64,000 nt of DNA from Selenomonas sputigena (GTDB lineage Bacteria; Bacillota; Negativicutes; Selenomonadales; Selenomonadaceae), in the NCBI RefSeq assembly GCF_026015965.1, contig NZ_CP110383.1, positions 343,808-407,807 of the forward strand, given 5' to 3'. This document shows positions 1 through 64,000 of this stretch, piece after piece. A model generated the notes under the pieces. It had not been told where the DNA came from. It worked only from the letters and a program-made list of their open reading frames with translations, and ran no database searches. Made by a program: the position numbers and the translations under genes. Within the stretch, counting starts at the first letter, position 1; each line of letters begins with the position of its first letter.

Positions 1-638
1 TTCTTTCGCGCGGCCGGATCGCTCAATCCCTCGATTGCGCCACCTGCAATCGCCCATAGGTAGAGGCTGGCGGTACTTGCGTAGGGAGAGTAGCGCTTCT
101 TGTAGCGCTCGAATCTCCTGCGGTCGATTTCCTTGTGCCGGTAGAGCATCCGCAGGCCGCGCTGTATGCCGAGGTCGCCGAAGCTCAGGACGTCGGGACG
201 CCGTAGCGTGAAGATCAGCAGCATTTCCGCCGTCCAGTCGCCGATGCCTTTGAGTGAGGAGAGGGCGCAGATGACCTCGTCATCGCTCATCGCATACAAG
301 GCGGCGATATTGAAATCACGGTTCGCAACCTTCTCGGCAAAGTCCATGATGTAGTCGACCTTGCGAAAACTCGTGCCGACGGCCTGCAGTTCCTCGCGTC
401 CAAGGGAAAGCAGATGCGCCGCATCCACCGTGCAGACCTTCTCACAGAGCCTTGCCCAGACGGCTTCCTGCGCCTTCGTCGAGATCTGCTGCCCGATGAT
501 GTGATGCACGACGGCGGAAAACACGTCGTCATGCACGGGACGCTCCAGCACACCGAGGCTCTCGATGACGGCGGCGAGTTTCTTGTCCTTGGACTTCAAA
601 TAGGCGATTTCCTTTTCGCCGCAGGGAACATACATCAT
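1..638 (-). CDS. alkA: DNA-3-methyladenine glycosylase II (AlkA-type HhH-GPD), 3' end off window
   Basis: Base-excision repair glycosylase that removes alkylated purines. The reading frame starts at ATG 638 after GAAAGGA and stays open to base 1, so about 212 residues are visible and the C-terminus is missing. The helix-hairpin-helix is seen as LKGIGDWTAEML at about residues 135-146. It is followed by RRPDVLSFGDLGIQRG, whose second Asp sits where the catalytic Asp of the HhH-GPD superfamily is expected. The N-terminal part has HHIIGQQISTKAQ, typical of the family. It lies 11 bp downstream of the EamA gene on the same strand and is probably co-transcribed with it. Confidence 0.85.
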   Translation of the reverse strand, partial: MMYVPCGEKEIAYLKSKDKKLAAVIESLGVLERPVHDDVFSAVVHHIIGQQISTKAQEAVWARLCEKVCTVDAAHLLSLGREELQAVGTSFRKVDYIMDFAEKVANRDFNIAALYAMSDDEVICALSSLKGIGDWTAEMLLIFTLRRPDVLSFGDLGIQRGLRMLYRHKEIDRRRFERYKKRYSPYASTASLYLWAIAGGAIEGLSDPAARK

Positions 639-649
639 GTGCGTCCTTT

Positions 650-1078
650 CTACAGTACGGCGATGATCAAACTGCCGAGAGAGATGAGAAAGATGCCGAT
701 GCCGTGCGTGAGGCTGACTTCTTCCTCAAAAATGAGGATGGCAAGGAGGACGGCGAAGACGACGCTGAGCTTGTCTATGGGAGCGACGCGCGAAACGTCG
801 CCAGTCTTCAGTGCCATGAAGTAGAAGAGCCACGATGTCGCTCCGGCAATGCCGCTCAAAGCGACGCATGCCAAGGCTCTGCGGTCGGCAAACACTTCGG
901 GTAGATGTGAGGCATGTCCCTGCACGACCATGACCGCGACGAGGAAGATCGCCATGATGATGCTGCGCACAGCGGTAGCGACGCTGCTGTCCAGCCCTTC
1001 AAGGCCCATCTTGCCGAAGATGGAGACGAAGGCGGCGGAAAGTGCGGAGAGGAGAGCATAGAGAAGCCAAGAGGACAT
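650..1078 (-). CDS. EamA/DMT-family membrane transporter, single-domain (about 4-5 TM)
   Basis: Small integral membrane protein of 142 residues, half the length of a standard ten-helix DMT exporter and equal to one EamA repeat. It starts MSSWLLYALLSALSAAF and contains GIAGATSWLFYFMALKTGDVSRVAPIDKLS cut into loops between hydrophobic helices, characteristic of EamA. Single-repeat members are thought to work as dimers. The substrate cannot be told. The glycosylase gene follows directly on the same strand. The toxin promoter of the next locus points away from it. Confidence 0.75.
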   Translation of the reverse strand: MSSWLLYALLSALSAAFVSIFGKMGLEGLDSSVATAVRSIIMAIFLVAVMVVQGHASHLPEVFADRRALACVALSGIAGATSWLFYFMALKTGDVSRVAPIDKLSVVFAVLLAILIFEEEVSLTHGIGIFLISLGSLIIAVL

Positions 1079-1097
1079 GAGTGAAACCTTTCTTTCC

Positions 1098-1126
1098 TTG
1101 TGGACGATACGAAAATATTGTATAAT
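1098..1126 (+). promoter_or_regulatory. promoter of type I toxin-like mRNA, locus 1
   Basis: TTGTGG at 1098-1103 and a perfect TATAAT at 1121-1126 with a 17-bp spacer. Expected transcription start is near 1133, exactly where the leader segment complementary to the 3' region begins. Confidence 0.75.
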
Positions 1127-1200
1127 AGCGGCAGAGAACCACCAAAGGCTAAGCGGCTGCTTCTTCCACTTCCATTCTGAAAAGAAGGGAGGTGGCGCGT

Positions 1201-1272
1201 ATGACTTCTTTCGAGTTGATCGTGATTTTGATCTTCGCGACAGGGTACATTATCGTGATAAAAAAGAAATAA
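1201..1272 (+). CDS. small hydrophobic toxin-like peptide (type I TA candidate), locus 1
   Basis: A 23-residue peptide starting MTSFELIVILIFATG and ending in IVIKKK. It has one membrane-spanning segment and a basic tail. The Shine-Dalgarno AAGGGAGGTG lies at 1185-1194, seven bases before ATG 1201. Length, hydrophobic core and charged end resemble the short holin-like/TxpA-BsrG type toxins of Firmicutes type I systems. The family assignment is by pattern, not search. It has the same length and layout as the peptide at 16277-16348. The stop codon lies within the stem of the antisense terminator hairpin. Confidence 0.7.
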   Translation: MTSFELIVILIFATGYIIVIKKK

Positions 1273-1300
1273 CCGCCCCCTCGCCAAAGGATAGCGGTTA
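1257..1300 (-). terminator. intrinsic terminator of antisense RNA, locus 1
   Basis: On the minus strand TAACCGC (1300-1294) pairs with GCGGTTA (1276-1270) and is followed by ATTTCTTTTTT (1269-1259). The U-tract is the complement of the toxin's AAA AAG AAA lysine codons. Confidence 0.7.
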
Positions 1301-1354
1301 GTTCTTAACCCATTTCTTTCGGAAGAGGTAGCCGTTTACGGTGGTTCTCTTCTT
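1259..1354 (-). ncRNA. putative antisense antitoxin RNA, locus 1 (about 95 nt)
   Basis: Predicted from its promoter (1361-1389) and terminator (1257-1300). It overlaps the 3' untranslated region and last codons of the toxin mRNA, the convergent 3'-overlap arrangement of TxpA/RatA and BsrG/SR4. Its 5' part contains GTAAACGG (complement of 1332-1339), which also occurs in the second locus at 16203-16210. Ends are inferred. Confidence 0.65.
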
Positions 1355-1360
1355 GTCTAT

Positions 1361-1389
1361 ATCATAGCAGATTCACGACACGCTTGCAA
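1361..1389 (-). promoter_or_regulatory. antisense RNA promoter, locus 1
   Basis: Reading on the minus strand: TTGCAA (1389-1384), a 17-bp spacer, then TATGAT (1366-1361) preceded by TG as an extended -10. Expected start is near 1354. Confidence 0.7.
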
Positions 1390-1554
1390 GTTTTTTGGTG
1401 TTTGGCGTACTACGGCTGATGGTACAACCACAATGGACATATATTGTCACGATAGCAACGAATTTGACGCATCAGACAGGAAGAAAATCGAAGAAGGATT
1501 GAGGGGCTTAGGTCTTGGAAACGAATAAGCGGGTATTTTAGGCATAAACTACAC

Positions 1555-1584
1555 GCACAAACGTCCACTTTGTGGACATTGTGC
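1555..1584. repeat. 30-bp inverted repeat, function unknown
   Basis: GCACAA...GTCCAC-TTT-GTGGAC...TTGTGC forms a 12-bp stem broken by small bulges. It lies in a gene-free stretch (1391-1650) that otherwise shows only a short open frame at about 1433-1528. There is no clear U-tract on either strand, so it is not called a terminator. Confidence 0.4.
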
Positions 1585-1650
1585 GCCGCCCTTACAGAAA
1601 CCTAACCAATCGGTCTGCACCCTCTGGGCTTGACCTCTTGGGGTTTCATG

Positions 1651-1691
1651 GTAAAAAAATGGAGCTATCCAAATAGCAGTTGGATAACCCC
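1651..1691 (-). terminator. intrinsic terminator after tRNA-Pro
   Basis: On the minus strand GGGGTTATCCAA (1691-1680) pairs over all 12 bases (two G-U) with TTGGATAGCTCC (1672-1661), followed by ATTTTTTT. Confidence 0.8.
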
Positions 1692-1713
1692 TGAAGCCTT
1701 GAAAATACTAAGC

Positions 1714-1790
1714 TGGTCGGAGCGACGGGATTTGAACCCACGACCTCTTCCACCCCAAGGAAGCGCTCTACCAAGCTGAGCCACGCCCCG
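1714..1790 (-). tRNA. tRNA-Pro (anticodon GGG), CCA encoded
   Basis: Cloverleaf on the minus strand. Acceptor CGGGGCG pairs with CGCTCCG (one G-U), the D-arm has AGCTTGGTAGAGC, the anticodon stem CTTCC/GGAAG encloses TTGGGGT with anticodon GGG, and the T-arm has GGTTCAAATCC. The 3' CCA is encoded at 1716-1714. A TATACT box at 1804-1799 lies just upstream. Confidence 0.95.
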
Positions 1791-1984
1791 ACTGCTTTAG
1801 TATAGCAGACTTCTCCCGAAAAAGCTAGGGGAAATTTTCTTTTTTTAGAAAAACTTTGCGGCGGCAGGATTTTCGGATGGGGGGAGTGCTCGGCTGATCC
1901 ATAATGGAAAGTATTTGAGATTGTGCGCGTGCAAAGGTATAGGAAGAAAGATTCTCACACAAGAGAATGAAGGACTTTTTTCGT

Positions 1985-2030
1985 TTCGGTAACAAGTGTT
2001 ACCGAAGGGGCATGTTCTCTTTGCTATGAT
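1985..2030 (+). promoter_or_regulatory. hcp promoter with FNR/CRP-like palindromic operator
   Basis: A perfect palindrome at 1985-2006 has core GGTAACA-AG-TGTTACC. An extended -10, TGC-TATGAT, lies at 2022-2030. With a start near 2037 the palindrome centre falls at about -41.5, the standard class II position for FNR/CRP-family activators. HcpR-type regulators of this family control hcp in other anaerobes; which regulator acts here is inference. Confidence 0.65.
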
Positions 2031-2096
2031 AAGGCTGTCAGGAGGAACTGCCTCGTGCGGGTTCTCGTTACATCGCAAAGAGAGAGGATGGTATAT

Positions 2097-3734
2097 ATGG
2101 AGAACAAGATGTTTTGCTTTCAGTGTCAGGAGACGGCGGGCTGCAAAGGCTGTACGCAGGTGGGCGTTTGCGGCAAGAAGCCGGAGGTCGCAGGACTTCA
2201 AGACCTTTTGGTTTATGTGACGAAAGGGATTTCTGCTGTTTCGACGGCGTTGCGCGAGGCGGGAAAGACGGTTTCCCAAGCGGTCAATGATCGCGTCACG
2301 CTGAATCTCTTCATCACGATTACGAATGCGAACTTCGACGATGCAGCGATTGCCGATGCGATCGAAGAGACGCTCAGCATGAAGGAAGATCTGCTGAAGG
2401 AGCTTGCCGACACGTCGAAGCTTCCGGCGGCGGCTCTTTGGAACGGTGCGAGGAGCGAATTCCAGGAAAAGGCGGCCTCGGCAGACGTTGGTGTTCTCGC
2501 GACGGAGAACGAGGACGTTCGTAGCCTCAGGGAGCTTGCGACGTACGGCCTCAAGGGTATGGCGGCGTACAATCATCATGCGAATGTCGTCGACTATCGC
2601 GATGAGGCGATCGACGCCTTCATGCAGAAGGCGTTGGCGAAGCTTCTTGACGACAGCCTCTCGGGCGACGACCTCACGGCTCTCGTGCTGGAGACGGGTA
2701 AGTACGGCGTCGATGTCATGGCGCTCCTGGACAAGGCGAATACGGAGACTTACGGCAATCCGGAAATCACGAAGGTTGATCTCGGAGTGCGCAAGAACCC
2801 GGGCATCTTGATTTCGGGTCACGATCTTAAGGATCTGAAGGAATTGCTCGATCAGACGGAGGGCACGGGCGTCGACGTTTATACGCACGGCGAAATGCTG
2901 CCTGCGCACTACTATCCGGCATTTAAGAAGTACGCACACTTCGCGGGCAACTACGGCAATGCTTGGTGGCAGCAGAAGGAAGAGTTTGAGGCGTTCAACG
3001 GCCCGATTCTCATGACGACGAACTGCATTGTGCCGCCGAAGGCGAGCTATCAGGATCGCATCTTCACAACGGCTGCCGTCGGTTTCCCCGGCTGTCCGCA
3101 TATCGAAGAGAAGAATGGCAAGAAGGACTTCTCCGCTGTCATCGAGTTGGCGAAGAAGTGTGCGCCTCCGAAGGAATTGGAGCAGGGCGAGATCGTCGGT
3201 GGCTTTGCGCATGAGCAGGTCTTTGCGCTTGCCGACAAGGTGGTTGACGCCGTGAAGTCGGGCGCAATCAAGAAGTTTGTCGTCATGGCCGGCTGTGACG
3301 GTCGTCATAAGACACGCAGCTATTACCGCGATTTCGCCGAGGCTCTGCCGAAGGACACGGTCATTCTGACGGCGGGCTGCGCGAAGTACAAGTACATTAA
3401 GCTCAATCTCGGCGATATCGGCGGCATTCCGCGCGTGCTCGATGCGGGTCAGTGCAACGATTCGTACTCGCTGGCGCTCATCGCGCTGAAGCTCAAGGAA
3501 GTCTTCGGCCTCGCCGATGTGAACGAACTGCCGGTTGTCTACAACATCGCATGGTATGAGCAGAAGGCGGTTATCGTCCTCCTCGCGCTCCTGCACCTCG
3601 GCGTGAAGAACATCCATCTCGGACCGACGCTTCCGGCGTTCCTCTCGCCGAACGTCGCGAACGTGCTCGTCGAGACCTTCGGCATCGGCGGCATCACGGA
3701 CGTCGAGAGCGACATCAAGAGCATGATCGGCTGA
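2097..3734 (+). CDS. hcp: hybrid cluster protein (Hcp; NO/hydroxylamine reductase)
   Basis: Cytoplasmic Fe-S-O enzyme, 545 residues, implicated in nitric oxide detoxification and hydroxylamine reduction. Cysteines C6, C9, C18 and C24 give the spacing C-x2-C-x8-C-x5-C of Hcp forms with an N-terminal [4Fe-4S] cluster. Downstream segments that bind the hybrid cluster are visible, such as [41 protein letters not shown] and [14 protein letters not shown] 2097 is preferred because AGAGAGG lies about nine bases upstream; a GTG at 2055 and an ATG at 2088 are in frame but worse placed. No hcr reductase gene adjoins it. The palindrome at -41.5 suggests nitrosative or anaerobic activation. Confidence 0.95.
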
Positions 3735-3762
3735 GCATCGTGTGTGCTGAAGCCGCATAGCG

Positions 3763-3803
3763 AAAAAGGGTTCCCTTTGCGAAAAGTAAGGGGAGCCCTT
3801 TTC
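3763..3803 (+). terminator. hcp terminator
   Basis: AAAAAGGGTTCCC pairs with GGGGAGCCCTTTT and is followed by TTCTTATAAA. It lies about 30 bp after the hcp stop. Confidence 0.75.
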
Positions 3804-3842
3804 TTATAAAAATTTCGGAGAGGGATGTAGAAATTTTATTTC

Positions 3843-3914
3843 AGGGACAAATCATGTCCCTAGATAGAACAAGGGCGGCGCATAAGTCGGGATGGACTTA
3901 TGCGCTGCCCTGTT
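3843..3914. terminator. two tandem hairpins between convergent genes
   Basis: AGGGACA/TGTCCCT at 3843-3861, then a long hairpin at 3868-3914 whose arms are GGGC-GCGCATAAGTC and its complement. They lie at the convergent ends of hcp and the hemerythrin gene. The second hairpin probably ends the minus-strand transcript, although its U-tract is poor. Confidence 0.5.
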
Positions 3915-3937
3915 CATGTAAGGGACGGTCTATCGTG

Positions 3938-5245
3938 TCATTCTGTCAGCTTCGATGCCGCTTCTTCGATGTAGGGCATCTTCTTGTCAACCTTCAGGAT
4001 ATGCTGTACGAGCCAGTTGAGAAGGAATTTGATGAGTTTGTCGAGCGCGTCTTCCTGATCGCGGTCGATTTCGTCGAAGTCGATGTTGTTGAGCTTCTCG
4101 ACGAAGGCTGTGTGTGCGGCGACCTGCTCGGCAAGGCCGTCGTAGTTGATGCTCTTCATGTAGCGCTCCTCATCGGCGAAGTGCTTGATCGTGTAGTCGC
4201 GCAGTTCTTCGATGATCTCGATGATGTCGTCGAATTTATCGACGCGGAACTCGTCATGCACGAGTTCGTATGTCTGGCGCACCAGGTCGAAGAGTGTTTC
4301 GTGCTCCTTGTCGACGAGCGGAATCTGCGTGCGGAATTCGTCGGTGAAGGCGAAGGGATCAGCGGGCGCCTTTTTCGCCTTGATGACCGTCGTCGTCGGC
4401 TTTGCCGTCTTGGACGCGGCTGCCTTTGCCGCAGGTTTGACGGCAGAAGTGGGTGCGGAGGCTGCTTCCTCCGTGGGCTTCTTTGCGGAGGCTTTCGTCA
4501 CTTTTTTTGCGGGTTCGGCTGCTTTCGCGGCAGGCGCATCGCCCTTGCTGTCTTCATTAGCAGGTGCAGCGGCATTAGCAGGTGCAGCGGCATTGGCCGG
4601 CTTCGCGGCAGTGCGCTTCTTCGTCGTCTTTTTGGCGGGAGCGGCGGGGGCTTCTGGCATTTGGGCCGCCGGTGCTTTTGCCTCGATGGTCGTTTTCGCC
4701 TTCTTTTCGACGGAGGACGCGTGCTCTTCCTCGTTAGTTGTAGGTGCCGCTTCTCGTGCCTTGGCGGCTTCTTCGGGGTGCGCCGTTTCCGCTGCCCGCG
4801 CTTCCTTTGCTGCCCGCGCCTTCGCTTCGACGGCGGCGGCCTTTGCCTTCTTCAGTGCACTGCCGATCAGCATGTCGCTCGATAAAATGTGCTGCAGAAA
4901 CCATTCGTTGAGGAAGTGCAGGAGACTCGTAAGCTCCTCGTGGTCGTTCTGGAAGTTCATCGAGGATTTGTGCTGGTCGATGACTTCGCGAAAATGTGCG
5001 TGCGCTTCCTTCTGATCTGCAAGTTCGCCGTCGCGCGACATGGCCATGATTTCTTCTTCGTAGACGTGCTGCTTGACGATATGATCGTTCATCGTCGCTA
5101 GGAGTTGACCGCTCAAGCGGTGGTACTCGTCCTCATGACCGGCGGCGAGCGCTACGCGCGCTTCTTCCATGTCTTCCAAGAGGCGGCGGTGTCCGTTGTC
5201 GATAAAGGGGATTCCTGTTTCAAAATTTTCCAAGAAGCGGTACAT
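3938..5245 (-). CDS. double-domain bacteriohemerythrin with Ala/Lys/Pro-rich linker
   Basis: A 435-residue soluble protein with two hemerythrin domains, which bind O2 (or NO) at a di-iron site. Domain 1 covers about residues 1-130, with His at about 19, 60 (HxxxE), 82/84 and 119 plus Asp 124. Domain 2 covers about residues 300-430 and shows the full ligand set KEH, KHFADEE, AAHTAF and QHILKVDKK. The two are joined by about 165 residues rich in Ala, Lys, Pro and Glu, with ANAAAP encoded by an 18-bp repeat at 4556-4591. ATG 5245 has GGAG eight bases upstream; the GTG at 5254 overlaps that site. Likely role is oxygen sensing, storage or delivery; single-domain proteins of about 130 residues are the norm. 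Confidence 0.85.
   Translation of the reverse strand: MYRFLENFETGIPFIDNGHRRLLEDMEEARVALAAGHEDEYHRLSGQLLATMNDHIVKQHVYEEEIMAMSRDGELADQKEAHAHFREVIDQHKSSMNFQNDHEELTSLLHFLNEWFLQHILSSDMLIGSALKKAKAAAVEAKARAAKEARAAETAHPEEAAKAREAAPTTNEEEHASSVEKKAKTTIEAKAPAAQMPEAPAAPAKKTTKKRTAAKPANAAAPANAAAPANEDSKGDAPAAKAAEPAKKVTKASAKKPTEEAASAPTSAVKPAAKAAASKTAKPTTTVIKAKKAPADPFAFTDEFRTQIPLVDKEHETLFDLVRQTYELVHDEFRVDKFDDIIEIIEELRDYTIKHFADEERYMKSINYDGLAEQVAAHTAFVEKLNNIDFDEIDRDQEDALDKLIKFLLNWLVQHILKVDKKMPYIEEAASKLTE
4556..4591. repeat. 18-bp tandem repeat in hemerythrin linker
   Basis: Two exact copies of an 18-bp unit, ATTAGCAGGTGCAGCGGC, followed by a partial third. They encode repeated Ala-Asn-Ala-Ala-Ala-Pro in the linker. 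Copy number may vary between strains. Confidence 0.7.
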
Positions 5246-5322
5246 AAGGCTCACTCCATTTTTGCATAGTAATTCTCTTCTAAAGTATATCGTAGGTCAG
5301 GAGGTTTGTCTTAAGCTCGTCT

Positions 5323-5350
5323 TTTGACCCATAGCTATATCTGCTATAAT
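5323..5350 (+). promoter_or_regulatory. rarA promoter
   Basis: TTTGAC at 5323-5328, a 16-bp spacer and TGC-TATAAT with the -10 at 5345-5350. This -10 overlaps the in-frame ATG at 5349, showing that the gene starts further downstream. Confidence 0.65.
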
Positions 5351-5378
5351 GGAAAGAAATGAGGTGTGGAGGATGGAA

Positions 5379-6701
5379 ATGGAACAGGAATCACTTTTTC
5401 GGCGAGAGATCGATTTGCCGCTGGCGGCGCGGATGCGCCCCAAAAGTCTCGCGGATTATGTGGGGCAGCAGCACCTCGTGGGCAAGGGAAAGATGCTCAG
5501 GAAGCTCATCGCCGAGGACAAGATCTTCTCGATGATCTTCTGGGGGCCGCCGGGCGTCGGCAAGACGACGCTCGCACGCATCATCGCGCGGGAGACGAAG
5601 GCTCGTTTCATCGACTTTTCCGCCGTGACGAGCGGCATCAAGGAGATCCGCACGGTCATGCAGGAGGCGGAGAAGAACACGGCGTACGGCGAGCGCACGA
5701 TTCTTTTCGTCGATGAGATCCATCGCTTCAACAAGGCGCAGCAGGACGCCTTCCTGCCGTTTGTGGAGAAGGGAAGCATCATCCTCATCGGCGCGACGAC
5801 GGAGAACCCGTCGTTCGAAATCAACAGCGCTCTTCTGTCGCGCTGCCGCGTCTTTGTGCTCAAGGCCTTGCAGAAGGAGGACATTTTGGGGCTTCTGCGC
5901 CGTGCGCTCGCCGCGCCCGAGGGCTTCGGCGAGCAGAAGGTGGAAATAGCGGATGATCTTCTGGAAGCTTTGGCCGTGTTCGCCAACGGTGATGCGCGAA
6001 CGGCTCTTTCCACCTTGGAGATCGTCGTTTTGAACGGCGAGGTGGAAAAGGATGCGATCCGTGTCACGCGCGAAACGGTGGAGCAGTGTTTGGAGAAGAA
6101 ATCGCTGCTCTATGACAAGAAGGGAGAGGAGCATTACAATCTGATTTCGGCGCTTCACAAATCGATGCGAAACTCCGATGCTGACGCTTCGGTTTACTGG
6201 CTCGCGCGCATGTTGGAAGCGGGTGAAGATCCCTTGTACATCGCGCGGCGCATCGTGCGTTTTGCGAGCGAGGATGTGGGACTTGCTGATCCGCGCGCCT
6301 TGGAGCTTGCCGTCGCGGCGTATCAGGCGTGCCATTTCATCGGCATGCCCGAGTGCTCGGTTCATTTGACGGAGGCCGCCGTTTACATGGCGCTCGCGCC
6401 GAAATCGAATGCGATGGAAGTCGCCTATTTGAAGGCAAAGGCCGATGCGACGAAGCGCCTCGCTGAGCCTGTGCCGCTCGTCATACGGAACGCCGTGACG
6501 CGGCTCATGAAGGATGAGGGTTACGGCAAGGGTTATCAATACGCGCACAACACGAAGGACAAGCTCACGAACATGCAGTGCCTGCCCGACGATCTTCTGG
6601 GAAGCGTCTACTACGAGCCGACGGAGGAGGGGCTTGAGGGTCGCTTCAAGGCGCGGCTCGCCGATATCAAGCGCTGGAAGAAGGAGCATGGCGCGAAGTA
6701 G
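5379..6701 (+). CDS. rarA: replication-associated recombination protein A (AAA+ ATPase)
   Basis: A 440-residue AAA+ clamp-loader-like ATPase (RarA/MgsA) that acts at stalled forks. The N-terminus MEQESLFRREIDLPLAARMR leads to ADYVGQQHLVGKG, Walker A GPPGVGKTT at about residue 56, Walker B ILFVDEIHRFNKAQQD, and sensor IGATTENPSFEIN. The C-terminal tetramerisation region has YDKKGEEHYNLISALHKS and VYWLARMLEAGEDP. ATG 5379 follows GGAGG by six bases; the in-frame ATGs at 5349 and 5373 lie in the -10 box or touch the ribosome site. It is transcribed alone and ends at a strong bidirectional terminator. Confidence 0.95.
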   Translation: MEQESLFRREIDLPLAARMRPKSLADYVGQQHLVGKGKMLRKLIAEDKIFSMIFWGPPGVGKTTLARIIARETKARFIDFSAVTSGIKEIRTVMQEAEKNTAYGERTILFVDEIHRFNKAQQDAFLPFVEKGSIILIGATTENPSFEINSALLSRCRVFVLKALQKEDILGLLRRALAAPEGFGEQKVEIADDLLEALAVFANGDARTALSTLEIVVLNGEVEKDAIRVTRETVEQCLEKKSLLYDKKGEEHYNLISALHKSMRNSDADASVYWLARMLEAGEDPLYIARRIVRFASEDVGLADPRALELAVAAYQACHFIGMPECSVHLTEAAVYMALAPKSNAMEVAYLKAKADATKRLAEPVPLVIRNAVTRLMKDEGYGKGYQYAHNTKDKLTNMQCLPDDLLGSVYYEPTEEGLEGRFKARLADIKRWKKEHGAK

Positions 6702-6722
6702 CGGAGGTGCAGAAGCGAACGG

Positions 6723-6769
6723 AAAAGTGGCAGTACGGGGAAAAACCTTTCCCCTGCACTGCCACTTTT
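6723..6769. terminator. bidirectional terminator, rarA / chemoreceptor
   Basis: AAAAGTGGCAGT...GGGGAAA pairs with TTTCCCC...ACTGCCACTTTT around a 2-4 base loop, with A/T tracts on both sides. It serves the convergent genes. Confidence 0.85.
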
Positions 6770-6782
6770 ACCTCATTTAGAA

Positions 6783-8474
6783 TTACAACTGGAACTTCTG
6801 CACTTCTTCTTGAAGTCTTTGTGCGAGTTCAGCAAGCGTCTGGCTGGCGTGCGCCATTTCCTGCATGGCGGCCGCCTGCTCCTCGGTGGCGGCGGAAATC
6901 GTCTGTGTATCTTCCTGCGATTTGTTGCTGATCTCCTGCACCTGGTTCATGGCGGCGATCATCTCGCTGCTCGTTCGGCTTACTGCCTGTACGGCATCAA
7001 CGGCGGTGCGGATCGTCTGTTCGAGTTCGCCGAACTGGTTGGCGATATTGTCGAAGGCTGCTCCCGAAGCATTGACGGCATCGGTGCCTCTCTGGACATT
7101 TTCGTTTCCAGCCTGTATGGAATCGACGGCTTTTGTCGTGTCCTGCTGGATGGCGGTGATGCGTTCGGTGATGTCCTGCGTGGCGATGCCCGATTGCTCG
7201 GCGAGTTTTCGCACTTCTTCGGCGACGACGGCGAAGCCTTTGCCGGCCTCGCCGGCACGCGCCGCTTCGATGGCGGCGTTGAGGGCGAGGAGGTTCGTTT
7301 GCTCCGCGATGTCGGAGATGGTTTCGACGATGGTACCGATCTCGTCGGAACGCTTGCCCAGCGTATCGACGATTGCCGCCGAAGACTGCACTTGTTCGGC
7401 GATGGCTTTGATTTCGGTGATGGCATGACGGACTTTTTCCTGCCCGTCTACGGTCACTTCTTGACTCTTCTGGGCGAGATTCTGCATGGAAGCCGCGCTC
7501 TTTCGCAGCAGATCGATGGTCTCGCCCATCGCATGAGCCTGCTCTGTCAGATTGCCTATCGTATCGGCAGAGGCAGCAGCTCCCGCTGCCATGTTAGTGG
7601 CATTTTCCGCTACCTGCGTGACGGACTGCGTCGTCTGGCTTGCACTGGCGGTCAGTTCCTCTGAAGAGGCGGCGACGGATTCAGAGGAAGAGGCGACATT
7701 TTTGATGACGCTCTTCAAACGAGCCTTCATGCCGTTTGCGCTGTGCGCGAGCGTGCCGAGTTCATCGCTGCGATCTTCTGGAAGGTTGGCGACGCGAAGG
7801 TTTCCGTTTGCAATTTGGCTCAAGGTATCGGCGAGCGTGAGCAGGGGGCGGATCGCTTTGCCGATGATGATGTATGACAGGAAGCTCAGGAGTCCTGACA
7901 AGACGAGGACAGCGATGACGCTGGCGAGCATGAAGGAGTGGCGTACATCGTCCATGTCCGACGTGCGCACGTCGATACCGATGAATGCCATGCCGATGTT
8001 TTTCCCCGCGGCGTCTTTCAGGGGGAGATAGGCGCTCATGTAATCCTTGCCGAGAATCGTTGTACGTCCTTCATAGGCCGCGCCGTTTCTCAGCACAGTG
8101 TTGATGATCTGGTCATCAGCCTTCGTGCCAATATTGCGTGAGCCGTTTTGGTCTTTGACATTCGTCGAAATGCGCGTGTCGCCGGCAAAGAATGTAACGA
8201 AGCCGTGACAGCTGCTACCGAATCGGTCGACGATCTCCGTATCCTCGTTCATATTATGGTCGCCTTTGTAAAGAATGCCGTCTCGGACTTCCCAATCCCC
8301 CGGATAAAGGGAATCCATGTTGTCGACCATGATGCGTAGATTCGATGCTGCCTGTACCTGCAGCGAGGTGTCGAAGCCTGCGTTCGCACTGAACCACCCG
8401 ATCAAAGCCATGACGATGCAGGCGATGATGAGACAGATGTTGAACGCAAGTACGCTTTTTGTTTGCAGTTTCAT
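6783..8474 (-). CDS. methyl-accepting chemotaxis protein, Cache-type sensor
   Basis: A 563-residue membrane chemoreceptor. TM1 covers about residues 8-30. The extracytoplasmic single-Cache-like sensor, about 32-180, includes [11 protein letters not shown] and [13 protein letters not shown]2 covers about 183-205 and is followed by a HAMP domain ([16 protein letters not shown]). The signalling domain carries the conserved hairpin tip [20 protein letters not shown] and [21 protein letters not shown] precedes the ATG. The protein ends in a coiled coil without a CheR-tethering pentapeptide. The ligand is not predictable from sequence alone. Confidence 0.92.
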
Positions 8475-8532
8475 TACAAAGCCTCCTTTGTGTTTTTGAA
8501 TATAAACCTAAATAAACTATATTACATATATT

Positions 8533-8547
8533 GACATCTATGATGTC
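8533..8547. promoter_or_regulatory. short palindrome upstream of chemoreceptor
   Basis: GACATC-TAT-GATGTC lies in the 250-bp A/T-rich gap (8475-8726) between the ABC operon end and the chemoreceptor start. It could be an operator; nothing else supports this. Confidence 0.25.
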
Positions 8548-8621
8548 CTCTACAAGTTACATAATGTCTTTCTATATTTTAATTTTTAATCCTTGAGATA
8601 AAAGTCTTGTTTAAACATTAA

Positions 8622-8676
8622 AATATAAAAAGAAGATCTATATATGAGTCCATGGAAACTCGTATACAGATCTTCT
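8622..8676 (-). terminator. terminator of ABC importer operon
   Basis: On the minus strand AGAAGATCT-G-TATA-C-GAGT pairs with its complement across a short loop and is followed by TTTTTATATTTTAA. Confidence 0.75.
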
Positions 8677-8726
8677 GTCAAATTGTAGGGAAAGGTTCAT
8701 TCTGTTATTCTGCAACGAAATGTTTT

Positions 8727-9521
8727 TCACGACAGCAGCAGACTGTCATTCGCCATTTCGTTGCCCGCCGCTTTTTCAAAGAGCGCGAGCAGGTCGCGCA
8801 CGGTCAGGCGCGATTTTTCTTCGCCTTTGACGTCGACGAGGATGTTTCCTTCGTGCATCATGATGAGGCGGTTGCCGAGGCGAAGGGCGTCCTTCATGTT
8901 GTGCGTGATCATGAGCGTCGTGAGCTTGCGTTTTTCTACGATGGATTTTGTGATGTCGAGAACTTTTTCCGCCGTCTTGGGGTCGAGCGCCGCCGTGTGC
9001 TCGTCGAGGAGTAGGAGCTTAGGCTCGGCCATCGTTGCCATGAGAAGCGTCAGGGCTTGGCGCTGACCACCCGAGAGAAGGCCGACCTTGGATTCGAGAC
9101 GATCTTCGAGGCCGAGGTCGAGTCCCGCCAGAAGCTCGCGGAAGCGTTCGCGCTGCGCTTTGGAGAAGCTCCAGCGAAGACGCGGTGCATTGCCGCGGCG
9201 TGCGGCGATGGCGAGGTTCTCTTCAATCATCATGCCCGCTGCCGTGCCCATCATGGGGTCTTGGAAGACTCGTCCGATGTACTTGGCACGCTTGTGCTCG
9301 GGCCATTTCGTGATGTCTGTGCCCGCGATGACGATGCTGCCCGCATCGACACGGAAGGTGCCGGCGATGGAGTTCATCAGCGTCGACTTTCCCGCGCCGT
9401 TGCCGCCGATGACGGTCACGAAGTCGCCGGGCGAAAGGTGCAGCGTGACGCCTCGGAGCGCGTACTTTTCTGTGATTGTGCCGGGATTGAAGGTCTTGGC
9501 GACGTTTTGAAGTTTGAGCAT
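8727..9521 (-). CDS. ABC transporter ATP-binding protein (importer)
   Basis: A 264-residue ATPase with Walker A GGNGAGKSTLMNSI, signature LLSGGQRQALTL, Walker B LLLLDEHTAALDP and switch His in MITHNM. The DEHTAALDP variant is typical of ATPases paired with PF04392 binding proteins. ATG 9521 overlaps the permease stop (TGATG), with AAGGAGG upstream. The open frame runs on to 9965, but that extension is the antisense shadow of the permease. It is the third gene of a binding protein-permease-ATPase operon. Confidence 0.9.
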   Translation of the reverse strand: MLKLQNVAKTFNPGTITEKYALRGVTLHLSPGDFVTVIGGNGAGKSTLMNSIAGTFRVDAGSIVIAGTDITKWPEHKRAKYIGRVFQDPMMGTAAGMMIEENLAIAARRGNAPRLRWSFSKAQRERFRELLAGLDLGLEDRLESKVGLLSGGQRQALTLLMATMAEPKLLLLDEHTAALDPKTAEKVLDITKSIVEKRKLTTLMITHNMKDALRLGNRLIMMHEGNILVDVKGEEKSRLTVRDLLALFEKAAGNEMANDSLLLS

Positions 9522-10402
9522 CAGCGAGAGCCTCCTTTCGCGCGGCGGATGCGCGCCTGGATAAGAGGCAGGGACAGCGCGAGCGCGACGAGCGCCGCCG
9601 TGAAGAGCTTGAGGTCGTTGGGCGGCATGCCGAGTTCGAGGACGATGGCGATAACGGCGCGGTAGACGATGGAGCCGCCGATGACGGAGAGAAGGCAGTT
9701 TTTGAAGCTGCGCGTGCCGAAGAGCACCTCGCCGATGATGACGGAGGCGAGACCGATGACGATCGTGCCGACGCCCATGCCGACGTCCGCAAAGCCGTTC
9801 GACTGCGCGACGAGCGCTCCCGAGATGGCGACAAGACCGTTTGAGAGCAGAAGGCCGAGGATGATCGTCATGTCGGTATTGACGCCGTTCGCACGGATCA
9901 TGTGCGGATTGTCTCCCGTCGCACGAATCGCCGCGCCGAGTTCCGTACCGAAGAAGTAGTAGCACGCGACGCTGATCACGACGACGACGAGAAAGCCCAT
10001 GGCGAGCACGGCGACTTCGCGCGTGAGGCCGAAGCTCTGTGCCTGCGTGAAGATCGTCTCTGTATTGAGGAGCGGCAGGTTCGCCTTGCCCATGATGCGA
10101 AGATTCACGGAGTAGAGCGCGATCATCGTGAGGATGCCGGCGAGAAGCGCGGGGATCTTGAGCTTCGTCGTCAGAAGTCCCGTGATGACGCCTGAGATCA
10201 TGCCCGCGACGAAGGCCGCGAAGATGGCGAGAAGCGGTGTGACGCCGGCGGCAAGGAGGCTCGCTGCCGTCGCCGCGCCCAGAGGGAAGCTGCCCTCGAC
10301 GGTGAGGTCAGCGATGTCGAGGACGCGGAAGGTCAGGTAGACGCCGATGGCGAGGAGCGCCCAAAGGAGTCCTTGGGAAATCGTTGGTATGATGAGATCC
10401 AT
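9521..10402 (-). CDS. ABC transporter permease (importer)
   Basis: A 293-residue inner-membrane protein with about eight to nine hydrophobic helices, starting MDLIIPTISQGLLWALLAIG. VLDIADLTVEGSFPLGAA and IRATGDNPHMIRANGVN are typical of the branched-chain-type permease family that accompanies PF04392 binding proteins. ATG 10402 has AAAGGAG about 11 bases upstream; the longer frame to 10438 has no better site. It is translationally coupled to the ATPase gene. Confidence 0.88.
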   Translation of the reverse strand: MDLIIPTISQGLLWALLAIGVYLTFRVLDIADLTVEGSFPLGAATAASLLAAGVTPLLAIFAAFVAGMISGVITGLLTTKLKIPALLAGILTMIALYSVNLRIMGKANLPLLNTETIFTQAQSFGLTREVAVLAMGFLVVVVISVACYYFFGTELGAAIRATGDNPHMIRANGVNTDMTIILGLLLSNGLVAISGALVAQSNGFADVGMGVGTIVIGLASVIIGEVLFGTRSFKNCLLSVIGGSIVYRAVIAIVLELGMPPNDLKLFTAALVALALSLPLIQARIRRAKGGSR

Positions 10403-10488
10403 AGAGAGAAATTCTCCTTTTTGAAAAAGCAGCCGCAAGGAATTGCTTGCGGCTGTTTCTTGGTTTTGATCGGGGACAGGAGCTGCAA

Positions 10489-11475
10489 TTATTCGAAAAT
10501 CTGCGCATCCTTCAAGATGTCGGCAGGAATCTGGATGCCGAGCGTTTCCGCGTTCTTCTTGTTGATGCTGACTTTGAGTTCCTTCGCCATCTCGATCGGC
10601 ATGTCAGCGGGCTTCTTCTTGCCTTCGAGGATGTCGGCGGCCATGTGACCCGTCTGCACGCCGAGCTTGTAGTAGTCAATGCCGTAGGTCGCAAGCGCCC
10701 CCGCCTTGACCCAGTTGTCCTCGCTGCAGAACACGGGCTTCTTCGCTGGATTCGTGATGGAAAGAAGTGTCGGGACGGCGGAGGCCATGATGTTGTCCGT
10801 CGGCTCGAAGAAGGCGTCGACGTCGCCGACGAGGCTGTTCGCCGCCTGCTGGATGTCATTGACGGTCGAGATCGTCGCCGTGCGCACCTTCAGCCCACGG
10901 CTCTCGGCGTACTCGGCAATCGCCTTCGCCTGCACCTCGGAGTTGACTTCGCTTGAGCAGTAGATGATGCCGATGGTCTTGACCTCGGGGCAGATCTTCA
11001 GCATGAGGTCGACCTGCTCCTTGATGGGACTCATGTCGCTCGTTCCCGTGACATTGCCGCCGGGCTTCTCGTTCGAGGCGGCGAGCTTCGCGCCGACGTA
11101 GTCCGTGATCGCCGTGCCGACGATGGGAATGTCGTGCGTCGCGTTCGCCATGCTCTGTGCGGCGGGCGTCGCGATCGCACAGACGAGATTCATCTTCGCG
11201 TTGACGAAGCGCTGCGCGATGTTCTGCAAGTTCGATTGATCGGCCTGCGCGTTCTGGCGGTCGATGGAGATGTTCTTTCCTTCCTCGAAGCCGCGCTCCT
11301 TGAGTCCGTCGGCGAATCCCTTGTTCGCCGCATCGAGCGCATTGTGCTCGACGAGCTGCACGACGCCGATCTTCACGTCCTTTGTGGCGCTTTGGCCGCA
11401 GCCTACGAAACCGAGGCTCGCTGTGAGAAGAGAAGCGCCGAGGATGAGCGCCTTGAATTTTTTGGAAATGTGCAT
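10489..11475 (-). CDS. ABC substrate-binding lipoprotein (PF04392 type)
   Basis: A 328-residue exported lipoprotein. MHISKKFKALILGASLL is followed by lipobox GFVGC, so the mature protein starts at Cys. The body has VKIGVVQLVEHNALDAA, NAQADQSNL and GTAITDYVGAKLA, as in the TrpX-like/uncharacterised ABC_sub_bind family. Related systems carry tryptophan or other small molecules; the substrate here is open. ATG 11475 has AAAGGCGG eight bases upstream. No T-box or riboswitch is evident in the roughly 105-base leader. Confidence 0.88.
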   Translation of the reverse strand: MHISKKFKALILGASLLTASLGFVGCGQSATKDVKIGVVQLVEHNALDAANKGFADGLKERGFEEGKNISIDRQNAQADQSNLQNIAQRFVNAKMNLVCAIATPAAQSMANATHDIPIVGTAITDYVGAKLAASNEKPGGNVTGTSDMSPIKEQVDLMLKICPEVKTIGIIYCSSEVNSEVQAKAIAEYAESRGLKVRTATISTVNDIQQAANSLVGDVDAFFEPTDNIMASAVPTLLSITNPAKKPVFCSEDNWVKAGALATYGIDYYKLGVQTGHMAADILEGKKKPADMPIEMAKELKVSINKKNAETLGIQIPADILKDAQIFE

Positions 11476-11587
11476 GAGGATTCCGCCTTTCTTCTGTGTG
11501 GGAAACGCATCTGAAGCCGCGTCGCCGAACAGTTCTTGATGAAGATTCCGGATGGATTCATGTAGAAAATATTGACGCAATATGGAT

Positions 11588-11616
11588 ATTATACATGTTT
11601 ACAGAAAGAAATGCCA
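11588..11616 (-). promoter_or_regulatory. promoter of ABC importer operon
   Basis: Minus strand: TGGCAT (11616-11611), a 17-bp spacer, TATAAT (11593-11588). Confidence 0.6.
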
Positions 11617-11648
11617 TAGCTCTATGAAAATCAGGACGAAGCTTCTGG

Positions 11649-11677
11649 TTGACAATTTCTGTTAAACGCTATATTCT
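11649..11677 (+). promoter_or_regulatory. promoter of PAS chemoreceptor
   Basis: TTGACA at 11649-11654, a 17-bp spacer and TATTCT at 11672-11677. Confidence 0.6.
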
Positions 11678-11730
11678 AGTACTTATAGAGAAGGTATGAC
11701 CGGTGAATAGTATCATTGGAGGAGATTTTG

Positions 11731-13227
11731 ATGTTTGGCATGAAAAAGGCTGCAGCCGCCCCGAATGACGGGCAGAATCTGGCGGCAGCCATTCAGAGGG
11801 TTGCACAGGGGCATGAGAAGAATCAGCTTTTCTCCAAGGCAGATTCGCGCGAGCCGTGGGCGGACGCGTTCAATGCGCTCATCGACAAGGTGAACGAGGA
11901 GATCGAGTACCAGAAGTTCCGCATCCGCACGATCAATGATGCCGTCCATTCGGGGCTTTGGTATATGAAGATCAATGCGGACTTCAGCATCGCCTATGCC
12001 ATCTGGTCCGACGAGTTCCGCCGCATGGTCGGCTTCCGTGACGAGAACGACTTCCCCAATACGGTGGAATCTTGGAGTTCGCGCCTGCATCCTGACGATG
12101 TGGACGGAACGCTTTCCGCCTTCACGCAGTGCATCAAAGATCTGAGCGGCAATACGCCGTACGATGTCGACTACCGCATGAAGGTGCATGACGGCAGTTA
12201 CAAGTGGTTTCATGCCTCGGGCAACGTCGTGCGCAGCCAGAGCGGACATCCCGAAGAGATCATCGGCGTCTTCGTCGACATCGACGAGGAGGTCAAGAAC
12301 AAGGAATATCTCGACTACACTTTGAAGCGCTACGAGGCGATCGACAGCATCCTGGCGGAAGGCTCGTGGAACATGAAGGTCGTCGGCGACGATCCGACGA
12401 ATCCGAACAATGAGTTCTGGTGGTCGGATCGTTTCCGCCACCTCCTGGGCTTCTCCAATACGACGGACTTTCCGAACAAGCTGAACTCGTGGGCCGATCG
12501 CCTGCATCCTGAGGACAAGGCGCGCACCTTGCAGGCGTTTCAAGCGCATATCATGGATCGCAGCGGCAGGACGCCGTTCGACCTTGAGTATCGCTTGAAG
12601 ACGAAGACGGGCGAATATCTGTGGTTTCACGCCGTGGGCAAGACGATCCGAAAGCCCGACGGCACGCCCGTCCTAGTCGCCGGCGCCATCGAGGACATCA
12701 CGTTGCTGAAGACCGGCAAGGAACAGTTCTACAAGGAATTCGGCTCAAGGATGGAAGGGCTTTATCAATCAATCGAGACGATCACGACGCGCGTGAACGA
12801 GACGGCGGAGCGCACGACCGAGATCACCGGCGTACAGGAGGAAATCACGCGGGCGGCAGAGGATACGCGCACGCAGACCGAGAACACGCTGAAGATGACG
12901 GAGCTCATCATGAACATCTCGAAGCAGACGAACCTCCTCGCGCTCAACGCCTCGATCGAGGCGGCACGCGCGGGTGATGCGGGCAGGGGTTTCTCCGTCG
13001 TCGCTGAAGAGGTGCGAAAGCTTGCTGACAGCAGTCAGGAGGCTGTCGGCAAGATTGTCGAGGCTCTCGGCTCGATGGAGAAGGCCTCGGCCAATATCGA
13101 GGAGAAGATCAAGACGATCAACCTCTTGATTGAAAGGCAAGCGGAGGGGATGAAGGAAATCCATACGTCTGTGGTACAGGCGAAGGAAGTATCGGGCGAC
13201 ATTGAGAAATTGACGAAGAGTATGTAA
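11731..13227 (+). CDS. soluble PAS-PAS chemotaxis receptor
   Basis: A 498-residue cytoplasmic receptor without membrane segments. Two PAS_3-type domains are visible, about 50-160 and 175-285, each with the pattern FW/IWSDxFRxMxGF...SWxxRLHPxD...YRxKxxxGxYxWFHAxG. A short signalling domain follows, with [23 protein letters not shown] and [17 protein letters not shown] 11731 follows GGAGGAG; an upstream TTG at 11716 falls within that site. PAS-based soluble receptors often sense redox or internal cofactors, so energy taxis is a reasonable guess. The signalling domain is shorter than in the other receptors here. Confidence 0.88.
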
Positions 13228-13271
13228 GAAAGCACTGGATTTATCCGTGCTTTTCTAGGCAGAAGCCTAGG

Positions 13272-13319
13272 AAACGCCGCGAAGGAGCAGGAAATTGTGC
13301 TCCTTCGCGGCGTTTTTGT
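13272..13319 (+). terminator. terminator of PAS chemoreceptor
   Basis: AAACGCCGCGAAGGAGCA pairs perfectly with its complement over an 8-9 base loop, followed by TTTTTG. Confidence 0.85.
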
Positions 13320-13355
13320 GCATCAAAGAGCCGAAAATTATGACGAGATTCCCCC

Positions 13356-13384
13356 TTGGCAAATTCTCTTTGTCCATGTATAAT
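13356..13384 (+). promoter_or_regulatory. promoter of amino-acid binding lipoprotein
   Basis: TTGGCA at 13356-13361, a 17-bp spacer and TATAAT at 13379-13384. Confidence 0.7.
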
Positions 13385-13427
13385 ATCACTATGATAATAC
13401 TTTAACGAAGAAAAGGAGTGCTTTGTT

Positions 13428-14216
13428 TTGAAGAAAATTTTATTCGTCTGTTTATCCCTCATGCTCGCGGCAGGCTTTATGGCGGGCTGCGGCGGACAGA
13501 AGGCGGCAAACGACGCGCCGAAGAAGATCGTCATCGGTCTGGACGACAACTTCCCGCCGATGGGCTTCCTCGACGAGAAGAACGAGATCACGGGCTTCGA
13601 CGTGGAATTGGCGAAAGAGGCGGCGAAGCGCCTCGGCACGGAGGTCGAGTTCAAGGGCATCGACTGGGCAAGCAAGGAGGCTGAGATTCAGAGTGGTCGC
13701 ATCGACGCGCTGTGGAATGGCTTGGAAATCACGGAGGAGCGCAAGAAGAATCTGCTCTTTTCCGAGCCGTACATGAACGATCAGCAGGTGATCTTCAAGC
13801 GTGCGGACGACGCTTCGATCACGAAGGAAGACGACCTTAAGAACAAGATCGTCGCGACGCAGAGCGCCTCGGGCACGGCAGAGGACTATGTGGATGGTCA
13901 CAAAGATGTTACGGGCTACAAGGACGTCAAGAAGTACGCGGATTATTTGTCGGCGTTCATGGATCTCGAGAACGGCCGCGTCGACGCGATCGTCTGCGAC
14001 GAGATCATCGGCCGCTTCTACATGTCGAAGCACCCCGACAAGATTGCCGCGCTCGACGGTCACGTCGGTCCCGTGACGCAGTTCGGTGTCGCTTATCGCA
14101 AGGATGATACGGCGCTCAAGGAGAAGATGCAGAAGGTTCTCGACGAGATGCGCGCCGACGGCACGATGGCGAAGATCTCGGAGAAGTGGTTCGGCAAGGA
14201 CATCACGAAGTTGTAG
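13428..14216 (+). CDS. amino-acid ABC transporter substrate-binding lipoprotein (SBP_bac_3)
   Basis: A 262-residue lipoprotein: MKKILFVCLSLMLAAG then lipobox FMAGC. The periplasmic-binding fold is shown by IVIGLDDNFPPMGFLDEKN, GFDVELAKEAAKRLG, WNGLEITEERK and FGVAYRKDD, as in polar or cationic amino-acid receptors. The start is TTG 13428 with AAGGAG nine bases upstream. It is an orphan: no permease or ATPase adjoins it, so it must share one elsewhere or act as a sensor. Confidence 0.9.
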   Translation: MKKILFVCLSLMLAAGFMAGCGGQKAANDAPKKIVIGLDDNFPPMGFLDEKNEITGFDVELAKEAAKRLGTEVEFKGIDWASKEAEIQSGRIDALWNGLEITEERKKNLLFSEPYMNDQQVIFKRADDASITKEDDLKNKIVATQSASGTAEDYVDGHKDVTGYKDVKKYADYLSAFMDLENGRVDAIVCDEIIGRFYMSKHPDKIAALDGHVGPVTQFGVAYRKDDTALKEKMQKVLDEMRADGTMAKISEKWFGKDITKL

Positions 14217-14221
14217 TTTTG

Positions 14222-14258
14222 AAGGCTGTGCGCGAGCTTGGGGCTTGTGCACAGCCTT
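14222..14258 (+). terminator. weak hairpin after binding protein gene
   Basis: AAGGCTGTGC pairs with GCACAGCCTT over a 17-base loop. A T-run follows only about 15 bases later, so termination is uncertain. Confidence 0.45.
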
Positions 14259-14350
14259 GCTGTATTTCGTGTTTTTTTATTGAGCGAGTACAGATCTCGT
14301 GATAAAATATAGAATAAAGAAAGGATATTTTTTGACATGGAGAGAGCTGT

Positions 14351-15229
14351 ATGGCGCGGGTGAAGAGAACGTACAAGGATTCGCTTTTTTGCGATATATT
14401 CCGCCGCAAAGATTATTTGCAGGATGTATATCGCGGGCTTTTTGGGCGAGATGTTTCCTTGCAGGAAATACAGCTCATGACGCTGCAGGGGACATTCTTC
14501 AACGACGAGAAGAATGATGTGAGTTTCTTGGCGGGTAAGCGGCAAATTGTTTTGATGGAGCACCAGAGTACTTTGAACGAGAATATGCCCTTGCGTATGT
14601 TTTGGTATATGGCGAAGCTTTATCGGAAGCAAGTGCCGAAGGATGCACCGTATCGAACGCGACGTCTCCAGTTGCCGGCACCATGCTTCTATGTATTCTA
14701 CAATGGTCTTGATCCAGCGCCGGATGAATGGGAAATGCGTCTGTCGGAGGCTTTCGGAGGAGAGTGCTCCTCGTTGGAACTTTGCGTCAAGGCATATAAC
14801 ATTAATGAAATGTCGGGCAGCAGACTTCTTGAAAAGAGTCGTGCGCTCAAGGGGTATAGCGTTTTCGTGGCGCAAATCCGACGAAAAACGGCGGCGGGAG
14901 TATGTTTGGAGGGGGCTGTTAAGCAGGCAATCCGCTATTGTATCGAGCAGAATCTTTTGGCGGAATATTTTCTTGAGCGTGAGATGGAGGAGGTTTTTGA
15001 CATGGTGAGCTTCAAGTGGGATCCTGAATTGGCAAAGCGTGTCCAGCTTCAGGAAGCACAAGAGATCGGCATGGAAAAGGGCATGGAAAAGGGCATGGAA
15101 AAGGGTGTGACGGAGATCGTGCTCAACATGCTGAAGAAGAAAAAATGGTCATTGCAGGATATTTCTGAAGTCTCGCAATGGCCGTTGGACAAGATTGAGA
15201 ATCTTGGAAAGATGCATCAGCTTTTGTGA
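14351..15229 (+). CDS. Rpn-family PD-(D/E)XK nuclease with internal start
   Basis: A 292-residue member of the Rpn/transposase_31-like nuclease family. The catalytic motif D56...E70-x-Q72 lies in NDVSFLAGKRQIVLMEHQ. The C-terminus carries three 12-bp repeats encoding GMEK (15069-15104) followed by a short helical domain. ATG 14351 follows GGAGAG by six bases. An in-frame ATG at 15002 has a perfect AGGAGG eight bases upstream (14988-14993) and would give a 75-residue C-terminal protein. In E. coli such internal products (RpnS) neutralise the full-length nuclease. Rpn proteins are reported as toxic anti-phage nucleases. Confidence 0.85.
   Translation: MARVKRTYKDSLFCDIFRRKDYLQDVYRGLFGRDVSLQEIQLMTLQGTFFNDEKNDVSFLAGKRQIVLMEHQSTLNENMPLRMFWYMAKLYRKQVPKDAPYRTRRLQLPAPCFYVFYNGLDPAPDEWEMRLSEAFGGECSSLELCVKAYNINEMSGSRLLEKSRALKGYSVFVAQIRRKTAAGVCLEGAVKQAIRYCIEQNLLAEYFLEREMEEVFDMVSFKWDPELAKRVQLQEAQEIGMEKGMEKGMEKGVTEIVLNMLKKKKWSLQDISEVSQWPLDKIENLGKMHQLL
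15002..15229 (+). CDS. candidate intragenic RpnS-like small protein
   Basis: Same frame as the nuclease. Starts at ATG 15002, the Met of EVFDMVSFKW, directly after GGAGGAGGT (14986-14994). The 75-residue product contains the MEKG repeats and the C-terminal LLKKKKWSLQDISEVSQW-like helix region (spelled LKKKKWSLQD in the sequence). The site is stronger than that of the long form, so separate translation is plausible but unproven. Confidence 0.55.
   Translation: MVSFKWDPELAKRVQLQEAQEIGMEKGMEKGMEKGVTEIVLNMLKKKKWSLQDISEVSQWPLDKIENLGKMHQLL
15069..15104. repeat. 12-bp tandem repeat in rpn-like gene
   Basis: About three copies of GGCATGGAAAAG encode Gly-Met-Glu-Lys units. A change in copy number keeps frame and would alter linker length in both long and short products. 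The third copy is followed by a diverged GGTGTGACG. Confidence 0.75.
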
Positions 15230-15249
15230 ATTCGTTGTCGATGGTGTTG

Positions 15250-15293
15250 TGCGCTTTTTGCCTGCGCTGTGGAAACAGCAAGCAAAAGGCGCA
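15250..15293 (+). terminator. hairpin between rpn-like gene and racemase gene
   Basis: TGCGCTTTTTGC pairs over 12 bases (one G-U) with GCAAAAGGCGCA, followed by TTTCT. It may terminate or attenuate read-through; it ends about 10 bases before the racemase ribosome site. Confidence 0.45.
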
Positions 15294-15315
15294 TTTCTCG
15301 TAGGAGATATAGTTT

Positions 15316-16113
15316 ATGGAGCTGGATTTCATCAAGCTGAGTCCGCTGGGAAATACGACGGTATTTTTGCGCGGGGAGGCTGCACCGGAGGCGCGTGCCG
15401 CGCTCCTCGCTGAGGCGATGGATTACGATCATCTGGCGGCGGAGCAGGCGGGTTTCCTCGTTGCGCCGCATTCCGAGGAGGCGCTTTTTCGCATTGAGAT
15501 GTCGGGCGGCGAGTTCTGCGGCAATGCGACGCTTTCAGCGGCGGCTCTGGCGGCATCTGAAGGTGCTGAGTCCCCCTTTTTTGTCGAGTGCTCGGGTGCA
15601 CCCGAACCGCTTCGGGCAGAGGCGCATCCGCTCGGCTCGGGACGCTGGCTGGCGCGTGCCGAGATGCCGCAGGCGCATGAGGTGCGGCGTATTTCTCTTG
15701 ACGGATTTTCGTTTGGGGGCGCGGCGATATGTGTATCGCTTCCAGGCATCGTGCATCTCGTCGTCGAAGCCGCAGACCTTTCGGCGGCGGATTACGACGA
15801 ACTGCTTGCCCGTCTGATGTGCGAGACGGACGCCGATGCTTACGGAGTCGTGCCGTTTGAGCGCTTGGGACGCGATCACTTTCGCATCCGTCCCTACGTC
15901 GCCGTGCCGAGCGCTAAAAGCCACGTCTTTGAGCGTGCCTGCGGTTCGGGAAGTCTGGCACTTGCGCTTGCCGAAGGAGGCGAGCGTGGGCGCATCGTCG
16001 TCGAGCAGCCGGGCGGCACGCTCTTCGTTGAGACGGGCAAGCGTTTCTTCCTCGAAGGCGAGGTGCTCATTTCCTGCCGCGGTACGGTGGAACTGGGAAA
16101 CGTGGGGCTGTGA
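15316..16113 (+). CDS. DapF-fold cofactor-independent racemase, CntK (histidine racemase)-like
   Basis: A 265-residue protein of the diaminopimelate epimerase fold. The catalytic Cys pair is seen as MSGGEFCGNATLS (C68) and RACGSGS (C209). MPQAH at about 117-121 and VEQPGGTLFVETG near the C-terminus match the CntK histidine racemase of staphylopine metallophore synthesis better than true DapF or PhzF. The family match is from memory of conserved motifs. ATG 15316 follows AGGAGA by nine bases. No CntL/CntM-like synthase genes lie in the window, so it may supply D-amino acids for another use. Confidence 0.75.
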   Translation: MELDFIKLSPLGNTTVFLRGEAAPEARAALLAEAMDYDHLAAEQAGFLVAPHSEEALFRIEMSGGEFCGNATLSAAALAASEGAESPFFVECSGAPEPLRAEAHPLGSGRWLARAEMPQAHEVRRISLDGFSFGGAAICVSLPGIVHLVVEAADLSAADYDELLARLMCETDADAYGVVPFERLGRDHFRIRPYVAVPSAKSHVFERACGSGSLALALAEGGERGRIVVEQPGGTLFVETGKRFFLEGEVLISCRGTVELGNVGL

Positions 16114-16151
16114 GATGGCGGAGGTTCGTGAGGTGGGTTGCGCCAAATGGT

Positions 16152-16180
16152 TTGACGTGTATCGTATCGTGTCGTATAAT
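16152..16180 (+). promoter_or_regulatory. antisense RNA promoter, locus 2
   Basis: TTGACG at 16152-16157, a 17-bp spacer and perfect TATAAT at 16175-16180. Expected start is near 16187. Confidence 0.8.
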
Positions 16181-16186
16181 AAAAAG

Positions 16187-16290
16187 AGAAGAGGTGCTAC
16201 TGGTAAACGGTCAGCCCCTACTCTTGGTTGAGAGAAGAATTCCCCGCCTAAGTTGTGAGCCTGAGGCGGGGAATTCTTATTTTGCTTTTA
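16187..16290 (+). ncRNA. putative antisense antitoxin RNA, locus 2 (about 100 nt)
   Basis: Runs from the 16152-16180 promoter to the terminator at 16237-16289. It overlaps the 3' untranslated region and last codons of the minus-strand toxin. It contains GTAAACGG at 16203-16210, shared with the antisense RNA of locus 1. Confidence 0.7.
16237..16289 (+). terminator. intrinsic terminator of antisense RNA, locus 2
   Basis: GAATTCCCCGCCT (16237-16249) pairs perfectly with AGGCGGGGAATTC (16264-16276), followed by TTATTTTGCTTTT. The T-tract is the complement of the toxin's Lys-Ala-Lys and stop codons. Confidence 0.85.
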
Positions 16291-16348
16291 ACGCAACGAT
16301 GCAGATCGTTACGAGGAAAACCAACGATAAAAAATCGTACAGATCCAT
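16277..16348 (-). CDS. small hydrophobic toxin-like peptide (type I TA candidate), locus 2
   Basis: A 23-residue peptide starting MDLYDFLSLVFLVTI and ending VALKAK. It has the same length as the locus 1 peptide, with an aromatic/acidic N-terminus, one hydrophobic span and a Lys-rich tail. This is the pattern of short holin-like type I toxins. GAGAGGGGGG is the ribosome site just upstream of ATG 16348. It is too short for ordinary gene callers. Confidence 0.7.
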   Translation of the reverse strand: MDLYDFLSLVFLVTICIVALKAK

Positions 16349-16411
16349 AAGCAACGCCCCCCTCTCAGGGGCTAAGAATCGACCGCCTACCGTTTTCGTA
16401 GTACCAATTGT

Positions 16412-16419
16412 ATTATAGC
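16412..16419 (-). promoter_or_regulatory. toxin promoter -10, locus 2
   Basis: Minus strand TGC-TATAAT with the -10 at 16417-16412, an extended -10. No good -35 is seen at the usual spacing. Expected start is near 16405, where the complementary leader begins. Confidence 0.6.
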
Positions 16420-16458
16420 ATGGAAAGATGGCGTTTGGATATATAGTGCACCGATTTA

Positions 16459-16491
16459 TTGAAATATAAAGAAAATGTTGATATAATCAAC
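16459..16491 (+). promoter_or_regulatory. marR promoter with overlapping palindromic operator
   Basis: TTGAAA at 16459-16464, a 17-bp spacer, TATAAT at 16482-16487. The -10 is wholly inside the palindrome GTTGAT-ATA-ATCAAC (16477-16491). A MarR protein bound there would block RNA polymerase, which predicts autorepression of the whole efflux operon. Confidence 0.75.
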
Positions 16492-16566
16492 TAAGAGAAA
16501 ATCTGTACGTCATGGATGTGAGCTTGCTGCTGTTGCATTTGGTCGTGTATTGAGAGGGGGATCTTG

Positions 16567-17022
16567 GTGGAAAATTTGCAGGTGGCGCGTTGTTTTTCCA
16601 TTTTGGACGGACGTTCGCGCAGCTATGTGTTGGAAGCATGTCGTCCTTTGCAGCTTACGTATTCGGAGTACGTCCTGCTTCTGCGCCTTTTTGACTGCGA
16701 GGGGGCGAGTCAGGAGGATTTGTCGCGTGCTCTGCAGACGGACAAGTCCGCCGTGGCGCGCACGCTCAAGCTTTTGGAACAGAAGGGCTTCATCTGTCGC
16801 GAGAAGGACGCGGAGGATCGCCGCATCAAGCGCATCCGTCTGACGGAGTACGGACGCATGCAGCATCCGTTCCTGCTGTCCGTGATGAATTCGTGGGTTA
16901 ATTATCTGATCGATCCGTTGTCGCCGCAGGATGTCTCCTGTGTGGAGCGCAACTTCCAGATTTTGGCGGAACGCTCGTCGAAGGCGGATTTTCGAGAGCT
17001 CATTGGAAAGACGGCGCGGTGA
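16567..17022 (+). CDS. MarR-family transcriptional regulator
   Basis: A 151-residue winged-helix repressor. The DNA-binding part is visible as ASQEDLSRALQTDKSAVART with LKLLEQKGFI, then the wing REKDAEDRRIKRIRLTEYG. GTG 16567 is six bases after AGGGGG; a TTG at 16564 is closer and less likely. It is the first gene of an operon with the RND adaptor (31 bp downstream) and pump. The likely role is ligand-relieved repression of that pump. Confidence 0.88.
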   Translation: MENLQVARCFSILDGRSRSYVLEACRPLQLTYSEYVLLLRLFDCEGASQEDLSRALQTDKSAVARTLKLLEQKGFICREKDAEDRRIKRIRLTEYGRMQHPFLLSVMNSWVNYLIDPLSPQDVSCVERNFQILAERSSKADFRELIGKTAR

Positions 17023-17053
17023 AACCCGCAGGAAGCTGAGAGGGGGAAACGAT

Positions 17054-18130
17054 GTGAGATATGGGGCATGCAGTATTCTGGCGCTCCTTTTGGCGGGGCT
17101 GCTCGTCAGTGCCGCAGGCTGCGGCGATGCGCCGCCCGAGAAGGCGAAGCCGCCGTTGGTGCGCACCGAGCGCGTCGAGACGAATGAGGCGGCGCACGCG
17201 GTCAACTATGCGGGCAGTGTGCGCGGCCGCTACGAGAAGAATCTGGCATTCCAGGTAGGCGGCCGCGTCATCGCGCGTGCGGTCAACGTCGGCGACCGCG
17301 TGGAAGCGGGAGCGCCGCTCCTGCGCCTCGACGCCTCCGACATCGTGCAGAGGTCGAGGCAGGCCGACGCCGCAGTCGATGCAGCGAAGGCGCAGCTCGA
17401 CCTCGCGGCGGCAAATGCAGCGCGCTACCGCGAGCTTTACGCGGCCGAGGCCGTGCCCGCCGCCGTGCTCGACCAGTACGAGACTGCCTATGGGGCGGCG
17501 GCGGCGAGCTATCGGCAGGCGCTCGCCCAAGCGGCAGAGGGGCACAATGCCGTTTCCTATACGGAGCTTCTTGCCGATGCGCCCGGCGTGATTTCTGCCG
17601 TGGCAGCAGAGTCGGGACAGGTTGTCGCCGCAGGACAGACGGTCGTGACACTCGTCGAGTCGGGCGATCTTGAGGTCGAGATCGCTGTGCCCGAAGATCG
17701 TCTCGCCGATGTGCCGCCGGGCAAGGAAGTCGCCGTATCCTTCTGGGCGCTCGGCGCAGGCGTCGTTTCCGGCACGGTGCGCGAGGTCGCGCCGATGGCG
17801 GACGCCGTCTCGCGTACCTACCGCGTGCGCGTCTCTGTGCCCGCACCGCCGGCCGGCATGGCGCTCGGCATGACGGCGAATGTGGCTGTGGGACGGATGC
17901 CGACGGCAGCCGTGCGCCTGCCGCTCGCCGCCATCTACCAGACGGGCGGCAAACCTTCGGTCTGGCTCGTCGGCGCGGACAACAAGGTGTTCTTGCAGGA
18001 AGTTGCGGTCGACGGCTATGACGGCAACGACGTGCTCGTCCGGGGACTTCCCGACGATGCGCTCGTCGTGACGGCGGGCGTCCACAAACTGCGCGAGGGC
18101 GACGAAGTGCGGACGGGGGATGCGCCATGA
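17054..18130 (+). CDS. RND efflux periplasmic adaptor lipoprotein (membrane fusion protein)
   Basis: A 358-residue AcrA-like adaptor linking an RND pump to an outer-membrane channel. The N-terminus has a lipobox, LLVSAAGC, so it is lipid-anchored. The lipoyl half-motif FQVGGRVIARAVNVGDRVE with GAPLLRLDASD is followed by an alpha-hairpin rich in Ala (about 75-150), the second lipoyl half (GVISAVAAESGQVVAAGQTV) and beta-barrel segments. GTG 17054 follows AGGGGG by about eight bases; the longer frame into marR is rejected. It overlaps the pump gene by four bases (ATGA). Confidence 0.9.
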   Translation: MRYGACSILALLLAGLLVSAAGCGDAPPEKAKPPLVRTERVETNEAAHAVNYAGSVRGRYEKNLAFQVGGRVIARAVNVGDRVEAGAPLLRLDASDIVQRSRQADAAVDAAKAQLDLAAANAARYRELYAAEAVPAAVLDQYETAYGAAAASYRQALAQAAEGHNAVSYTELLADAPGVISAVAAESGQVVAAGQTVVTLVESGDLEVEIAVPEDRLADVPPGKEVAVSFWALGAGVVSGTVREVAPMADAVSRTYRVRVSVPAPPAGMALGMTANVAVGRMPTAAVRLPLAAIYQTGGKPSVWLVGADNKVFLQEVAVDGYDGNDVLVRGLPDDALVVTAGVHKLREGDEVRTGDAP

Positions 18131-21100
18131 GGAATCTTACGGAAATCTCCCTCAAGCACAAGGGGCTCGTATGGTATTTCATTCTCGTCGTCTTTATCGG
18201 CGGCATTTTTTCCTACGGCAAGCTCGGCAGGATGGAAGATCCTGACTTCACGATCCGCCAGATGGTCGTGTCCGTCGCCTGGCCGGGTGCGACAGCGCAG
18301 CAGATGGAAGAGCAGGTCACGGACAAGCTGGAGAAGAAGCTGCAGGATGTGCCGGGACTCAAGGAGCTCAAGAGCTATTCGCGCGAGGGACAGGCGGTCA
18401 TCTATGTGACGCTGGACGACGCTGTGGCGAAGGAGGATATTCGTCCGACGTGGCGCGACGCACGCAATCTCTGCGAGGATGAGAAGCGCAGCCTGCCCAC
18501 AGGTGTTTACGGCCCTTATTATAACGACCGCTTCGACGATGTATTTGGCTCGGTCTACGCCGTAACGGGCGACGGCTGGTCCTACGAGGAGATGCGCGAG
18601 CAGGCGGAAAAGACGCGCCGCGCCCTGCTTGCGGTCGAAAATGTGCAGAAGGTCGAATTGATCGGCGTGCAGCCGGAGAAGATTTACGTCGAGGCCGCGC
18701 GCGAGCGTCTCGCGGAGCTTGGCATACCGCCCGATGCGATTCTTTCTGCCATCCGTACGCAGGAAGAGATGACGCCGGCGGGCATGATCGAGACGCAGAC
18801 GGACAACGTCTACGTGCGCGTCTCGGGCGCTTTCGACGACCTTGAGGCGATCCGCGCCCTGCCGATCGCCGCCGGCGGGCGCACCTTCCGACTCGGCGAC
18901 GTCGCGAGCGTCACGCGCCGCTATGCCGAGCCGGCCGAGCCGAAGATGTACTTCAATGGCGAGCCTGCCGTGGGCATCGCCGTTTCCATGCGCCCGGGCG
19001 GTAACATCCTGACGCTCGGCAAGGATTTGCAGAAGAAAATCGCCGCGCTCAAGGACGATCTGCCGCTCGGCTTGGAAATCCATCAGGTCTCCGACCAGCC
19101 GCAGGTCGTCGCAGAATCCATCGATGATTTCGTCGACACGCTCAGAGAAGCCGTCATCATCGTGCTCGCCGTGAGCTTTCTGACGCTCGGCCTTCGCACG
19201 GGGTTCGTCGTCGCCTGCTGCATCCCGCTCGTACTGACGGGCGTCTTCCTCTTCATGTACGGTGCGGGCATCGACCTGCAGAAGGTGTCTTTAGGCGCGC
19301 TCATCATCTCCCTTGGGCTTCTGGTTGACGATGAGATCATCGCCGTCGAGATGATGAGCGTCAAGCTTGAAGAGGGGCTTGACCGCTTCAGCGCCGCCTC
19401 GCACGCCTTCCGTGCGACGGCTCTGCCCATGCTGACGGGCACGCTCATCACATGCGCGGGCTTCATCCCCGTCGCTTTCTCGAAGGGCATGGCGGCGGAG
19501 TTCTGCGCCTCGCTCTTTCCCGTCATAGCCGCCGCGCTGCTGCTCTCTTGGATCGTCTCCGTCATGGTCGCCCCGCTCCTCGGCTACCACATCATCCGCA
19601 TTGAGCCGAAGCGCGATGAAAAGGGCGAAGCCTTGCTCCATCAAGGCCGATTCTATCGCGTGTTTCGCCGCGTGCTGGAGGCATTTTTAGCACATCGCCG
19701 TCTCGTGCTCGGCGTGACGGCGCTCGTCTTCGCTGCATCCATCGCGCTTTTGGGCGCTTGCCGGCAGGACTTCTTCCCGCCGTCTTTGCGGCCTGAGATC
19801 ATCGTCGAGATGCACCTTGCCGAAGGCTCTTCCATGAAGAACACGGACGGCGAGGCGAAGCGCTTTGCTGCTTTCCTCGACGGCCTTGCGGACGAGTACA
19901 GGAACTATTCCGTCTATGTGGGCGAAGGTGCGCCGCGCTTCGTGCTGACCTTTGAACCCGTCTTGGCTGCGGACAATTATGCGCAGTTCGTCATCGTCGC
20001 GAACGACAAGGAGTCACGCGAGGATTTGACGGCGAAGATCCGCACGGAGCTTTCCGAAAACTTCCCGAACGTGCGTGCAAATCTCAAGTTCATCCAGACG
20101 GGGCCGCCTGCAGCGTACCCCATCATGCTGCGCGTCGAGGGAGAAGACAAGGAAAAAGTCATGTCGCTTGCCAATGAGGTTGCCGACCTCGTGGCGAGCG
20201 ATGCGAACACGCGCGACGTGAACCTCGACTGGCAGGAAAAGAGCAAGGTTCTGCACCTCGCGCTCGATCAAGACAAGCTCAAGGCGCTCGGACTTTCGAC
20301 GCAGATGGTGCAGCAGATGCTCTACACGGAACTGGCGGGAGTGAAAGCGGCGGAACTCTACGAGGGCGACCGCACGGTGGACATCGTGCTGCGGCTCAGG
20401 GAGGAGGCGAGGGACGATCTCTCGCGCCTCGAAGAATTGCCGATCTACCTGCCGCAGGCAGGCTATGTGCCGCTTGCGCAGGTGGCGAAGATTTCCTATG
20501 ACGCGGAAAACGGCATCATCTGGCGGCGCGACTTGAAGCCCGCCGTGACCGTACGCGCCGACATCATCGCGGGCACGCCGACGGATGCGGCGAAAAAAGC
20601 GTACGCGGCGACGAAGGAACTGCGCGAGAATCTTCCCGCAGGATATGCCATCGAGCCGGACGGAAGCCTTGCAGACAGCGAGGATTCGATGAAATATCTT
20701 CTTGTGCCCGTGCCCGCCATGATCTTCCTCATCATGACGCTCTTGATCTTCCAAGTGCGCGAAGGCCGCGCCATGCTCATCACACTCTTGACCGCTCCTT
20801 TGGGCATCATCGGCGTCGCCTGCGGCATGTTCCTCACGGGCGAGCCGATCGGCTTCGTCGCCGACCTCGGCATCCTCGCGCTCTCGGGCATGATTATCCG
20901 CAACTCGGTCATCCTCATCGACCAGATTCAGAAGCATATCAAGGCGGGCGAGTCGCCGTGGCAGGCGGTCATCGACTCGGCTGTTCTGCGCTTTCGTCCC
21001 ATCATGCTGACGGCTGCTGCTGCGATCCTCGGCATGATTCCGCTGATGACGAGTTCTTTCTGGGGACCGATGGCGGTGGCGATAGCGAGCGGGCTTTCCG

Positions 21101-21174
21101 TGGCGACGGTATTGACGCTGCTCGTGCTGCCCGTCATGTACGTCACTGTCTATCGAGTGAAGCGGGAGACTTGA
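18127..21174 (+). CDS. RND multidrug efflux pump, inner-membrane permease
   Basis: A 1015-residue AcrB/HAE1-type proton antiporter with 12 predicted membrane segments and two large periplasmic loops. TM4 carries the proton-relay pair D401-D402 in GLLVDDEIIAVEMM. The N-terminus MRNLTEISLKHKGLVWYF and the phrase VSVAWPGATAQQMEEQVT are typical. It has no outer-membrane channel gene in its own operon; the TolC-like gene at 44973 or another would have to serve. Start overlaps the adaptor stop. No clear terminator follows in the 128-bp gap. Confidence 0.93.
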   Translation: MRNLTEISLKHKGLVWYFILVVFIGGIFSYGKLGRMEDPDFTIRQMVVSVAWPGATAQQMEEQVTDKLEKKLQDVPGLKELKSYSREGQAVIYVTLDDAVAKEDIRPTWRDARNLCEDEKRSLPTGVYGPYYNDRFDDVFGSVYAVTGDGWSYEEMREQAEKTRRALLAVENVQKVELIGVQPEKIYVEAARERLAELGIPPDAILSAIRTQEEMTPAGMIETQTDNVYVRVSGAFDDLEAIRALPIAAGGRTFRLGDVASVTRRYAEPAEPKMYFNGEPAVGIAVSMRPGGNILTLGKDLQKKIAALKDDLPLGLEIHQVSDQPQVVAESIDDFVDTLREAVIIVLAVSFLTLGLRTGFVVACCIPLVLTGVFLFMYGAGIDLQKVSLGALIISLGLLVDDEIIAVEMMSVKLEEGLDRFSAASHAFRATALPMLTGTLITCAGFIPVAFSKGMAAEFCASLFPVIAAALLLSWIVSVMVAPLLGYHIIRIEPKRDEKGEALLHQGRFYRVFRRVLEAFLAHRRLVLGVTALVFAASIALLGACRQDFFPPSLRPEIIVEMHLAEGSSMKNTDGEAKRFAAFLDGLADEYRNYSVYVGEGAPRFVLTFEPVLAADNYAQFVIVANDKESREDLTAKIRTELSENFPNVRANLKFIQTGPPAAYPIMLRVEGEDKEKVMSLANEVADLVASDANTRDVNLDWQEKSKVLHLALDQDKLKALGLSTQMVQQMLYTELAGVKAAELYEGDRTVDIVLRLREEARDDLSRLEELPIYLPQAGYVPLAQVAKISYDAENGIIWRRDLKPAVTVRADIIAGTPTDAAKKAYAATKELRENLPAGYAIEPDGSLADSEDSMKYLLVPVPAMIFLIMTLLIFQVREGRAMLITLLTAPLGIIGVACGMFLTGEPIGFVADLGILALSGMIIRNSVILIDQIQKHIKAGESPWQAVIDSAVLRFRPIMLTAAAAILGMIPLMTSSFWGPMAVAIASGLSVATVLTLLVLPVMYVTVYRVKRET

Positions 21175-21302
21175 AAAGAAAAAATACGATCTCCAACTCT
21201 GGACTTTTGTACTAATATGTGATATATTATGGCAAAAGGGTCTTGTGTCTTGCAGGAATGACGGACGGAAGGCTTTCGTAGTCGGCAGTGAGAGGGCGGT
21301 GC

Positions 21303-23249
21303 ATGGCAATGTTGGGGAAAAGAGGGTGCAGAGCGGCGCATGACTTTCTGCGCATTCTTGCGCTCGCAGCTGTTCTCTTCGTCCTCGCCGCCTCCTTGCC
21401 GAAGGCCTTGCCTGCAGTCGCCGCGCATGGACTTTCCTTGGATTCCCATGAGATGGCAGGCTTTTCCCTGCAGCATTCTGCTAAAGAGGAAGCTGAGCCT
21501 ACGGAACTGCACTATTGGCAGAGCGCGAACCTTCCGGACGAGGGAGAAATGCAGGAACTTCTGCAGGAGGCGCAGAATGGTGCCGAAGGATGGCAGTGTG
21601 TGACTTATCCCGCACAGCCGCTCCTTTCGAGCGAGACGCGCTATGTCTATCTGACAACGAGTCTGCCCGAAGAGGGGTACAGCGGCACGGGTTTGTTCTT
21701 CAAGACGACGAACCAGTCGGTTCGTCTGTGGCTCGATGGCAAGCTCCTTTACGAATACGGTTCGATGGAGGACGGTGACTACAGCTACGGCACGCGCTGG
21801 CATCTCGTTCCTCTGCCGGAAGGCTATGCGGGGAAGACACTGACCGTCGGAATGCATTCTTTCAGCACGGTCGATCTCGGCCGCTTCGACCACCTGTGTC
21901 TGCGCGACATGCGTGCGAGCGTGGCGGAGCTTTTCTTCGCCGATCTGCCCTTCGTCTTCGGACTTTCTTTGATCTTCATGATGGGGGCGATCGTCGCCAT
22001 CTATAGCTGCACCTTGCGCCGCAACCGAGGCGCCTACGTCTTTCTGCTGCTGTTCTTCCTCGTCTACGGCGCCTGGATGGTCAGCGTGATGAACGCGCGG
22101 TATTTCCTTTTCGATTCGCCGCGCTTCTGGTGGTTCGTGCAGCTTACAGCAGTGTATGGCATAGCGATCCTGGCTTTTCAGTTTCTCGCGGGCTTCCTGC
22201 CCGCCGCGCAGCGCCGCACGATGCGCCTTTTGTCCGTACCCTTTGTGCTCCTCTTGGCTGCGTCCGCTCTCGGCGAAATCTTCGTCGCACGCGGCAGTTT
22301 CTTCACCTGCATGAACTTTTACTATCCGCTGGCGGCCATCTTTACGCCGTGGGCGAGCCTCTTGCTCTGGCGCGAAGCGAAGCGCGGCAACGAATACTGC
22401 CGCACGGCGCTCGTGCCGCTCCTCGCGATTGCGCCGCTCGGGCTTTTCGACGGACTTTGGTTTCAGTACCATCTGTTTGCGTGGGACACGTACATCACGC
22501 CTTTCGCGTTGCTGTCCTTCGTCGTCTTCGTCCTGAGCACGATTCGCATGCGCATTCGCGACGAGGTGCGCAGCGAAGCGGTGCAGAAGTCTCTGGAGAA
22601 TGAAATTGTCGAGGCGAAGGAAAAAGCGCAGATCGATCCCTTGACGCGCTGCTTCAACCGCTACAAGTTCAACGATACGTTCCCCGAATGGGTGAAGGTG
22701 GCGCAGAATACAGACGGACATCTCGCGTTCATGATCCTCGACATCGACTTTTTTAAGCGCGTGAATGACGACTATGGACACGATGAGGGGGATCATGTGC
22801 TGCGCTCCTTTGCCGGGGTTCTGCACACTTCGCTCGACCGTCGTCACCTTCTGGTTCGCTGGGGCGGTGAGGAATTCGTCATTCTCTGCCTGCACTATTC
22901 ACTGAAAGAGGCGGAAACCTTCGCCAATCATCTGCGCGAGCGGATCGCACAGGCGCCGATCTGCAACTACCGTCCCATCCAGTGCAGCATCGGCGTTTCG
23001 CGCTGGCATGGCGTGCAGAAGGACACGATGGAGGCGCTCTTGAAGCGTGCGGACGATGCGCTCTATCGGGCGAAGCAGGAAGGGCGCAACTGCGTGCGCA
23101 TCGAGCAGATGGAAAGCCCGTCGCCCGATGGCGAGAGGTCAGAATGTGCGGAAGGCTCTCTGCTCGACAGCGAGAAGACGGAAGGCACCGAGCGTCCGAG
23201 GATTGCTGGCGAGCGTGCGGAGTGCGCCGAAAGCGTGCCTGCACATTGA
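21303..23249 (+). CDS. membrane diguanylate cyclase with 7TMR-DISM-type sensor
   Basis: A 648-residue protein that should make c-di-GMP. After an N-terminal membrane segment an extracytoplasmic jelly-roll-like domain of about 200 residues is followed by seven hydrophobic helices (about 220-415), a coiled coil, and a GGDEF domain from about 440. The active-site loop is RWGGEEF at about residues 519-525, so catalysis is expected. DPLTRCFNRYKFN and DIDFFKRVNDDYGHDEGD are also intact. No clear RxxD inhibitory site is seen. ATG 21303 has GAGGG six bases upstream; GTG 21288 is in frame. The C-terminal tail is charged and low complexity. Confidence 0.88.
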   Translation: MAMLGKRGCRAAHDFLRILALAAVLFVLAASLPKALPAVAAHGLSLDSHEMAGFSLQHSAKEEAEPTELHYWQSANLPDEGEMQELLQEAQNGAEGWQCVTYPAQPLLSSETRYVYLTTSLPEEGYSGTGLFFKTTNQSVRLWLDGKLLYEYGSMEDGDYSYGTRWHLVPLPEGYAGKTLTVGMHSFSTVDLGRFDHLCLRDMRASVAELFFADLPFVFGLSLIFMMGAIVAIYSCTLRRNRGAYVFLLLFFLVYGAWMVSVMNARYFLFDSPRFWWFVQLTAVYGIAILAFQFLAGFLPAAQRRTMRLLSVPFVLLLAASALGEIFVARGSFFTCMNFYYPLAAIFTPWASLLLWREAKRGNEYCRTALVPLLAIAPLGLFDGLWFQYHLFAWDTYITPFALLSFVVFVLSTIRMRIRDEVRSEAVQKSLENEIVEAKEKAQIDPLTRCFNRYKFNDTFPEWVKVAQNTDGHLAFMILDIDFFKRVNDDYGHDEGDHVLRSFAGVLHTSLDRRHLLVRWGGEEFVILCLHYSLKEAETFANHLRERIAQAPICNYRPIQCSIGVSRWHGVQKDTMEALLKRADDALYRAKQEGRNCVRIEQMESPSPDGERSECAEGSLLDSEKTEGTERPRIAGERAECAESVPAH

Positions 23250-23432
23250 GCAGGAAAACAAGAGTTACATGGAGAAATAACAGGGGTCGGCTGTATGCCG
23301 CGAAGGTTCGCAAAAAGCGTCTTCGCGCTGCAGGCGGCTCCTGTTTGCTGTTTTGGGCAGACGCCGATCAGACGGGGATTCCCGCTGATACATTCGGGGA
23401 GGAGACTCCCGAGGAGAAAGGAAAATCATACA

Positions 23433-23708
23433 ATGACAAGAAAAGAGAAGTACCACCAGGTAAGGCGCGAGGCCATAGCCACAGGACTGGCACTCGCCGC
23501 GCTCATCGTCTACTGGCTCTTCGCCGGCTTCGGCACGGCGCAGTTCCTCGACGGCAGCATCCGCATCGCGGGACTGCCGCTCTGGGTCGTCCTCGGCACA
23601 TTCGGCACATGGGCGATGGCGCTCGTCATCGTCACCCTCTTGCTGTGCTTCGTCTTCCGCGACATGCCGCTCGATGACGAGGAGAGGCGGAAGGGGGGCG
23701 AGGCATGA
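23433..23708 (+). CDS. yhdT: YhdT-family small membrane protein (DUF997), symporter partner
   Basis: A 91-residue protein with two membrane segments, starting MTRKEKYHQVRREAIATG and ending in an acidic-basic tail. YhdT proteins are regularly encoded directly before PanF, as here, with stop and start overlapping (ATGA at 23705). ATG 23433 has AAAGGA upstream. The upstream stretch 23250-23432 holds small possible hairpins (GCGAAG/CTTCGC; GGGATTCCC near GGAGACTCCC) but no recognised riboswitch. Confidence 0.8.
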   Translation: MTRKEKYHQVRREAIATGLALAALIVYWLFAGFGTAQFLDGSIRIAGLPLWVVLGTFGTWAMALVIVTLLLCFVFRDMPLDDEERRKGGEA

Positions 23709-25189
23709 TGGAAAAGCTCTCGCTCCTACTGCCGCTCCTCGCTTTCATGGGGCTGATGCTCGCCGTCAGCTTCGCCGTGCGCGTGCGCAGGGAAAAGGAG
23801 GGCGCGGGCTTCGTCTCGCAGTACTTCATCGGCAACCGTGCGATCGGCGGCTTCGTGCTCGCCATGACGACGGTCGCGACGTACAGTTCCGTCAGCTCGT
23901 TTGTCGGCGGGCCGGGCATGGCTTGGAAGGTCGGCTTCGGTTGGATCTACATGGCGGTCGTGCAGGTCACGGCGATCTTCCTCGTACTTGGCATCTTCGG
24001 CAAGCGCGTCGCGCTCCTCTCGCGCCGCCTTGACGCCGTGACCATCGTTGACATCATCCGCGCACGCTTCGGCTCCGATGCGCTCGCGAACCTTTCCGCA
24101 TTCGTCATCGTGCTGTTCTTTCTCGGCACGATGACGGCGCAGTTCGTCGGCGGTGCGAAGCTCTTCGAGGCGGTCACGGGCTACAGCTATTTCACGGGAC
24201 TCGTGCTTTTCGGCGCCGTCGTCGTCCTCTACACGGCGATCGGCGGCTTCCGCGCCGTCGCCTTGACCGACACGCTGTGCGCCGTCATGATGATGGTCGG
24301 CATCGTGCTGCTCTTTTACTTCGTGCTTGAGGCGGGCGGTGGTTACTGGGCGATCCTGGAGACGATCGAGCGCGAGCATCCGGCGATGCTCACGCCTCTG
24401 TCCGCCGGCGACATGCCGCTCGGCCTCTACTTCACGCAGTGGCTGCTCGTCGGCATCTGCACGATTGCGCTGCCGCAGTCCGTCGTGCGCGGCATCAGCT
24501 ACCGCGACACGCGCGGACTGCATCAGGCGATGCTCATCGGCACGTTCGTCATCGGTTTCATGAACATCGGCATCAACTTCACGGGCATCCTCGCGCACGG
24601 CGTTCTGACGGGTCCCGTGACGGACTACGGCACGGTCGACAACATCATTCCGCAGGCAATCGCACGCTCGATGCCGCCCGAACTCGCGAGCATCGCCATC
24701 ATCGGCCCTCTGGCGGCGTCGATCTCGACGATCTCAGGGCTTCTGATCGTCGCTTCGTCGGCGATCATCAAGGACGTCTACATGCACGAGAAAATGAAGA
24801 AGGGGCGCGTCCCCTCGATGAGCCGCCTGCGCCTCCTGTCCATGACCTCGACCGTCATCATCGGTGCGCTCGTCTTCTTCCTTGCGGCCTCGCCGCCGAA
24901 TCTCATCTGGCTCATCAACATGTTCGCCTTTGGCGGACTCGAAACGGCATTTCTCTGGGTCATGCTCTTTGGCCTCTACTGGCGGCGTGCCAACAAGGCG
25001 GGCGCTATGCTCTCGATGGCGGGCGGCACCGTCGTCTACTGCGCGGCGCAGGCGCTGAAGATCCATGTATTCGGACTGCATCCCATCGTACTGGGGCTTT
25101 CGTCTTCGCTCGCCTTCTTCCTGCTTGGCACATATCTGGGCAAGCCGACCGCCGCGGAAAGGCTTCGCGTGTTCTTCCCCGACAAATAA
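23705..25189 (+). CDS. panF: sodium/pantothenate symporter
   Basis: A 494-residue member of the sodium:solute symporter family with about 12-13 membrane segments. SQYFIGNRAIGGFVLAMTTV followed by ATYSSVSSFVGGPGMAWKVG is the family's sodium-site region. Other typical parts are YTAIGGFRAVALTDTLC and PQSVVRGISYRDTRGLHQAM. Together with YhdT it points to pantothenate uptake for CoA synthesis. It is coupled by a four-base overlap to yhdT. Confidence 0.9.
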   Translation: MMEKLSLLLPLLAFMGLMLAVSFAVRVRREKEGAGFVSQYFIGNRAIGGFVLAMTTVATYSSVSSFVGGPGMAWKVGFGWIYMAVVQVTAIFLVLGIFGKRVALLSRRLDAVTIVDIIRARFGSDALANLSAFVIVLFFLGTMTAQFVGGAKLFEAVTGYSYFTGLVLFGAVVVLYTAIGGFRAVALTDTLCAVMMMVGIVLLFYFVLEAGGGYWAILETIEREHPAMLTPLSAGDMPLGLYFTQWLLVGICTIALPQSVVRGISYRDTRGLHQAMLIGTFVIGFMNIGINFTGILAHGVLTGPVTDYGTVDNIIPQAIARSMPPELASIAIIGPLAASISTISGLLIVASSAIIKDVYMHEKMKKGRVPSMSRLRLLSMTSTVIIGALVFFLAASPPNLIWLINMFAFGGLETAFLWVMLFGLYWRRANKAGAMLSMAGGTVVYCAAQALKIHVFGLHPIVLGLSSSLAFFLLGTYLGKPTAAERLRVFFPDK

Positions 25190-25240
25190 ATCCGCTTTGC
25201 GGCCATCTCGCGCCGCCTTCGTATGAAAGGAAGGTTTCCC

Positions 25241-26404
25241 ATGCGCTTCATCCATACCGCCGATTGGCACCTCGGGCGGCTCTTCTTCGGCCGCCATCTG
25301 ACGGACGATCAGGCGCACGTCCTCGACGAGCTTGTGCATCTCGCGAGGGACGCACGCGCCGAGGCTGTCGTCATCGCGGGTGACGTCTATGATCGCGCCG
25401 TGCCGCCCGTCGAGGCGGTCGAACTCTTCGATGAGGTGCTCTCGCGCCTTTTGCTCGAAGAAAAGCTCAAGGTGCTCTACATCGCGGGCAACCATGACAG
25501 CGCTGCGCGCCTCGGCTTCGGCAGCCGCCTCCTTGCAGGGGGCGGCGTTTTTGTCGCAGGGCAGCTGCTGGCGGATGCCGCGCCCGTCATCTTGGACGAC
25601 GCGCACGGCAAGGTTGCCTTTTCGCTCCTGCCCTACATGGAACCGGCGACGGTGCGCTTCGCTTACGGCGAGGCGGCGGAAGATCTCGCGGGCTTCGACG
25701 AGGCGACTTCGTTCGCCGTCGCACGCGCGGCGGCGCTCGTGCCCGAGGGCTGCCGCAGCGTCGCCGTCGCTCACGCCTTCATCGCGGGCGGCGCATCGTC
25801 CGAGTCGGAGCGTCCTCTTTCCGTCGGCGGCTCGGACTGCGTGAGTCCCGCGTGCTTCGCGCCTTTTTCCTATACGGCGCTCGGGCATCTGCACGCGCCG
25901 CAGCAGGCGGGGGCGGCGAACATCCGCTACGCAGGCTCGCTCATGAAGTATTCGTTCAGCGAAGCGGGTCAGAGGAAGGGCGCGACCATCGTCGACCTCA
26001 CCGCCGACGGCTCTGTGACGATCGAGGAAGCCGCGCTCGCTGCGCCGCACGACCTCCAAGTCGTGCGCGGCACGCTTCAGGAAATCCTCGAAGACCGCGA
26101 TCGCTTCCCGAAGAGCGAGGACTATACGGCCATCGAGCTTATGGACAAGGGGCCAGTGCTCGACGCGCACGGCAAGCTCAGCCGCATCTATCCGAATGTC
26201 CTGCAGGTCACGCGCCCGGGACTCATGGAGCAGGCGGGCGCTCTGCGCGAGCAGGGCAGGAAGAAGCTGGAGCGTCCCGACGACGTGCTCTTCGGCGAGT
26301 TCTTCGCCGACATGACGGGCGAGATGCTCGATGAGGTGCAGAAGAAGGAGCTTTTTGATGTGCTCGAAGAGCTGCTGCGCGAGGAAAGGGAGGCGAAGAT
26401 ATGA
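25241..26404 (+). CDS. sbcD: exonuclease SbcD (Mre11-type nuclease subunit)
   Basis: A 387-residue metallophosphoesterase that with SbcC cleaves hairpins and processes double-strand ends. Metal-binding motifs are intact: TADWHLG (D8, H10), IAGDVYDRAVPP, IAGNHDSAARLG, VAHAFIAGG and ALGHLHAPQ. ATG 25241 has AAAGGAAGG upstream. It overlaps sbcC by four bases. Confidence 0.95.
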   Translation: MRFIHTADWHLGRLFFGRHLTDDQAHVLDELVHLARDARAEAVVIAGDVYDRAVPPVEAVELFDEVLSRLLLEEKLKVLYIAGNHDSAARLGFGSRLLAGGGVFVAGQLLADAAPVILDDAHGKVAFSLLPYMEPATVRFAYGEAAEDLAGFDEATSFAVARAAALVPEGCRSVAVAHAFIAGGASSESERPLSVGGSDCVSPACFAPFSYTALGHLHAPQQAGAANIRYAGSLMKYSFSEAGQRKGATIVDLTADGSVTIEEAALAAPHDLQVVRGTLQEILEDRDRFPKSEDYTAIELMDKGPVLDAHGKLSRIYPNVLQVTRPGLMEQAGALREQGRKKLERPDDVLFGEFFADMTGEMLDEVQKKELFDVLEELLREEREAKI

Positions 26405-29400
26405 GACCGCTGCGATTGACCATGGAGGCGTTCGGCTCGTATGGGAAGAAGACTGTCGTCGATTTCACGGAACTCGGCGAGAGGAGCTTTTTTCTCATTC
26501 ACGGCCGTACGGGATCGGGCAAGACGACGCTGCTCGACGCCATCTGCTTCGCCTTCTACGGCGAGGCGAGCATGGCGGGGCGCACGGGCACGATGATGCG
26601 CACGGACGAAGCGCCGCGCGAGGCGAGGACGAGCGTCGACTTCGTCTTTGCTTTGGGAACGCAGAAGTACCACATCTGCCGCACGCCGTCCTATGAGCGC
26701 ATGAAGAAGGACGGCACGGGGCTGACGCCGGTGCAGGCGTCGGCGATGCTCTGGCAGGTTGAGGAAGGAGAAGCAGCGGAAAATGAGGAGCGCGTGCTCG
26801 CACAGCGTCCGTCGTCGGTGACGCAGAAGATGACGGAGCTTCTGGGTTTCGGCCCTGCCGAGTTCCGCCAGGTCGTCCTCCTGCCGCAGGGCGCGTTCCG
26901 CGACCTTTTGACGGCGAAGGTGGACGAGCGCGAGGCGCTCCTCGCGATGCTCTTCAAGACGGAGCGCTACCGCAGATTGGAGGAACTCTTCAAAAGCCGC
27001 GCCAAGGCGATGGAAGCGCGAAGAGCGGAAATCAAGGCGCAGGAAGGGGCGCTCCTCGCGGGCGGCGCGGCAGATTCGCTCGACGCGCACCGAGCGGCGA
27101 GCGAGGAGAAGGAAAAGGCGCTCGCCGTCCTCGAAAAGCAGGCGGCGGCGCTGCAGGAAAAGCAGGAAGCGGCGCAGCGTGCCGAGCAGAAGGGCATCCG
27201 TGCGGCGGAAATCCTGACGCGCTGGGAGAAGGCGCGAAAGATGCTCGCCGACCATGAGGAGAAGCGCGGCTCTGTCGAGCGCTACCGCGCACAGCTCGAA
27301 GAGGCGCAGCGTGCGGCACAGATCGAAGACGTGGCGGCGGGCGCGGCGCGTGACCGCGAGAAGGCGAAGGAGCGCGAGGCTGAGTGCGCGGCGCAGGAGA
27401 AGCGGCGCGAGAAGGCGGCGCATGAGCTGAAGCGTGCCGAAGACGCGCTGATGCGCGAGAAGGCGCGGGAAGGCGAGCTGGAAGAGGGCAAGGCGAAGGT
27501 GCGCAAGCTCGAAGAATACGGCGCGTGCGCGATTGACTTGGCAAAGGCGCGGGCGCGTGCGAAGAGCCGCGAAGAGGCGGCGCATGAGGCGGCAGAGAAG
27601 GCGGCGCAGGCGAAGGCGGCGCAGGAAAAGCTCGCCGCTGAACTTCTCGCGCTCGGCACGCGCGAGAAAGAGCTTGCCGAGCGTGCGGCAAAGGCCGAAG
27701 GGCTTTCCCTTGCGCTCGCGCAGAAGGAAAAGGAGCGCGAGGCGCGGCAGAATCTTGCCGCATTGAAGAAGCGTGCAGCAAAGGCGCAGGAAGCCGCCGA
27801 GAGCGCAGGCGAAAAGGCGCGGGCGGCGCGAGAAGAGCACGAGATGAAGCGCAGGAATCAGCGCGCCTTGGAGCATGTCTACATGGAAGGCCAGGCGGCG
27901 CTCCTCGCACGCAGTCTGGAAGACGGCAAGGCCTGCCCCGTCTGTGGCTCGACCGCGCATCCGCATCCGACGGTGAGCAAAGACGATGTGCCCGAAAAGG
28001 CGGATGTGGAGCGTGCGCGAAGCGAGACGGAAAAGGCGGAGAAGGCGCGCGAGAAGGCGGAAAAGGCGCAGACGGCAGCAGAAGCCGACCTCGCCGCCGT
28101 GCGCGGCGAGTTGGCGGCGGCGCAGAAGTCGCTGACGCAGACGACGGAGGACGAGGGAAGCCTCGCTGCCGCCATCGCCTCTTTGCAGGCCGAGGTCAAG
28201 GCGGCCGGGCAGGCGGCAGCGGCGCAGAAGGAGGCCGCCGCCGAGCGCGAGGCACTGTCCGCAAGGCTCGTGCAGGTGGAAGCCGCAGAAAAGGAGGCGG
28301 CGAAGGGCGCGGAAGCAGCCAATGCCGAGGCCGCACAGGCGGCGGGAGCATTGCAGGAAAAGAGCGCATCTCTGCCCGAAGCATACCGCGAGCCGAAGGC
28401 GGTCGAGATGGCGCTCGCGGCGGCAAGGCGTGGCGTCGCAGAGAGGGAGAAGGCGCTGGCCTCAGCGCAGGACGCTTTCTCCGGTGCAGGGAAAGAGCTT
28501 GCCGCAGCCAAGGCCGCAGCCGAGGCGGCAAAGACAGCGGCGGCACTCGCGCAGGAAGAAGCGCGAAAGAGCGCGGCGCTTCTCACCGAGCGCTTGAAGA
28601 GCGCGGGATTCTCGGACGAAGCGGCATTTCGCGCCGTGCTCACAGGACACTTCGCGACAGCAGAAGGCCGCAAGGAAGTCTCCGACCGCATCCGCGCCTA
28701 CGAGGACAAGCGAACGGCTTTCGCCGAGGCAGAAAAAAAAGCCGCCGAGGAGGCGGCCGGCATCGCTCCACCCGACCTCGCCAAGCTCAAAGCGGCGCGG
28801 GAGGAAGCGGCTGCCGCGTGGACGGCAGGCACGCGCGAAGCCGCAGCACTGGCACAGGAGCTGAAGGAGCGCAGGTCGCGCGAGGAGCAGCTGCAAAAGC
28901 TCGCTCTTGAAGCGGCCTCGCTTGAAGCCGCCTACCATACGACGGGCAGGCTCGCGGAAGTCGCCGCTGGGCAGAATCCTCACCGCATGCATTTCCAGAC
29001 ATACGTCTTGCGCTCCATTCTCGCCGATGTGGCGGATGCCGCGAACATGCGCCTCCTGCGCATGACGCACGGGCAGTACCGCTTGGAGCGCAAAGAAGGT
29101 GTCGCCGACATGCGCAGGAGCGCGGGACTTGATCTTGAAATCTTCGATGAGAACACGGGCTACGCACGCCCCATGGCGACGCTCTCGGGCGGCGAATCCT
29201 TCCTCGCCGCCCTCGCCCTTGCGCTTGGCCTCGCCGACGTCGTCACCAACTACGCCGGCGGCATCCGCCTCGACACCATCTTCATCGACGAAGGCTTCGG
29301 CACTCTCGACGCCGAAACCCTCGACCTCGCCATAAAAACTCTCATGGACCTCCAAAAAGGCGGCCGCCTCGTCGGCATCATCTCCCATGTGGAGGAACTA

Positions 29401-29475
29401 AAAAACCGCATCGATGTGCGGCTTGAAGTAGAAAAGGGTGAGGACGGGAGCACGGCGAGGTTTGTCGTGGGGTAG
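26401..29475 (+). CDS. sbcC: exonuclease SbcC (Rad50-type ATPase subunit)
   Basis: A 1024-residue SMC-like ATPase. Walker A, HGRTGSGKTTLLDAI, is at about residues 36-50. A very long Ala/Glu/Lys-rich coiled coil is broken by the zinc hook CPVC at C512-C515. The C-terminal half has signature LSGGESFLAALALALGLADV and Walker B FIDEGFGTLDAETLDLA. The coil is unusually rich in Ala, reflected in the many antisense open frames. sbcDC closes the conserved block; the base composition drops directly after its stop. Confidence 0.95.
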   Translation: MRPLRLTMEAFGSYGKKTVVDFTELGERSFFLIHGRTGSGKTTLLDAICFAFYGEASMAGRTGTMMRTDEAPREARTSVDFVFALGTQKYHICRTPSYERMKKDGTGLTPVQASAMLWQVEEGEAAENEERVLAQRPSSVTQKMTELLGFGPAEFRQVVLLPQGAFRDLLTAKVDEREALLAMLFKTERYRRLEELFKSRAKAMEARRAEIKAQEGALLAGGAADSLDAHRAASEEKEKALAVLEKQAAALQEKQEAAQRAEQKGIRAAEILTRWEKARKMLADHEEKRGSVERYRAQLEEAQRAAQIEDVAAGAARDREKAKEREAECAAQEKRREKAAHELKRAEDALMREKAREGELEEGKAKVRKLEEYGACAIDLAKARARAKSREEAAHEAAEKAAQAKAAQEKLAAELLALGTREKELAERAAKAEGLSLALAQKEKEREARQNLAALKKRAAKAQEAAESAGEKARAAREEHEMKRRNQRALEHVYMEGQAALLARSLEDGKACPVCGSTAHPHPTVSKDDVPEKADVERARSETEKAEKAREKAEKAQTAAEADLAAVRGELAAAQKSLTQTTEDEGSLAAAIASLQAEVKAAGQAAAAQKEAAAEREALSARLVQVEAAEKEAAKGAEAANAEAAQAAGALQEKSASLPEAYREPKAVEMALAAARRGVAEREKALASAQDAFSGAGKELAAAKAAAEAAKTAAALAQEEARKSAALLTERLKSAGFSDEAAFRAVLTGHFATAEGRKEVSDRIRAYEDKRTAFAEAEKKAAEEAAGIAPPDLAKLKAAREEAAAAWTAGTREAAALAQELKERRSREEQLQKLALEAASLEAAYHTTGRLAEVAAGQNPHRMHFQTYVLRSILADVADAANMRLLRMTHGQYRLERKEGVADMRRSAGLDLEIFDENTGYARPMATLSGGESFLAALALALGLADVVTNYAGGIRLDTIFIDEGFGTLDAETLDLAIKTLMDLQKGGRLVGIISHVEELKNRIDVRLEVEKGEDGSTARFVVG

Positions 29476-29540
29476 ATGAGGCGGCAAAGAAGTATGGGGT
29501 GTGCGGTAGAGATTCGTTCATAGGTGCAGAAGAGGCGTGC

Positions 29541-29780
29541 TGTTGTGATAAACTAAAATTGTAACAGAAGTGTCTAAAGAAAAACATCGAATGAAAGGAG
29601 ATTTATTTTCACGAGTATCACGATGAGGAATCTCTCTATCGCGCCGTTGAGTATTTTGCCTATACCACGTACAACCATGTACGTCCGCATTCTTATAACG
29701 GTTACCGTACGCCATTCGAAGCAAGGTATTCGTCATAAGTTTATTGGACACTTATGTTACAAAAATGCTTGATCACAACA
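29541..29780 (+). mobile_element. IS3-family remnant: both ends plus last 47 codons of transposase
   Basis: Left end TGTTGTGATAAACTAAAATT and the reverse complement of the right end, TGTTGTGATCAAGCATTTTT, begin a terminal inverted repeat that continues with TGTAACA-AAGTGTC for nearly 40 bp. Between them 29595-29738 encodes the end of an IS3-type OrfB: FHEYHDEESLYRAVEYFAYT then TYNHVRPHSYNGYRTPFEARY. The rest of the transposase is deleted, so the element is non-autonomous. No clear target duplication is seen. The remaining stretches 29476-29540 and 29781-29871 hold nothing recognised. Confidence 0.8.
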
Positions 29781-29871
29781 GCCCCCCGTTTGACGGGTGG
29801 TCATGATTTGCATAAATTCCTCGAATAGCATCCGTCAGACATCTCATCTTCCTGCATTCATGTGAGACTGA

Positions 29872-30147
29872 TTAAAGGGTTGCTACTTGAAGTTTCAACC
29901 CTAGTGGCTGCATGAGTTTCAGCAGTGTGTCGATTTTTGGTGTGGTTTTAAAGGATTCGATGCGTGCGACAGAGGACTGCGGCAAGCCGCAGCGTTCTGC
30001 AAGCATTCGTTGGCTGATGCCGAGGGCAGTGCGACGTTCAATCATAGAAGATACGATGGCTGCAATCTCCTCGATTTCCTCCATGTTGCGACGACTTTCT
30101 GCGTCGATGGATTTTACATGATTCTTGTAATCTTCCCATGTCTTCAT
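29872..30147 (-). CDS. higA: HigA-like XRE antitoxin
   Basis: A 91-residue helix-turn-helix protein. The motif is LGISQRMLAERCGLPQSSVA with RIESFKTTPKIDTLLKLMQPLG. ATG 30147 has AGGAGT eight bases upstream; the GTG at 30156 touches that site. It lies six bases after the toxin gene, the toxin-first order of HigBA. It should neutralise HigB and repress the operon, probably through the palindrome at 30545-30562. Confidence 0.85.
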   Translation of the reverse strand: MKTWEDYKNHVKSIDAESRRNMEEIEEIAAIVSSMIERRTALGISQRMLAERCGLPQSSVARIESFKTTPKIDTLLKLMQPLGLKLQVATL

Positions 30148-30152
30148 TGCGG

Positions 30153-30515
30153 TCACTCCTTTTGTTGACGGATGTAATCCTTCCGTGCCTCTTTAGCGTG
30201 GGCAAGTTCTCTAGGCGGAGTCTTTTGGCTTTTCTTACGAAAGTGGTGCAGCAAAACATATCGATTATCGGCGTAATAGAAATAAAAAATGCGATTATTT
30301 CCTGGGCGGAGTTCCCATATACCATCTTCCAGATGTTTTGTGATTTTGCTTGGCAAATTTGTTCCGTTGAGTGCTAGAAGATCGAGATAAAAGATGATTT
30401 GTTCATACTGAATGCGTGCATCTTTGTTGCTTCCGCTTTTGAGGCGCAGTTCCTCGAGGAAATCCCATACGTCAGATATGCCGTTTCTTTTTTCGTAGAA
30501 ATCAATTTGATACAT
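30153..30515 (-). CDS. higB: HigB-like toxin (RelE/ParE superfamily, phage Gp49-like)
   Basis: A 120-residue protein beginning MYQIDFYEKRNGISDVWDFL. The core GIWELRPGNNRIFYFYYADN with YVLLHHFRKKSQKTPPREL and ARKDYI is diagnostic for the Gp49-like HigB family of ribosome-dependent mRNA interferases. It is paired with the HigA gene. The pair lies in the low-GC island next to the IS remnant, consistent with acquisition. A second, truncated HigB of the same type is at 36002-36112. Confidence 0.88.
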   Translation of the reverse strand: MYQIDFYEKRNGISDVWDFLEELRLKSGSNKDARIQYEQIIFYLDLLALNGTNLPSKITKHLEDGIWELRPGNNRIFYFYYADNRYVLLHHFRKKSQKTPPRELAHAKEARKDYIRQQKE

Positions 30516-30544
30516 AGTCCACTCCCTCTGTTCACTATTTATAT

Positions 30545-30562
30545 GATAGCATAAAAGCTATC
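30545..30562 (-). promoter_or_regulatory. putative HigA operator
   Basis: GATAGC-ATAAAA-GCTATC, a palindrome with 6-bp arms, lies about 30 bases upstream of higB beside an A/T-rich -10 region. It also lies about 20 bases before the divergent start at 30582. Confidence 0.5.
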
Positions 30563-30581
30563 GCTATACAAGGAGGATTCC

Positions 30582-31068
30582 ATGAACCCATTCAGCAAAC
30601 TCTTTCTGCTGTATTACATACTGTTGCCAACCAAGCTGATTGCAATGATTTTGCATGAGTTAACACAGCGTGTTTCTGGCATTGATGTTCGTTCAAGAGC
30701 AAACAAAGTAGCGAATCTTTTTTCACGAATTGCTCGTCAGAAGTGTATTAGTAAAGAGCACGAAGATTGCATATCTCTGCTGCATGAATATCTTGATTCG
30801 ATATTGCAAGCGATTATTGGTGGGAGGCACGCGAGTTCATTCAAAAGAGCGGCACCCCTTTTTATGCTTGGATATCCGATTGGGAGAACTTTGATTATGC
30901 AAATTTTAATATTGATTGGCTTGCATGGTGTGCAGAAAATTTATTAAAAACGATGGGAGAAATGTACAGGTACGAAAAAAGATTCAAGAGGCAGTAAGAA
31001 AGCAACATCTGGATGGATATAGAAACGCCAGTGCTATGAGGAGATACTTTGAGATCTTTGCCGTTTAG
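30582..31068 (+). pseudogene. decayed gene of unknown function, at least two frameshifts
   Basis: ATG 30582 follows AAGGAGG. The first frame gives MNPFSKLFLLYYILLPTK through LHEYLDSILQ, then turns into unlikely sequence and stops at 30947. A second frame from about 30795 to 30997 reads plausibly (DYWWEAREFIQKSGTPFYAW, then NFDYANFNIDWLAWCAENLL). A third, to 31068, reads EAVRKQHLDGYRNASAMRRY. The pieces follow one another, suggesting one gene broken by two frameshifts. The family is not recognised. Stretch 31069-31240 holds only the ribosome site of the next gene. Confidence 0.5.
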
Positions 31069-31240
31069 CTATATAGAGGACAGTCCGTCTGTGCTTTTAA
31101 TGCAGGGCAATGTACGATATAATGAATTCGTAGAATAAACCGACTCCAAGAAGACGGGCGATATGATCAGCAATATAGAGATAGATAACAGCTGTGGCAG
31201 TATGCGCTGCGATGGCAATAAAAGATAGGAGATGGACTGC

Positions 31241-33007
31241 ATGAGAACAAACGATACTCCGATCTTGGATTTGATGAAGGACATCGACAAGGGAAACATT
31301 CAATTGCCTGATTTCCAGCGCGGCTGGGTATGGGATGACAGTCGCATTCGTGGGCTTATTGCCAGCATTACGCAGAATTTTCCAGTAGGTGCCGCCATGT
31401 TCCTCGAATATGGCAATGCGAATGTACGCTTCAAATATCGCATGATTGAGGGCGCACCGTCCTGCAAAGCACAGCCCGAGCAGCTTATTCTGGATGGTCA
31501 GCAGCGGCTCACTTCCATCTATGCGTCTATGTGCAGTCCGAATGCCATCAAAACCAGAACCGACAAAGGCAATGAGATCAAGCGATTTTACTACATCGAT
31601 ATTGCCAAGGCAATTGATCCTGCTATCGATCGAGTGGAGGCTATTATATCCGTCCCAGAGTCGAAGCGAATCACATCCGACTTTGGCAGGAAAATTGACC
31701 TCGATGTTTCGACTGCCGAAAGGGAATATGCGAATAAGCTGTTTCCTCTGAATATCATCTTGGATGACGAGAAGTCCTTTGAGTGGGAACGGGCATATCT
31801 TGCTTATCACAGTAATTCACACGAGGCAAGCGACGAGTATAGAACTTTTCGTGGAAAAATTATAATGACCGTCACTCATTACAAAATTCCTGTCATCAGC
31901 CTGGACAAGGACACGCCGAAGGAAGCGGTGTGCCAAGTTTTTGAGAATGTGAACCAAGGCGGCGTATCGCTTACGGTTTTCGAACTCGTCATAGCTGTAT
32001 TCGCTATGGATGATTTTGAACTCAGGAAAGATTGGGAAAAGCGCAAAAACAATCATCTCAACGGAGATATTCTGAATATTGTCACGGCTACGGATTTCCT
32101 GACTGCCTGCACGCTTCTTTCTGCCTATGAGAAGAAGGGTGTGGTGAGCTGCAAGAAGAAGGACGTGCTGAACCTGAAGCTTGCCGATTATCAAAAATAC
32201 GCCGATGTTTTGATGCAAGGATTCGAGGAAGCGGAAATGTTGCTCTTCGAGGAGCGCATCTTCGTCAGCCGCGACCTTCCTTATACGACGCAGCTCATTC
32301 CATTGGCCGTTTTGTGCGCCTTGCTCTTGCTCGATCGTCGAATAAAAAATTCCAATGTGAAGAACAAAATCAAGCGATGGTATTGGTGCGGTGTATTCGG
32401 TGAGCTTTATGGAAGTGCCAATGAGACGCGTTATGTAAATGATGTAGTTGGCGTGATGAATTGGTTGAACGGTGGTGAGCTGCCCAAGACCATTGTCGAT
32501 TCCTATTTCAATCCCATGCGCCTGTTGATGCTTCAGTCAAGACGGAGTGCTGCCTATAAGGGAATCATGGCGCTTATCATGAAGAATCACAGTCGTGACT
32601 TCATCAGCGGGCAGGAGATGGATCTTGTTCTCTATAAAGCCGCCGGCATTGACATTCACCATATCTTTCCGAAAAACTATTGCAAGAGCAGGGGATATGA
32701 TTATATCAAGTGGGATTCCATCATTAACAAGACGCCCCTATCGTACAGTACCAATCGGGAGATAGGCGGTGTTGCTCCGAGTGAATACCTGGCGCGTATC
32801 GAGAAGAAAAAGGTAGAGCAGACAGACTTGTGCGATTATCTCGCCAGTCATTGGATTGATATGGCCGATTGCATGTCCGATGATTTCGAGAGATTTATCG
32901 TTCATCGCGCGAGAAAAATTCTCGATGCCATTGCAAATGTCACCGGCAAGCCGATTTCCGGCAGGGATAGCGATGAAGTGAGAGAAAAATTTGACGAAAT
33001 TTTGTAA
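31241..33007 (+). CDS. DUF262 protein with C-terminal HNH-type nuclease motif (GmrSD-like)
   Basis: A 588-residue protein. The N-terminal DUF262 (ParB-like) domain has [20 protein letters not shown] at residues 21-40 and the hallmark DGQQRL at 85-90. The C-terminal part has [11 protein letters not shown] at 471-481, an HNH/DUF1524-like nuclease motif. DUF262-HNH proteins include the type IV restriction enzyme GmrSD and several phage-defence proteins. ATG 31241 has AGGAG nine bases upstream; ATG 31232 is part of that site. It stands 110 bp before hsdM on the same strand, so the defence genes may be co-expressed. Confidence 0.85.
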
Positions 33008-33117
33008 GCTATCTGCTCCGTGGATGTCTGGTTGTTTTGCGGGGAACGTTTTCACTAGAAGGACAAAGGCGGCTTCAACAAGAATTAGAAGAGCATACTG
33101 ACTACGGAGGCGATACG

Positions 33118-34695
33118 ATGGACAATAAAAAGGAAATGGAGCGGGCGGAGCTGCATCGGGCGATCTGGCAGATTGCGAACGATCTGCGCGGTTCGGTGGA
33201 TGGCTGGGATTTCAAGCAGTATGTCTTGGGCACGCTCTTTTATCGCTATATCTCGGAGAAGCTGACGAATTACCTCAACCGTGAGGCGCATGAGGCGGGG
33301 GATGCGGCATTTGACTATGCCGCACTGTCCGATGAAGAGGCGGAGACGGAGCGCGAGAATCTCGTGGAGGAGCAGGGGTACTTCATCCTGCCGAGCGAGC
33401 TTTTTGCCAATGTGCGAAAAAGTGCGCCGACAAATGAAAACCTCAATGAAACGCTGGAAAAGGTATTTCACAACATTGAAGCCTCGGCGACTGGCACGGC
33501 GAGTGAAAACGATCTTGCGGGGCTTTTTGAAGACCTCGACGTCAACAGCAACAAGCTCGGCGCTACGGTGAAGGAGCGCAATGCAAAGCTCGTGAAACTC
33601 CTCGACGGCATCGGCGAAATGCAGCTGGGAGATTATCGGGACAACACGATCGATGCCTTCGGCGACGCCTATGAATACCTCATGCGGATGTACGCTTCGA
33701 ATGCCGGCAAGAGCGGCGGCGAATACTATACGCCGCAGGAAGTCTCCGAGCTTCTGACGCGCCTCACGGTCATCGGCAAGGCGCGGGTGAACAAAGTGTA
33801 CGACCCCGCCTGCGGCAGTGGATCTCTATTACTGAAGTTTGCCAAAATTCTCGGCAAGGAGAATGTGCGAAACGGCTTCTACGGGCAGGAGATCAACATC
33901 ACGACGTACAATCTTTGCCGCATCAATATGTTCCTGCATGACATCAATTTCGACGACTTCGACATTGCGCGCGGCGATACGCTGACTGATCCGCAGCATG
34001 ATGCGTTTGAGCCGTTTGAAGCGATTGTTTCCAATCCGCCGTATGCGATTCGGTGGGAAGGCAAGAACAATCCTACCCTTATCAACGATCCGCGCTTCGC
34101 GCCTGCGGGCGTGCTTGCGCCGCCGTCGAAAGCCGACTTCGCCTTCATCTTGCACGCGCTCGCGTGGCTGGCGGCGAACGGCACGGCGGCGATTGTCTGC
34201 TTCCCCGGCATCATGTATCGCGGCGGCGCGGAGAAGAAGATTCGCCAGTATCTGATCGACAGCAATTTCGTCGATGCCGTGATTCAGCTGCCGGACAATC
34301 TCTTTTTCGGCACGAGCATCGCGACCTGCATCATGGTGCTGAAGAAGTCGAAAGCGGACACGACTACGCTCTTCATCGACGCTTCGAAGGAATGTATCAA
34401 GGTCACGAACAACAACAAGCTCACGCAGGAAAACATCGAGCATATCCTGCAGATGTATACTGACCGCGCAGATGTTGCCTACACGGTGCGCCTCGTTCAA
34501 GGCAAGGAAATAGCCGCCGAGGACTACAACCTCTCCGTCAGCACTTACGTCGAACCGGAAGACACGCGCGAAGTCATCGACATCGTGGCGCTCAATGCAG
34601 AGATTCGCGAGATCGTCGCAAGGGAAGAAGTGCTGCGGTGTGAGATCGACAAGATTATTGCCGAGATCGAAGACGAGGAGGGAATTGCTCTATGA
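33118..34695 (+). CDS. hsdM: type I restriction-modification DNA methyltransferase subunit
   Basis: A 525-residue N6-adenine methyltransferase. The helical N-terminal domain ([20 protein letters not shown]) is followed by AdoMet motif [13 protein letters not shown] at about residues 228-240 and catalytic NPPY at about 306-309. ATG 33118 has GGAGG seven bases upstream. It overlaps hsdS by four bases (ATGA). With HsdS it forms the methylase; HsdR joins for restriction. Confidence 0.95.
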
Positions 34696-36008
34696 GCAGG
34701 CTGAAGGAGTTGATGGAAGAGCTTTGCCCGAGTGGAGTGGAGTATAAACAACTTGGTGAGATTGGAACACTTGTCAGAGGAAAAAGATTTGTAAAAAATG
34801 ATTTTGCAGATATTGGAGTACCAGCCATTCATTATGGGGAAATGTATACCTATTACGGAATTTCTAGTAGTGAAGCTAAAACAAAAATACGTGCAGAAAT
34901 CTCATCAAAGATGAGGTATGCACAAACCAATGATGTTATTATTGTAGGCGCAGGCGAAACTGTTGAGGATATTGGAATCGGTGTAGCTTGGCTGGGAAAA
35001 GACGATGTAGCTGTACATGATGCTTGCTATATTTTTCGACATAATATGAATCCGATATATGTATCGTATCTCTTGCGTACAGAAAGCTACCACAAACTAA
35101 TTAAGAAATATATTACTACAGGGAAAATATCGTCTATTTCGGCGCAAGGCTTAGCGAAAGCGATCATTCCCGTCCCGCCATTGGAAATTCAAAATGAAAT
35201 CGTAAAATTATTAGACAGTTTTACGGAGCTTACAACGGAGCTTACCGCAGAGCTTACAGCGGAGCTTACCTTGCGGAAAAAGCAGTATAATTTTTACCGC
35301 GACAGCCTTTTGAATTTTGTCCGTGTGGATGATACAATCGTTCAGACAGACAGACAGACAGACAGACAAGCTCAAAGAATAAGTGAATTTGGGCTGTGGC
35401 GGAAAACGCAACATATAGAGTGGAAAAGTTTACGAGATATTTCCGTGCGAATTTCTTCGGGAGGAACGCCAAGAAAAACAAATTCTGCTTATTATACTGG
35501 CGGTACAATTCCTTGGTTGCGAACTCAAGAGGTGGAATTTAATTATATTGAGAAAGCGACATCTTTTATTACAGAAGAGGGATTAAAAAACTCATCGGCG
35601 AAATGGATCCCTGCACACTGTGTTATTGTTGCCATATCTGGTGCGACAGCTGGACGAAGTGCTGTCAATAATATCCCTGTTACAACGAATCAGCATTGTT
35701 GTAACATTGAAGTTAACGAGGAAATGGTTGAGTATAAATATGTGTTCTATTGGGTAAAAAGCCAATATGAAAAGTTGAAAGGGCTAGGGCGCGGCGCACG
35801 GGCAGATTTGAGTGCAGAAATTATAGCCAACTATCCTATCCCTGTTCCGCCTCTTTCTGAACAGTGCCGCATCGTCTCCATCCTCGACCGCTTCGACGCC
35901 CTATGCAACGATCTCACAAGCGGCCTCCCTGCCGAGATCGCCGCACGCAAGAAGCAATACGAACACTACCGCGATAAACTGCTGACCTTTCCAAGAAGCA
36001 ACGGATAG
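34692..36008 (+). CDS. hsdS: type I restriction-modification specificity subunit with two repeat tracts
   Basis: A 438-residue DNA-recognition subunit with two target-recognition domains. Each ends in a helical spacer: [20 protein letters not shown]...[16 protein letters not shown], and [19 protein letters not shown]...[16 protein letters not shown]. The central spacer holds four 12-bp repeats (T-x-E-L, residues about 178-193) like those of EcoR124. A (CAGA)6 tract follows at residues 218-225. A gain or loss of one CAGA unit reaches a stop within six codons, giving a half-size subunit with only the first recognition domain. Base composition is lower in GC than hsdM and hsdR. Confidence 0.93.
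35223..35270. repeat. four 12-bp repeats in hsdS central spacer
   Basis: Units ACGGAGCTTACA, ACGGAGCTTACC, GCAGAGCTTACA and GCGGAGCTTACC encode TELT-type repeats. In the EcoR124 family the number of TAEL units sets the spacing between the two half-sites recognised. Confidence 0.85.
35343..35366. repeat. tetranucleotide repeat (CAGA)6 in hsdS, phase-variation candidate
   Basis: Six perfect CAGA units plus a partial CA, in frame as QTDRQTDR. With five or seven units the downstream frame meets TAA at 35380 or TGA at 35384. Confidence 0.9.
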
Positions 36009-36112
36009 TTCTAACGCATGGATTCATTAAGAAAACACAGAAGACTCCGGTACGAGAAATCGAACGTGCGAAAAAATATCGTGTGATTTATTGCGAGAGA
36101 GAGGAGAAATGA
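36002..36112 (+). pseudogene. 3' remnant of a HigB-type toxin gene
   Basis: In the frame +1 to the hsdS end the sequence reads [20 protein letters not shown] then ERAKKYRVIYCEREE and stops at 36112. This is the C-terminal third of a Gp49-like HigB (compare VLLHHFRKKSQKTPPREL in the intact gene at 30153). The 5' two-thirds are gone, replaced by the end of hsdS. Confidence 0.75.
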
Positions 36113-36113
36113 C

Positions 36114-36386
36114 ATGGATGATTTGGATCGCTATATTGCAGAGCAGATGAAAGACCCCGCTTTTCGCGAAGAACACGAACGGACACGTTTGGAATTCGCA
36201 CTTACAGAACTCCTGATTACGGCACGCATGGAGCAGGATCTGACACAGAAAGAATTGGCGGAGAAATCGGGGGTTCGCCAATCGAACATCAGCCGTATTG
36301 AAAAAGGACAGGCGGTACCTTCCTTGGTGACGCTTGATAAGATTGCAAAGGCATTGGGAAAGGAAGTCCAAGTCAGTTTTGTCTGA
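36114..36386 (+). CDS. HigA-like XRE protein, antitoxin without intact toxin
   Basis: A 90-residue helix-turn-helix protein with LTQKELAEKSGVRQSNISRI and EKGQAVPSLVTLDKIAKALG. It starts one base after the toxin remnant's stop, the normal HigBA spacing, with AGGAG six bases upstream. Since its toxin is truncated it can no longer act as a classical antitoxin here. It may neutralise a related HigB or regulate the restriction operon in which it now sits, 21 bp before hsdR. Confidence 0.85.
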   Translation: MDDLDRYIAEQMKDPAFREEHERTRLEFALTELLITARMEQDLTQKELAEKSGVRQSNISRIEKGQAVPSLVTLDKIAKALGKEVQVSFV

Positions 36387-36407
36387 TGGGGCGAGGAGGT
36401 CGGTACA

Positions 36408-39400
36408 TTGTACTATAACCTGATTGCAAGCGCAGAAGAGAGCACGGTGCTCGCGCAGTATGTTCGCGAGGAGCGGGCGCCGTATGCGGCGTATCAGTCG
36501 GAGGCGGCGCTTGAGCGAGCATTGATCGGGCTGCTGGAAGAGGAAGGCTATACGTATCTTCGGATTCATGACGAGGCGGAGCTGGTCGCGAATCTTCGAG
36601 AGCAGCTTTCGGCGCTCAATGATTATGTGTTCAGTGATGCGGAGTGGGAACGGTTCTTCAAGGCTTCGATCGCGCCTGCGGGCGACGGCATTGTGGAGAA
36701 GACGCGGCGTATTCAGACGGATTACATTCAGAATCTTCGGCGCGATGACGGAACGACGAAGAACATCAAGCTGATCGACAAGGAGAACATTTATAACAAT
36801 CGTTTGCAGGTCATCAACCAATATGCGGTAGAGGGCGGTGCGGACGCTCAAGCAGAGAATGCGGCGGCTCATGCGAATCGCTACGATGTGACGATTCTCG
36901 TCAACGGCTTGCCGCTCGTGCATTTGGAGCTGAAGCGGCGCGGCGTGGAGATTCGGCAGGCGTTCAACCAGATCAATCGCTATCAGCGCGACAGTTTTTG
37001 GGCAGGTGCGGGGCTGTATGAGTATGTGCAGGTTTTCATCATTTCGAACGGGACGAATACGAAGTATTATTCCAATACGACGCGTGCAAGTCATATCCGA
37101 GAGATGGATGCGGCGGGGCGCAGGGCGAGCAAGAAGACGAGCAACAGTTTTGAGTTCACATCGTTTTGGGCGGATGCGAGCAATCGCCTCATCACCGACC
37201 TCATGGATTTCGGCCGCACGTTCCTCGCGAAGCATACCCTGCTCGCCGTCTTGACGCGCTATTCGATCTTTACGACGGAAGAGGTGCTGATGCTCATGCG
37301 TCCGTACCAGATTGCGGCGACGGAGCGCATTTTGTCGCGCATCAAGATCGCGTCGAATTACAAGACTTGGGGCAAGATCGAGGGCGGCGGCTATATCTGG
37401 CACACGACGGGGTCGGGCAAGACGCTGACTTCGTTCAAGACGGCGCAGCTTGCCGCAGGGCTGCCGGATATTGATAAGGTACTCTTTGTGGTCGACCGCA
37501 AGGATCTTGACTATCAGACGATGAAGGAGTACGACCGCTTTGAAAAGGGCGCGGCGAACGGCAATACGTCGACGCGCGTGCTCGCGGGGCAGCTCGCGAA
37601 TGATGCGGCGCGCATCGTCGTCACGACGATTCAGAAGCTCGCTATGTTCATCAAGCAGAACAAGACGCACGCGATCTACGGCAAGCATGTCGTGCTGATT
37701 TTCGATGAGTGCCATCGCTCGCAGTTCGGCGATATGCACACGGCGATTGCGAAGGCGTTCAAGAAGTATCATATCTTCGGCTTTACGGGCACGCCGATTT
37801 TCGCGCCGAATGCGTCGGGCGCGGGCAAGCCTTCGGCGCGGACGACGCCGCAGCTTTTCGGCGATAAGCTCCACACCTATACGATTGTGAACGCCATCAA
37901 CGACGGCAATGTGCTGCCGTTTCGCATTGATTACATCAACACGATGAAGAGCAAGGCGGAGATCGAGGACAAGGAAGTGCGTGCCATTGACCGCGAGAAG
38001 GCGCTCGCTGCGCCCGAGCGCATCCGTGCCGTGACGGAATATATCCTCGTGCATTTCGATCAGAAGACGATGCGCGGCAAGGCGTATTCGCTCAAGGGAC
38101 AGCGTGTCTTGGGGTTCAATTCGATGTTCGCGGTCGCGTCGATTCCTGTCTGCATGAAGTATTACGAGGAGTTCAAGCGTCAGCTGGCAGCGGCGGGGCG
38201 CGACCTTGCGGTTGCGACGATTTTCAGCTATGCGGCGAACGAGGACGATCCCGAGGACGCTTTGCCCGATGAGGATTTTGATACGGCGGGGCTTGACCGC
38301 ACGAGCCGCGACTTCCTTTCGGACGCGATTGCGGACTATAATGCGCGTTTTTCTACGAATTTTTCGACGGACGGGGATTCCTTCCAGAATTATTACAAGG
38401 ATCTTTCTCAGCGCATGAAGAAGCGCGAGATCGATTTGCTCATCGTTGTCAATATGTTCCTCACGGGCTTTGACGCGACGACGCTCAACACGCTTTGGGT
38501 GGACAAGAACCTCAAGTACCATGGGCTGATTCAGGCGTTTTCACGCACGAACCGCATTTTGAATTCGGTCAAGACGTTTGGCAATATCGTCGCTTTTCGC
38601 AATCTGGCGAAAGCGACGGACGATGCGATCTCGCTTTTCGGTGATGAGAATGCCGAGAGCGTCGTGCTGCTGCGAGGTTTCCGCGACTACTACGACGGCT
38701 ATGATGATGCGAGCGGCCGTCATCATAGGGGCTATGCGGAGCTTATCCTGGAGCTGCGCGAGAAGTTCGCCGTCGGTGAGCCGATCTTGGGCGAGCAGGC
38801 GCAGAAGGATTTCGTGCGCATCTTCGGCAGCATTCTGCGCCTCAGGAACATTCTCACGGCGTTTGATGATTTTGAGGAAAATGATCCTCTCCTGCCGCCG
38901 CGCGATTTGCAGGATTACCAGAGCATGTACTTGGACATTCATCGCGAGATGACGGGCGCAGGAAATGCGGAGAAGGAGAACATCAACGACGATGTCGTGT
39001 TCGAGTTGGAATTGATCCGGCAGGTGGACATCAATATCGACTACATTCTTCTGCTCGTGGAGAAGTATCATGCATCGAACGGCTTGGACAAGAGTATCAT
39101 CGGCGCGATCGACCGCGCCGTCGGCGCAAGTCCTGAGCTTAGGAGCAAGAAGGAGCTGATCGACGGCTTCATCAAGACGGTCAACACGAGTACGAAGGTG
39201 ATGGAGGACTGGCGCACCTATGTCGATGCGGAGAAGGAAAAGGCGCTCGAAAAAATCGTGCAGGAGGAGAAGCTGAAGCCCGAGGAGACGGAGAAGTTCG
39301 TCCGAAGTGCGCTGCGCGACGGCAGGTTCAAGACGACGGGCACGGCGATTGATACGATCCTGCCGCCCGTTCGCCGCTTCGGCGGCGCTCGCGCCGAGAA

Positions 39401-39467
39401 GAAGGCGGGCGTCATCGAAAAGCTCAAGACGTTCTTTGCAACTTTTATGGGGCTGGTGGAGGAGTGA
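36408..39467 (+). CDS. hsdR: type I restriction endonuclease subunit R
   Basis: A 1019-residue restriction and translocation subunit. The nuclease site is D163...E174-L-K176 in the segment DVTILVNG...VHLELKRRG. Walker A HTTGSGKT starts at about residue 332, and the DEAD-like box FDECHRSQFG is near 432. Helicase motifs FGFTGTPIF and QAFSRTNR follow. TTG 36408 is the start, eight bases after AGGAGG. The gene appears intact, so the system is probably active when hsdS is in frame. Confidence 0.93.
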   Translation: MYYNLIASAEESTVLAQYVREERAPYAAYQSEAALERALIGLLEEEGYTYLRIHDEAELVANLREQLSALNDYVFSDAEWERFFKASIAPAGDGIVEKTRRIQTDYIQNLRRDDGTTKNIKLIDKENIYNNRLQVINQYAVEGGADAQAENAAAHANRYDVTILVNGLPLVHLELKRRGVEIRQAFNQINRYQRDSFWAGAGLYEYVQVFIISNGTNTKYYSNTTRASHIREMDAAGRRASKKTSNSFEFTSFWADASNRLITDLMDFGRTFLAKHTLLAVLTRYSIFTTEEVLMLMRPYQIAATERILSRIKIASNYKTWGKIEGGGYIWHTTGSGKTLTSFKTAQLAAGLPDIDKVLFVVDRKDLDYQTMKEYDRFEKGAANGNTSTRVLAGQLANDAARIVVTTIQKLAMFIKQNKTHAIYGKHVVLIFDECHRSQFGDMHTAIAKAFKKYHIFGFTGTPIFAPNASGAGKPSARTTPQLFGDKLHTYTIVNAINDGNVLPFRIDYINTMKSKAEIEDKEVRAIDREKALAAPERIRAVTEYILVHFDQKTMRGKAYSLKGQRVLGFNSMFAVASIPVCMKYYEEFKRQLAAAGRDLAVATIFSYAANEDDPEDALPDEDFDTAGLDRTSRDFLSDAIADYNARFSTNFSTDGDSFQNYYKDLSQRMKKREIDLLIVVNMFLTGFDATTLNTLWVDKNLKYHGLIQAFSRTNRILNSVKTFGNIVAFRNLAKATDDAISLFGDENAESVVLLRGFRDYYDGYDDASGRHHRGYAELILELREKFAVGEPILGEQAQKDFVRIFGSILRLRNILTAFDDFEENDPLLPPRDLQDYQSMYLDIHREMTGAGNAEKENINDDVVFELELIRQVDINIDYILLLVEKYHASNGLDKSIIGAIDRAVGASPELRSKKELIDGFIKTVNTSTKVMEDWRTYVDAEKEKALEKIVQEEKLKPEETEKFVRSALRDGRFKTTGTAIDTILPPVRRFGGARAEKKAGVIEKLKTFFATFMGLVEE

Positions 39468-39480
39468 GGGAGCCGTCTGT

Positions 39481-39531
39481 AAAAAACAGGTGCGGTCTGT
39501 ATTGAAACCATACAGACCGCACCTGTTTTTT
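39481..39531. terminator. bidirectional terminator after hsdR
   Basis: A perfect 22-bp stem, AAAAAACAGGTGCGG... (39481-39502) with its complement (39510-39531), followed by T-rich sequence on both strands. It marks the end of the defence island. Confidence 0.9.
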
Positions 39532-39546
39532 ATTTTTGTCCGTTCG

Positions 39547-40059
39547 TCAGAACAGATCCTCCATCAGGCGGATTTCGTAGATCGTGCCGTCTTCGTAAGT
39601 GTAGAAGATGAGGGTGGAGTCTATGCCTTCATAACTATAGGCATAGTTCATAGGGGTGCCGTTTCCTTCAAGTCTCTCGGGCAGCCAGCCGAAGGCGCGC
39701 TCGATGTCGGCTGTGGTGCTGCCGACGTGCAGGCCTTGCGGTGTTTCGATGCCGTTGTTGGCGGTAGTGTTGATATCCATGACGCTGTCTCTGTCCGTGC
39801 GGATGAGGATTTTGAATGAGTTGCCGTAATAGTAATAGAGAACTTTTACGTCGGAATGGTTGGGTTCGATGTTCGTATACATGCTGCTTTCCAGGCGGTC
39901 GGGTGTGCCGTAGATGCTTTCCACGTAGGCGCGGGAGCTGCCGATCTTGAGGCCGCCCAGAGAGAGTGCTTCTTCGGGCAAAGCGGTTGCCGAAGAGAGG
40001 TGTGTAGGGAGCAGCAGGGCGACGAGGAGCAGGAAGCGAGCGAGTGCTTTTGCTTTCAT
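39547..40059 (-). CDS. secreted protein with two internal repeats, unknown function
   Basis: A 170-residue exported protein with signal peptide MKAKALARFLLLVALLLP...SSATA. Two homologous units are seen, GGLKIGSSRAYVESIYGTP and QGLHVGSTTADIERAFGWLP, each followed by a Tyr-rich beta segment. This resembles SmpA/OmlA-like and related beta-rich folds, but no family is asserted. AAAGGAG precedes the ATG. It lies 18 bp downstream of the DUF3298-like gene on the same strand. Confidence 0.7.
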   Translation of the reverse strand: MKAKALARFLLLVALLLPTHLSSATALPEEALSLGGLKIGSSRAYVESIYGTPDRLESSMYTNIEPNHSDVKVLYYYYGNSFKILIRTDRDSVMDINTTANNGIETPQGLHVGSTTADIERAFGWLPERLEGNGTPMNYAYSYEGIDSTLIFYTYEDGTIYEIRLMEDLF

Positions 40060-40077
40060 GAGAAAGATCTCCTTTTA

Positions 40078-40950
40078 TCAATCTATAGAATACGCGTCGA
40101 TGAAAAGCTGCGGAGCGTCCGCGCGCTCGATGGTGAGCGTGAAGTCGCCGGAGGCGTAGGGGGCGAGAGCGTAGGGCGGGTAGAGGAAGACGAGTTCGCC
40201 GCGCGTGCCCATGTACCATGAGAAGGTGTCGAGGCCTTTTTCTGCGGGGTGAATCCGTTCGAGTTGCTCGCGGATGTCGAAGGCGAACAGTTCTTCCTCA
40301 CGTCCTGGGTATTGAGCATGGAAGGCAGCGGCAAGCGCTTGGAGCAAAGCTTCGCGGTTCGTGACGAGGGCGGCGAGGGGGACTTCTTTTCCCGTTCGTG
40401 TATCGAAGGTCGTGCCGCCTTTGCCGTGCATCGGGTGTATGCCGCCCGCGTAGGTGATAGCGAAGCTGCAGAAGCTGATCATGTTCTCATCGACGCGCCC
40501 CCACTTCGTGATGACGGAGTAGTCGAAGTAGGCGGTCTCTTTGAGAACGCCGTTATCACGATCCTCTTTCTTGTATTCGTAGGCGAAATCAAAACCCCGC
40601 TTCGCAGCTTGCGCTTCCTGTTTGCTCCAAGTAGCAAGACCGTGTGCGAGCAGGGGGTGTCCTTTGCCGTTGACACGAAGCACGGGATGGCTGCTGTAGG
40701 TCACGCATTTGCCGTTGGCATTCAAGGCCTCGATGCGATGGTCTTCGACGAGGAGCCACGGCACGGGGGCTTTGACGGAGCGTTCCTCGTCTTTGTCGGC
40801 GGAAGTTTTTGCCGGACGCGTGTACTCTTTGATTGTATCTTGCTGCGCTGCCGCATGGACGACGGATGCGAGGGGCAAGTCGCCCGAGACAGGCGCAATG
40901 GGAGCGAGCAGGAGGACGGCTGCGAGGGAGAGTGCATGGATTTTCTTCAT
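40078..40950 (-). CDS. exported DUF3298-like protein
   Basis: A 290-residue secreted protein. Signal peptide MKKIHALSLAAVLLLAPIAP ends near VVHAAA. The C-terminal half has TYAGGIHPMHGKGGTTFDTR then TGKEVPLAALV, the DUF3298/RsiV-type pattern found in cell-envelope proteins and anti-sigma factors. No transmembrane anchor follows. ATG 40950 follows AAGGAGG by eight bases. The function is unknown. Confidence 0.75.
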   Translation of the reverse strand: MKKIHALSLAAVLLLAPIAPVSGDLPLASVVHAAAQQDTIKEYTRPAKTSADKDEERSVKAPVPWLLVEDHRIEALNANGKCVTYSSHPVLRVNGKGHPLLAHGLATWSKQEAQAAKRGFDFAYEYKKEDRDNGVLKETAYFDYSVITKWGRVDENMISFCSFAITYAGGIHPMHGKGGTTFDTRTGKEVPLAALVTNREALLQALAAAFHAQYPGREEELFAFDIREQLERIHPAEKGLDTFSWYMGTRGELVFLYPPYALAPYASGDFTLTIERADAPQLFIDAYSID

Positions 40951-41105
40951 GGGATGAACCTCCTTTTTGATGGCTCTGCATATACTTTGCTTTTTCTCGT
41001 GTGCAATCGTACGCGAAGTTGCAGCAAGACTTCGTTTAGGCTGCTGTCTATCGGTTGACAAGCCATCGGGAATATGTTAGTCTCCCTAAAACAAGGGGGT
41101 TGAAT

Positions 41106-42263
41106 ATGCAAAACAACGGTTTGCCGGTTGATCGCTCGCGCAGTTTGCTGCATCGCGCCAATCAGGCTTTTTTCTTTGTCGGCGGCTTCGGCGTGGCATC
41201 TTGGGCGCCTCTCGTGCCGCTTTTGAAGGCGCGGCTCGGCGTCGCTGAGGATGTGCTTGGACTCTTGCTTCTCTGCATCGGCGTTGGCTCGCTGGTGACG
41301 ATGCCTTTTGCAGGAGTCCTGGCCGGGCATTTCGGCTGCCGCCGCGTGATCGCTGTCGATTCGCTCGTCTTTGCGGCGCTTCTTGTGGCTCTTGCCAGGG
41401 TGGACAATATCGTTCTTGCTGTGCCGACGCTCCTTTTGTTCGGCTCTTCCATGGGAATTATCGATGTCACGATCAATATCCATGCCGTGCGCGTCGAGCA
41501 GCTTTTGAAGAGGCGCGTGATGAGCGGCATGCACGCGCTTTGGAGCGTGGGCGGTTTCATGGGGGCGGGGCTTTTTGGTGTTTGGATGGCGCTCGGATTC
41601 ACGCCCTTGGGCGCGACGGCGTGTTCGGCAGGCATCATCGTGCTCATGGTGCTCGCCTTCGCGCGATTTTTGCTCGCGGGCAGGAGTGCACCTGAGGGCA
41701 GGGCGCTCGCCGTGCCGCACGGCATCGTCGCCTTTGTCGCGGCGGTCGCCGGTATATCCTTCCTCGTCGAGGGCGCTGTCATGGACTGGTCGGGTGTGTT
41801 TCTCACGGAGGTGCGCGCGATGGACATGTCTCTTGCGGGCACGGGCTTCGCTGTCTTTTCTGCGGCGATGCTCCTCATGCGGCTCTTGGGTGATGCGATT
41901 GTCAATCGCTTGGGTGCGCGCCGCGTCGTATTCTTCGGTTCGGTCATCGCCATCGCGGGTTTCTTGCTCGTGATCGTTTCGTCCTCCGCGTGGCTCATCT
42001 TCCCCGGCTTCTTCGCGATCGGTTTCGGCTGCGCGAACATCGTGCCGATTTTCTTCTCATTGATGGGAAAGCAACAGGATATGACGATCAATGCGGCGGT
42101 CGCGGCGGTGTCGACGTGCGGTTACCTCGGTGTGCTCATGGGGCCTGCCGCCATCGGTTTCATCGCACACAGCACGAGTCTTTTGGCATCGTTCGCACTA
42201 TTGGCCGTGCTGCTCTTCGTGCAGCTCCTCATTGGGCTGCATGTGTTCCGCAAGGTGGCGTGA
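41106..42263 (+). CDS. MFS transporter (YbjJ/fucose-permease-like)
   Basis: A 385-residue major facilitator with 12 hydrophobic helices. GVASWAPLVPLLKARLGVAE opens helix 1-2, GHFGCRRVIAVDSL is the loop 2-3 motif, and MSGMHALWSVGGFMGAG and SFLVEGAVMDWSGVFL are typical of the YbjJ-type group. ATG 41106 has AAGGGGG upstream. The substrate is unknown. It ends convergently with recQ at a shared terminator. Confidence 0.85.
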   Translation: MQNNGLPVDRSRSLLHRANQAFFFVGGFGVASWAPLVPLLKARLGVAEDVLGLLLLCIGVGSLVTMPFAGVLAGHFGCRRVIAVDSLVFAALLVALARVDNIVLAVPTLLLFGSSMGIIDVTINIHAVRVEQLLKRRVMSGMHALWSVGGFMGAGLFGVWMALGFTPLGATACSAGIIVLMVLAFARFLLAGRSAPEGRALAVPHGIVAFVAAVAGISFLVEGAVMDWSGVFLTEVRAMDMSLAGTGFAVFSAAMLLMRLLGDAIVNRLGARRVVFFGSVIAIAGFLLVIVSSSAWLIFPGFFAIGFGCANIVPIFFSLMGKQQDMTINAAVAAVSTCGYLGVLMGPAAIGFIAHSTSLLASFALLAVLLFVQLLIGLHVFRKVA

Positions 42264-42289
42264 GAAAAAATTCATCGGCGCGTGCCTAT

Positions 42290-42334
42290 AAAGGCGGCGC
42301 AAGGGCAGCAGCAAAAGCTCTTTCGCCGCCTTTT
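42290..42334. terminator. bidirectional terminator, MFS / recQ
   Basis: AAAGGCGGCG pairs with CGCCGCCTTTT over a 24-base loop that holds a smaller hairpin (AGCAGC.../...GCT). Confidence 0.65.
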
Positions 42335-42337
42335 CGC

Positions 42338-44119
42338 TTAAGTGCGATGCTCTTTGATGCATGCGAGGAAGGCTTCGCCGTAGCGCTCGCACTTTCTTTC
42401 GCCGACGCCCTTGACGTGCAGGAAGTCGTCGAGCGTTTCGGGCAGAATGCGGCACATGTCGCGCAGCGTCGCGTCGGAGAAGATGACGTAGGGCGGCACG
42501 CGGTCGCGGGCGGCTAGCTCTTTTCTGAGTGCGCGGAGGTAGTCGAAGAGTGAGATGTCTACGGGCTTTTCCTTCTGTTTTCGGGGGAAGTTCTGGAAGA
42601 CTTGCTCCTTGCCGCGCAGCACAGCGTAGGCGGGTTCTGCGAGCTGCAGCACGGGGTATTCGCTCTCGGTGAGCGAGAGATACCCCGTGGCGATGAAGCG
42701 TTGAATCGAGCGCTTGATCTCGGCGAGCGTCTGCTCCTGCATGATGCCATAGGTCGACAGTTCGTCGAGGTGCAGCGTGCGCACGCGCTGCTCGGCGGAG
42801 CCTTTGAGCACCTGCGCTGTCAGCGTCATGCCGTAGCGTCCTCTCATGCGGTAGACGCACGAAAAGATTTTCTGCGCATCAAGCGTCACGTCGCGCCGCT
42901 CGAAGTCGCCCTTGCAGCTGCTGCAGTGCTCGCACGAGGCGGCGGGGCTTTCCTCGCCGAAGTAGCGCAGGATGAAGGCACGCAGGCATTCGGGCGTGTG
43001 GCAGTAGTCGGACATCTTCTGCAGGCAGCCGAGTTCGTGCGCCTTACGCGCGGCATCCTCGGTCGAGATGTCGATCAGGTACTTTTGCGTCATGACGTCC
43101 TGCGGCGAGAAGAGCAGGATGCATTCGCCCGGCTCGCCGTCGCGTCCCGCGCGTCCCGCCTCCTGATAGTACGACTCGATGTTTTTCGGCATGTTGTAGT
43201 GGATGACGAAGCGCACGTTCGACTTGTCGATGCCCATGCCGAAGGCGTTCGTCGCGACGATCGCCTGCACGTTGTCGTAGAGGAAGTCGTCCTGCGCCTT
43301 CGAGCGCTCTTCGTCGCTGAGTCCCGCATGGTAGGGACGCACAGCGAATTTTTTTTGCTGCAGGAAGTGGCTCAGGGCGTCCGTCTCTTTGCGCGTCGCA
43401 CAGTAGATGATGCCGGCTTCTTCGCGATGCGTGCGCAGGTAGTTTGCGATGAAGTCCTTGCGGTCGACGCCTGTGAGGACGCCGAAGAAGAGGTTCGGCC
43501 GGTCGAAGCCTGCGACGTGCACGGCGGGGCGGCGAAGCGAGAGGAGCGAGATGATGTCGTCCTTGACGCGCGGCGTCGCCGTCGCCGTGAAGGCGCCGAT
43601 CAAGGGACGCTTCGGCAGACGTTCGATGAAGGGCGCGATGGCGCGATAGCTCGGGCGAAAGTCGTGTCCCCACTGCGACAGGCAGTGCGCCTCGTCGATG
43701 GCGATGAAGGAAACGGTCTGCTCTTGCAGCAGGGATTGGAAGAAGTCGGTTTCGAGCCGCTCGGGCGCGACGTAGACGATCTTGTACGCGCCTTGCGCGA
43801 TGGCGCGAAGCCTTTCGCGAGCCTCCGCCTGCCCGAGCGAGCTGTTGATGAATGTCGCGGGTGCACCGGCTTCCGTGAGAGCGTCGACTTGATCCTTCAT
43901 CAGCGAGATCAAGGGCGAGATGACGAGCGTGACGCCCGGGAGCAGCAGAGCGGGCACTTGGAAGCAGATGGACTTTCCCGCGCCCGTGGGCATGATGGCG
44001 ACGGTTTCGCGGCCTTCGAGCAGGCTCTTGACGACGGTCTCCTGCGCAGGGCGGAAGTTCTTGTAGCCGAAGGTTTGCTGCAGGATCTGCAGCGCACGGG
44101 CGAAGTTTTGCTCGGGCAT
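42338..44119 (-). CDS. recQ: ATP-dependent DNA helicase RecQ
   Basis: A 593-residue 3'-5' helicase. Walker A MPTGAGKSICFQ, DEAH box IDEAHCLSQWGHDFRPSY, motif VI YYQEAGRAGRDG, zinc-binding cysteines (CHTPECLRAFI, CEHCSSCKGDF), RQC winged helix and a C-terminal HRDC domain (FDYLRALRKELAARDRVPPY) are all present. ATG 44119 follows AAAGGAAGT by eight bases; a longer frame to 44143 overlaps the hicAB promoter. Divergent from hicAB. Confidence 0.95.
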   Translation of the reverse strand: MPEQNFARALQILQQTFGYKNFRPAQETVVKSLLEGRETVAIMPTGAGKSICFQVPALLLPGVTLVISPLISLMKDQVDALTEAGAPATFINSSLGQAEARERLRAIAQGAYKIVYVAPERLETDFFQSLLQEQTVSFIAIDEAHCLSQWGHDFRPSYRAIAPFIERLPKRPLIGAFTATATPRVKDDIISLLSLRRPAVHVAGFDRPNLFFGVLTGVDRKDFIANYLRTHREEAGIIYCATRKETDALSHFLQQKKFAVRPYHAGLSDEERSKAQDDFLYDNVQAIVATNAFGMGIDKSNVRFVIHYNMPKNIESYYQEAGRAGRDGEPGECILLFSPQDVMTQKYLIDISTEDAARKAHELGCLQKMSDYCHTPECLRAFILRYFGEESPAASCEHCSSCKGDFERRDVTLDAQKIFSCVYRMRGRYGMTLTAQVLKGSAEQRVRTLHLDELSTYGIMQEQTLAEIKRSIQRFIATGYLSLTESEYPVLQLAEPAYAVLRGKEQVFQNFPRKQKEKPVDISLFDYLRALRKELAARDRVPPYVIFSDATLRDMCRILPETLDDFLHVKGVGERKCERYGEAFLACIKEHRT

Positions 44120-44123
44120 TGGA

Positions 44124-44151
44124 TGGACTTCCTTTCGTGTCATGGTATAAT
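44124..44151 (+). promoter_or_regulatory. hicAB promoter, overlapping recQ leader
   Basis: TGGACT at 44124-44129, a 16-bp spacer and TATAAT at 44146-44151. It lies within the divergent recQ leader, so a HicB complex bound here could also affect recQ. Confidence 0.6.
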
Positions 44152-44173
44152 GTATGTCAAGGAGGCGGTACGA

Positions 44174-44401
44174 GTGCCGATGACGGCAAAACAGATGATA
44201 CGGCTGCTTGAAAAGAATGGCTTTGCAGCGGTATCATCAAACTCCGGCTCGCATCAGAAGATGAAAAATTCTGCGACAGGGAAAATGATGATTGTACCCG
44301 TCCATACAGGAACATTGGGCAAGGGCTTAGAACATAAGATATTGAAGCAAGCAGGTTTGCTAGAAAGGCTGTGCGAATCGAAGGGAGGATATGAGCCATG
44401 A
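44174..44401 (+). CDS. hicA: HicA-family mRNA interferase toxin
   Basis: A 75-residue double-stranded-RNA-binding-fold toxin. It starts MPMTAKQMIRLLEKNGF and has the catalytic His in SGSHQKMKN, then VPVHTGTLGKGLEHKILKQA. GTG 44174 has AAGGAGG eight bases upstream (44159-44165), which beats the ATG at 44180. It overlaps hicB by four bases (ATGA). The longer frame through this region is the antisense of recQ. Confidence 0.9.
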   Translation: MPMTAKQMIRLLEKNGFAAVSSNSGSHQKMKNSATGKMMIVPVHTGTLGKGLEHKILKQAGLLERLCESKGGYEP

Positions 44402-44712
44402 AGCATTATTATCCTGCTGTGTTTGAAACGGCGCAGGAGGGCGGCTATACGGTGACGGTGCCCGATATCGACGGTTGCTTCACGGAAGGGAAAACGCTGG
44501 AACAGGCAATGTGGATGGCGCAGGATGCGATTGGCTGCATGCTTGAGGACGTGGCAGAGGCGGATTATCCGAAGGCAAGCAAGGTGAATGACATTGATAC
44601 GGCGGAATATGCGGACTGCTTTGTGACACTCGTGGAATTTGATCGACAGGTCTATGAGCAGCGCTGCAGGGATGTTGCTCTTGCGCGCGAACAGATCAAG
44701 GCGCTGGCATGA
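44398..44712 (+). CDS. hicB: HicB-family antitoxin
   Basis: A 104-residue antitoxin with the partial RNase H-like fold: MKHYYPAVFETAQEGGYTVT with VPDIDGCFTEGKTLEQAMWM. The C-terminus is short and Arg/Glu-rich, with no obvious helix-turn-helix. It neutralises HicA and probably regulates the pair. Confidence 0.9.
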   Translation: MKHYYPAVFETAQEGGYTVTVPDIDGCFTEGKTLEQAMWMAQDAIGCMLEDVAEADYPKASKVNDIDTAEYADCFVTLVEFDRQVYEQRCRDVALAREQIKALA

Positions 44713-44740
44713 GGGTTGGCGTCATAGAATACGATGGTAG

Positions 44741-44770
44741 AAAAGGCATCGAGAGCATGATGCCTTTTTT
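44741..44770 (+). terminator. hicAB terminator
   Basis: AAAAGGCATC-GAGAGCAT-GATGCCTTTTTT. Confidence 0.85.
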
Positions 44771-44860
44771 GTGTACATCGATTCGTTCATCTCGTAACGA
44801 ATACTGAAAAGATTGCGATACACGAGAAGTGTCGTGCTTTTACAGTTACACCTTTCGCGG

Positions 44861-44927
44861 GAAATCGTTAAATCCCTTTAAAGCTCAGCGATTTCTTATT
44901 GTTACGCGGGGGGACGGGCAGTATAAT
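44861..44927 (+). promoter_or_regulatory. promoter and inverted repeat upstream of TolC-MacAB operon
   Basis: TTGTTA at 44899-44904, a 17-bp spacer and TATAAT at 44922-44927. Just upstream, GAAATCG (44861-44867) and CGATTTC (44889-44895) form a spaced inverted repeat, and ATTCGTT/AACGAAT form another near 44780-44803. Either could be an operator; no regulator gene adjoins. Confidence 0.5.
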
Positions 44928-44972
44928 AAATAACATAAAGTGGAAGTATACCCCTCGGGGAGGAGAGAGACG

Positions 44973-46571
44973 ATGAAGAAATGGTGCAGGAAGCCTTGGT
45001 CGCTTTTATTGGCGGGAGCTTTCCTTTACAGCGTGTCATCCGTGGGAGCGGCGGCTGACCTTTCGCTTGCGGGCGCGGTCGAACTTGCGCTTTCGCAGAA
45101 TGCGGATCTGAAGATCACGAAGCAGGCGGAGGAGGCGGCGCTTGCTTCGCTCGGCGAGGCGAAGAGCGAGAAGGGATTCTCTGTCAGCGCTTCGGGCGGC
45201 TATTCTGTCGGCAGAAATTGGAGTGATCGCGGCAATACGACGACGTCGAAGCTTAATGGGGGCGTCGAGAGCGGCGTCAATATCTGGGACGGCGGCAAGG
45301 CGAGCGGCGGCATCGACAGCGCCAAGATCGCCATCTTGACGGCGCGCCTCAAGACGGCACGCGCCGAGGAGAAGCTGCGTCTTTCCGTCATCGAGGCGTA
45401 TTACAACGCGTTGCAGGCGAAGAAGACCGTCGGTGTGAACAAGGCGTCCGTCGACAACTACCAAGCGCATTTGACGAACGTCGAGCAGCTTTTCTCGGCG
45501 GGCAGCAAGGCGCGCATGGACGTGCTGCGTGTCTCCGTGGAGCTTTCCGATGCGCGTCAGACGCTCATCAAGGCGGAGAACGACTACGAGATCAGCTTGG
45601 CGAAGCTTAGGAATCTTGTGAACATGGACAGGGACGAGCCGCTTCGCCTCACTGACGATGCCGTATACAGCCCGTTCACTCCCGCGCTCTCCGACTGCCT
45701 CTCCTTCGGCGTCGAGAACCGCAAGGAGCTTTGGATCGACAATTACGATGTCGTGCGCAAGGAGCTTGATGTCGAGGTGGTCAAAGCGGGCTATACGCCG
45801 CAGATCGACTTCTCGCTGAGCGCGTCGGCGAACAAGGACTTCGAGCCTGCGTCGGACAGCAGTCGCGGCGTGACGGCAGGCATCAATATGAAGTGGAACA
45901 TCTTCGACGGCGGCAGAAAGAAGGCACGCATCGAGGCGGCGGAAGCGGCGCTCGATGCCGCGCGGCTGCAGCTGGAAAAGGACAGGAACGATGTGGACTA
46001 CGACATCCGCGCGGCGTACTTTTCGATGAAGGAGGCGGAAAACCGTCTGAACTCGACGCAGGACGCCGTAGACAAGGCGAAGGAGGACTACTTCATCGCA
46101 CGCGAGAAGTACCGCGCGGGTGAAGGCATCATGCTCGACATCATCGACGCGCAGCTCGCGCTCTCGAAGGCGGAGATGAACCACATCAGCGCACAGTACG
46201 ACTTTGCACGCGGCAAGGCGCAGGTGGAAAACGCCATGGGGCAGAGCCTCACGGAGAGTGAGCAGCGTGCGGCGGACGCCATGGACGCCGTGCCGCTGGC
46301 GAGAGCTGAGATCAGCCGCAGGGATGCGGTGCACGCCTATGAAGAGAACGAGAAGGCGATGAAGGAGCGTCAGGACAGGACGGTCATTCCTTTCCTCGCG
46401 TCTGAGGCAGCGGCGGCGAAGCAGTCCGCCGTGCAGAAGGAAAGAGCGTCAGGCGCGAAGGATTCGAATACAATGAATACAGCGAACGCGGCAAATGCGA
46501 CGAATGCAGCTGATACGGACAGTGCAGCGAATGCGGCGGCAGCGGCAGCCGGAAATGGAGGATGGGCATGA
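44973..46571 (+). CDS. TolC-family outer-membrane efflux channel
   Basis: A 532-residue outer-membrane factor. The signal peptide MKKWCRKPWSLLLAGAFLYS ends near GAAA. The two homologous alpha-barrel halves each show LxxAVELALSQNADL- and DxxLxxxxFDGGRKKARIEA-like patterns. LNAKxxxGVNKASVDNY-type and VDKAKEDYFIAREKYRAGEG helices are also present. The last about 60 residues are low-complexity Ala/Asn. First gene of channel-adaptor-ATPase-permease; overlaps the adaptor gene (ATGA). Confidence 0.9.
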   Translation: MKKWCRKPWSLLLAGAFLYSVSSVGAAADLSLAGAVELALSQNADLKITKQAEEAALASLGEAKSEKGFSVSASGGYSVGRNWSDRGNTTTSKLNGGVESGVNIWDGGKASGGIDSAKIAILTARLKTARAEEKLRLSVIEAYYNALQAKKTVGVNKASVDNYQAHLTNVEQLFSAGSKARMDVLRVSVELSDARQTLIKAENDYEISLAKLRNLVNMDRDEPLRLTDDAVYSPFTPALSDCLSFGVENRKELWIDNYDVVRKELDVEVVKAGYTPQIDFSLSASANKDFEPASDSSRGVTAGINMKWNIFDGGRKKARIEAAEAALDAARLQLEKDRNDVDYDIRAAYFSMKEAENRLNSTQDAVDKAKEDYFIAREKYRAGEGIMLDIIDAQLALSKAEMNHISAQYDFARGKAQVENAMGQSLTESEQRAADAMDAVPLARAEISRRDAVHAYEENEKAMKERQDRTVIPFLASEAAAAKQSAVQKERASGAKDSNTMNTANAANATNAADTDSAANAAAAAAGNGGWA

Positions 46572-47713
46572 AGATTTTCGGCAAGGACATCACCTTCGGC
46601 ACGAAGGCGAAGATAGCAGTGACCGCGCTCGTCCTCGCTGGCTGCGCTTTTGGCGGCTACAGCTACTATGAGGCGCAGCAGGCGGAAAAGGCTATGCGGG
46701 AGTCTGCGGGCGAAACGGCGACGGTCGTGCGCATGGAGATGAAGTCCACCGTGTCGGCGACGGGCACGATCATTCCTGTCGATTCCGTCGAGGTCAGCTC
46801 GAAGATCACGGCGCGCATCAAGAATGTGCTCGTCAAGGAAAACGACATCGTGACGGCAGGCGAGACGGTCGCGACACTCGACGCCAAGTCGCTCGCAACG
46901 AAGCGCGATCAGGCGCAGTTCAAGGTCACGAACGCCAAGGCGAAGTACGACCGCGAAGCCTACCTCTACAGCATCGGCGCGAATCCGCAGACGACGTTCG
47001 AGGACGCGCAGTACAACTACGATGCTGCCAAGAGCGTCTTGGAAGAGACGGAGTCCGATCTCGCTGAGACGATCATCCAGGCGCCGATCAGCGGCATCGT
47101 CGTCGGCAAGCCCAAGACGGCGGGTACGATGGCGACGGCGGGAACGGACTATCCGACCGTCATCATGCGCATCGCCGACCTCTCGAAGAAGCAAATCATG
47201 GCGAAGGTCGACGAGACGGACATCGGCAATATCAAGGTCGGCCAGCAGGCGACGTTCACGGTCGATGCCTATTCGGGCAAGACCTTCACGGCGCGCGTCG
47301 CGAAGATCAGCCAGACCGATACCGTGAATACATGGCAGACCGTCTCCTCTTCGAGCAGTACGACGACCTCGACGGCGAGCGTCATCTACTACTATGTGAC
47401 GCTCGATGTCGACGATCCAGAGAACCTGCTGCTGCCGGCCATGACGGCGCGTCTTGAAATCGAGACGGCGACGAAGCCCAGCGCGCTCGCCGTTCCCATC
47501 GCCGCATTGAAGACGGACGCCTCGGGATCCTACGTTGTCGTCGAGATGCCCGACGGCACGAAGGAGAACCGCCCTGTCAAGACAGGCATCTACAGCGATG
47601 ACTATGTGGAAATCCTCGACGGTCTCATCGAGGGCGAAACCGTGTCGATTTCCTACACGGCGACGCAGCCGCAGGTCATGATGATGGGCGGCGGCGGCCA
47701 CCCGCCGATGTAA
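46568..47713 (+). CDS. macA: MacA-like periplasmic adaptor
   Basis: A 381-residue membrane-fusion protein with one N-terminal membrane anchor. VSATGTIIPVDSVEVSSKIT and the lipoyl half VLVKENDIVTAGETVATLD are followed by a short helical hairpin, the second lipoyl half (TIIQAPISGIVVGKPK) and the beta-barrel. It ends with Met/Gly/His-rich QVMMMGGGGHPPM. ATG 46568 follows GGAGG by six bases. It connects the MacB-like transporter to the TolC-like channel. Confidence 0.88.
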   Translation: MKIFGKDITFGTKAKIAVTALVLAGCAFGGYSYYEAQQAEKAMRESAGETATVVRMEMKSTVSATGTIIPVDSVEVSSKITARIKNVLVKENDIVTAGETVATLDAKSLATKRDQAQFKVTNAKAKYDREAYLYSIGANPQTTFEDAQYNYDAAKSVLEETESDLAETIIQAPISGIVVGKPKTAGTMATAGTDYPTVIMRIADLSKKQIMAKVDETDIGNIKVGQQATFTVDAYSGKTFTARVAKISQTDTVNTWQTVSSSSSTTTSTASVIYYYVTLDVDDPENLLLPAMTARLEIETATKPSALAVPIAALKTDASGSYVVVEMPDGTKENRPVKTGIYSDDYVEILDGLIEGETVSISYTATQPQVMMMGGGGHPPM

Positions 47714-47731
47714 GTGCGGAAAGGAACGATC

Positions 47732-48472
47732 ATGGAGCAAAAGGCGAAGGAAGAGCGAGCGGCGCAGGAAAAGGCGACGATCGAGCTTCGGGGCATCAAG
47801 AAACTCTATCCGATGGGCGATCAAATCGTCGCCGCGCTCGCGGGCGTTGATCTTACGATACGAAAGGGCGAGTTCGCCGCCCTCATGGGGCCGTCCGGCT
47901 CGGGCAAGTCGACGCTCATGAACATCCTCGGCTGCCTCGACCGCCCGACGGAAGGATCGTACAAGCTCGACGGCGAGGAGGTCGCGCACCTCTCGGACGA
48001 CGCGCTCGCGCTCACGCGCAATAAGAAGATTGGCTTCGTATTTCAGAACTTCAACCTGCTCTCGAAGAGCAGCGCAGCTGAAAACGTCGCCCTGCCGCTC
48101 ATCTATGCGGGCGTCGGAAGAGGCGAGCGGCGCGATCGTGCCATGCACCTCTTGGAAGCCGTCGGCCTTGCCGATCGCGCCGACCATCAGCCCAACGAGC
48201 TTTCGGGCGGTCAGCGCCAGCGCGTCGCCATCGCGCGCGCCCTCGTCAACGATCCGCACATCGTCATGGCGGACGAGCCGACGGGCAATCTCGACACGAA
48301 ATCGACGCATGAGATCATGGAACTCTTCGAGAAGCTTCACGCCGCCGGACGCACGATCATCCTCGTCACGCACGAGCCGGACATCGCTGCCTGCGCGAGC
48401 CGTCAGCTTCTCGTGCGCGACGGACTCATCACGCGCGACGAGGGCAGGGGCGTCAAGATGGATGTCGTATAG
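47732..48472 (+). CDS. MacB-type ABC transporter ATP-binding protein
   Basis: A 246-residue ATPase of the MacB/LolD class. Walker A GPSGSGKSTLMNILGCLDRP, Q-loop FVFQNFNLL, signature ELSGGQRQRVAIARAL, Walker B IVMADEPTGNLD and HEPDIA are all intact. In this organism ATPase and permease are separate proteins, unlike fused E. coli MacB. ATG 47732 has AAAGGAA upstream. Confidence 0.92.
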   Translation: MEQKAKEERAAQEKATIELRGIKKLYPMGDQIVAALAGVDLTIRKGEFAALMGPSGSGKSTLMNILGCLDRPTEGSYKLDGEEVAHLSDDALALTRNKKIGFVFQNFNLLSKSSAAENVALPLIYAGVGRGERRDRAMHLLEAVGLADRADHQPNELSGGQRQRVAIARALVNDPHIVMADEPTGNLDTKSTHEIMELFEKLHAAGRTIILVTHEPDIAACASRQLLVRDGLITRDEGRGVKMDVV

Positions 48473-48484
48473 GAGGGAAGTCGC

Positions 48485-49702
48485 TTGTTGATTTGGGAAA
48501 GCATCACCATCGCCCTGCATGAGCTCTTTGCGAACAAGCTGCGCTCCGTCCTCACCATGCTCGGCATCATCATCGGCGTCGCCGCCGTCATTGCGATGGT
48601 CTCCATCGGCATGGGCGTCAAGAGCAACGTCGAGGACTCGATGGCGAGCCTCGGCAGCAACATGCTCATCGTCACGCCCGGCGCGGCGAACTCGGGCGGC
48701 ATTCGCGGCGCGGCAGGATCGCGCGAGTCGCTGAAGTACGACGATGCCGTCGCGATCAAAAAGAAGATCAAGAACATCGACCACGTTTCGCCCATCGTGC
48801 AGCGCTCCTATCAGATTGTCTACGGCAATCAAAACTGGAATACCGTTGTCATGGGCGTGACGCCCGAGTACATGGCGATCCGCTCGCTCACGCTGACCGT
48901 CGGCACCTTCATCTCGCAGACGGACAACGACAAGCGCCAGCGCGTCGCCGTCATCGGCCCGACCGTCGCTAGGAATCTCTTCGGCAGCGAGAACCCCATC
49001 GGCAAGAACATTCGCATCCACAATCAGCCGTTTAAGATCATCGGCGTCCTCGCGAGCAAGGGACAGTCCTCCATGGGCCAAGATCAGGACGATGTGGTCA
49101 TCGTGCCGCTGATGACGGAGCAGGAGCGCCTTCTCGGCATCACGCACATCCAGATGATCCAGCTGCAGGTCAGCGAGGCTTCGAAGATCGTCCAAGTGCA
49201 GAGCGAGGTCGAAACGCTGCTGCGCCAGCGCCATCACATCCTGCATGGCAAGGATAACGACTTCACCGTCAACAACCTCACGAGCCTTCTCGAGACGGTG
49301 ACCCAGCAGACGACGATGCTGACGATCCTCCTCGGCAGCATCGCAGGCATCTCGCTCCTCGTCGGCGGCATCGGCATCATGAACATCATGATGGTCTCCG
49401 TCACGGAGCGTACGCGCGAGATCGGCATACGGAAAGCGCTCGGTGCGACCTTCAGCAACATCATGCTGCAGTTCCTCATCGAGTCCGTCGTCATGGGCGT
49501 CGTCGGCGGCATCCTCGGCATCTGCCTCGGCTGCGCCATCTCCGTTGCCATCTCTCATGTCGGCGAATTCAAGACCGTCATCACGGCGACGCCGATCCTC
49601 GTATCCTTCTCATTCGCCGTCGGCATCGGTCTCTTCTTTGGCATCTATCCGGCAAGAAAGGCCGCGAAGCTCGACCCGATCGACGCGCTTCGCTACGAGT
49701 AA
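48485..49702 (+). CDS. MacB-type ABC permease (FtsX family)
   Basis: A 405-residue mechanotransmission permease: one N-terminal helix (LRSVLTMLGIIIGVAAVIAM), a periplasmic MacB_PCD domain and three C-terminal helices (ISLLVGGIGIMNIMMVSVTE). The end, YPARKAAKLDPIDALRYE, is the family signature. Start is TTG 48485, seven bases after AGGAGG. Likely exports peptides, macrolides or siderophores from the periplasm. Confidence 0.9.
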   Translation: MLIWESITIALHELFANKLRSVLTMLGIIIGVAAVIAMVSIGMGVKSNVEDSMASLGSNMLIVTPGAANSGGIRGAAGSRESLKYDDAVAIKKKIKNIDHVSPIVQRSYQIVYGNQNWNTVVMGVTPEYMAIRSLTLTVGTFISQTDNDKRQRVAVIGPTVARNLFGSENPIGKNIRIHNQPFKIIGVLASKGQSSMGQDQDDVVIVPLMTEQERLLGITHIQMIQLQVSEASKIVQVQSEVETLLRQRHHILHGKDNDFTVNNLTSLLETVTQQTTMLTILLGSIAGISLLVGGIGIMNIMMVSVTERTREIGIRKALGATFSNIMLQFLIESVVMGVVGGILGICLGCAISVAISHVGEFKTVITATPILVSFSFAVGIGLFFGIYPARKAAKLDPIDALRYE

Positions 49703-49779
49703 GAGGTCGTTGGAAAGTGACCTGCATGAGTTCGTTATTACCGTACGATGCGAAAAGCGCGGCAGAGCGCTGCTGCATG

Positions 49780-49814
49780 AAGAATCCCCCGAGAAAAATT
49801 CTCGGGGGATTCTT
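49780..49814. terminator. bidirectional terminator after MacB operon
   Basis: AAGAATCCCCCGAGAA pairs perfectly with TTCTCGGGGGATTCTT over a three-base loop. Confidence 0.85.
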
Positions 49815-49838
49815 CGCTTTTGCCGCCAAGGATGCGCC

Positions 49839-51983
49839 TTACACTTGGATCTTGGCGACTTCGCCTTGCAGACTTGTGGCGATTTCGGCGAGCCCTTCGC
49901 TTGCATCGGCGATATTCTGCAGGGACTGCGTCTGCGTCTCCACGGCGCTGTTGCCCTCCTCGCTCGTCGCGGCATTTTCTTGTGCAAGCGCCGAAAGACT
50001 CTCGATCACCTGGGAGACGGAGCGGTTCTTGTCCACGATGTTTCGCGTCGAGTCGTTCATCCTCTTGACGACCTGTTCCGTCTCTTCGACGGCTTCGTCG
50101 ATGCGGCGGAATTTTTCCTGTGTTTCGTCGAGACTCGTGCGCGTTTCGTCGACGAGATGCCGGGACACTTCCATCGTGTCGACCGCCTCTTGGGATTTCT
50201 CCTTGAGTCCGCCGATGATGGCGCTGATTTCGTCGGTGAAGCTGCGACTCTGCTCCGCGAGCTTGCGGATCTCGTCTGCGACGACGGTGAAGCCGCGTCC
50301 TGCCTCTCCGGCGCGTGCTGCTTCGATGGCGGCGTTCAGGGCGAGAAGGTTCGTCTGCTCGGAAATCGACTGGATCATCTGGCTGGCCACTTCGATCTTT
50401 TCCGCGCTTTTGTTCGTCTCGATGACGACGCGAGCCACGTCTTCGGTCGCCCGGGAAGTTTCTGCCGATTTCTTCATGACATCAGCGAGGATGGCGATGC
50501 CTTCATCCTTGCGTTGGCGCACGGCGGCGGTTCCTTCATTGATTTTTTCGAGAATTTCCTGATTGCCGTCGAGCAGGGTCTGGATTTCGTCCAGGTGATC
50601 GGAAGCTTCCTGCGTGTCCTGCGCCTGCTTCGATGCACCGTCGGCAATGTTGTGGATGGCCGTCGTCACGTTGCGCGCACTGTTGGCCGTGCTTTGCGTC
50701 GTGGCGGTCAGTTCCTCGCTCGTGGCGGCGACAGATTGGGAATTGCCATTGATCTTTCCGACGATGTCGCGCAGGCTGCTCGCCATCTTGCCGCAGGCGC
50801 GTGTGATGATGCCGATTTCATCGCCGCGCTCCAGGTATTTCGCAAGGTGCATATTTTTTTCTTTCTGCAGATCGAGTCCTGCAAAGCGCTCGATCATGCC
50901 CGCCATATCCTTTAGAGGTGCGGAGACGCGCTTGTGGATGAAGAAGCTCATGAGCGCGATGAGACCTGCACCGCAGGCTACTGCAATCAGCAGCGATATG
51001 AGGACGAGTGCCTTTGCCTCATGCGTGAACATCTCGTTGGAGACGGCGACGAGCGCCCCCCAAGGCTGTTCGATGCCCTTGAGCTTGATGGGGTTGAAGA
51101 TATAGGTGGTAGGAAGCCCCGTGGATTCGGAGGTGCGCTCCATGGAGAAGAGCTCCTGGCCGAAGAATTTCTGTCCTTCGCTTTCGCTTACGCCCAGCAT
51201 TTCATAGACGTTCTTGGAGACCGCGTCATCTTTTAGACCGTGGGCAAGCAGCGTTCCCTGCGGGGTAAAGACGGCGAAGAAATTGTTCGGCGTGCTGATC
51301 GCCGCCATGTCGCTCTGGAAAGGGGCGGCGTCGAAATCCACCGTGACGGCGCCGACGAAACGACCGTCCTCGATGAGAGGGAAGGCGATGGTCAGCATGT
51401 AGGTGCGCTGGGTCGGCGTGACATCGTACCAGTAGGGATCGGTCAGCGTGATTTTCTGCGTCTTGCGCGGGGATTGATACCACTCGTCCGTCTCATAGCC
51501 GGCGAGCGGCGTGATCACGATGTCGGATCCTTCCTTGCCCGCATAAGGGATGGCGCGCCCCGTGGCGTCGGAAGCGGGGGAGTTCACGAATGCGGCATCT
51601 TTGCCGTCGAAGGCGTTTGGCTCGAAGCAGATACCTGAACCGACGATGTCGTCATTGGAAGCGACGGTCGAGCGCAGGGCGGCGATCAGATCGTCGCGAT
51701 TGCGCTGCTCGGGTGGCAGAGACAGAATCTGTTGGACGCGCGATCTCAGATCCTGTCCCGATTGATAGACGGCAGTGTAGCGCGTCTCGATGGCGGCCGT
51801 CTTCATGCCGACCTCGTTGTACTTTTCTCGTATGCCGTCTTCAATCATGGTGTTGTACGAGCGATATCCGATGAAGCTCATGAGAATGGCGATCATCAGC
51901 GTGACGCCGAGGAAGATGACAACATTGACTTGCAGTCCGATGCCGTAGCCGCCCTTTTGCGGGGTTTCCTTTGTTTTGTTCAT
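49839..51983 (-). CDS. methyl-accepting chemotaxis protein with dCache sensor
   Basis: A 714-residue chemoreceptor. TM1 is at about residues 18-40. The double-Cache periplasmic domain is at about 45-330, with [35 protein letters not shown] and [14 protein letters not shown]2 is at about 335-358, then HAMP and signalling domain with [20 protein letters not shown] and [13 protein letters not shown]. dCache_1 receptors often bind amino acids. ATG 51983 has AGGAG about nine bases upstream. A short upstream frame with its own strong ribosome site overlaps this start. Confidence 0.92.
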
Positions 51984-52027
51984 GTTGTACAGCTCCTTTT
52001 CGGGGAGGCGCGTGCATTTTTCGTCAA
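51980..52027 (-). CDS. candidate 15-codon leader ORF coupled to chemoreceptor start
   Basis: TTG 52027 lies eight bases after a perfect AGGAGG (52041-52036) and encodes [15 protein letters not shown]. Its TGA overlaps the ATG of the chemoreceptor (ACATGA). It could be a translational-coupling peptide, or the AGGAGG could be an accident. Confidence 0.35.
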
Positions 52028-52096
52028 GAAATGCGCCTCCTAATTTAGTTGATTTCATCTACTACTTTACAAAGACGGAATCTGGAATCTTTTAAT

Positions 52097-52102
52097 ATTA
52101 TA
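52097..52102 (-). promoter_or_regulatory. chemoreceptor promoter, extended -10
   Basis: Minus strand TGA-TATAAT with the -10 at 52102-52097; A/T-rich upstream sequence, no clear -35. Confidence 0.45.
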
Positions 52103-52170
52103 TCACATTTTTCAAAAAAAGTGGCACTTGAATATAATTTAATAATAAACTTTAGCGATACGAAGCGCTC

Positions 52171-52515
52171 CTACCCGAGCAAGGGGCTTTCGCCAAGCTT
52201 GTCGAGCAGCAAATTTGTTTCCATGACGCTCTTCTTGTGCGTGAGCGCGAAGATGAGGACGCTGTCCCAGCTCTTCTTGGCGTAGAGCTGTGGCAGATGA
52301 GCCGCGTGCAGCAGACGGCTCGTTCCCTTGAGGTCGAGTCCGAGCGCGAGGGCGAGCGCCAGAATTTTTGGCGCGAGGGATTCTTGTCGCCGGAAAAGAT
52401 ATGGTAGGCGTATGTGGCTTCGAGTCCCGAGGCGCGGATGACATCGCTTTTCGTTCGATTCTTCTGCGAGAGAAGCTGCGCGAGATAAGGCTCCTCTTTT
52501 TCTTTGGAAAAGCAC
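52171..52515 (-). pseudogene. frameshifted, 5'-truncated HTH protein gene
   Basis: Read on the minus strand, one frame gives KEKEEPYLAQLLSQKNRTKS then DVIRASGLEATYAYHIFSGD and KNPSRQK. The next frame continues KILALALALGLDLKGTSRLL through LLDKLGESPLLG to the stop at 52171. The switch is at a run of five A (near 52364); six would restore one frame. No start codon remains upstream. The product resembles small XRE-like regulators. The gap 52103-52170 holds only A/T-rich promoter sequence. Confidence 0.6.
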
Positions 52516-52517
52516 TA

Positions 52518-52546
52518 TTGACAACTTGGCGAAAAAGGTTTACATT
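52518..52546 (+). promoter_or_regulatory. cstA promoter
   Basis: TTGACA at 52518-52523, a 17-bp spacer and TACATT at 52541-52546. The leader is about 100 bases. Confidence 0.65.
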
Positions 52547-52653
52547 GAATCCGTAAATGTATTTCAACAATAGTCCGAATATTGCCTATATGAAGGAGAG
52601 GAGGGGCGGTACGGCGGTCTATAGACTGACGGACAGAAGGAGAGTGATTTGCG

Positions 52654-54078
52654 ATGGTTACATTTTTGGTGGCATTGCTCGCTTTGATTCTGGGCTACGT
52701 CATCTACGGCAGGGTTGTCGACGTGATTTTCTCGCCTACGGACAAGCCGACGCCTGCGTTGGTGCACGATGACGGTGTGGATTACATTCCTCTGCCGACG
52801 TGGAAGGTCTTCATGATCCAGCTTTTGAATATCGCTGGTCTCGGACCGATTTTCGGCGCTTTGCAGGGGGCGCTTTGGGGGCCGTGCGTCTACTTCTGGA
52901 TCGTTCTCGGCACGATCTTTGCGGGCGGCGTGCACGACTATATGTCGGGCATGATTTCTCTGCGTGAAGACGGCAAGAGCATCTCGGAGGTCGTCGGCAA
53001 TCACATGGGCAAGACGATGCTCTTCATCATGCGCATCTTCTCGGTCGTGCTTCTCGTCCTCGTCGGCACGGTTTTTGCGACGGGGCCTGCTATGCTCATC
53101 GACGGCAAGCTGTTGTCGCTCGGTTCTATTGGCGCGATCAAGATCTGGCTCATCATCATCTTGATTTATTACTTCCTTGCTACACTTTTGCCGATCGATA
53201 CGTTGATCGCGCGTTTCTATCCGCTTTTCGGCGTCTGTCTCATCGTCATGGCGTTCGGCATCATGGGGGCGATGCTTGCGGGCGTCGGCGGCCACGTCAT
53301 GCCGGAGATGGTCTTGGCAAATCTCCATCCGCAGAATATGCCGATCTGGCCGCTGATGTTCATCACGGTTGCCTGCGGCGCCATTTCGGGATTCCACGCC
53401 ACGCAGTCGCCCATGATGGCTCGCTGCCTGAAGGATGAGCGTCTCGCGCGTCCCGTCTTTTACGGCGCGATGGTTTCTGAAGGCTTCATCGCTCTCGTCT
53501 GGGCGGCGGCAGGCGTGACCTTCTACGAGAGCACGGGCGGCCTCGGCGCCGTGCTTGCCTCGGCAGGTCCCGGTGGCGTCGTCTACGATATCTGCGTCGG
53601 CTTCCTCGGTCCCGTCGGGGCGGCTCTCGCGTTGCTCGGCGTCGTGGCCTGCCCGATCACTTCGGGCGATACGGCGTTCCGCTCGGCACGTTTGACAATC
53701 GCCGACTGGTTCGGCCTTGAGCAGAAGTCGACGAGCAGACGTCTCGCGCTTGCCGTGCCGATCCTTGGTGTCGGTGCTGCTCTTACACAGATGGACTTCT
53801 CGATCATCTGGCGCTACTTTTCATGGACGAACCAGACGCTCGCTATGATTGTCCTGTGGACGGGATCTGTCTACCTCTATCGTACGTTCCGCGGCAAAAT
53901 CTACTACATCATCGGCATGATTCCTGCGACCTTCATGTCGGCTGTCACGGTGACGTACATCCTGCAGGCGAAGGAAGGTTTCGGCCTTTCGACAGATGTT
54001 ACATATCCCGTCGGTATTGCCGCCGCTGCGCTCTTCTTGTTCCTCTTCCTGCGCACGACGGTGCTGCGGCATGAGTGA
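52654..54078 (+). CDS. cstA: CstA-family carbon starvation / pyruvate or peptide transporter
   Basis: A 474-residue membrane protein with many hydrophobic helices. The start MVTFLVALLALILGYVIYG, then DGVDYIPLPTWKVFMIQLLN and IAGLGPIFGALQGALWGP, is the CstA core; ATQSPMMARCLKDER and CPITSGDTAFRSARLTIADW also match. It is the short form common in Firmicutes, lacking the extra C-terminal helices of the roughly 700-residue E. coli protein. AAGGAGAG precedes ATG 52654. Family members import pyruvate or peptides under carbon limitation. Confidence 0.9.
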   Translation: MVTFLVALLALILGYVIYGRVVDVIFSPTDKPTPALVHDDGVDYIPLPTWKVFMIQLLNIAGLGPIFGALQGALWGPCVYFWIVLGTIFAGGVHDYMSGMISLREDGKSISEVVGNHMGKTMLFIMRIFSVVLLVLVGTVFATGPAMLIDGKLLSLGSIGAIKIWLIIILIYYFLATLLPIDTLIARFYPLFGVCLIVMAFGIMGAMLAGVGGHVMPEMVLANLHPQNMPIWPLMFITVACGAISGFHATQSPMMARCLKDERLARPVFYGAMVSEGFIALVWAAAGVTFYESTGGLGAVLASAGPGGVVYDICVGFLGPVGAALALLGVVACPITSGDTAFRSARLTIADWFGLEQKSTSRRLALAVPILGVGAALTQMDFSIIWRYFSWTNQTLAMIVLWTGSVYLYRTFRGKIYYIIGMIPATFMSAVTVTYILQAKEGFGLSTDVTYPVGIAAAALFLFLFLRTTVLRHE

Positions 54079-54144
54079 AGAAATTTTCTGTCTGTGCGGC
54101 AGACGAGGACGAGTCGTGGAATGCTAAAGACGAACAGCAAGCCG

Positions 54145-54183
54145 AAAGTTGCCGAATCGCCCGAAAGATTCGGCAACTTTTTT
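54145..54183 (+). terminator. cstA terminator
   Basis: AAAGTTGCCGAATC pairs with GATTCGGCAACTTT over an 8-base loop, followed by TTTT. Confidence 0.9.
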
Positions 54184-54213
54184 CGCGCTCTACCCAGACT
54201 TTCTCGCGCGGTG

Positions 54214-54219
54214 TATAAT
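54214..54219 (+). promoter_or_regulatory. kdsD promoter -10
   Basis: TATAAT, about 55 bases before the start codon; the -35 is weak. Confidence 0.4.
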
Positions 54220-54273
54220 AGGGAGGTAGATTTCTTAGTTGATTTACAGTCGAATGGAAAAGGAGAGCGGCGA

Positions 54274-55254
54274 ATGAAGCGAGATGTGATACGGGAAAAG
54301 GCAAAGGAAACGCTGGCGCTGGAAGCAGCGGCAGTGAAGAAGCTGACGGAGAATGTGGATGAGGAGTTCTGCCGTGCGGTTGAGTGCGTGCTGGACTGCA
54401 CGGCTCGCATCGTCGTCACGGGCATGGGAAAATCCGGGCATATCGGACGCAAGATTGCCGCGACGCTTGCGAGCACGGGAACGCCTTCGTTCTTCATGCA
54501 TCCAGCGGAGGCGTTTCACGGCGATCTCGGCATGGTGACGGACAAGGATGTAGTTCTGGCGATTTCCAACAGCGGCGAGGTGCAGGAGGTCGTGAAGATC
54601 CTGCCCGTCATCCATCGCATCGGTGCGACCATCATCGCCATGACAGGCAACCGTGCTTCGCAGCTCGCCGAGTACTCGGACTACGTCATCGACATCGGGC
54701 ATGAGCCAGAGGCTTGCCCCTTGGGACTTGCGCCGACGACGAGCACGACGGCGACGCTCGCCATGGGCGATGCCATCGCCGTCGCTGTGATGTCCGTGCG
54801 GAATTTCAAGAAGCAGGATTTCGCGCTCTTCCATCCGGGTGGCGCACTCGGCAGACGGCTTCTCCTCAAGGTGCAGGACGTCATGCACACGGGCGAGGAA
54901 AACCCTGTCGTCTCGGGGGAGAAGACGGCGAAGGATGCGCTCTTTGTCATGACGGAGAAAGGCTTGGGCGCTGTCTCTGTCACGGATGCAGCGGGCAAGT
55001 TCATCGGGCTTCTGACTGACGGCATCATCCGCCGCGCACTCGCGAAGGACTATGCTTTCCTCGATGAGCCTGTGCACGAGATCATGTTTACTGAGCCGCT
55101 GACGATTCGTGCCGATGAACTGGCGACGGCGGCGCTCTCCGTCATGGAGAAGCACGAGCCGCGCCCCGTGACGGTGCTGCCCGTCATCGACGAGAAGGGG
55201 GCGCCGGTCGGCATGATCCATCTGACCGATCTTTTGAAGCAGGGCGTGGTTTGA
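54274..55254 (+). CDS. kdsD: D-arabinose 5-phosphate isomerase (KdsD/KpsF/GutQ family)
   Basis: A 326-residue enzyme converting ribulose 5-phosphate to arabinose 5-phosphate, the first step to Kdo of lipopolysaccharide. The SIS domain has VVTGMGKSGHIGRKIAATLA with STGTPSFFMHPAEAFHGDLG and ISNSGEVQEVV. HPGGALGRRLL and two CBS domains (VQDVMHTGEENPVV; VHEIMFTEPLTI) follow. ATG 54274 has AAAGGAGAG upstream. Its presence supports an LPS-bearing outer membrane. Confidence 0.92.
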   Translation: MKRDVIREKAKETLALEAAAVKKLTENVDEEFCRAVECVLDCTARIVVTGMGKSGHIGRKIAATLASTGTPSFFMHPAEAFHGDLGMVTDKDVVLAISNSGEVQEVVKILPVIHRIGATIIAMTGNRASQLAEYSDYVIDIGHEPEACPLGLAPTTSTTATLAMGDAIAVAVMSVRNFKKQDFALFHPGGALGRRLLLKVQDVMHTGEENPVVSGEKTAKDALFVMTEKGLGAVSVTDAAGKFIGLLTDGIIRRALAKDYAFLDEPVHEIMFTEPLTIRADELATAALSVMEKHEPRPVTVLPVIDEKGAPVGMIHLTDLLKQGVV

Positions 55255-55402
55255 GCCGCATCCTGCCGTTGGGAATGGATGTGCCATAAAGTGTCGGGGC
55301 GTGTCGCTGGTACGTTGAGAGAATGGGTTCGTAGCGCGAGAATTTTTCGATAAATCCAGGATATGATAAGTTCTGCCTATGATAATATTTCTAAGAAATC
55401 AC

Positions 55403-55431
55403 TAGACAAATGAGCAAAAAAATTATACAAT
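55403..55431 (+). promoter_or_regulatory. sucCD promoter
   Basis: TAGACA at 55403-55408, a 17-bp spacer and TACAAT at 55426-55431. The leader contains a small hairpin GAGGA/TCCTC near 55456-55472. The rest of the 250-bp gap from 55255 shows nothing recognised. Confidence 0.6.
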
Positions 55432-55504
55432 ATAGTTGTTTATGGGATGAAATCAGAGGAAGTAATATCCTCGTCCCGAGAACCATCAACAGGGAGGCAT
55501 GGTT

Positions 55505-56695
55505 ATGAATATTCATGAGTACCAGTCCAAGCAAGTCCTGCGGGAATTCGGCGTCAATGTGCCGAACGGCCTGCCGGCGTTCAGCGTGGAAGAGGCGGTC
55601 GAGAACGCGAAGAAGCTCGGCGCCGCTGTCACGGTCGTCAAAGCGCAGATCCACGCGGGTGGCCGCGGCAAGGCGGGCGGCGTCAAGATCGCCAAGTCCG
55701 TTGAAGAGGTCGAAGGCTACGCGAAGGAGCTGCTTGGCAAGGTTCTCGTCACGCATCAGACGGGTCCTGAGGGCAAGAAGGTCGGTCGCCTCCTGATTGA
55801 AGAAGGCTCGAACATCAAAAAGGAATACTACCTGAGCTTTGTCGTTGATCGTGCCACGGCGAGGATCGTCATGATGGGTTCTGAAGAGGGTGGCGTCGAG
55901 ATCGAGAAGGTCGCTGCCGAAACTCCGGAAAAGATCATCAAGGAGTATATCGATCCGGTCATCGGACTTGCTCCGTTCCAGGCGACGCGCATGGCGTATG
56001 CCATCAACATCCCGGCTCCTGCGATTCGCAAGGCGGCGGCTCTGATGGAGAAGCTTTACAATGCGTTCATTGGCAAGGACTGCTCGCAGGTTGAAATCAA
56101 TCCGCTCGTCGTCACGGCCGAGGATGATGTGATCTGCCTCGATGCGAAGCTGAACTTTGACGACAGCGCATTGTTCCGCCATCCCGACATCGTCGAACTG
56201 CGCGATGAGACGGAAGAGGATCCGAAGGAGCGCGAAGCTGCGGCTGCCGGCCTCAACTACGTCAACCTCGGCGGTGATGTCGCGTGCATGGTCAACGGCG
56301 CAGGCCTTGCCATGGCTACGGTCGACATCATCAAGCATTACGGCGGCGAGCCCGCCAACTTCCTCGATGTCGGCGGAGACTCCGAGCCTGAGAAGATCGC
56401 GAAGGCGTTCAACATCATGCTCGAAGGCGGCCAGGCGAAGGGCATCTTTGTCAACATCTTCGGCGGTATCAATCGCTGCGACAACATCGCGAACGGCATC
56501 ATCGAGGCTGCGAAGATCATCTCCAAGGACGGCAAATCCCTCCCGGTTCCTGTCGTTGTCCGTCTTGAGGGCACGAAGGTCGAAGAAGGCCGCGAGATCC
56601 TGAAGAACACGCCGATTGCCAACGTCTTCCCCGCACCTACGATGGAGGGCGGCGCCGAGCAGATTGTCAAACTCGTTGCTGAGGCGAAGGCTTAA
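55505..56695 (+). CDS. sucC: succinyl-CoA synthetase (ADP-forming) beta subunit
   Basis: A 396-residue ATP-grasp subunit. [20 protein letters not shown] opens the protein, and [19 protein letters not shown] binds nucleotide. [20 protein letters not shown] and [18 protein letters not shown] are typical. ATG 55505 is seven bases after GGGAGG; ATG 55499 is too close. Cotranscribed with sucD 21 bp downstream. In propionate-forming Negativicutes the enzyme links succinyl-CoA and succinate pools. Confidence 0.96.
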
Positions 56696-56716
56696 ATCGA
56701 AAGGGAGGTCAAACAC

Positions 56717-57622
56717 ATGTCAGTTTTGATTGATAAAGATACAAAGGTCATCGTGCAGGGCATCACGGGCAAAGCGGCGACGTTCCACACGAAACAGATG
56801 CTCGACTATGGCACGAAGATTGTCGCAGGCGTAACGCCGGGCAAGGCGGGTCAGAAGGTCGAGGGCGTTCCCGTGTTCAATACGGTTGCGGACGCTGTGA
56901 AGGCTACGGGCGCGACGGCTTCGGTCGTTTATGTTCCACCTCGTTTTGCGGCGGACAGCATCATGGAAGCGGTTGATGCCGGTCTCGATCTCGTCGTCTG
57001 CATCACGGAGCATATCCCTGTCCTCGACATGGTGAAGGTGCGCCGTTACATGGAAGGCAGGAAGACGCGTCTTGTCGGCCCGAACTGCCCGGGTCTTCTG
57101 ACGTCCAAGCAGTCGAAGCTCGGCATCACGCCGGCTACGGTCAGCAAGCCCGGTCATGTCGGCGTCATCTCGCGCTCCGGTACCTTGACGTATGAGGCTG
57201 CTTTCCAGCTCACGAATGCGGGCATCGGTCAGACGACGACGGTCGGCATTGGCGGCGACCCCGTCAAGGGCACGGACTTCATCGACGCTCTGCAGCTCTT
57301 CAAGGACGATCCCGAAACGTTGGCCGTTCTGATGATCGGCGAAATCGGCGGCACGGCGGAAGAGGACGCTGCGAAGTGGATTCAGGCGAACATGAAGGAT
57401 AAGCCGGTTTCCGCCTTTATCGCAGGTCGTCAGGCGCCTCCGGGCAAGCGCATGGGTCATGCCGGCGCGATCATCTCGGGCGGCAAGGGCACGGCGGCTG
57501 ACAAGGTCGCGGCTCTGAATGCTGCGGGCATTCCCGTTGCCGATACGGTCGCCCACATCGGCGAGACGATGGTCAAGCTCCTCAAGGAGAAGGGTCTCTT
57601 CGAGAAGTGCCATACCTGCTGA
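56717..57622 (+). CDS. sucD: succinyl-CoA synthetase alpha subunit
   Basis: A 301-residue CoA-binding subunit: [39 protein letters not shown], and the phosphorylated His at residue 248 in [18 protein letters not shown]. The length and motifs are standard. It forms the heterodimer with SucC. Confidence 0.96.
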
Positions 57623-57641
57623 GTTTTGGCGGGATAAATAG

Positions 57642-57680
57642 CGAGATGCCACTGCGGTTTGCGGTGGCGTCTCGTTCTTG
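57642..57680 (+). terminator. sucCD terminator
   Basis: GAGATGCCAC-T-GC pairs with GC-G-GTGGCGTCTC, followed by GTTCTTGTTTT. Confidence 0.7.
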
Positions 57681-57728
57681 TTTTGGGCGGTTGTCTCTGT
57701 CGACGTTTGGTGTGACGGGGTTCGTGGC

Positions 57729-57780
57729 ATGAAAAAGCCCGGGATGTGCATAGAGAACATGCACATCCCGGGCTTTTCAT
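57729..57780. terminator. bidirectional terminator before small secreted protein gene
   Basis: Perfect stem with arms AAAAGCCCGGGATGTGCAT and its complement over a seven-base loop, flanked by ATG-A and T-CAT repeats. It mainly ends the minus-strand gene at 57790. Confidence 0.85.
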
Positions 57781-57789
57781 GTTTCTTGC

Positions 57790-58035
57790 TTAATAGTAGT
57801 AGCCATCCTCGTCGTAGGTGCTGCCGTCTGCACCCTCGGCGCTGACGGAGTAGTTGCCGTCCGCATCCACGGCTACGGCAGCGACGTTGCCCTCTTCGTC
57901 CGCTACGGCGTAGACGTAGTTGCCGTTCTCATCGTACCCTTCATACTCGTATTCGTCCGCCGAAGCGACGCCTGCCGTGCCGAGCATGATGGTGCAGGAA
58001 GCCATGACTGCAAAAGCTTTGAACCAGTTTTTCAT
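57790..58035 (-). CDS. small secreted acidic protein with 11-residue repeats
   Basis: An 81-residue protein. Signal peptide MKNWFKAFAVMASCTIML ends near VASA. The mature part of about 55 residues is very acidic and Tyr/Gly-rich, built of repeats DENGNYVYAVA, DEEGNVAAVAV and DADGNYSVSAE with a related tail ADGSTYDEDGYYY. DxxGN turns every 11 residues suggest a beta-repeat, perhaps metal-binding. ATG 58035 has AAGGGG upstream. It has its own promoter and lies 122 bp after the GHKL kinase gene. Not a recognised family. Confidence 0.7.
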   Translation of the reverse strand: MKNWFKAFAVMASCTIMLGTAGVASADEYEYEGYDENGNYVYAVADEEGNVAAVAVDADGNYSVSAEGADGSTYDEDGYYY

Positions 58036-58080
58036 AAATAACATCCCCTTTTTATGTGTGCCTTGCTCTATTCTTTTTCT

Positions 58081-58109
58081 AGTGTAACAGGAAGGTGGAT
58101 GCTTTTCAA
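58081..58109 (-). promoter_or_regulatory. promoter of small secreted protein
   Basis: Minus strand: TTGAAA (58109-58104), a 17-bp spacer, TACACT (58086-58081). Confidence 0.65.
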
Positions 58110-58157
58110 CGAATGGGAAAAAAGTGTCGAGATCTTGCATGAAAGTGGTCATTTGCC

Positions 58158-59513
58158 TCATTTTTCCATGCGCTCGACCTGCGGCACATGCAGCAGGATG
58201 CTGAACCAGCCGTCCTTTTGCTCCGTGAAGAACTCGGCGCCGTACTTTTCCGCGAAGAGCAGAAGGGAGCGCGTGCCGTAGCCGTGGCCAGGCAAGGAAT
58301 CTCTGCTTCTGGGCAGGCCGTTTGCGGCGAGTGGTACGGGCGTGCTGCGGCGGTTCTCAATGGAGAAGAAGATACTGGCACCCTTGGTACGCGCGAGGAG
58401 ACGGATGGCTCGCTGCTGCTGCGGCTCTTCCTCTTCGGCATGGATGGCGTTTTCAAAGAGATTGCAGAGGACGAGCGAGAGATCGACTTCCGCGGCAAAG
58501 GAGGCGGGGAGGTCGATTCGAGCCTCGACGGCGATGTCCTTTTGGTGCGCTTGCCGCACATAGACGGAGAGCGCTGCATCGATCAGGGGATTGCTGGCGA
58601 AGTGCTCGACGCGCGTCGCATCGATCTGCCCGCTCATCCTTTGGACGAGACGCATGGCGGCATCATCTTCGCCGCGCGAGATGAGGTCGGCGAGCATCTG
58701 CGCATTGTGTCGGAGGTCATGGCGCACGATGGAGAGGCGCGCCTGCTTTTCCTGCAGGGTGCGCGTATACTCGCCGATCGAGTTCATGCGCGTCAGGAGC
58801 GCGAGATTTCGTTCCGTCGTTGCTGCCTGCTGGAGGATGTACTCAAGGCCACGCCATGCGGCGAGAGCGATGAGCACGCCGCAGACGAACAGCAGAACGC
58901 GAGGGAAGAGGTAGCGGGAGGCAAGGACCTCAGGCGAGGTGGAGAAGTAGACATCGTGAACGAGCATGAGAAGCGGCAGCGGGCAGATGTAGAGCCAGAA
59001 GCGGTCGGTGCTGATCGTGGAAAAGCGCAGGAAGATTTGCCGGAAGAAAGGGCGCACGATGGGCAGTGCGGTGAGATAAATCGTGAGATTCAAGGCGCAG
59101 TAAGTGGCGAAGTGGTCGAAAAAGTCGCTTTCGTTGTTGAATGTCAGCACGAGGAGAATCGCGATCGTCGAGATCGTGCTGCTGAGAATGAACTGCATGC
59201 CGAGGATGAAGATGTGCTGCGCGATGTATGGTCGGATCATGCAGAGGTTCAGCAGAAAGTAGGGAAGAAAGCCGAAAAAGATATAAAAGAGTTTGAATGT
59301 GTGAAAGCCGTAGGACAGGATGCCGAAAAAAAAGAGCAGCACGGAAATGGCAAACTCGGCAAAGAAGATAAGGGCGTATCCCTGCAGCAGTCGCCGCCGC
59401 ACCTTCGGCGCAAGGATGGAGCGAAACGGCAGGTAGCGCAGGTAGACGGCCGGCAGGAGCGAGAGTAGGAACAGGAAGGTGTTGAAGATGACGGCAAGAC
59501 TGTTTTCGTTCAA
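58158..59513 (-). CDS. GHKL-type sensor histidine kinase (AgrC-like topology)
   Basis: A 451-residue membrane kinase. Six to seven hydrophobic helices fill residues 1-215, followed by a coiled coil, the phospho-acceptor H265 in IVRHDLRHNAQML, and a GHKL ATPase with NLFENAIHA and GYGTRSLLLFAEKYGA. This is the arrangement of AgrC/NatK-type kinases that often sense peptides. TTG 59513 is the start, six bases after GGAGGG. It is divergent from the LytTR regulator at 59626, its likely partner. Confidence 0.85.
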   Translation of the reverse strand: MNENSLAVIFNTFLFLLSLLPAVYLRYLPFRSILAPKVRRRLLQGYALIFFAEFAISVLLFFFGILSYGFHTFKLFYIFFGFLPYFLLNLCMIRPYIAQHIFILGMQFILSSTISTIAILLVLTFNNESDFFDHFATYCALNLTIYLTALPIVRPFFRQIFLRFSTISTDRFWLYICPLPLLMLVHDVYFSTSPEVLASRYLFPRVLLFVCGVLIALAAWRGLEYILQQAATTERNLALLTRMNSIGEYTRTLQEKQARLSIVRHDLRHNAQMLADLISRGEDDAAMRLVQRMSGQIDATRVEHFASNPLIDAALSVYVRQAHQKDIAVEARIDLPASFAAEVDLSLVLCNLFENAIHAEEEEPQQQRAIRLLARTKGASIFFSIENRRSTPVPLAANGLPRSRDSLPGHGYGTRSLLLFAEKYGAEFFTEQKDGWFSILLHVPQVERMEK

Positions 59514-59555
59514 GACAAACCCTCCAGACTGTTTGCTTATGTATGGTTTTGTGGT

Positions 59556-59584
59556 ATTATACGATAGAAGTCGTGCTTCGTCAA
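59556..59584 (-). promoter_or_regulatory. histidine kinase promoter
   Basis: Minus strand: TTGACG (59584-59579), a 17-bp spacer, TATAAT (59561-59556). A weaker plus-strand candidate (TTGCTT, 16 bp, TATTAT near 59533-59560) overlaps it, so the two divergent genes share the region. Confidence 0.7.
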
Positions 59585-59625
59585 ATGAATGACGGAGTCA
59601 TACGGAAACAGAAAGGCGGGAAAGG

Positions 59626-60357
59626 ATGCGCATTGCTATTGTCGATGATGAGGAAGAGGTGCGCGAGGCGGCGCGACGCTATCTGGCGAAGATGCTCGCG
59701 AGATATTGGTCGAAGGAAACAGCCGTCGTGCAGCTTGACCTCTTCGATTCTGCTGAAGCGCTCCTGGAGGGCTTTGATCGGCAGTCCTACGATCTCGTGC
59801 TCCTCGACATCTGCATGCCCGGTCTTGACGGCATGGAAGCGGCGCGTCGCTTGCGTGCCGAAAGCGCCGACATCGGCATCATATTCCTCACGACGAGCGA
59901 GGAGTATCTGATGGAGGGCTATCGCGTCTTTGCCGACGGCTACTTCCTCAAGCCTCTGGGGACGGATGAGGAGGCTTTTCAGGCCTCTCTGCGTCATGTC
60001 TTCGCACGCCGCGATCAGTCGGCGCACGTTCTCAGCGTGGAATACAACGGACGCGCCCTGGAGATCCCCTTTCAAAAGATTTTCTATGCGGACATCGAAG
60101 GCGGCAGGCTGCACATCGTCCTCGAAGAGCGCGATTTTCACCTCTCGCGCCCTTTCACCTATGAGTGGAGCGCGGAGCGGCTGCTGCACGACAAGCGCTT
60201 CCTTGAATGTTACCATCGCATCATCGTCAATATGGACAGAATCGAGCGCATGGAAGAGGGGGCGTTCGTGCTCACGAGCGGCATGAAATTGCCGATCAGC
60301 CGCAGGCGGTACGGTGCGGTCAAGGTAGAGTATATGCAGTATATGCTGAATAAGTAG
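59626..60357 (+). CDS. LytTR-family response regulator
   Basis: A 243-residue regulator. The receiver domain starts MRIAIVDDEEEVREAARRYL with phospho-acceptor D61 in LVLLDICMPGLDGMEAARRL. The LytTR DNA-binding domain follows from about residue 140: IFYADIEGGRLHIVL, CYHRIIVNMDRIERME and ISRRRYGAVKVEYMQYML. GHKL kinase and LytTR regulator pairs control secreted factors, transporters or cell wall genes in Firmicutes. Confidence 0.9.
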   Translation: MRIAIVDDEEEVREAARRYLAKMLARYWSKETAVVQLDLFDSAEALLEGFDRQSYDLVLLDICMPGLDGMEAARRLRAESADIGIIFLTTSEEYLMEGYRVFADGYFLKPLGTDEEAFQASLRHVFARRDQSAHVLSVEYNGRALEIPFQKIFYADIEGGRLHIVLEERDFHLSRPFTYEWSAERLLHDKRFLECYHRIIVNMDRIERMEEGAFVLTSGMKLPISRRRYGAVKVEYMQYMLNK

Positions 60358-60432
60358 CAGCAAGTTGGGGGGCTTAAGATATAAGTCCCATGGGTCTTTC
60401 TGCTGGCATATCTGTGACCACTTTCGTGCAAG

Positions 60433-60486
60433 AAAAAGCCACTTTCTGCAGATTCTTTGCAGGAGGTGCTTTTTTTTTGCTACAAT
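60433..60486 (+). terminator. terminator of regulator gene followed by next promoter
   Basis: AAAAAGC(C)ACTTTCTGCA pairs over 17 bp (one bulge, two G-U) with TGCAGGAGGTGCTTTTT, followed by TTTT. Immediately after, TGC-TACAAT (-10 at 60481-60486) forms an extended -10 for the lipoprotein gene. An 8-bp leader stem GGCAAGGA/TCCTTGCC lies at 60506-60549. Confidence 0.65.
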
Positions 60487-60592
60487 TTAAGCGAAGGGGA
60501 AATTCGGCAAGGATGTTCGATAGCGGGCTGAGGGTTTCATCTCCTTGCCCATTGCCGTACTTTTCCGAAAAAATATAAAAGGAGAGGGTAAT

Positions 60593-61258
60593 ATGAAGAG
60601 GAAGATGATGTTGACAAAGAGGTTACTGCTGCCGTTCATCGCCGTTCTGGCGATGCTCCTCGTTGCGGGCTGCGGCGACAAGCCAAAGGACACGGCGGAC
60701 AAGGCTGTCCTCGCTTACGCGGAGCTTTATGCTTATGGTGACACGGACAAGACCGAGGCGGCGGGCTTGACGAAAGAGCAGAAGGAGAAGATCAGTGAGG
60801 CGCTCCTGACTGAGGTCGATCAGCAGTTCCAGAGCATGATGCTTTCTGAGGACAATGCGGTCGCTGTCACGAATTACTATATTGCCGATCGCAAGGCGAA
60901 CATCACGCTCAAGGCGAAGGTCAAGAAGGACGACAGCGAGCATCCCGTTGTCGAGTTGACGGCTACGCCGGTCGACAAGGCGGAGTTTGACAAGATCATG
61001 CAGACGAACGAGGATCTCGTCGCCTTGGGGGTTGTCCTCGGTCTTGCACAGCAGCAGGGCGTCGACGTCCGCAAGGATCCCTCTTATCAGCAGGGAGCGA
61101 TGGACGTCTTGCGCAAGTTCATCGACGAGATTCCTTACGACGATGAAAAGACGCTCGATGTGCCGTGCGATATGGTGAAGAGCGATGACGGCAAGACGCT
61201 GCACTGGGCGCCGAAAGATCCGAAGGCGATCCAGAAGTTCCTCGACGGCGAGAAGTAA
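60593..61258 (+). CDS. DUF5105-like lipoprotein
   Basis: A 221-residue lipoprotein: MKRKMMLTKRLLLPFIAVLA then lipobox LLVAGC. The mature part has KPKDTADKAVLAYAELYAYG and ends DPKAIQKFLDGEK, matching small Firmicutes lipoproteins of the DUF5105 type (by resemblance). ATG 60593 follows AAAGGAGAGGG. The function is unknown. Confidence 0.7.
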   Translation: MKRKMMLTKRLLLPFIAVLAMLLVAGCGDKPKDTADKAVLAYAELYAYGDTDKTEAAGLTKEQKEKISEALLTEVDQQFQSMMLSEDNAVAVTNYYIADRKANITLKAKVKKDDSEHPVVELTATPVDKAEFDKIMQTNEDLVALGVVLGLAQQQGVDVRKDPSYQQGAMDVLRKFIDEIPYDDEKTLDVPCDMVKSDDGKTLHWAPKDPKAIQKFLDGEK

Positions 61259-61342
61259 GGCGCTCGTATCTCCGTGAGGGAAGAGCGGCTGCTTTGTATG
61301 AGCAATATGCAGCAAGATAAAGGGAATCGCGAAGGAGGGAAT

Positions 61343-62134
61343 ATGATGATGAATCGCTTTTGCCGCATACTGCGACAGGCTTTCGCGGTTCTTTTACTGA
61401 CACTCATCCTTGCGGGCGGCTATGGTGAAGCGGTGAAATCGAGATGGTGTTTTGCCGCTTCCCATGACCTTGCAGGACTTGAAGATCGCGCCGTCGATAT
61501 TGATCCGTCGGATGGAAGCGTTTCCGTTACGCTCAGTGAAAGCGAAATGGAACTCCTCTCGTCCGTGCGCTGCAACCTGCTCTATCTCGACGAAAATGTC
61601 GTTATCCACCTCGGCAGCGATGCGAACATCGACGCCGATTGGGACACGGGCGTCTTTCGTGACAACTTCGACGGTACATGGCCGATGCTCGACGGGCACC
61701 CTGTCTACATCGAGCTCACCGAAGAAGGCGACGATTACAACCTCTATTCCATACCCATCAAGCTCAACGGTGAGGAGTGCATCCTGCAGGTTTCCTACAA
61801 CTACAACGATGAGACGTATCACATCCTCGGCGCGCAGCGCGAGCTTGAGGAAAGCGACATGAGCGATCAAGAGCTGATTCCCTTGAGGGCGGGCGATATG
61901 GTCACGACGATCCATTTCGCGAAGCCCGTTTCCGACAATGATGATGATGAACTCGCTGCTGTCGAAGCCGAGACCTTTCAAATCGGCAGTCATCCTGCGG
62001 TCGAGGACGAAGAACTCGGCGACGGCACATACGGCTATATATTTGAGTTTCTTGCGCCGACGGGTGAAAGCGCCCTTTCGGAGATCGCCGTATTCAACAT
62101 CGAGGACGGAAACATCACGACATTTGATGAATGA
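61343..62134 (+). CDS. exported acidic protein, unknown
   Basis: About 263 residues. An N-terminal hydrophobic segment (RILRQAFAVLLLTLILAGGY) is a signal or anchor. The rest is acidic and beta-rich: DPSDGSVSVTLSESEMELLS, DDYNLYSIPIKLNGEECILQ and FEFLAPTGESALSEIAVFN. Three successive ATGs (61343, 61346, 61349) follow AGGAGG; any may be used. No family is recognised. Confidence 0.65.
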   Translation: MMMNRFCRILRQAFAVLLLTLILAGGYGEAVKSRWCFAASHDLAGLEDRAVDIDPSDGSVSVTLSESEMELLSSVRCNLLYLDENVVIHLGSDANIDADWDTGVFRDNFDGTWPMLDGHPVYIELTEEGDDYNLYSIPIKLNGEECILQVSYNYNDETYHILGAQRELEESDMSDQELIPLRAGDMVTTIHFAKPVSDNDDDELAAVEAETFQIGSHPAVEDEELGDGTYGYIFEFLAPTGESALSEIAVFNIEDGNITTFDE

Positions 62135-62204
62135 GCGGCAGACCTTCTGCCGCCGGTATTATTCCAGTATACAGGTCATACAACATCCAAAGGAGAGATT
62201 CATT

Positions 62205-62447
62205 ATGAGCAAAAAAAGTCCTATTCTCGGAGCAATTCTCGGCTTCTTCATCTTGGGTATCTTCTACAGCACGGGCTTCAACAAGCAGGGCATCATTGCC
62301 GTTGTCGGACTGATTGTCGTCAGTTGGCTTATCAGTATGTTTGTCAGCCCGGAAGTCTCTGTGATCGTCAACCTTGTCGGAGCTTTTCTCGGCTACAAGT
62401 GGGCGAACGATCACAATGCATCAATCGAGGGCGGCGGTGCGATGTAA
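62205..62447 (+). CDS. small two-helix membrane protein
   Basis: An 80-residue protein starting MSKKSPILGAILGFFILGIF with a second hydrophobic part (GIIAVVGLIVVSWLISMFVS) and GAFLGYKWANDHNA. ATG 62205 has AAAGGAGAG upstream. Gly-rich helices recall small membrane-organising proteins; the function is unknown. A hairpin GCGGCAG/CTGCCGC precedes it at about 62135-62153. Confidence 0.7.
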   Translation: MSKKSPILGAILGFFILGIFYSTGFNKQGIIAVVGLIVVSWLISMFVSPEVSVIVNLVGAFLGYKWANDHNASIEGGGAM

Positions 62448-62490
62448 GGAGACGCAGCATCCAGTTTGCGTCTTTTGGCGCATCTTTTGC

Positions 62491-62582
62491 ATCGTTTCGA
62501 GCAATCTCGAAACGATGTGCTTGTAACCGAGTCTGGCCGATAAAAAGCGTGCAGCGGAATCGAATCTGCTGCACGCTTTTTG
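62491..62582. terminator. hairpin pair incl. bidirectional terminator
   Basis: ATCGTTTCGAG-CAAT-CTCGAAACGAT at 62491-62516, then AAAAAGCGTGCAGC paired with GCTGCACGCTTTTT at 62542-62582. The second is a clear terminator for both convergent genes. Confidence 0.8.
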
Positions 62583-62611
62583 CATGGTGATTTCATGGGA
62601 GCATCGCTCTG

Positions 62612-63943
62612 TCAGTCTTCCTGATCGACGAACCTCGACGCGAGCAGCTTCTTCTCCTGTGCGATTTTGTTGCGCTGGATTTGTCTTGACCAGAAGATGC
62701 TGGGAATAGCGACGCCGATGGCGATGCCGGCGATGATGCTCGCGGCTTCGACGCCGTTTCTAAGCGCCGCGAGCAAGAGGGGGGTGCTGACCTCGTTGAT
62801 ATTTAAGAGTGTGAAGAAGAAGCGGTAGAGAAGAACGCCGGGAATCAAAGGAATGGCGGAAGGGATCGTCAGCACGATGTTCGGCGTGTGAAACCAGTGA
62901 ATGGCAAAGAGTGCGAGAACGCCGACGAAGGCGGAGGCGAGGAAGGTGCCGGCCGCTTGGCTCATGCCAAGTTCGAACATACAGATGTTCCGAAGGAGGA
63001 TCGTGATGCTGCCGCCCGCGGAGACGACCCATAGCAGGCGGCGCGGCACGCTGAAGATCAGGGAGAAACCACCGGCTGCGATGGCGGCGGCTAGCGGGTG
63101 GTAGAGGTAGATCTCGCCGGGACTGAGGCTCACGGTCGTGAATGAACTGACGTGTCCAAGGCGCAGGGCGATCGCCATGCCGAATGCCGTGCTGCAGACG
63201 ATGAGGAGCGTGTCGAACGCCCGCGTCATGCCCGAGGTGATGAAGTGGTTCAGAAGGTCATTTGCCGCGTTGATCAGAGGAACGCCGGGCACGATGAAGA
63301 GCGTGCAGGCGACGATGGGCAGCATAGGCGTCGCAGACAGATTGAGGTTTTGCAGCAGCACGGCGGCGAGCGTCGCAGTAAAGGCGGCGATGGCGATGCC
63401 GGCGTAGACGTTGAAGCCGTGCTCGTTGCAGAAGCGCCGTGCATAGAAGCCGAGGAAGGCACAGAGCGCTGTGATGAAGAAGGCGGCGAGGTCGCAGCCG
63501 AAGAGAGCGCACGAGCCGGCGCACGCGAAGCCTGCACCGAGCGCCGTCAAAAAGCCGCTGTAGGGGGATTTTCGTTTTTCCAGAGCTTCCATCTCGCGCT
63601 CGAAAAGTTCGAGCGACCAGGCGTCGCGCATAGCGCGCCAGATCATGCGGCTGACGGCGGAGAGAACGAGCATGTTCACGCGGTGCGTGCGGCACTTGCT
63701 GAAGCGCGTGTAGGTGCGCTCTTCGTCTTTGATGTTCAGCATGATGGTCGTGTAGGCGATGTGACAGCTGACGTTTTCCGCAGGGATGCCCATGTACGCC
63801 GCTGTGCGCATGATGTACTGCGAGGTGCGGTCGGAATCGGCGCCGTTTTCCATCATCGTGCGCGCGACGAGGAGGATCAGATGCATCTTGTAAATGATCT
63901 GGGAGAAGGGGTGCGTGAGAACATGTTCTTTCGTTTCTGCCAT
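62612..63943 (-). CDS. threonine/serine exporter family protein (ThrE-like)
   Basis: A 443-residue protein fusing the N-terminal DUF1212-like part (LLVARTMMENGADSDRTSQY then IMRTAAYMGI) to a membrane region of about ten helices, with VPGVPLINAANDLLNHFITS and IPLIPGVLLYRFFFTLLN. Typical of ThrE-type amino-acid exporters with both halves in one chain. AAAGGAG precedes ATG 63943. Bases 63944-64000 are its upstream region; no promoter is certain. Confidence 0.85.
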   Translation of the reverse strand: MAETKEHVLTHPFSQIIYKMHLILLVARTMMENGADSDRTSQYIMRTAAYMGIPAENVSCHIAYTTIMLNIKDEERTYTRFSKCRTHRVNMLVLSAVSRMIWRAMRDAWSLELFEREMEALEKRKSPYSGFLTALGAGFACAGSCALFGCDLAAFFITALCAFLGFYARRFCNEHGFNVYAGIAIAAFTATLAAVLLQNLNLSATPMLPIVACTLFIVPGVPLINAANDLLNHFITSGMTRAFDTLLIVCSTAFGMAIALRLGHVSSFTTVSLSPGEIYLYHPLAAAIAAGGFSLIFSVPRRLLWVVSAGGSITILLRNICMFELGMSQAAGTFLASAFVGVLALFAIHWFHTPNIVLTIPSAIPLIPGVLLYRFFFTLLNINEVSTPLLLAALRNGVEAASIIAGIAIGVAIPSIFWSRQIQRNKIAQEKKLLASRFVDQED

Positions 63944-64000
63944 GGGGAGACTCCTTTCCTGTGCAAGGGGTGGTGCAAAAGCTGCTATGCCTTAAAGGTA

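Follow-up and report, generated by a model that had tools for sequence, protein, structure and literature searches.

Here we report that a perfect CAGA tract in the hsdS gene of a Selenomonas sputigena Type I restriction-modification locus lies at the joint between two modules, each a recognition domain (TRD) followed by a helix, and is probably a slipped-strand switch between full and half HsdS that changes the specificity of the system. With a unit number that is a multiple of three, as the six here, full HsdS would be made, and the system would methylate and restrict an asymmetric target whose two parts are recognised by TRD1 and TRD2. Gain or loss of one unit would give a 228-232-aa protein with TRD1 and its helix; two such proteins would pair, substituting for a single full HsdS, and recognise a palindrome built from the TRD1 half-site. 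We infer slippage in this strain, as we do the folding, pairing and specificity of half subunits and the effects on expression. The locus lies in a window of 64,000 nucleotides (the whole stretch of DNA that was analysed) and has the following features, the module boundaries within HsdS being predicted.

33118-34695, + strand: hsdM, Type I DNA methyltransferase (N6_Mtase, HsdM_N, MTase_I; ORF)
34692-36008, + strand: hsdS, specificity subunit, 438 aa, full-length state (two Methylase_S stretches; EcoR124 HsdS, E 2.3e-48)
34692-35171, + strand: first recognition domain, TRD1, residues 1-160 (AlphaFold2; Methylase_S in 34692-35342 alone)
35181-35309, + strand: long central helix, residues 164-206, conserved region after TRD1 (AlphaFold2; alignment)
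35223-35269, + strand: 12-bp array, 3.9 copies, TAEL-type spacer repeat coding 15 residues (Tandem Repeats Finder; TAEL in EcoR124)
35329-35331, + strand: ATG in the +1 frame upstream of the tract, 17 codons to a stop in the present window
35343-35368, + strand: (CAGA)6 plus CA tract, perfect, 26 nt, coding QTDRQTDRQ; proposed switch
35380-35386, + strand: stops reached after a frame change, TAA at 35380 (five units) and TGA at 35384 (seven units)
35418-35846, + strand: second recognition domain, TRD2, residues 243-385 (AlphaFold2; Methylase_S)
35853-35981, + strand: distal helices, residues 388-430 (AlphaFold2)
36114-36386, + strand: small helix-turn-helix gene between hsdS and hsdR (HTH_3)
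36408-39467, + strand: hsdR, Type I restriction subunit (EcoR124_C, HSDR_N, T1R_D3-like, SWI2_SNF2, REase_I)

Judged from its sequence, the hsdM-hsdS-hsdR locus is apparently intact (the hsdM reading frame is open from 33037, and the ATG at 33118 was taken as the start). The three genes are adjacent, both HsdR and HsdS are EcoR124-like, as the gene content of Type IC demands, and about four TAEL-like repeats sit in the central helix of HsdS, whose best match among solved structures is EcoR124 HsdS. Because of the EcoR124_C domain in HsdR, the EcoR124 HsdS match and the TAEL-like array, the system classifies as Type IC. A single hsdS is present in the locus; elsewhere in the genome HsdS has only two matches at E <= 0.001, both weak and about 365 kb away. 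Inverting Type I loci such as SpnD39III also change specificity within a clone (PMC7394358) but need several hsdS genes with inverted repeats; inversion as the switch was rejected because the locus has one hsdS.

An earlier note on this DNA had placed six perfect CAGA units in the hsdS frame at 35343-35366 and had read a TAA at 35380 after loss of a unit and a TGA at 35384 after gain. All of this is correct, and the tract runs 2 nt further (CA), to 35368. Its first unit begins at codon 218, 651 nt into the 438-codon ORF. By frame reading, five units give a product of 228 aa and seven units one of 232 aa; across hypothetical unit numbers of 2-12, off-frame products end at 35380 or 35384 and span 224-236 aa, in agreement with the roughly 230 residues proposed earlier, and the frame is kept to the TAG at 36006 only with 3, 6, 9 or 12 units. 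The 24-nt (CAGA)6 pattern with up to 3 mismatches has three matches in the window, all at the hsdS tract, and none in 100 dinucleotide-preserving shuffles of the window; the tract is also the sole run of at least four CAGA units in the 2.61 Mb single-contig genome. A chance repeat was rejected on these two counts. The exact 23-nt linker-plus-repeat pattern had no match in viral_contigs.

The AlphaFold2 monomer model of full HsdS (27-row alignment, mean pLDDT 86, pTM 0.62) matches HsdS structures in Foldseek, including EcoR124, and its linker at residues 211-240 is poorly defined (block means 68, 53 and 51). A monomer model of the fragment 1-225 (17 rows, mean pLDDT 85, pTM 0.74) leaves TRD1 and the helix unchanged with a disordered tail, and matches HsdS chains as well as the stand-alone Esub1 (185-196 residues). 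The distance from the helix end (LLSF) to TRD2 (VEWK) is about 4 residues in EcoR124 HsdS versus about 32 in the window HsdS, and QTDRQTDRQ belongs to this insertion of about 32 residues. Structure prediction thus bears out the placement of the tract after the first recognition domain, beyond TRD1 and the long helix, and a position inside a TRD or near the 5' end was rejected by the frames together with the model. Since the tract encodes a predicted disordered linker between modules, truncation there would leave one whole TRD+helix module.

Repeat-switched HsdS is already known from NgoAV of Neisseria gonorrhoeae, to which the window hsdS adds a tetranucleotide case. As described for NgoAV, it is a Type IC system with a simple repeat near the end of the hsdS first half (PMC9577141, PMC6789123), in which the off-frame state gives an N-half (208 aa in NgoAV) and the in-frame state a fused HsdS, with TAEL/LEAT-type spacer repeats in the same gene. 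The window gene likewise has a non-triplet repeat between its first TRD+helix module and TRD2, and its off-frame products, as read from frames and structure prediction, would end soon after the module and keep TRD1 and the helix. The NgoAV half subunit is reported to target GCAN8TGC and the fused form GCAN7STCA, the poly-G tract numbering 6 to 9 G across 92 strains (PMC9577141), and the motif is described as set jointly by LEAT number and poly-G (PMC6789123). The two differ in that NgoAV has poly-G in place of a tetranucleotide and belongs to another phylum, and in that strain variation and both activities are documented for NgoAV but predicted for the window system.

Half subunits are also described from the laboratory. 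Truncated HsdS of EcoR124I (deletion 50) and EcoDXXI, likewise Type IC, act as homodimers on palindromes, the N-half there comprising TRD1 and helix; unlike in the window, these truncations arose by laboratory deletion or transposon insertion, without a repeat switch. Half-HsdS homodimers are reported there for Type IC and for none of the other Type I families (PMC3874165). EcoR124I and EcoR124II further share with the window the same kind of 12-bp in-frame TAEL repeat (window 35223-35269; PMC3874165), whose copy change alters target spacing, not TRD number, so that in the window it is a second, separate feature. This array varies among relatives, with perfect stretches of about 25 to 57 nt (seen in L010, L011, L022, L037, L038 and many of L063-L129), and as a second, in-frame repeat in the same hsdS genes it should change target spacing.

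Simple repeats are quoted for 7.9% of hsdS genes, a survey figure given in PMC7394358, and tetranucleotide repeats are reported in Type III mod genes (PMC6241649). Among the literature matches listed, we found no report of the window locus or of CAGA at an hsdS joint, and the accessible portions of PMC3077401 and PMC13076061 contain no repeat joint. A 2020 survey of Type I repeats or the 2011 work on NgoAV may contain such a report, and the 2020 survey may already hold the window locus or the joint-placement rule.

Relatives of the window gene carry the tract at different lengths. HsdS had a match in 28 of 60 near genomes, its own genome counted, and the linker DNA matched 17 of 189 family genomes, of which only six, the window included, match outside the CAGA run (the others being G001, G082, G020, G079 and G080). 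The sister genome G001 has the same 6.5-unit tract as the window, with six units in frame in a full-length hsdS, and this is its one run of at least four CAGA units. S. massiliensis (G082, Selenomonadaceae) has 10 units plus CAG, in frame in a full-length gene, its stretch being identical to L063, a close relative of the window among the survey loci described below. In G020 there are 2 units plus CAG, and hsdS is split, with an N-half of 225 aa and, in a different frame, a C-half ORF of 229 codons; in G079 and G080 the helix end is present and the modules are joined without any tract. Unit numbers are thus 2, 6, 6 and 10 in four genomes, each another species (one genome per species), and because of these numbers and the halves of G020 we conclude that joint tract length differs between species and splits the gene in one.

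Between the window and G001 the compared hsdM stretch is 94.3% identical and the linker 96%, and no alignment is found between about 34745 and 35166 (against L004), such that TRD1 has been exchanged. The exchange is clean, and the CAGA linker is retained downstream of it. Persistence of the same six units despite the TRD1 exchange and this hsdM identity is mild evidence against rapid change.

The same joint carries repeats in other hsdS genes. We surveyed 67 relatives, found by scanning named genomes with the HsdS protein and with peptide patterns that leave out the tract; TRD+helix module ends were located and non-triplet repeats then scanned, with minimum run lengths, chosen after an initial inspection, of 9 nt for 1-nt units, 12 nt for 2-nt, 15 nt for 4-nt, 17 nt for 5-nt and 22 nt for 7-nt units. 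Within the hsdS interval there are 19 tracts, in 18 of the 67 loci, and 18 of these 19 begin 3-71 nt after a module end (rough binomial 4e-16, taking two modules per locus and loci as independent); outside that interval, these loci contain 16 tracts in 639 kb, of which 12 are A or T runs. The repeated units are G, GA, CAGA/GACA or TCAAT, with CAAC only in the exceptional L105, and the records include, by their titles, Treponema, Patescibacteria, Clostridia-type, Alphaproteobacteria and Mycoplasma. The L105 tract lies at the 5' end of the gene and that of L119 beyond the stop that follows the module; since these two fall out, 17 of the 19 tracts are joints open to read-through.

Most tract-bearing survey genes read through in frame, and L114, L116 and L118 are split like G020, with N-halves of 209-236 codons. 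For 17 tracts (L100, at a contig end, L105 and L119 dropped, the window added), the slower closed frame stops after a median of 6 codons versus 17 at random downstream positions, 14% of which stop equally early. A second set gave a tract in 2 of 24 loci with the helix motif, namely 18 of 29 phylum loci (L151-L179) and 6 of 7 family loci, the latter six not being independent because they had been scanned earlier. Its tracts lie 23 nt after the second module in L158 and at the edge of the stretch in L164, with the upstream side out of view.

Six of the 67 survey loci (L066, L080, L084, L112, L117 and L123), and L158 of the second set, have three module ends. A single frame of 591-667 codons spans all three modules in L066, L117, L080 and L084; in L112 the first module is in a different frame from the second and third, and in L123 an 18-unit CAGA tract is out of frame, so that the third module stands apart from a normal two-TRD HsdS. 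The repeats between modules, which L158 also has, are located as follows.

L066, 4872-4889: repeat between modules
L080, 1330-1399: repeat between modules
L084, 6592-7137: repeat between modules
L112, 7206-7214: repeat between modules
L117, 7179-7196: repeat between modules
L123, 7123-7197: repeat between modules

Because these three-module genes have repeats between their modules, a joint of this type can also bring in a third TRD, and by sequence the frame would decide between two and three TRDs. Such genes resemble JHP1422, a three-TRD HsdS of Helicobacter pylori in which an extra TRD module changes methylation (PMC3936762); a repeat joint is not mentioned in the accessible part of that report, which bears on the three-module relatives and not on the window gene. 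Based on these observations, we consider it an even chance that Type IC hsdS genes in unrelated phyla have repeatedly gained, directly behind a TRD+helix module, simple repeats of G, GA, CAGA/GACA, GAAC or TCAAT that serve as slip hinges by which entire modules are added or lost (one or two TRDs in window-like genes, two or three in the seven three-module genes), a general convergent design of which NgoAV would be one case.

Plain on/off phase variation, in which a truncated HsdS is inactive or degraded and slippage shuts off methylation and restriction, is the commonest role of such repeats, and in three other genes of the family, glycosyltransferase- or acyltransferase-like by eye, CAGA tracts start soon after the first start (62 nt in L040, 35 nt in L044, 17 nt in L046). 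Half subunits do not always work, as one TRD of the three-TRD H. pylori HsdS is reported inactive alone (PMC3936762), and 43 of 92 gonococcal strains were counted as probably inactive (PMC9577141). A new specificity with HsdR present would also endanger unmethylated host DNA, which speaks against a specificity switch. Against plain shut-off, however, the hsdS tract begins far into the gene, just past a whole module, repeats of other hsdS genes cluster at that joint, and Type IC half subunits are reported active (PMC3874165); we regard shut-off as unlikely. The specificity switch is better supported, because truncation at the tract leaves a whole module, unrelated repeats occupy the same joint, and a change of target is reported for NgoAV, which has this design with poly-G as its repeat. 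The earlier suggestion of a change of specificity in preference to loss of function is thereby strengthened by the Type IC family, the frames, the joint position, the split relative G020 and the repeats of unrelated hsdS genes.

Should one off-frame state (7, 10 and so on units, as we infer) also make a C-half from the +1-frame ATG at 35329, ahead of the tract, the frame would enter TRD2 and the gene would have three states, with two palindromic targets plus the original. The counterpart of this frame in G020 is open for 223-227 codons into TRD2, with a corresponding ORF of 223-225 codons, and N- and C-truncated EcoDXXI subunits, expressed separately, are reported to have restored wild-type activity (PMC3874165). 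A convincing ribosome-binding site was not seen by eye upstream of the ATG, however, and the second half of NgoAV reportedly yields no active protein (PMC9577141), and such a three-state switch seems to us distinctly doubtful. A slimmer chance still is given to a flexible linker without a switching role, whose unit number changes too slowly to matter. Six units are short for a fast phase switch, the predicted disorder of the stretch would suit a linker, and the identical tracts of the window and G001 are consistent with stability; yet 2, 6 and 10 units occur at this joint among relatives, one gene is split by its tract, and the repeat is not needed as a linker because G079 and G080 join their modules with none.

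If the specificity switch is real, one slipped unit would alter both restriction and methylation targets, which would give a Selenomonadaceae bacterium a cheap means of diversifying its phage defence and perhaps its gene expression. For many hsdS genes, the placement rule predicts half-subunit palindromic motifs in off-frame cells and, for three-module genes, switching between two and three TRDs.

Additional observations concern neighbouring genes. At 35993-36112 (+ strand), overlapping the last hsdS codons in another frame, lies a remnant of a Gp49-like (HigB-type) toxin, 39 codons of which match the end of the PF05973 profile. Over 36 aa the remnant shares 47% identity with the intact Gp49 protein encoded at 30153-30515, and hsdS ends in the same way in G001. 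The helix-turn-helix gene then follows (36114-36386), and its product is perhaps a leftover antitoxin. Adjoining the Type I locus, 29872-33007 holds a toxin-antitoxin-like Gp49/HTH pair along with a GmrSD_N (DUF262-like) protein of 591 aa, to which PADLOC HEC-05 models give matches, and looks like a small defence island.

Long CAGA tracts, of up to 32 units, also occur in other Selenomonadaceae genomes (L039-L051), several of them close to the start of a glycosyltransferase- or acyltransferase-like gene and one towards the end of a gene resembling an adenine methyltransferase (labels by eye). Tract position was measured in 7 of 12 other family loci: besides the three starts given above, no start is visible ahead of the tract in L048 and L041, N letters obscure L049, and the L051 tract is late in its gene. 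The tracts in these family genes look different from the hsdS joint tract.
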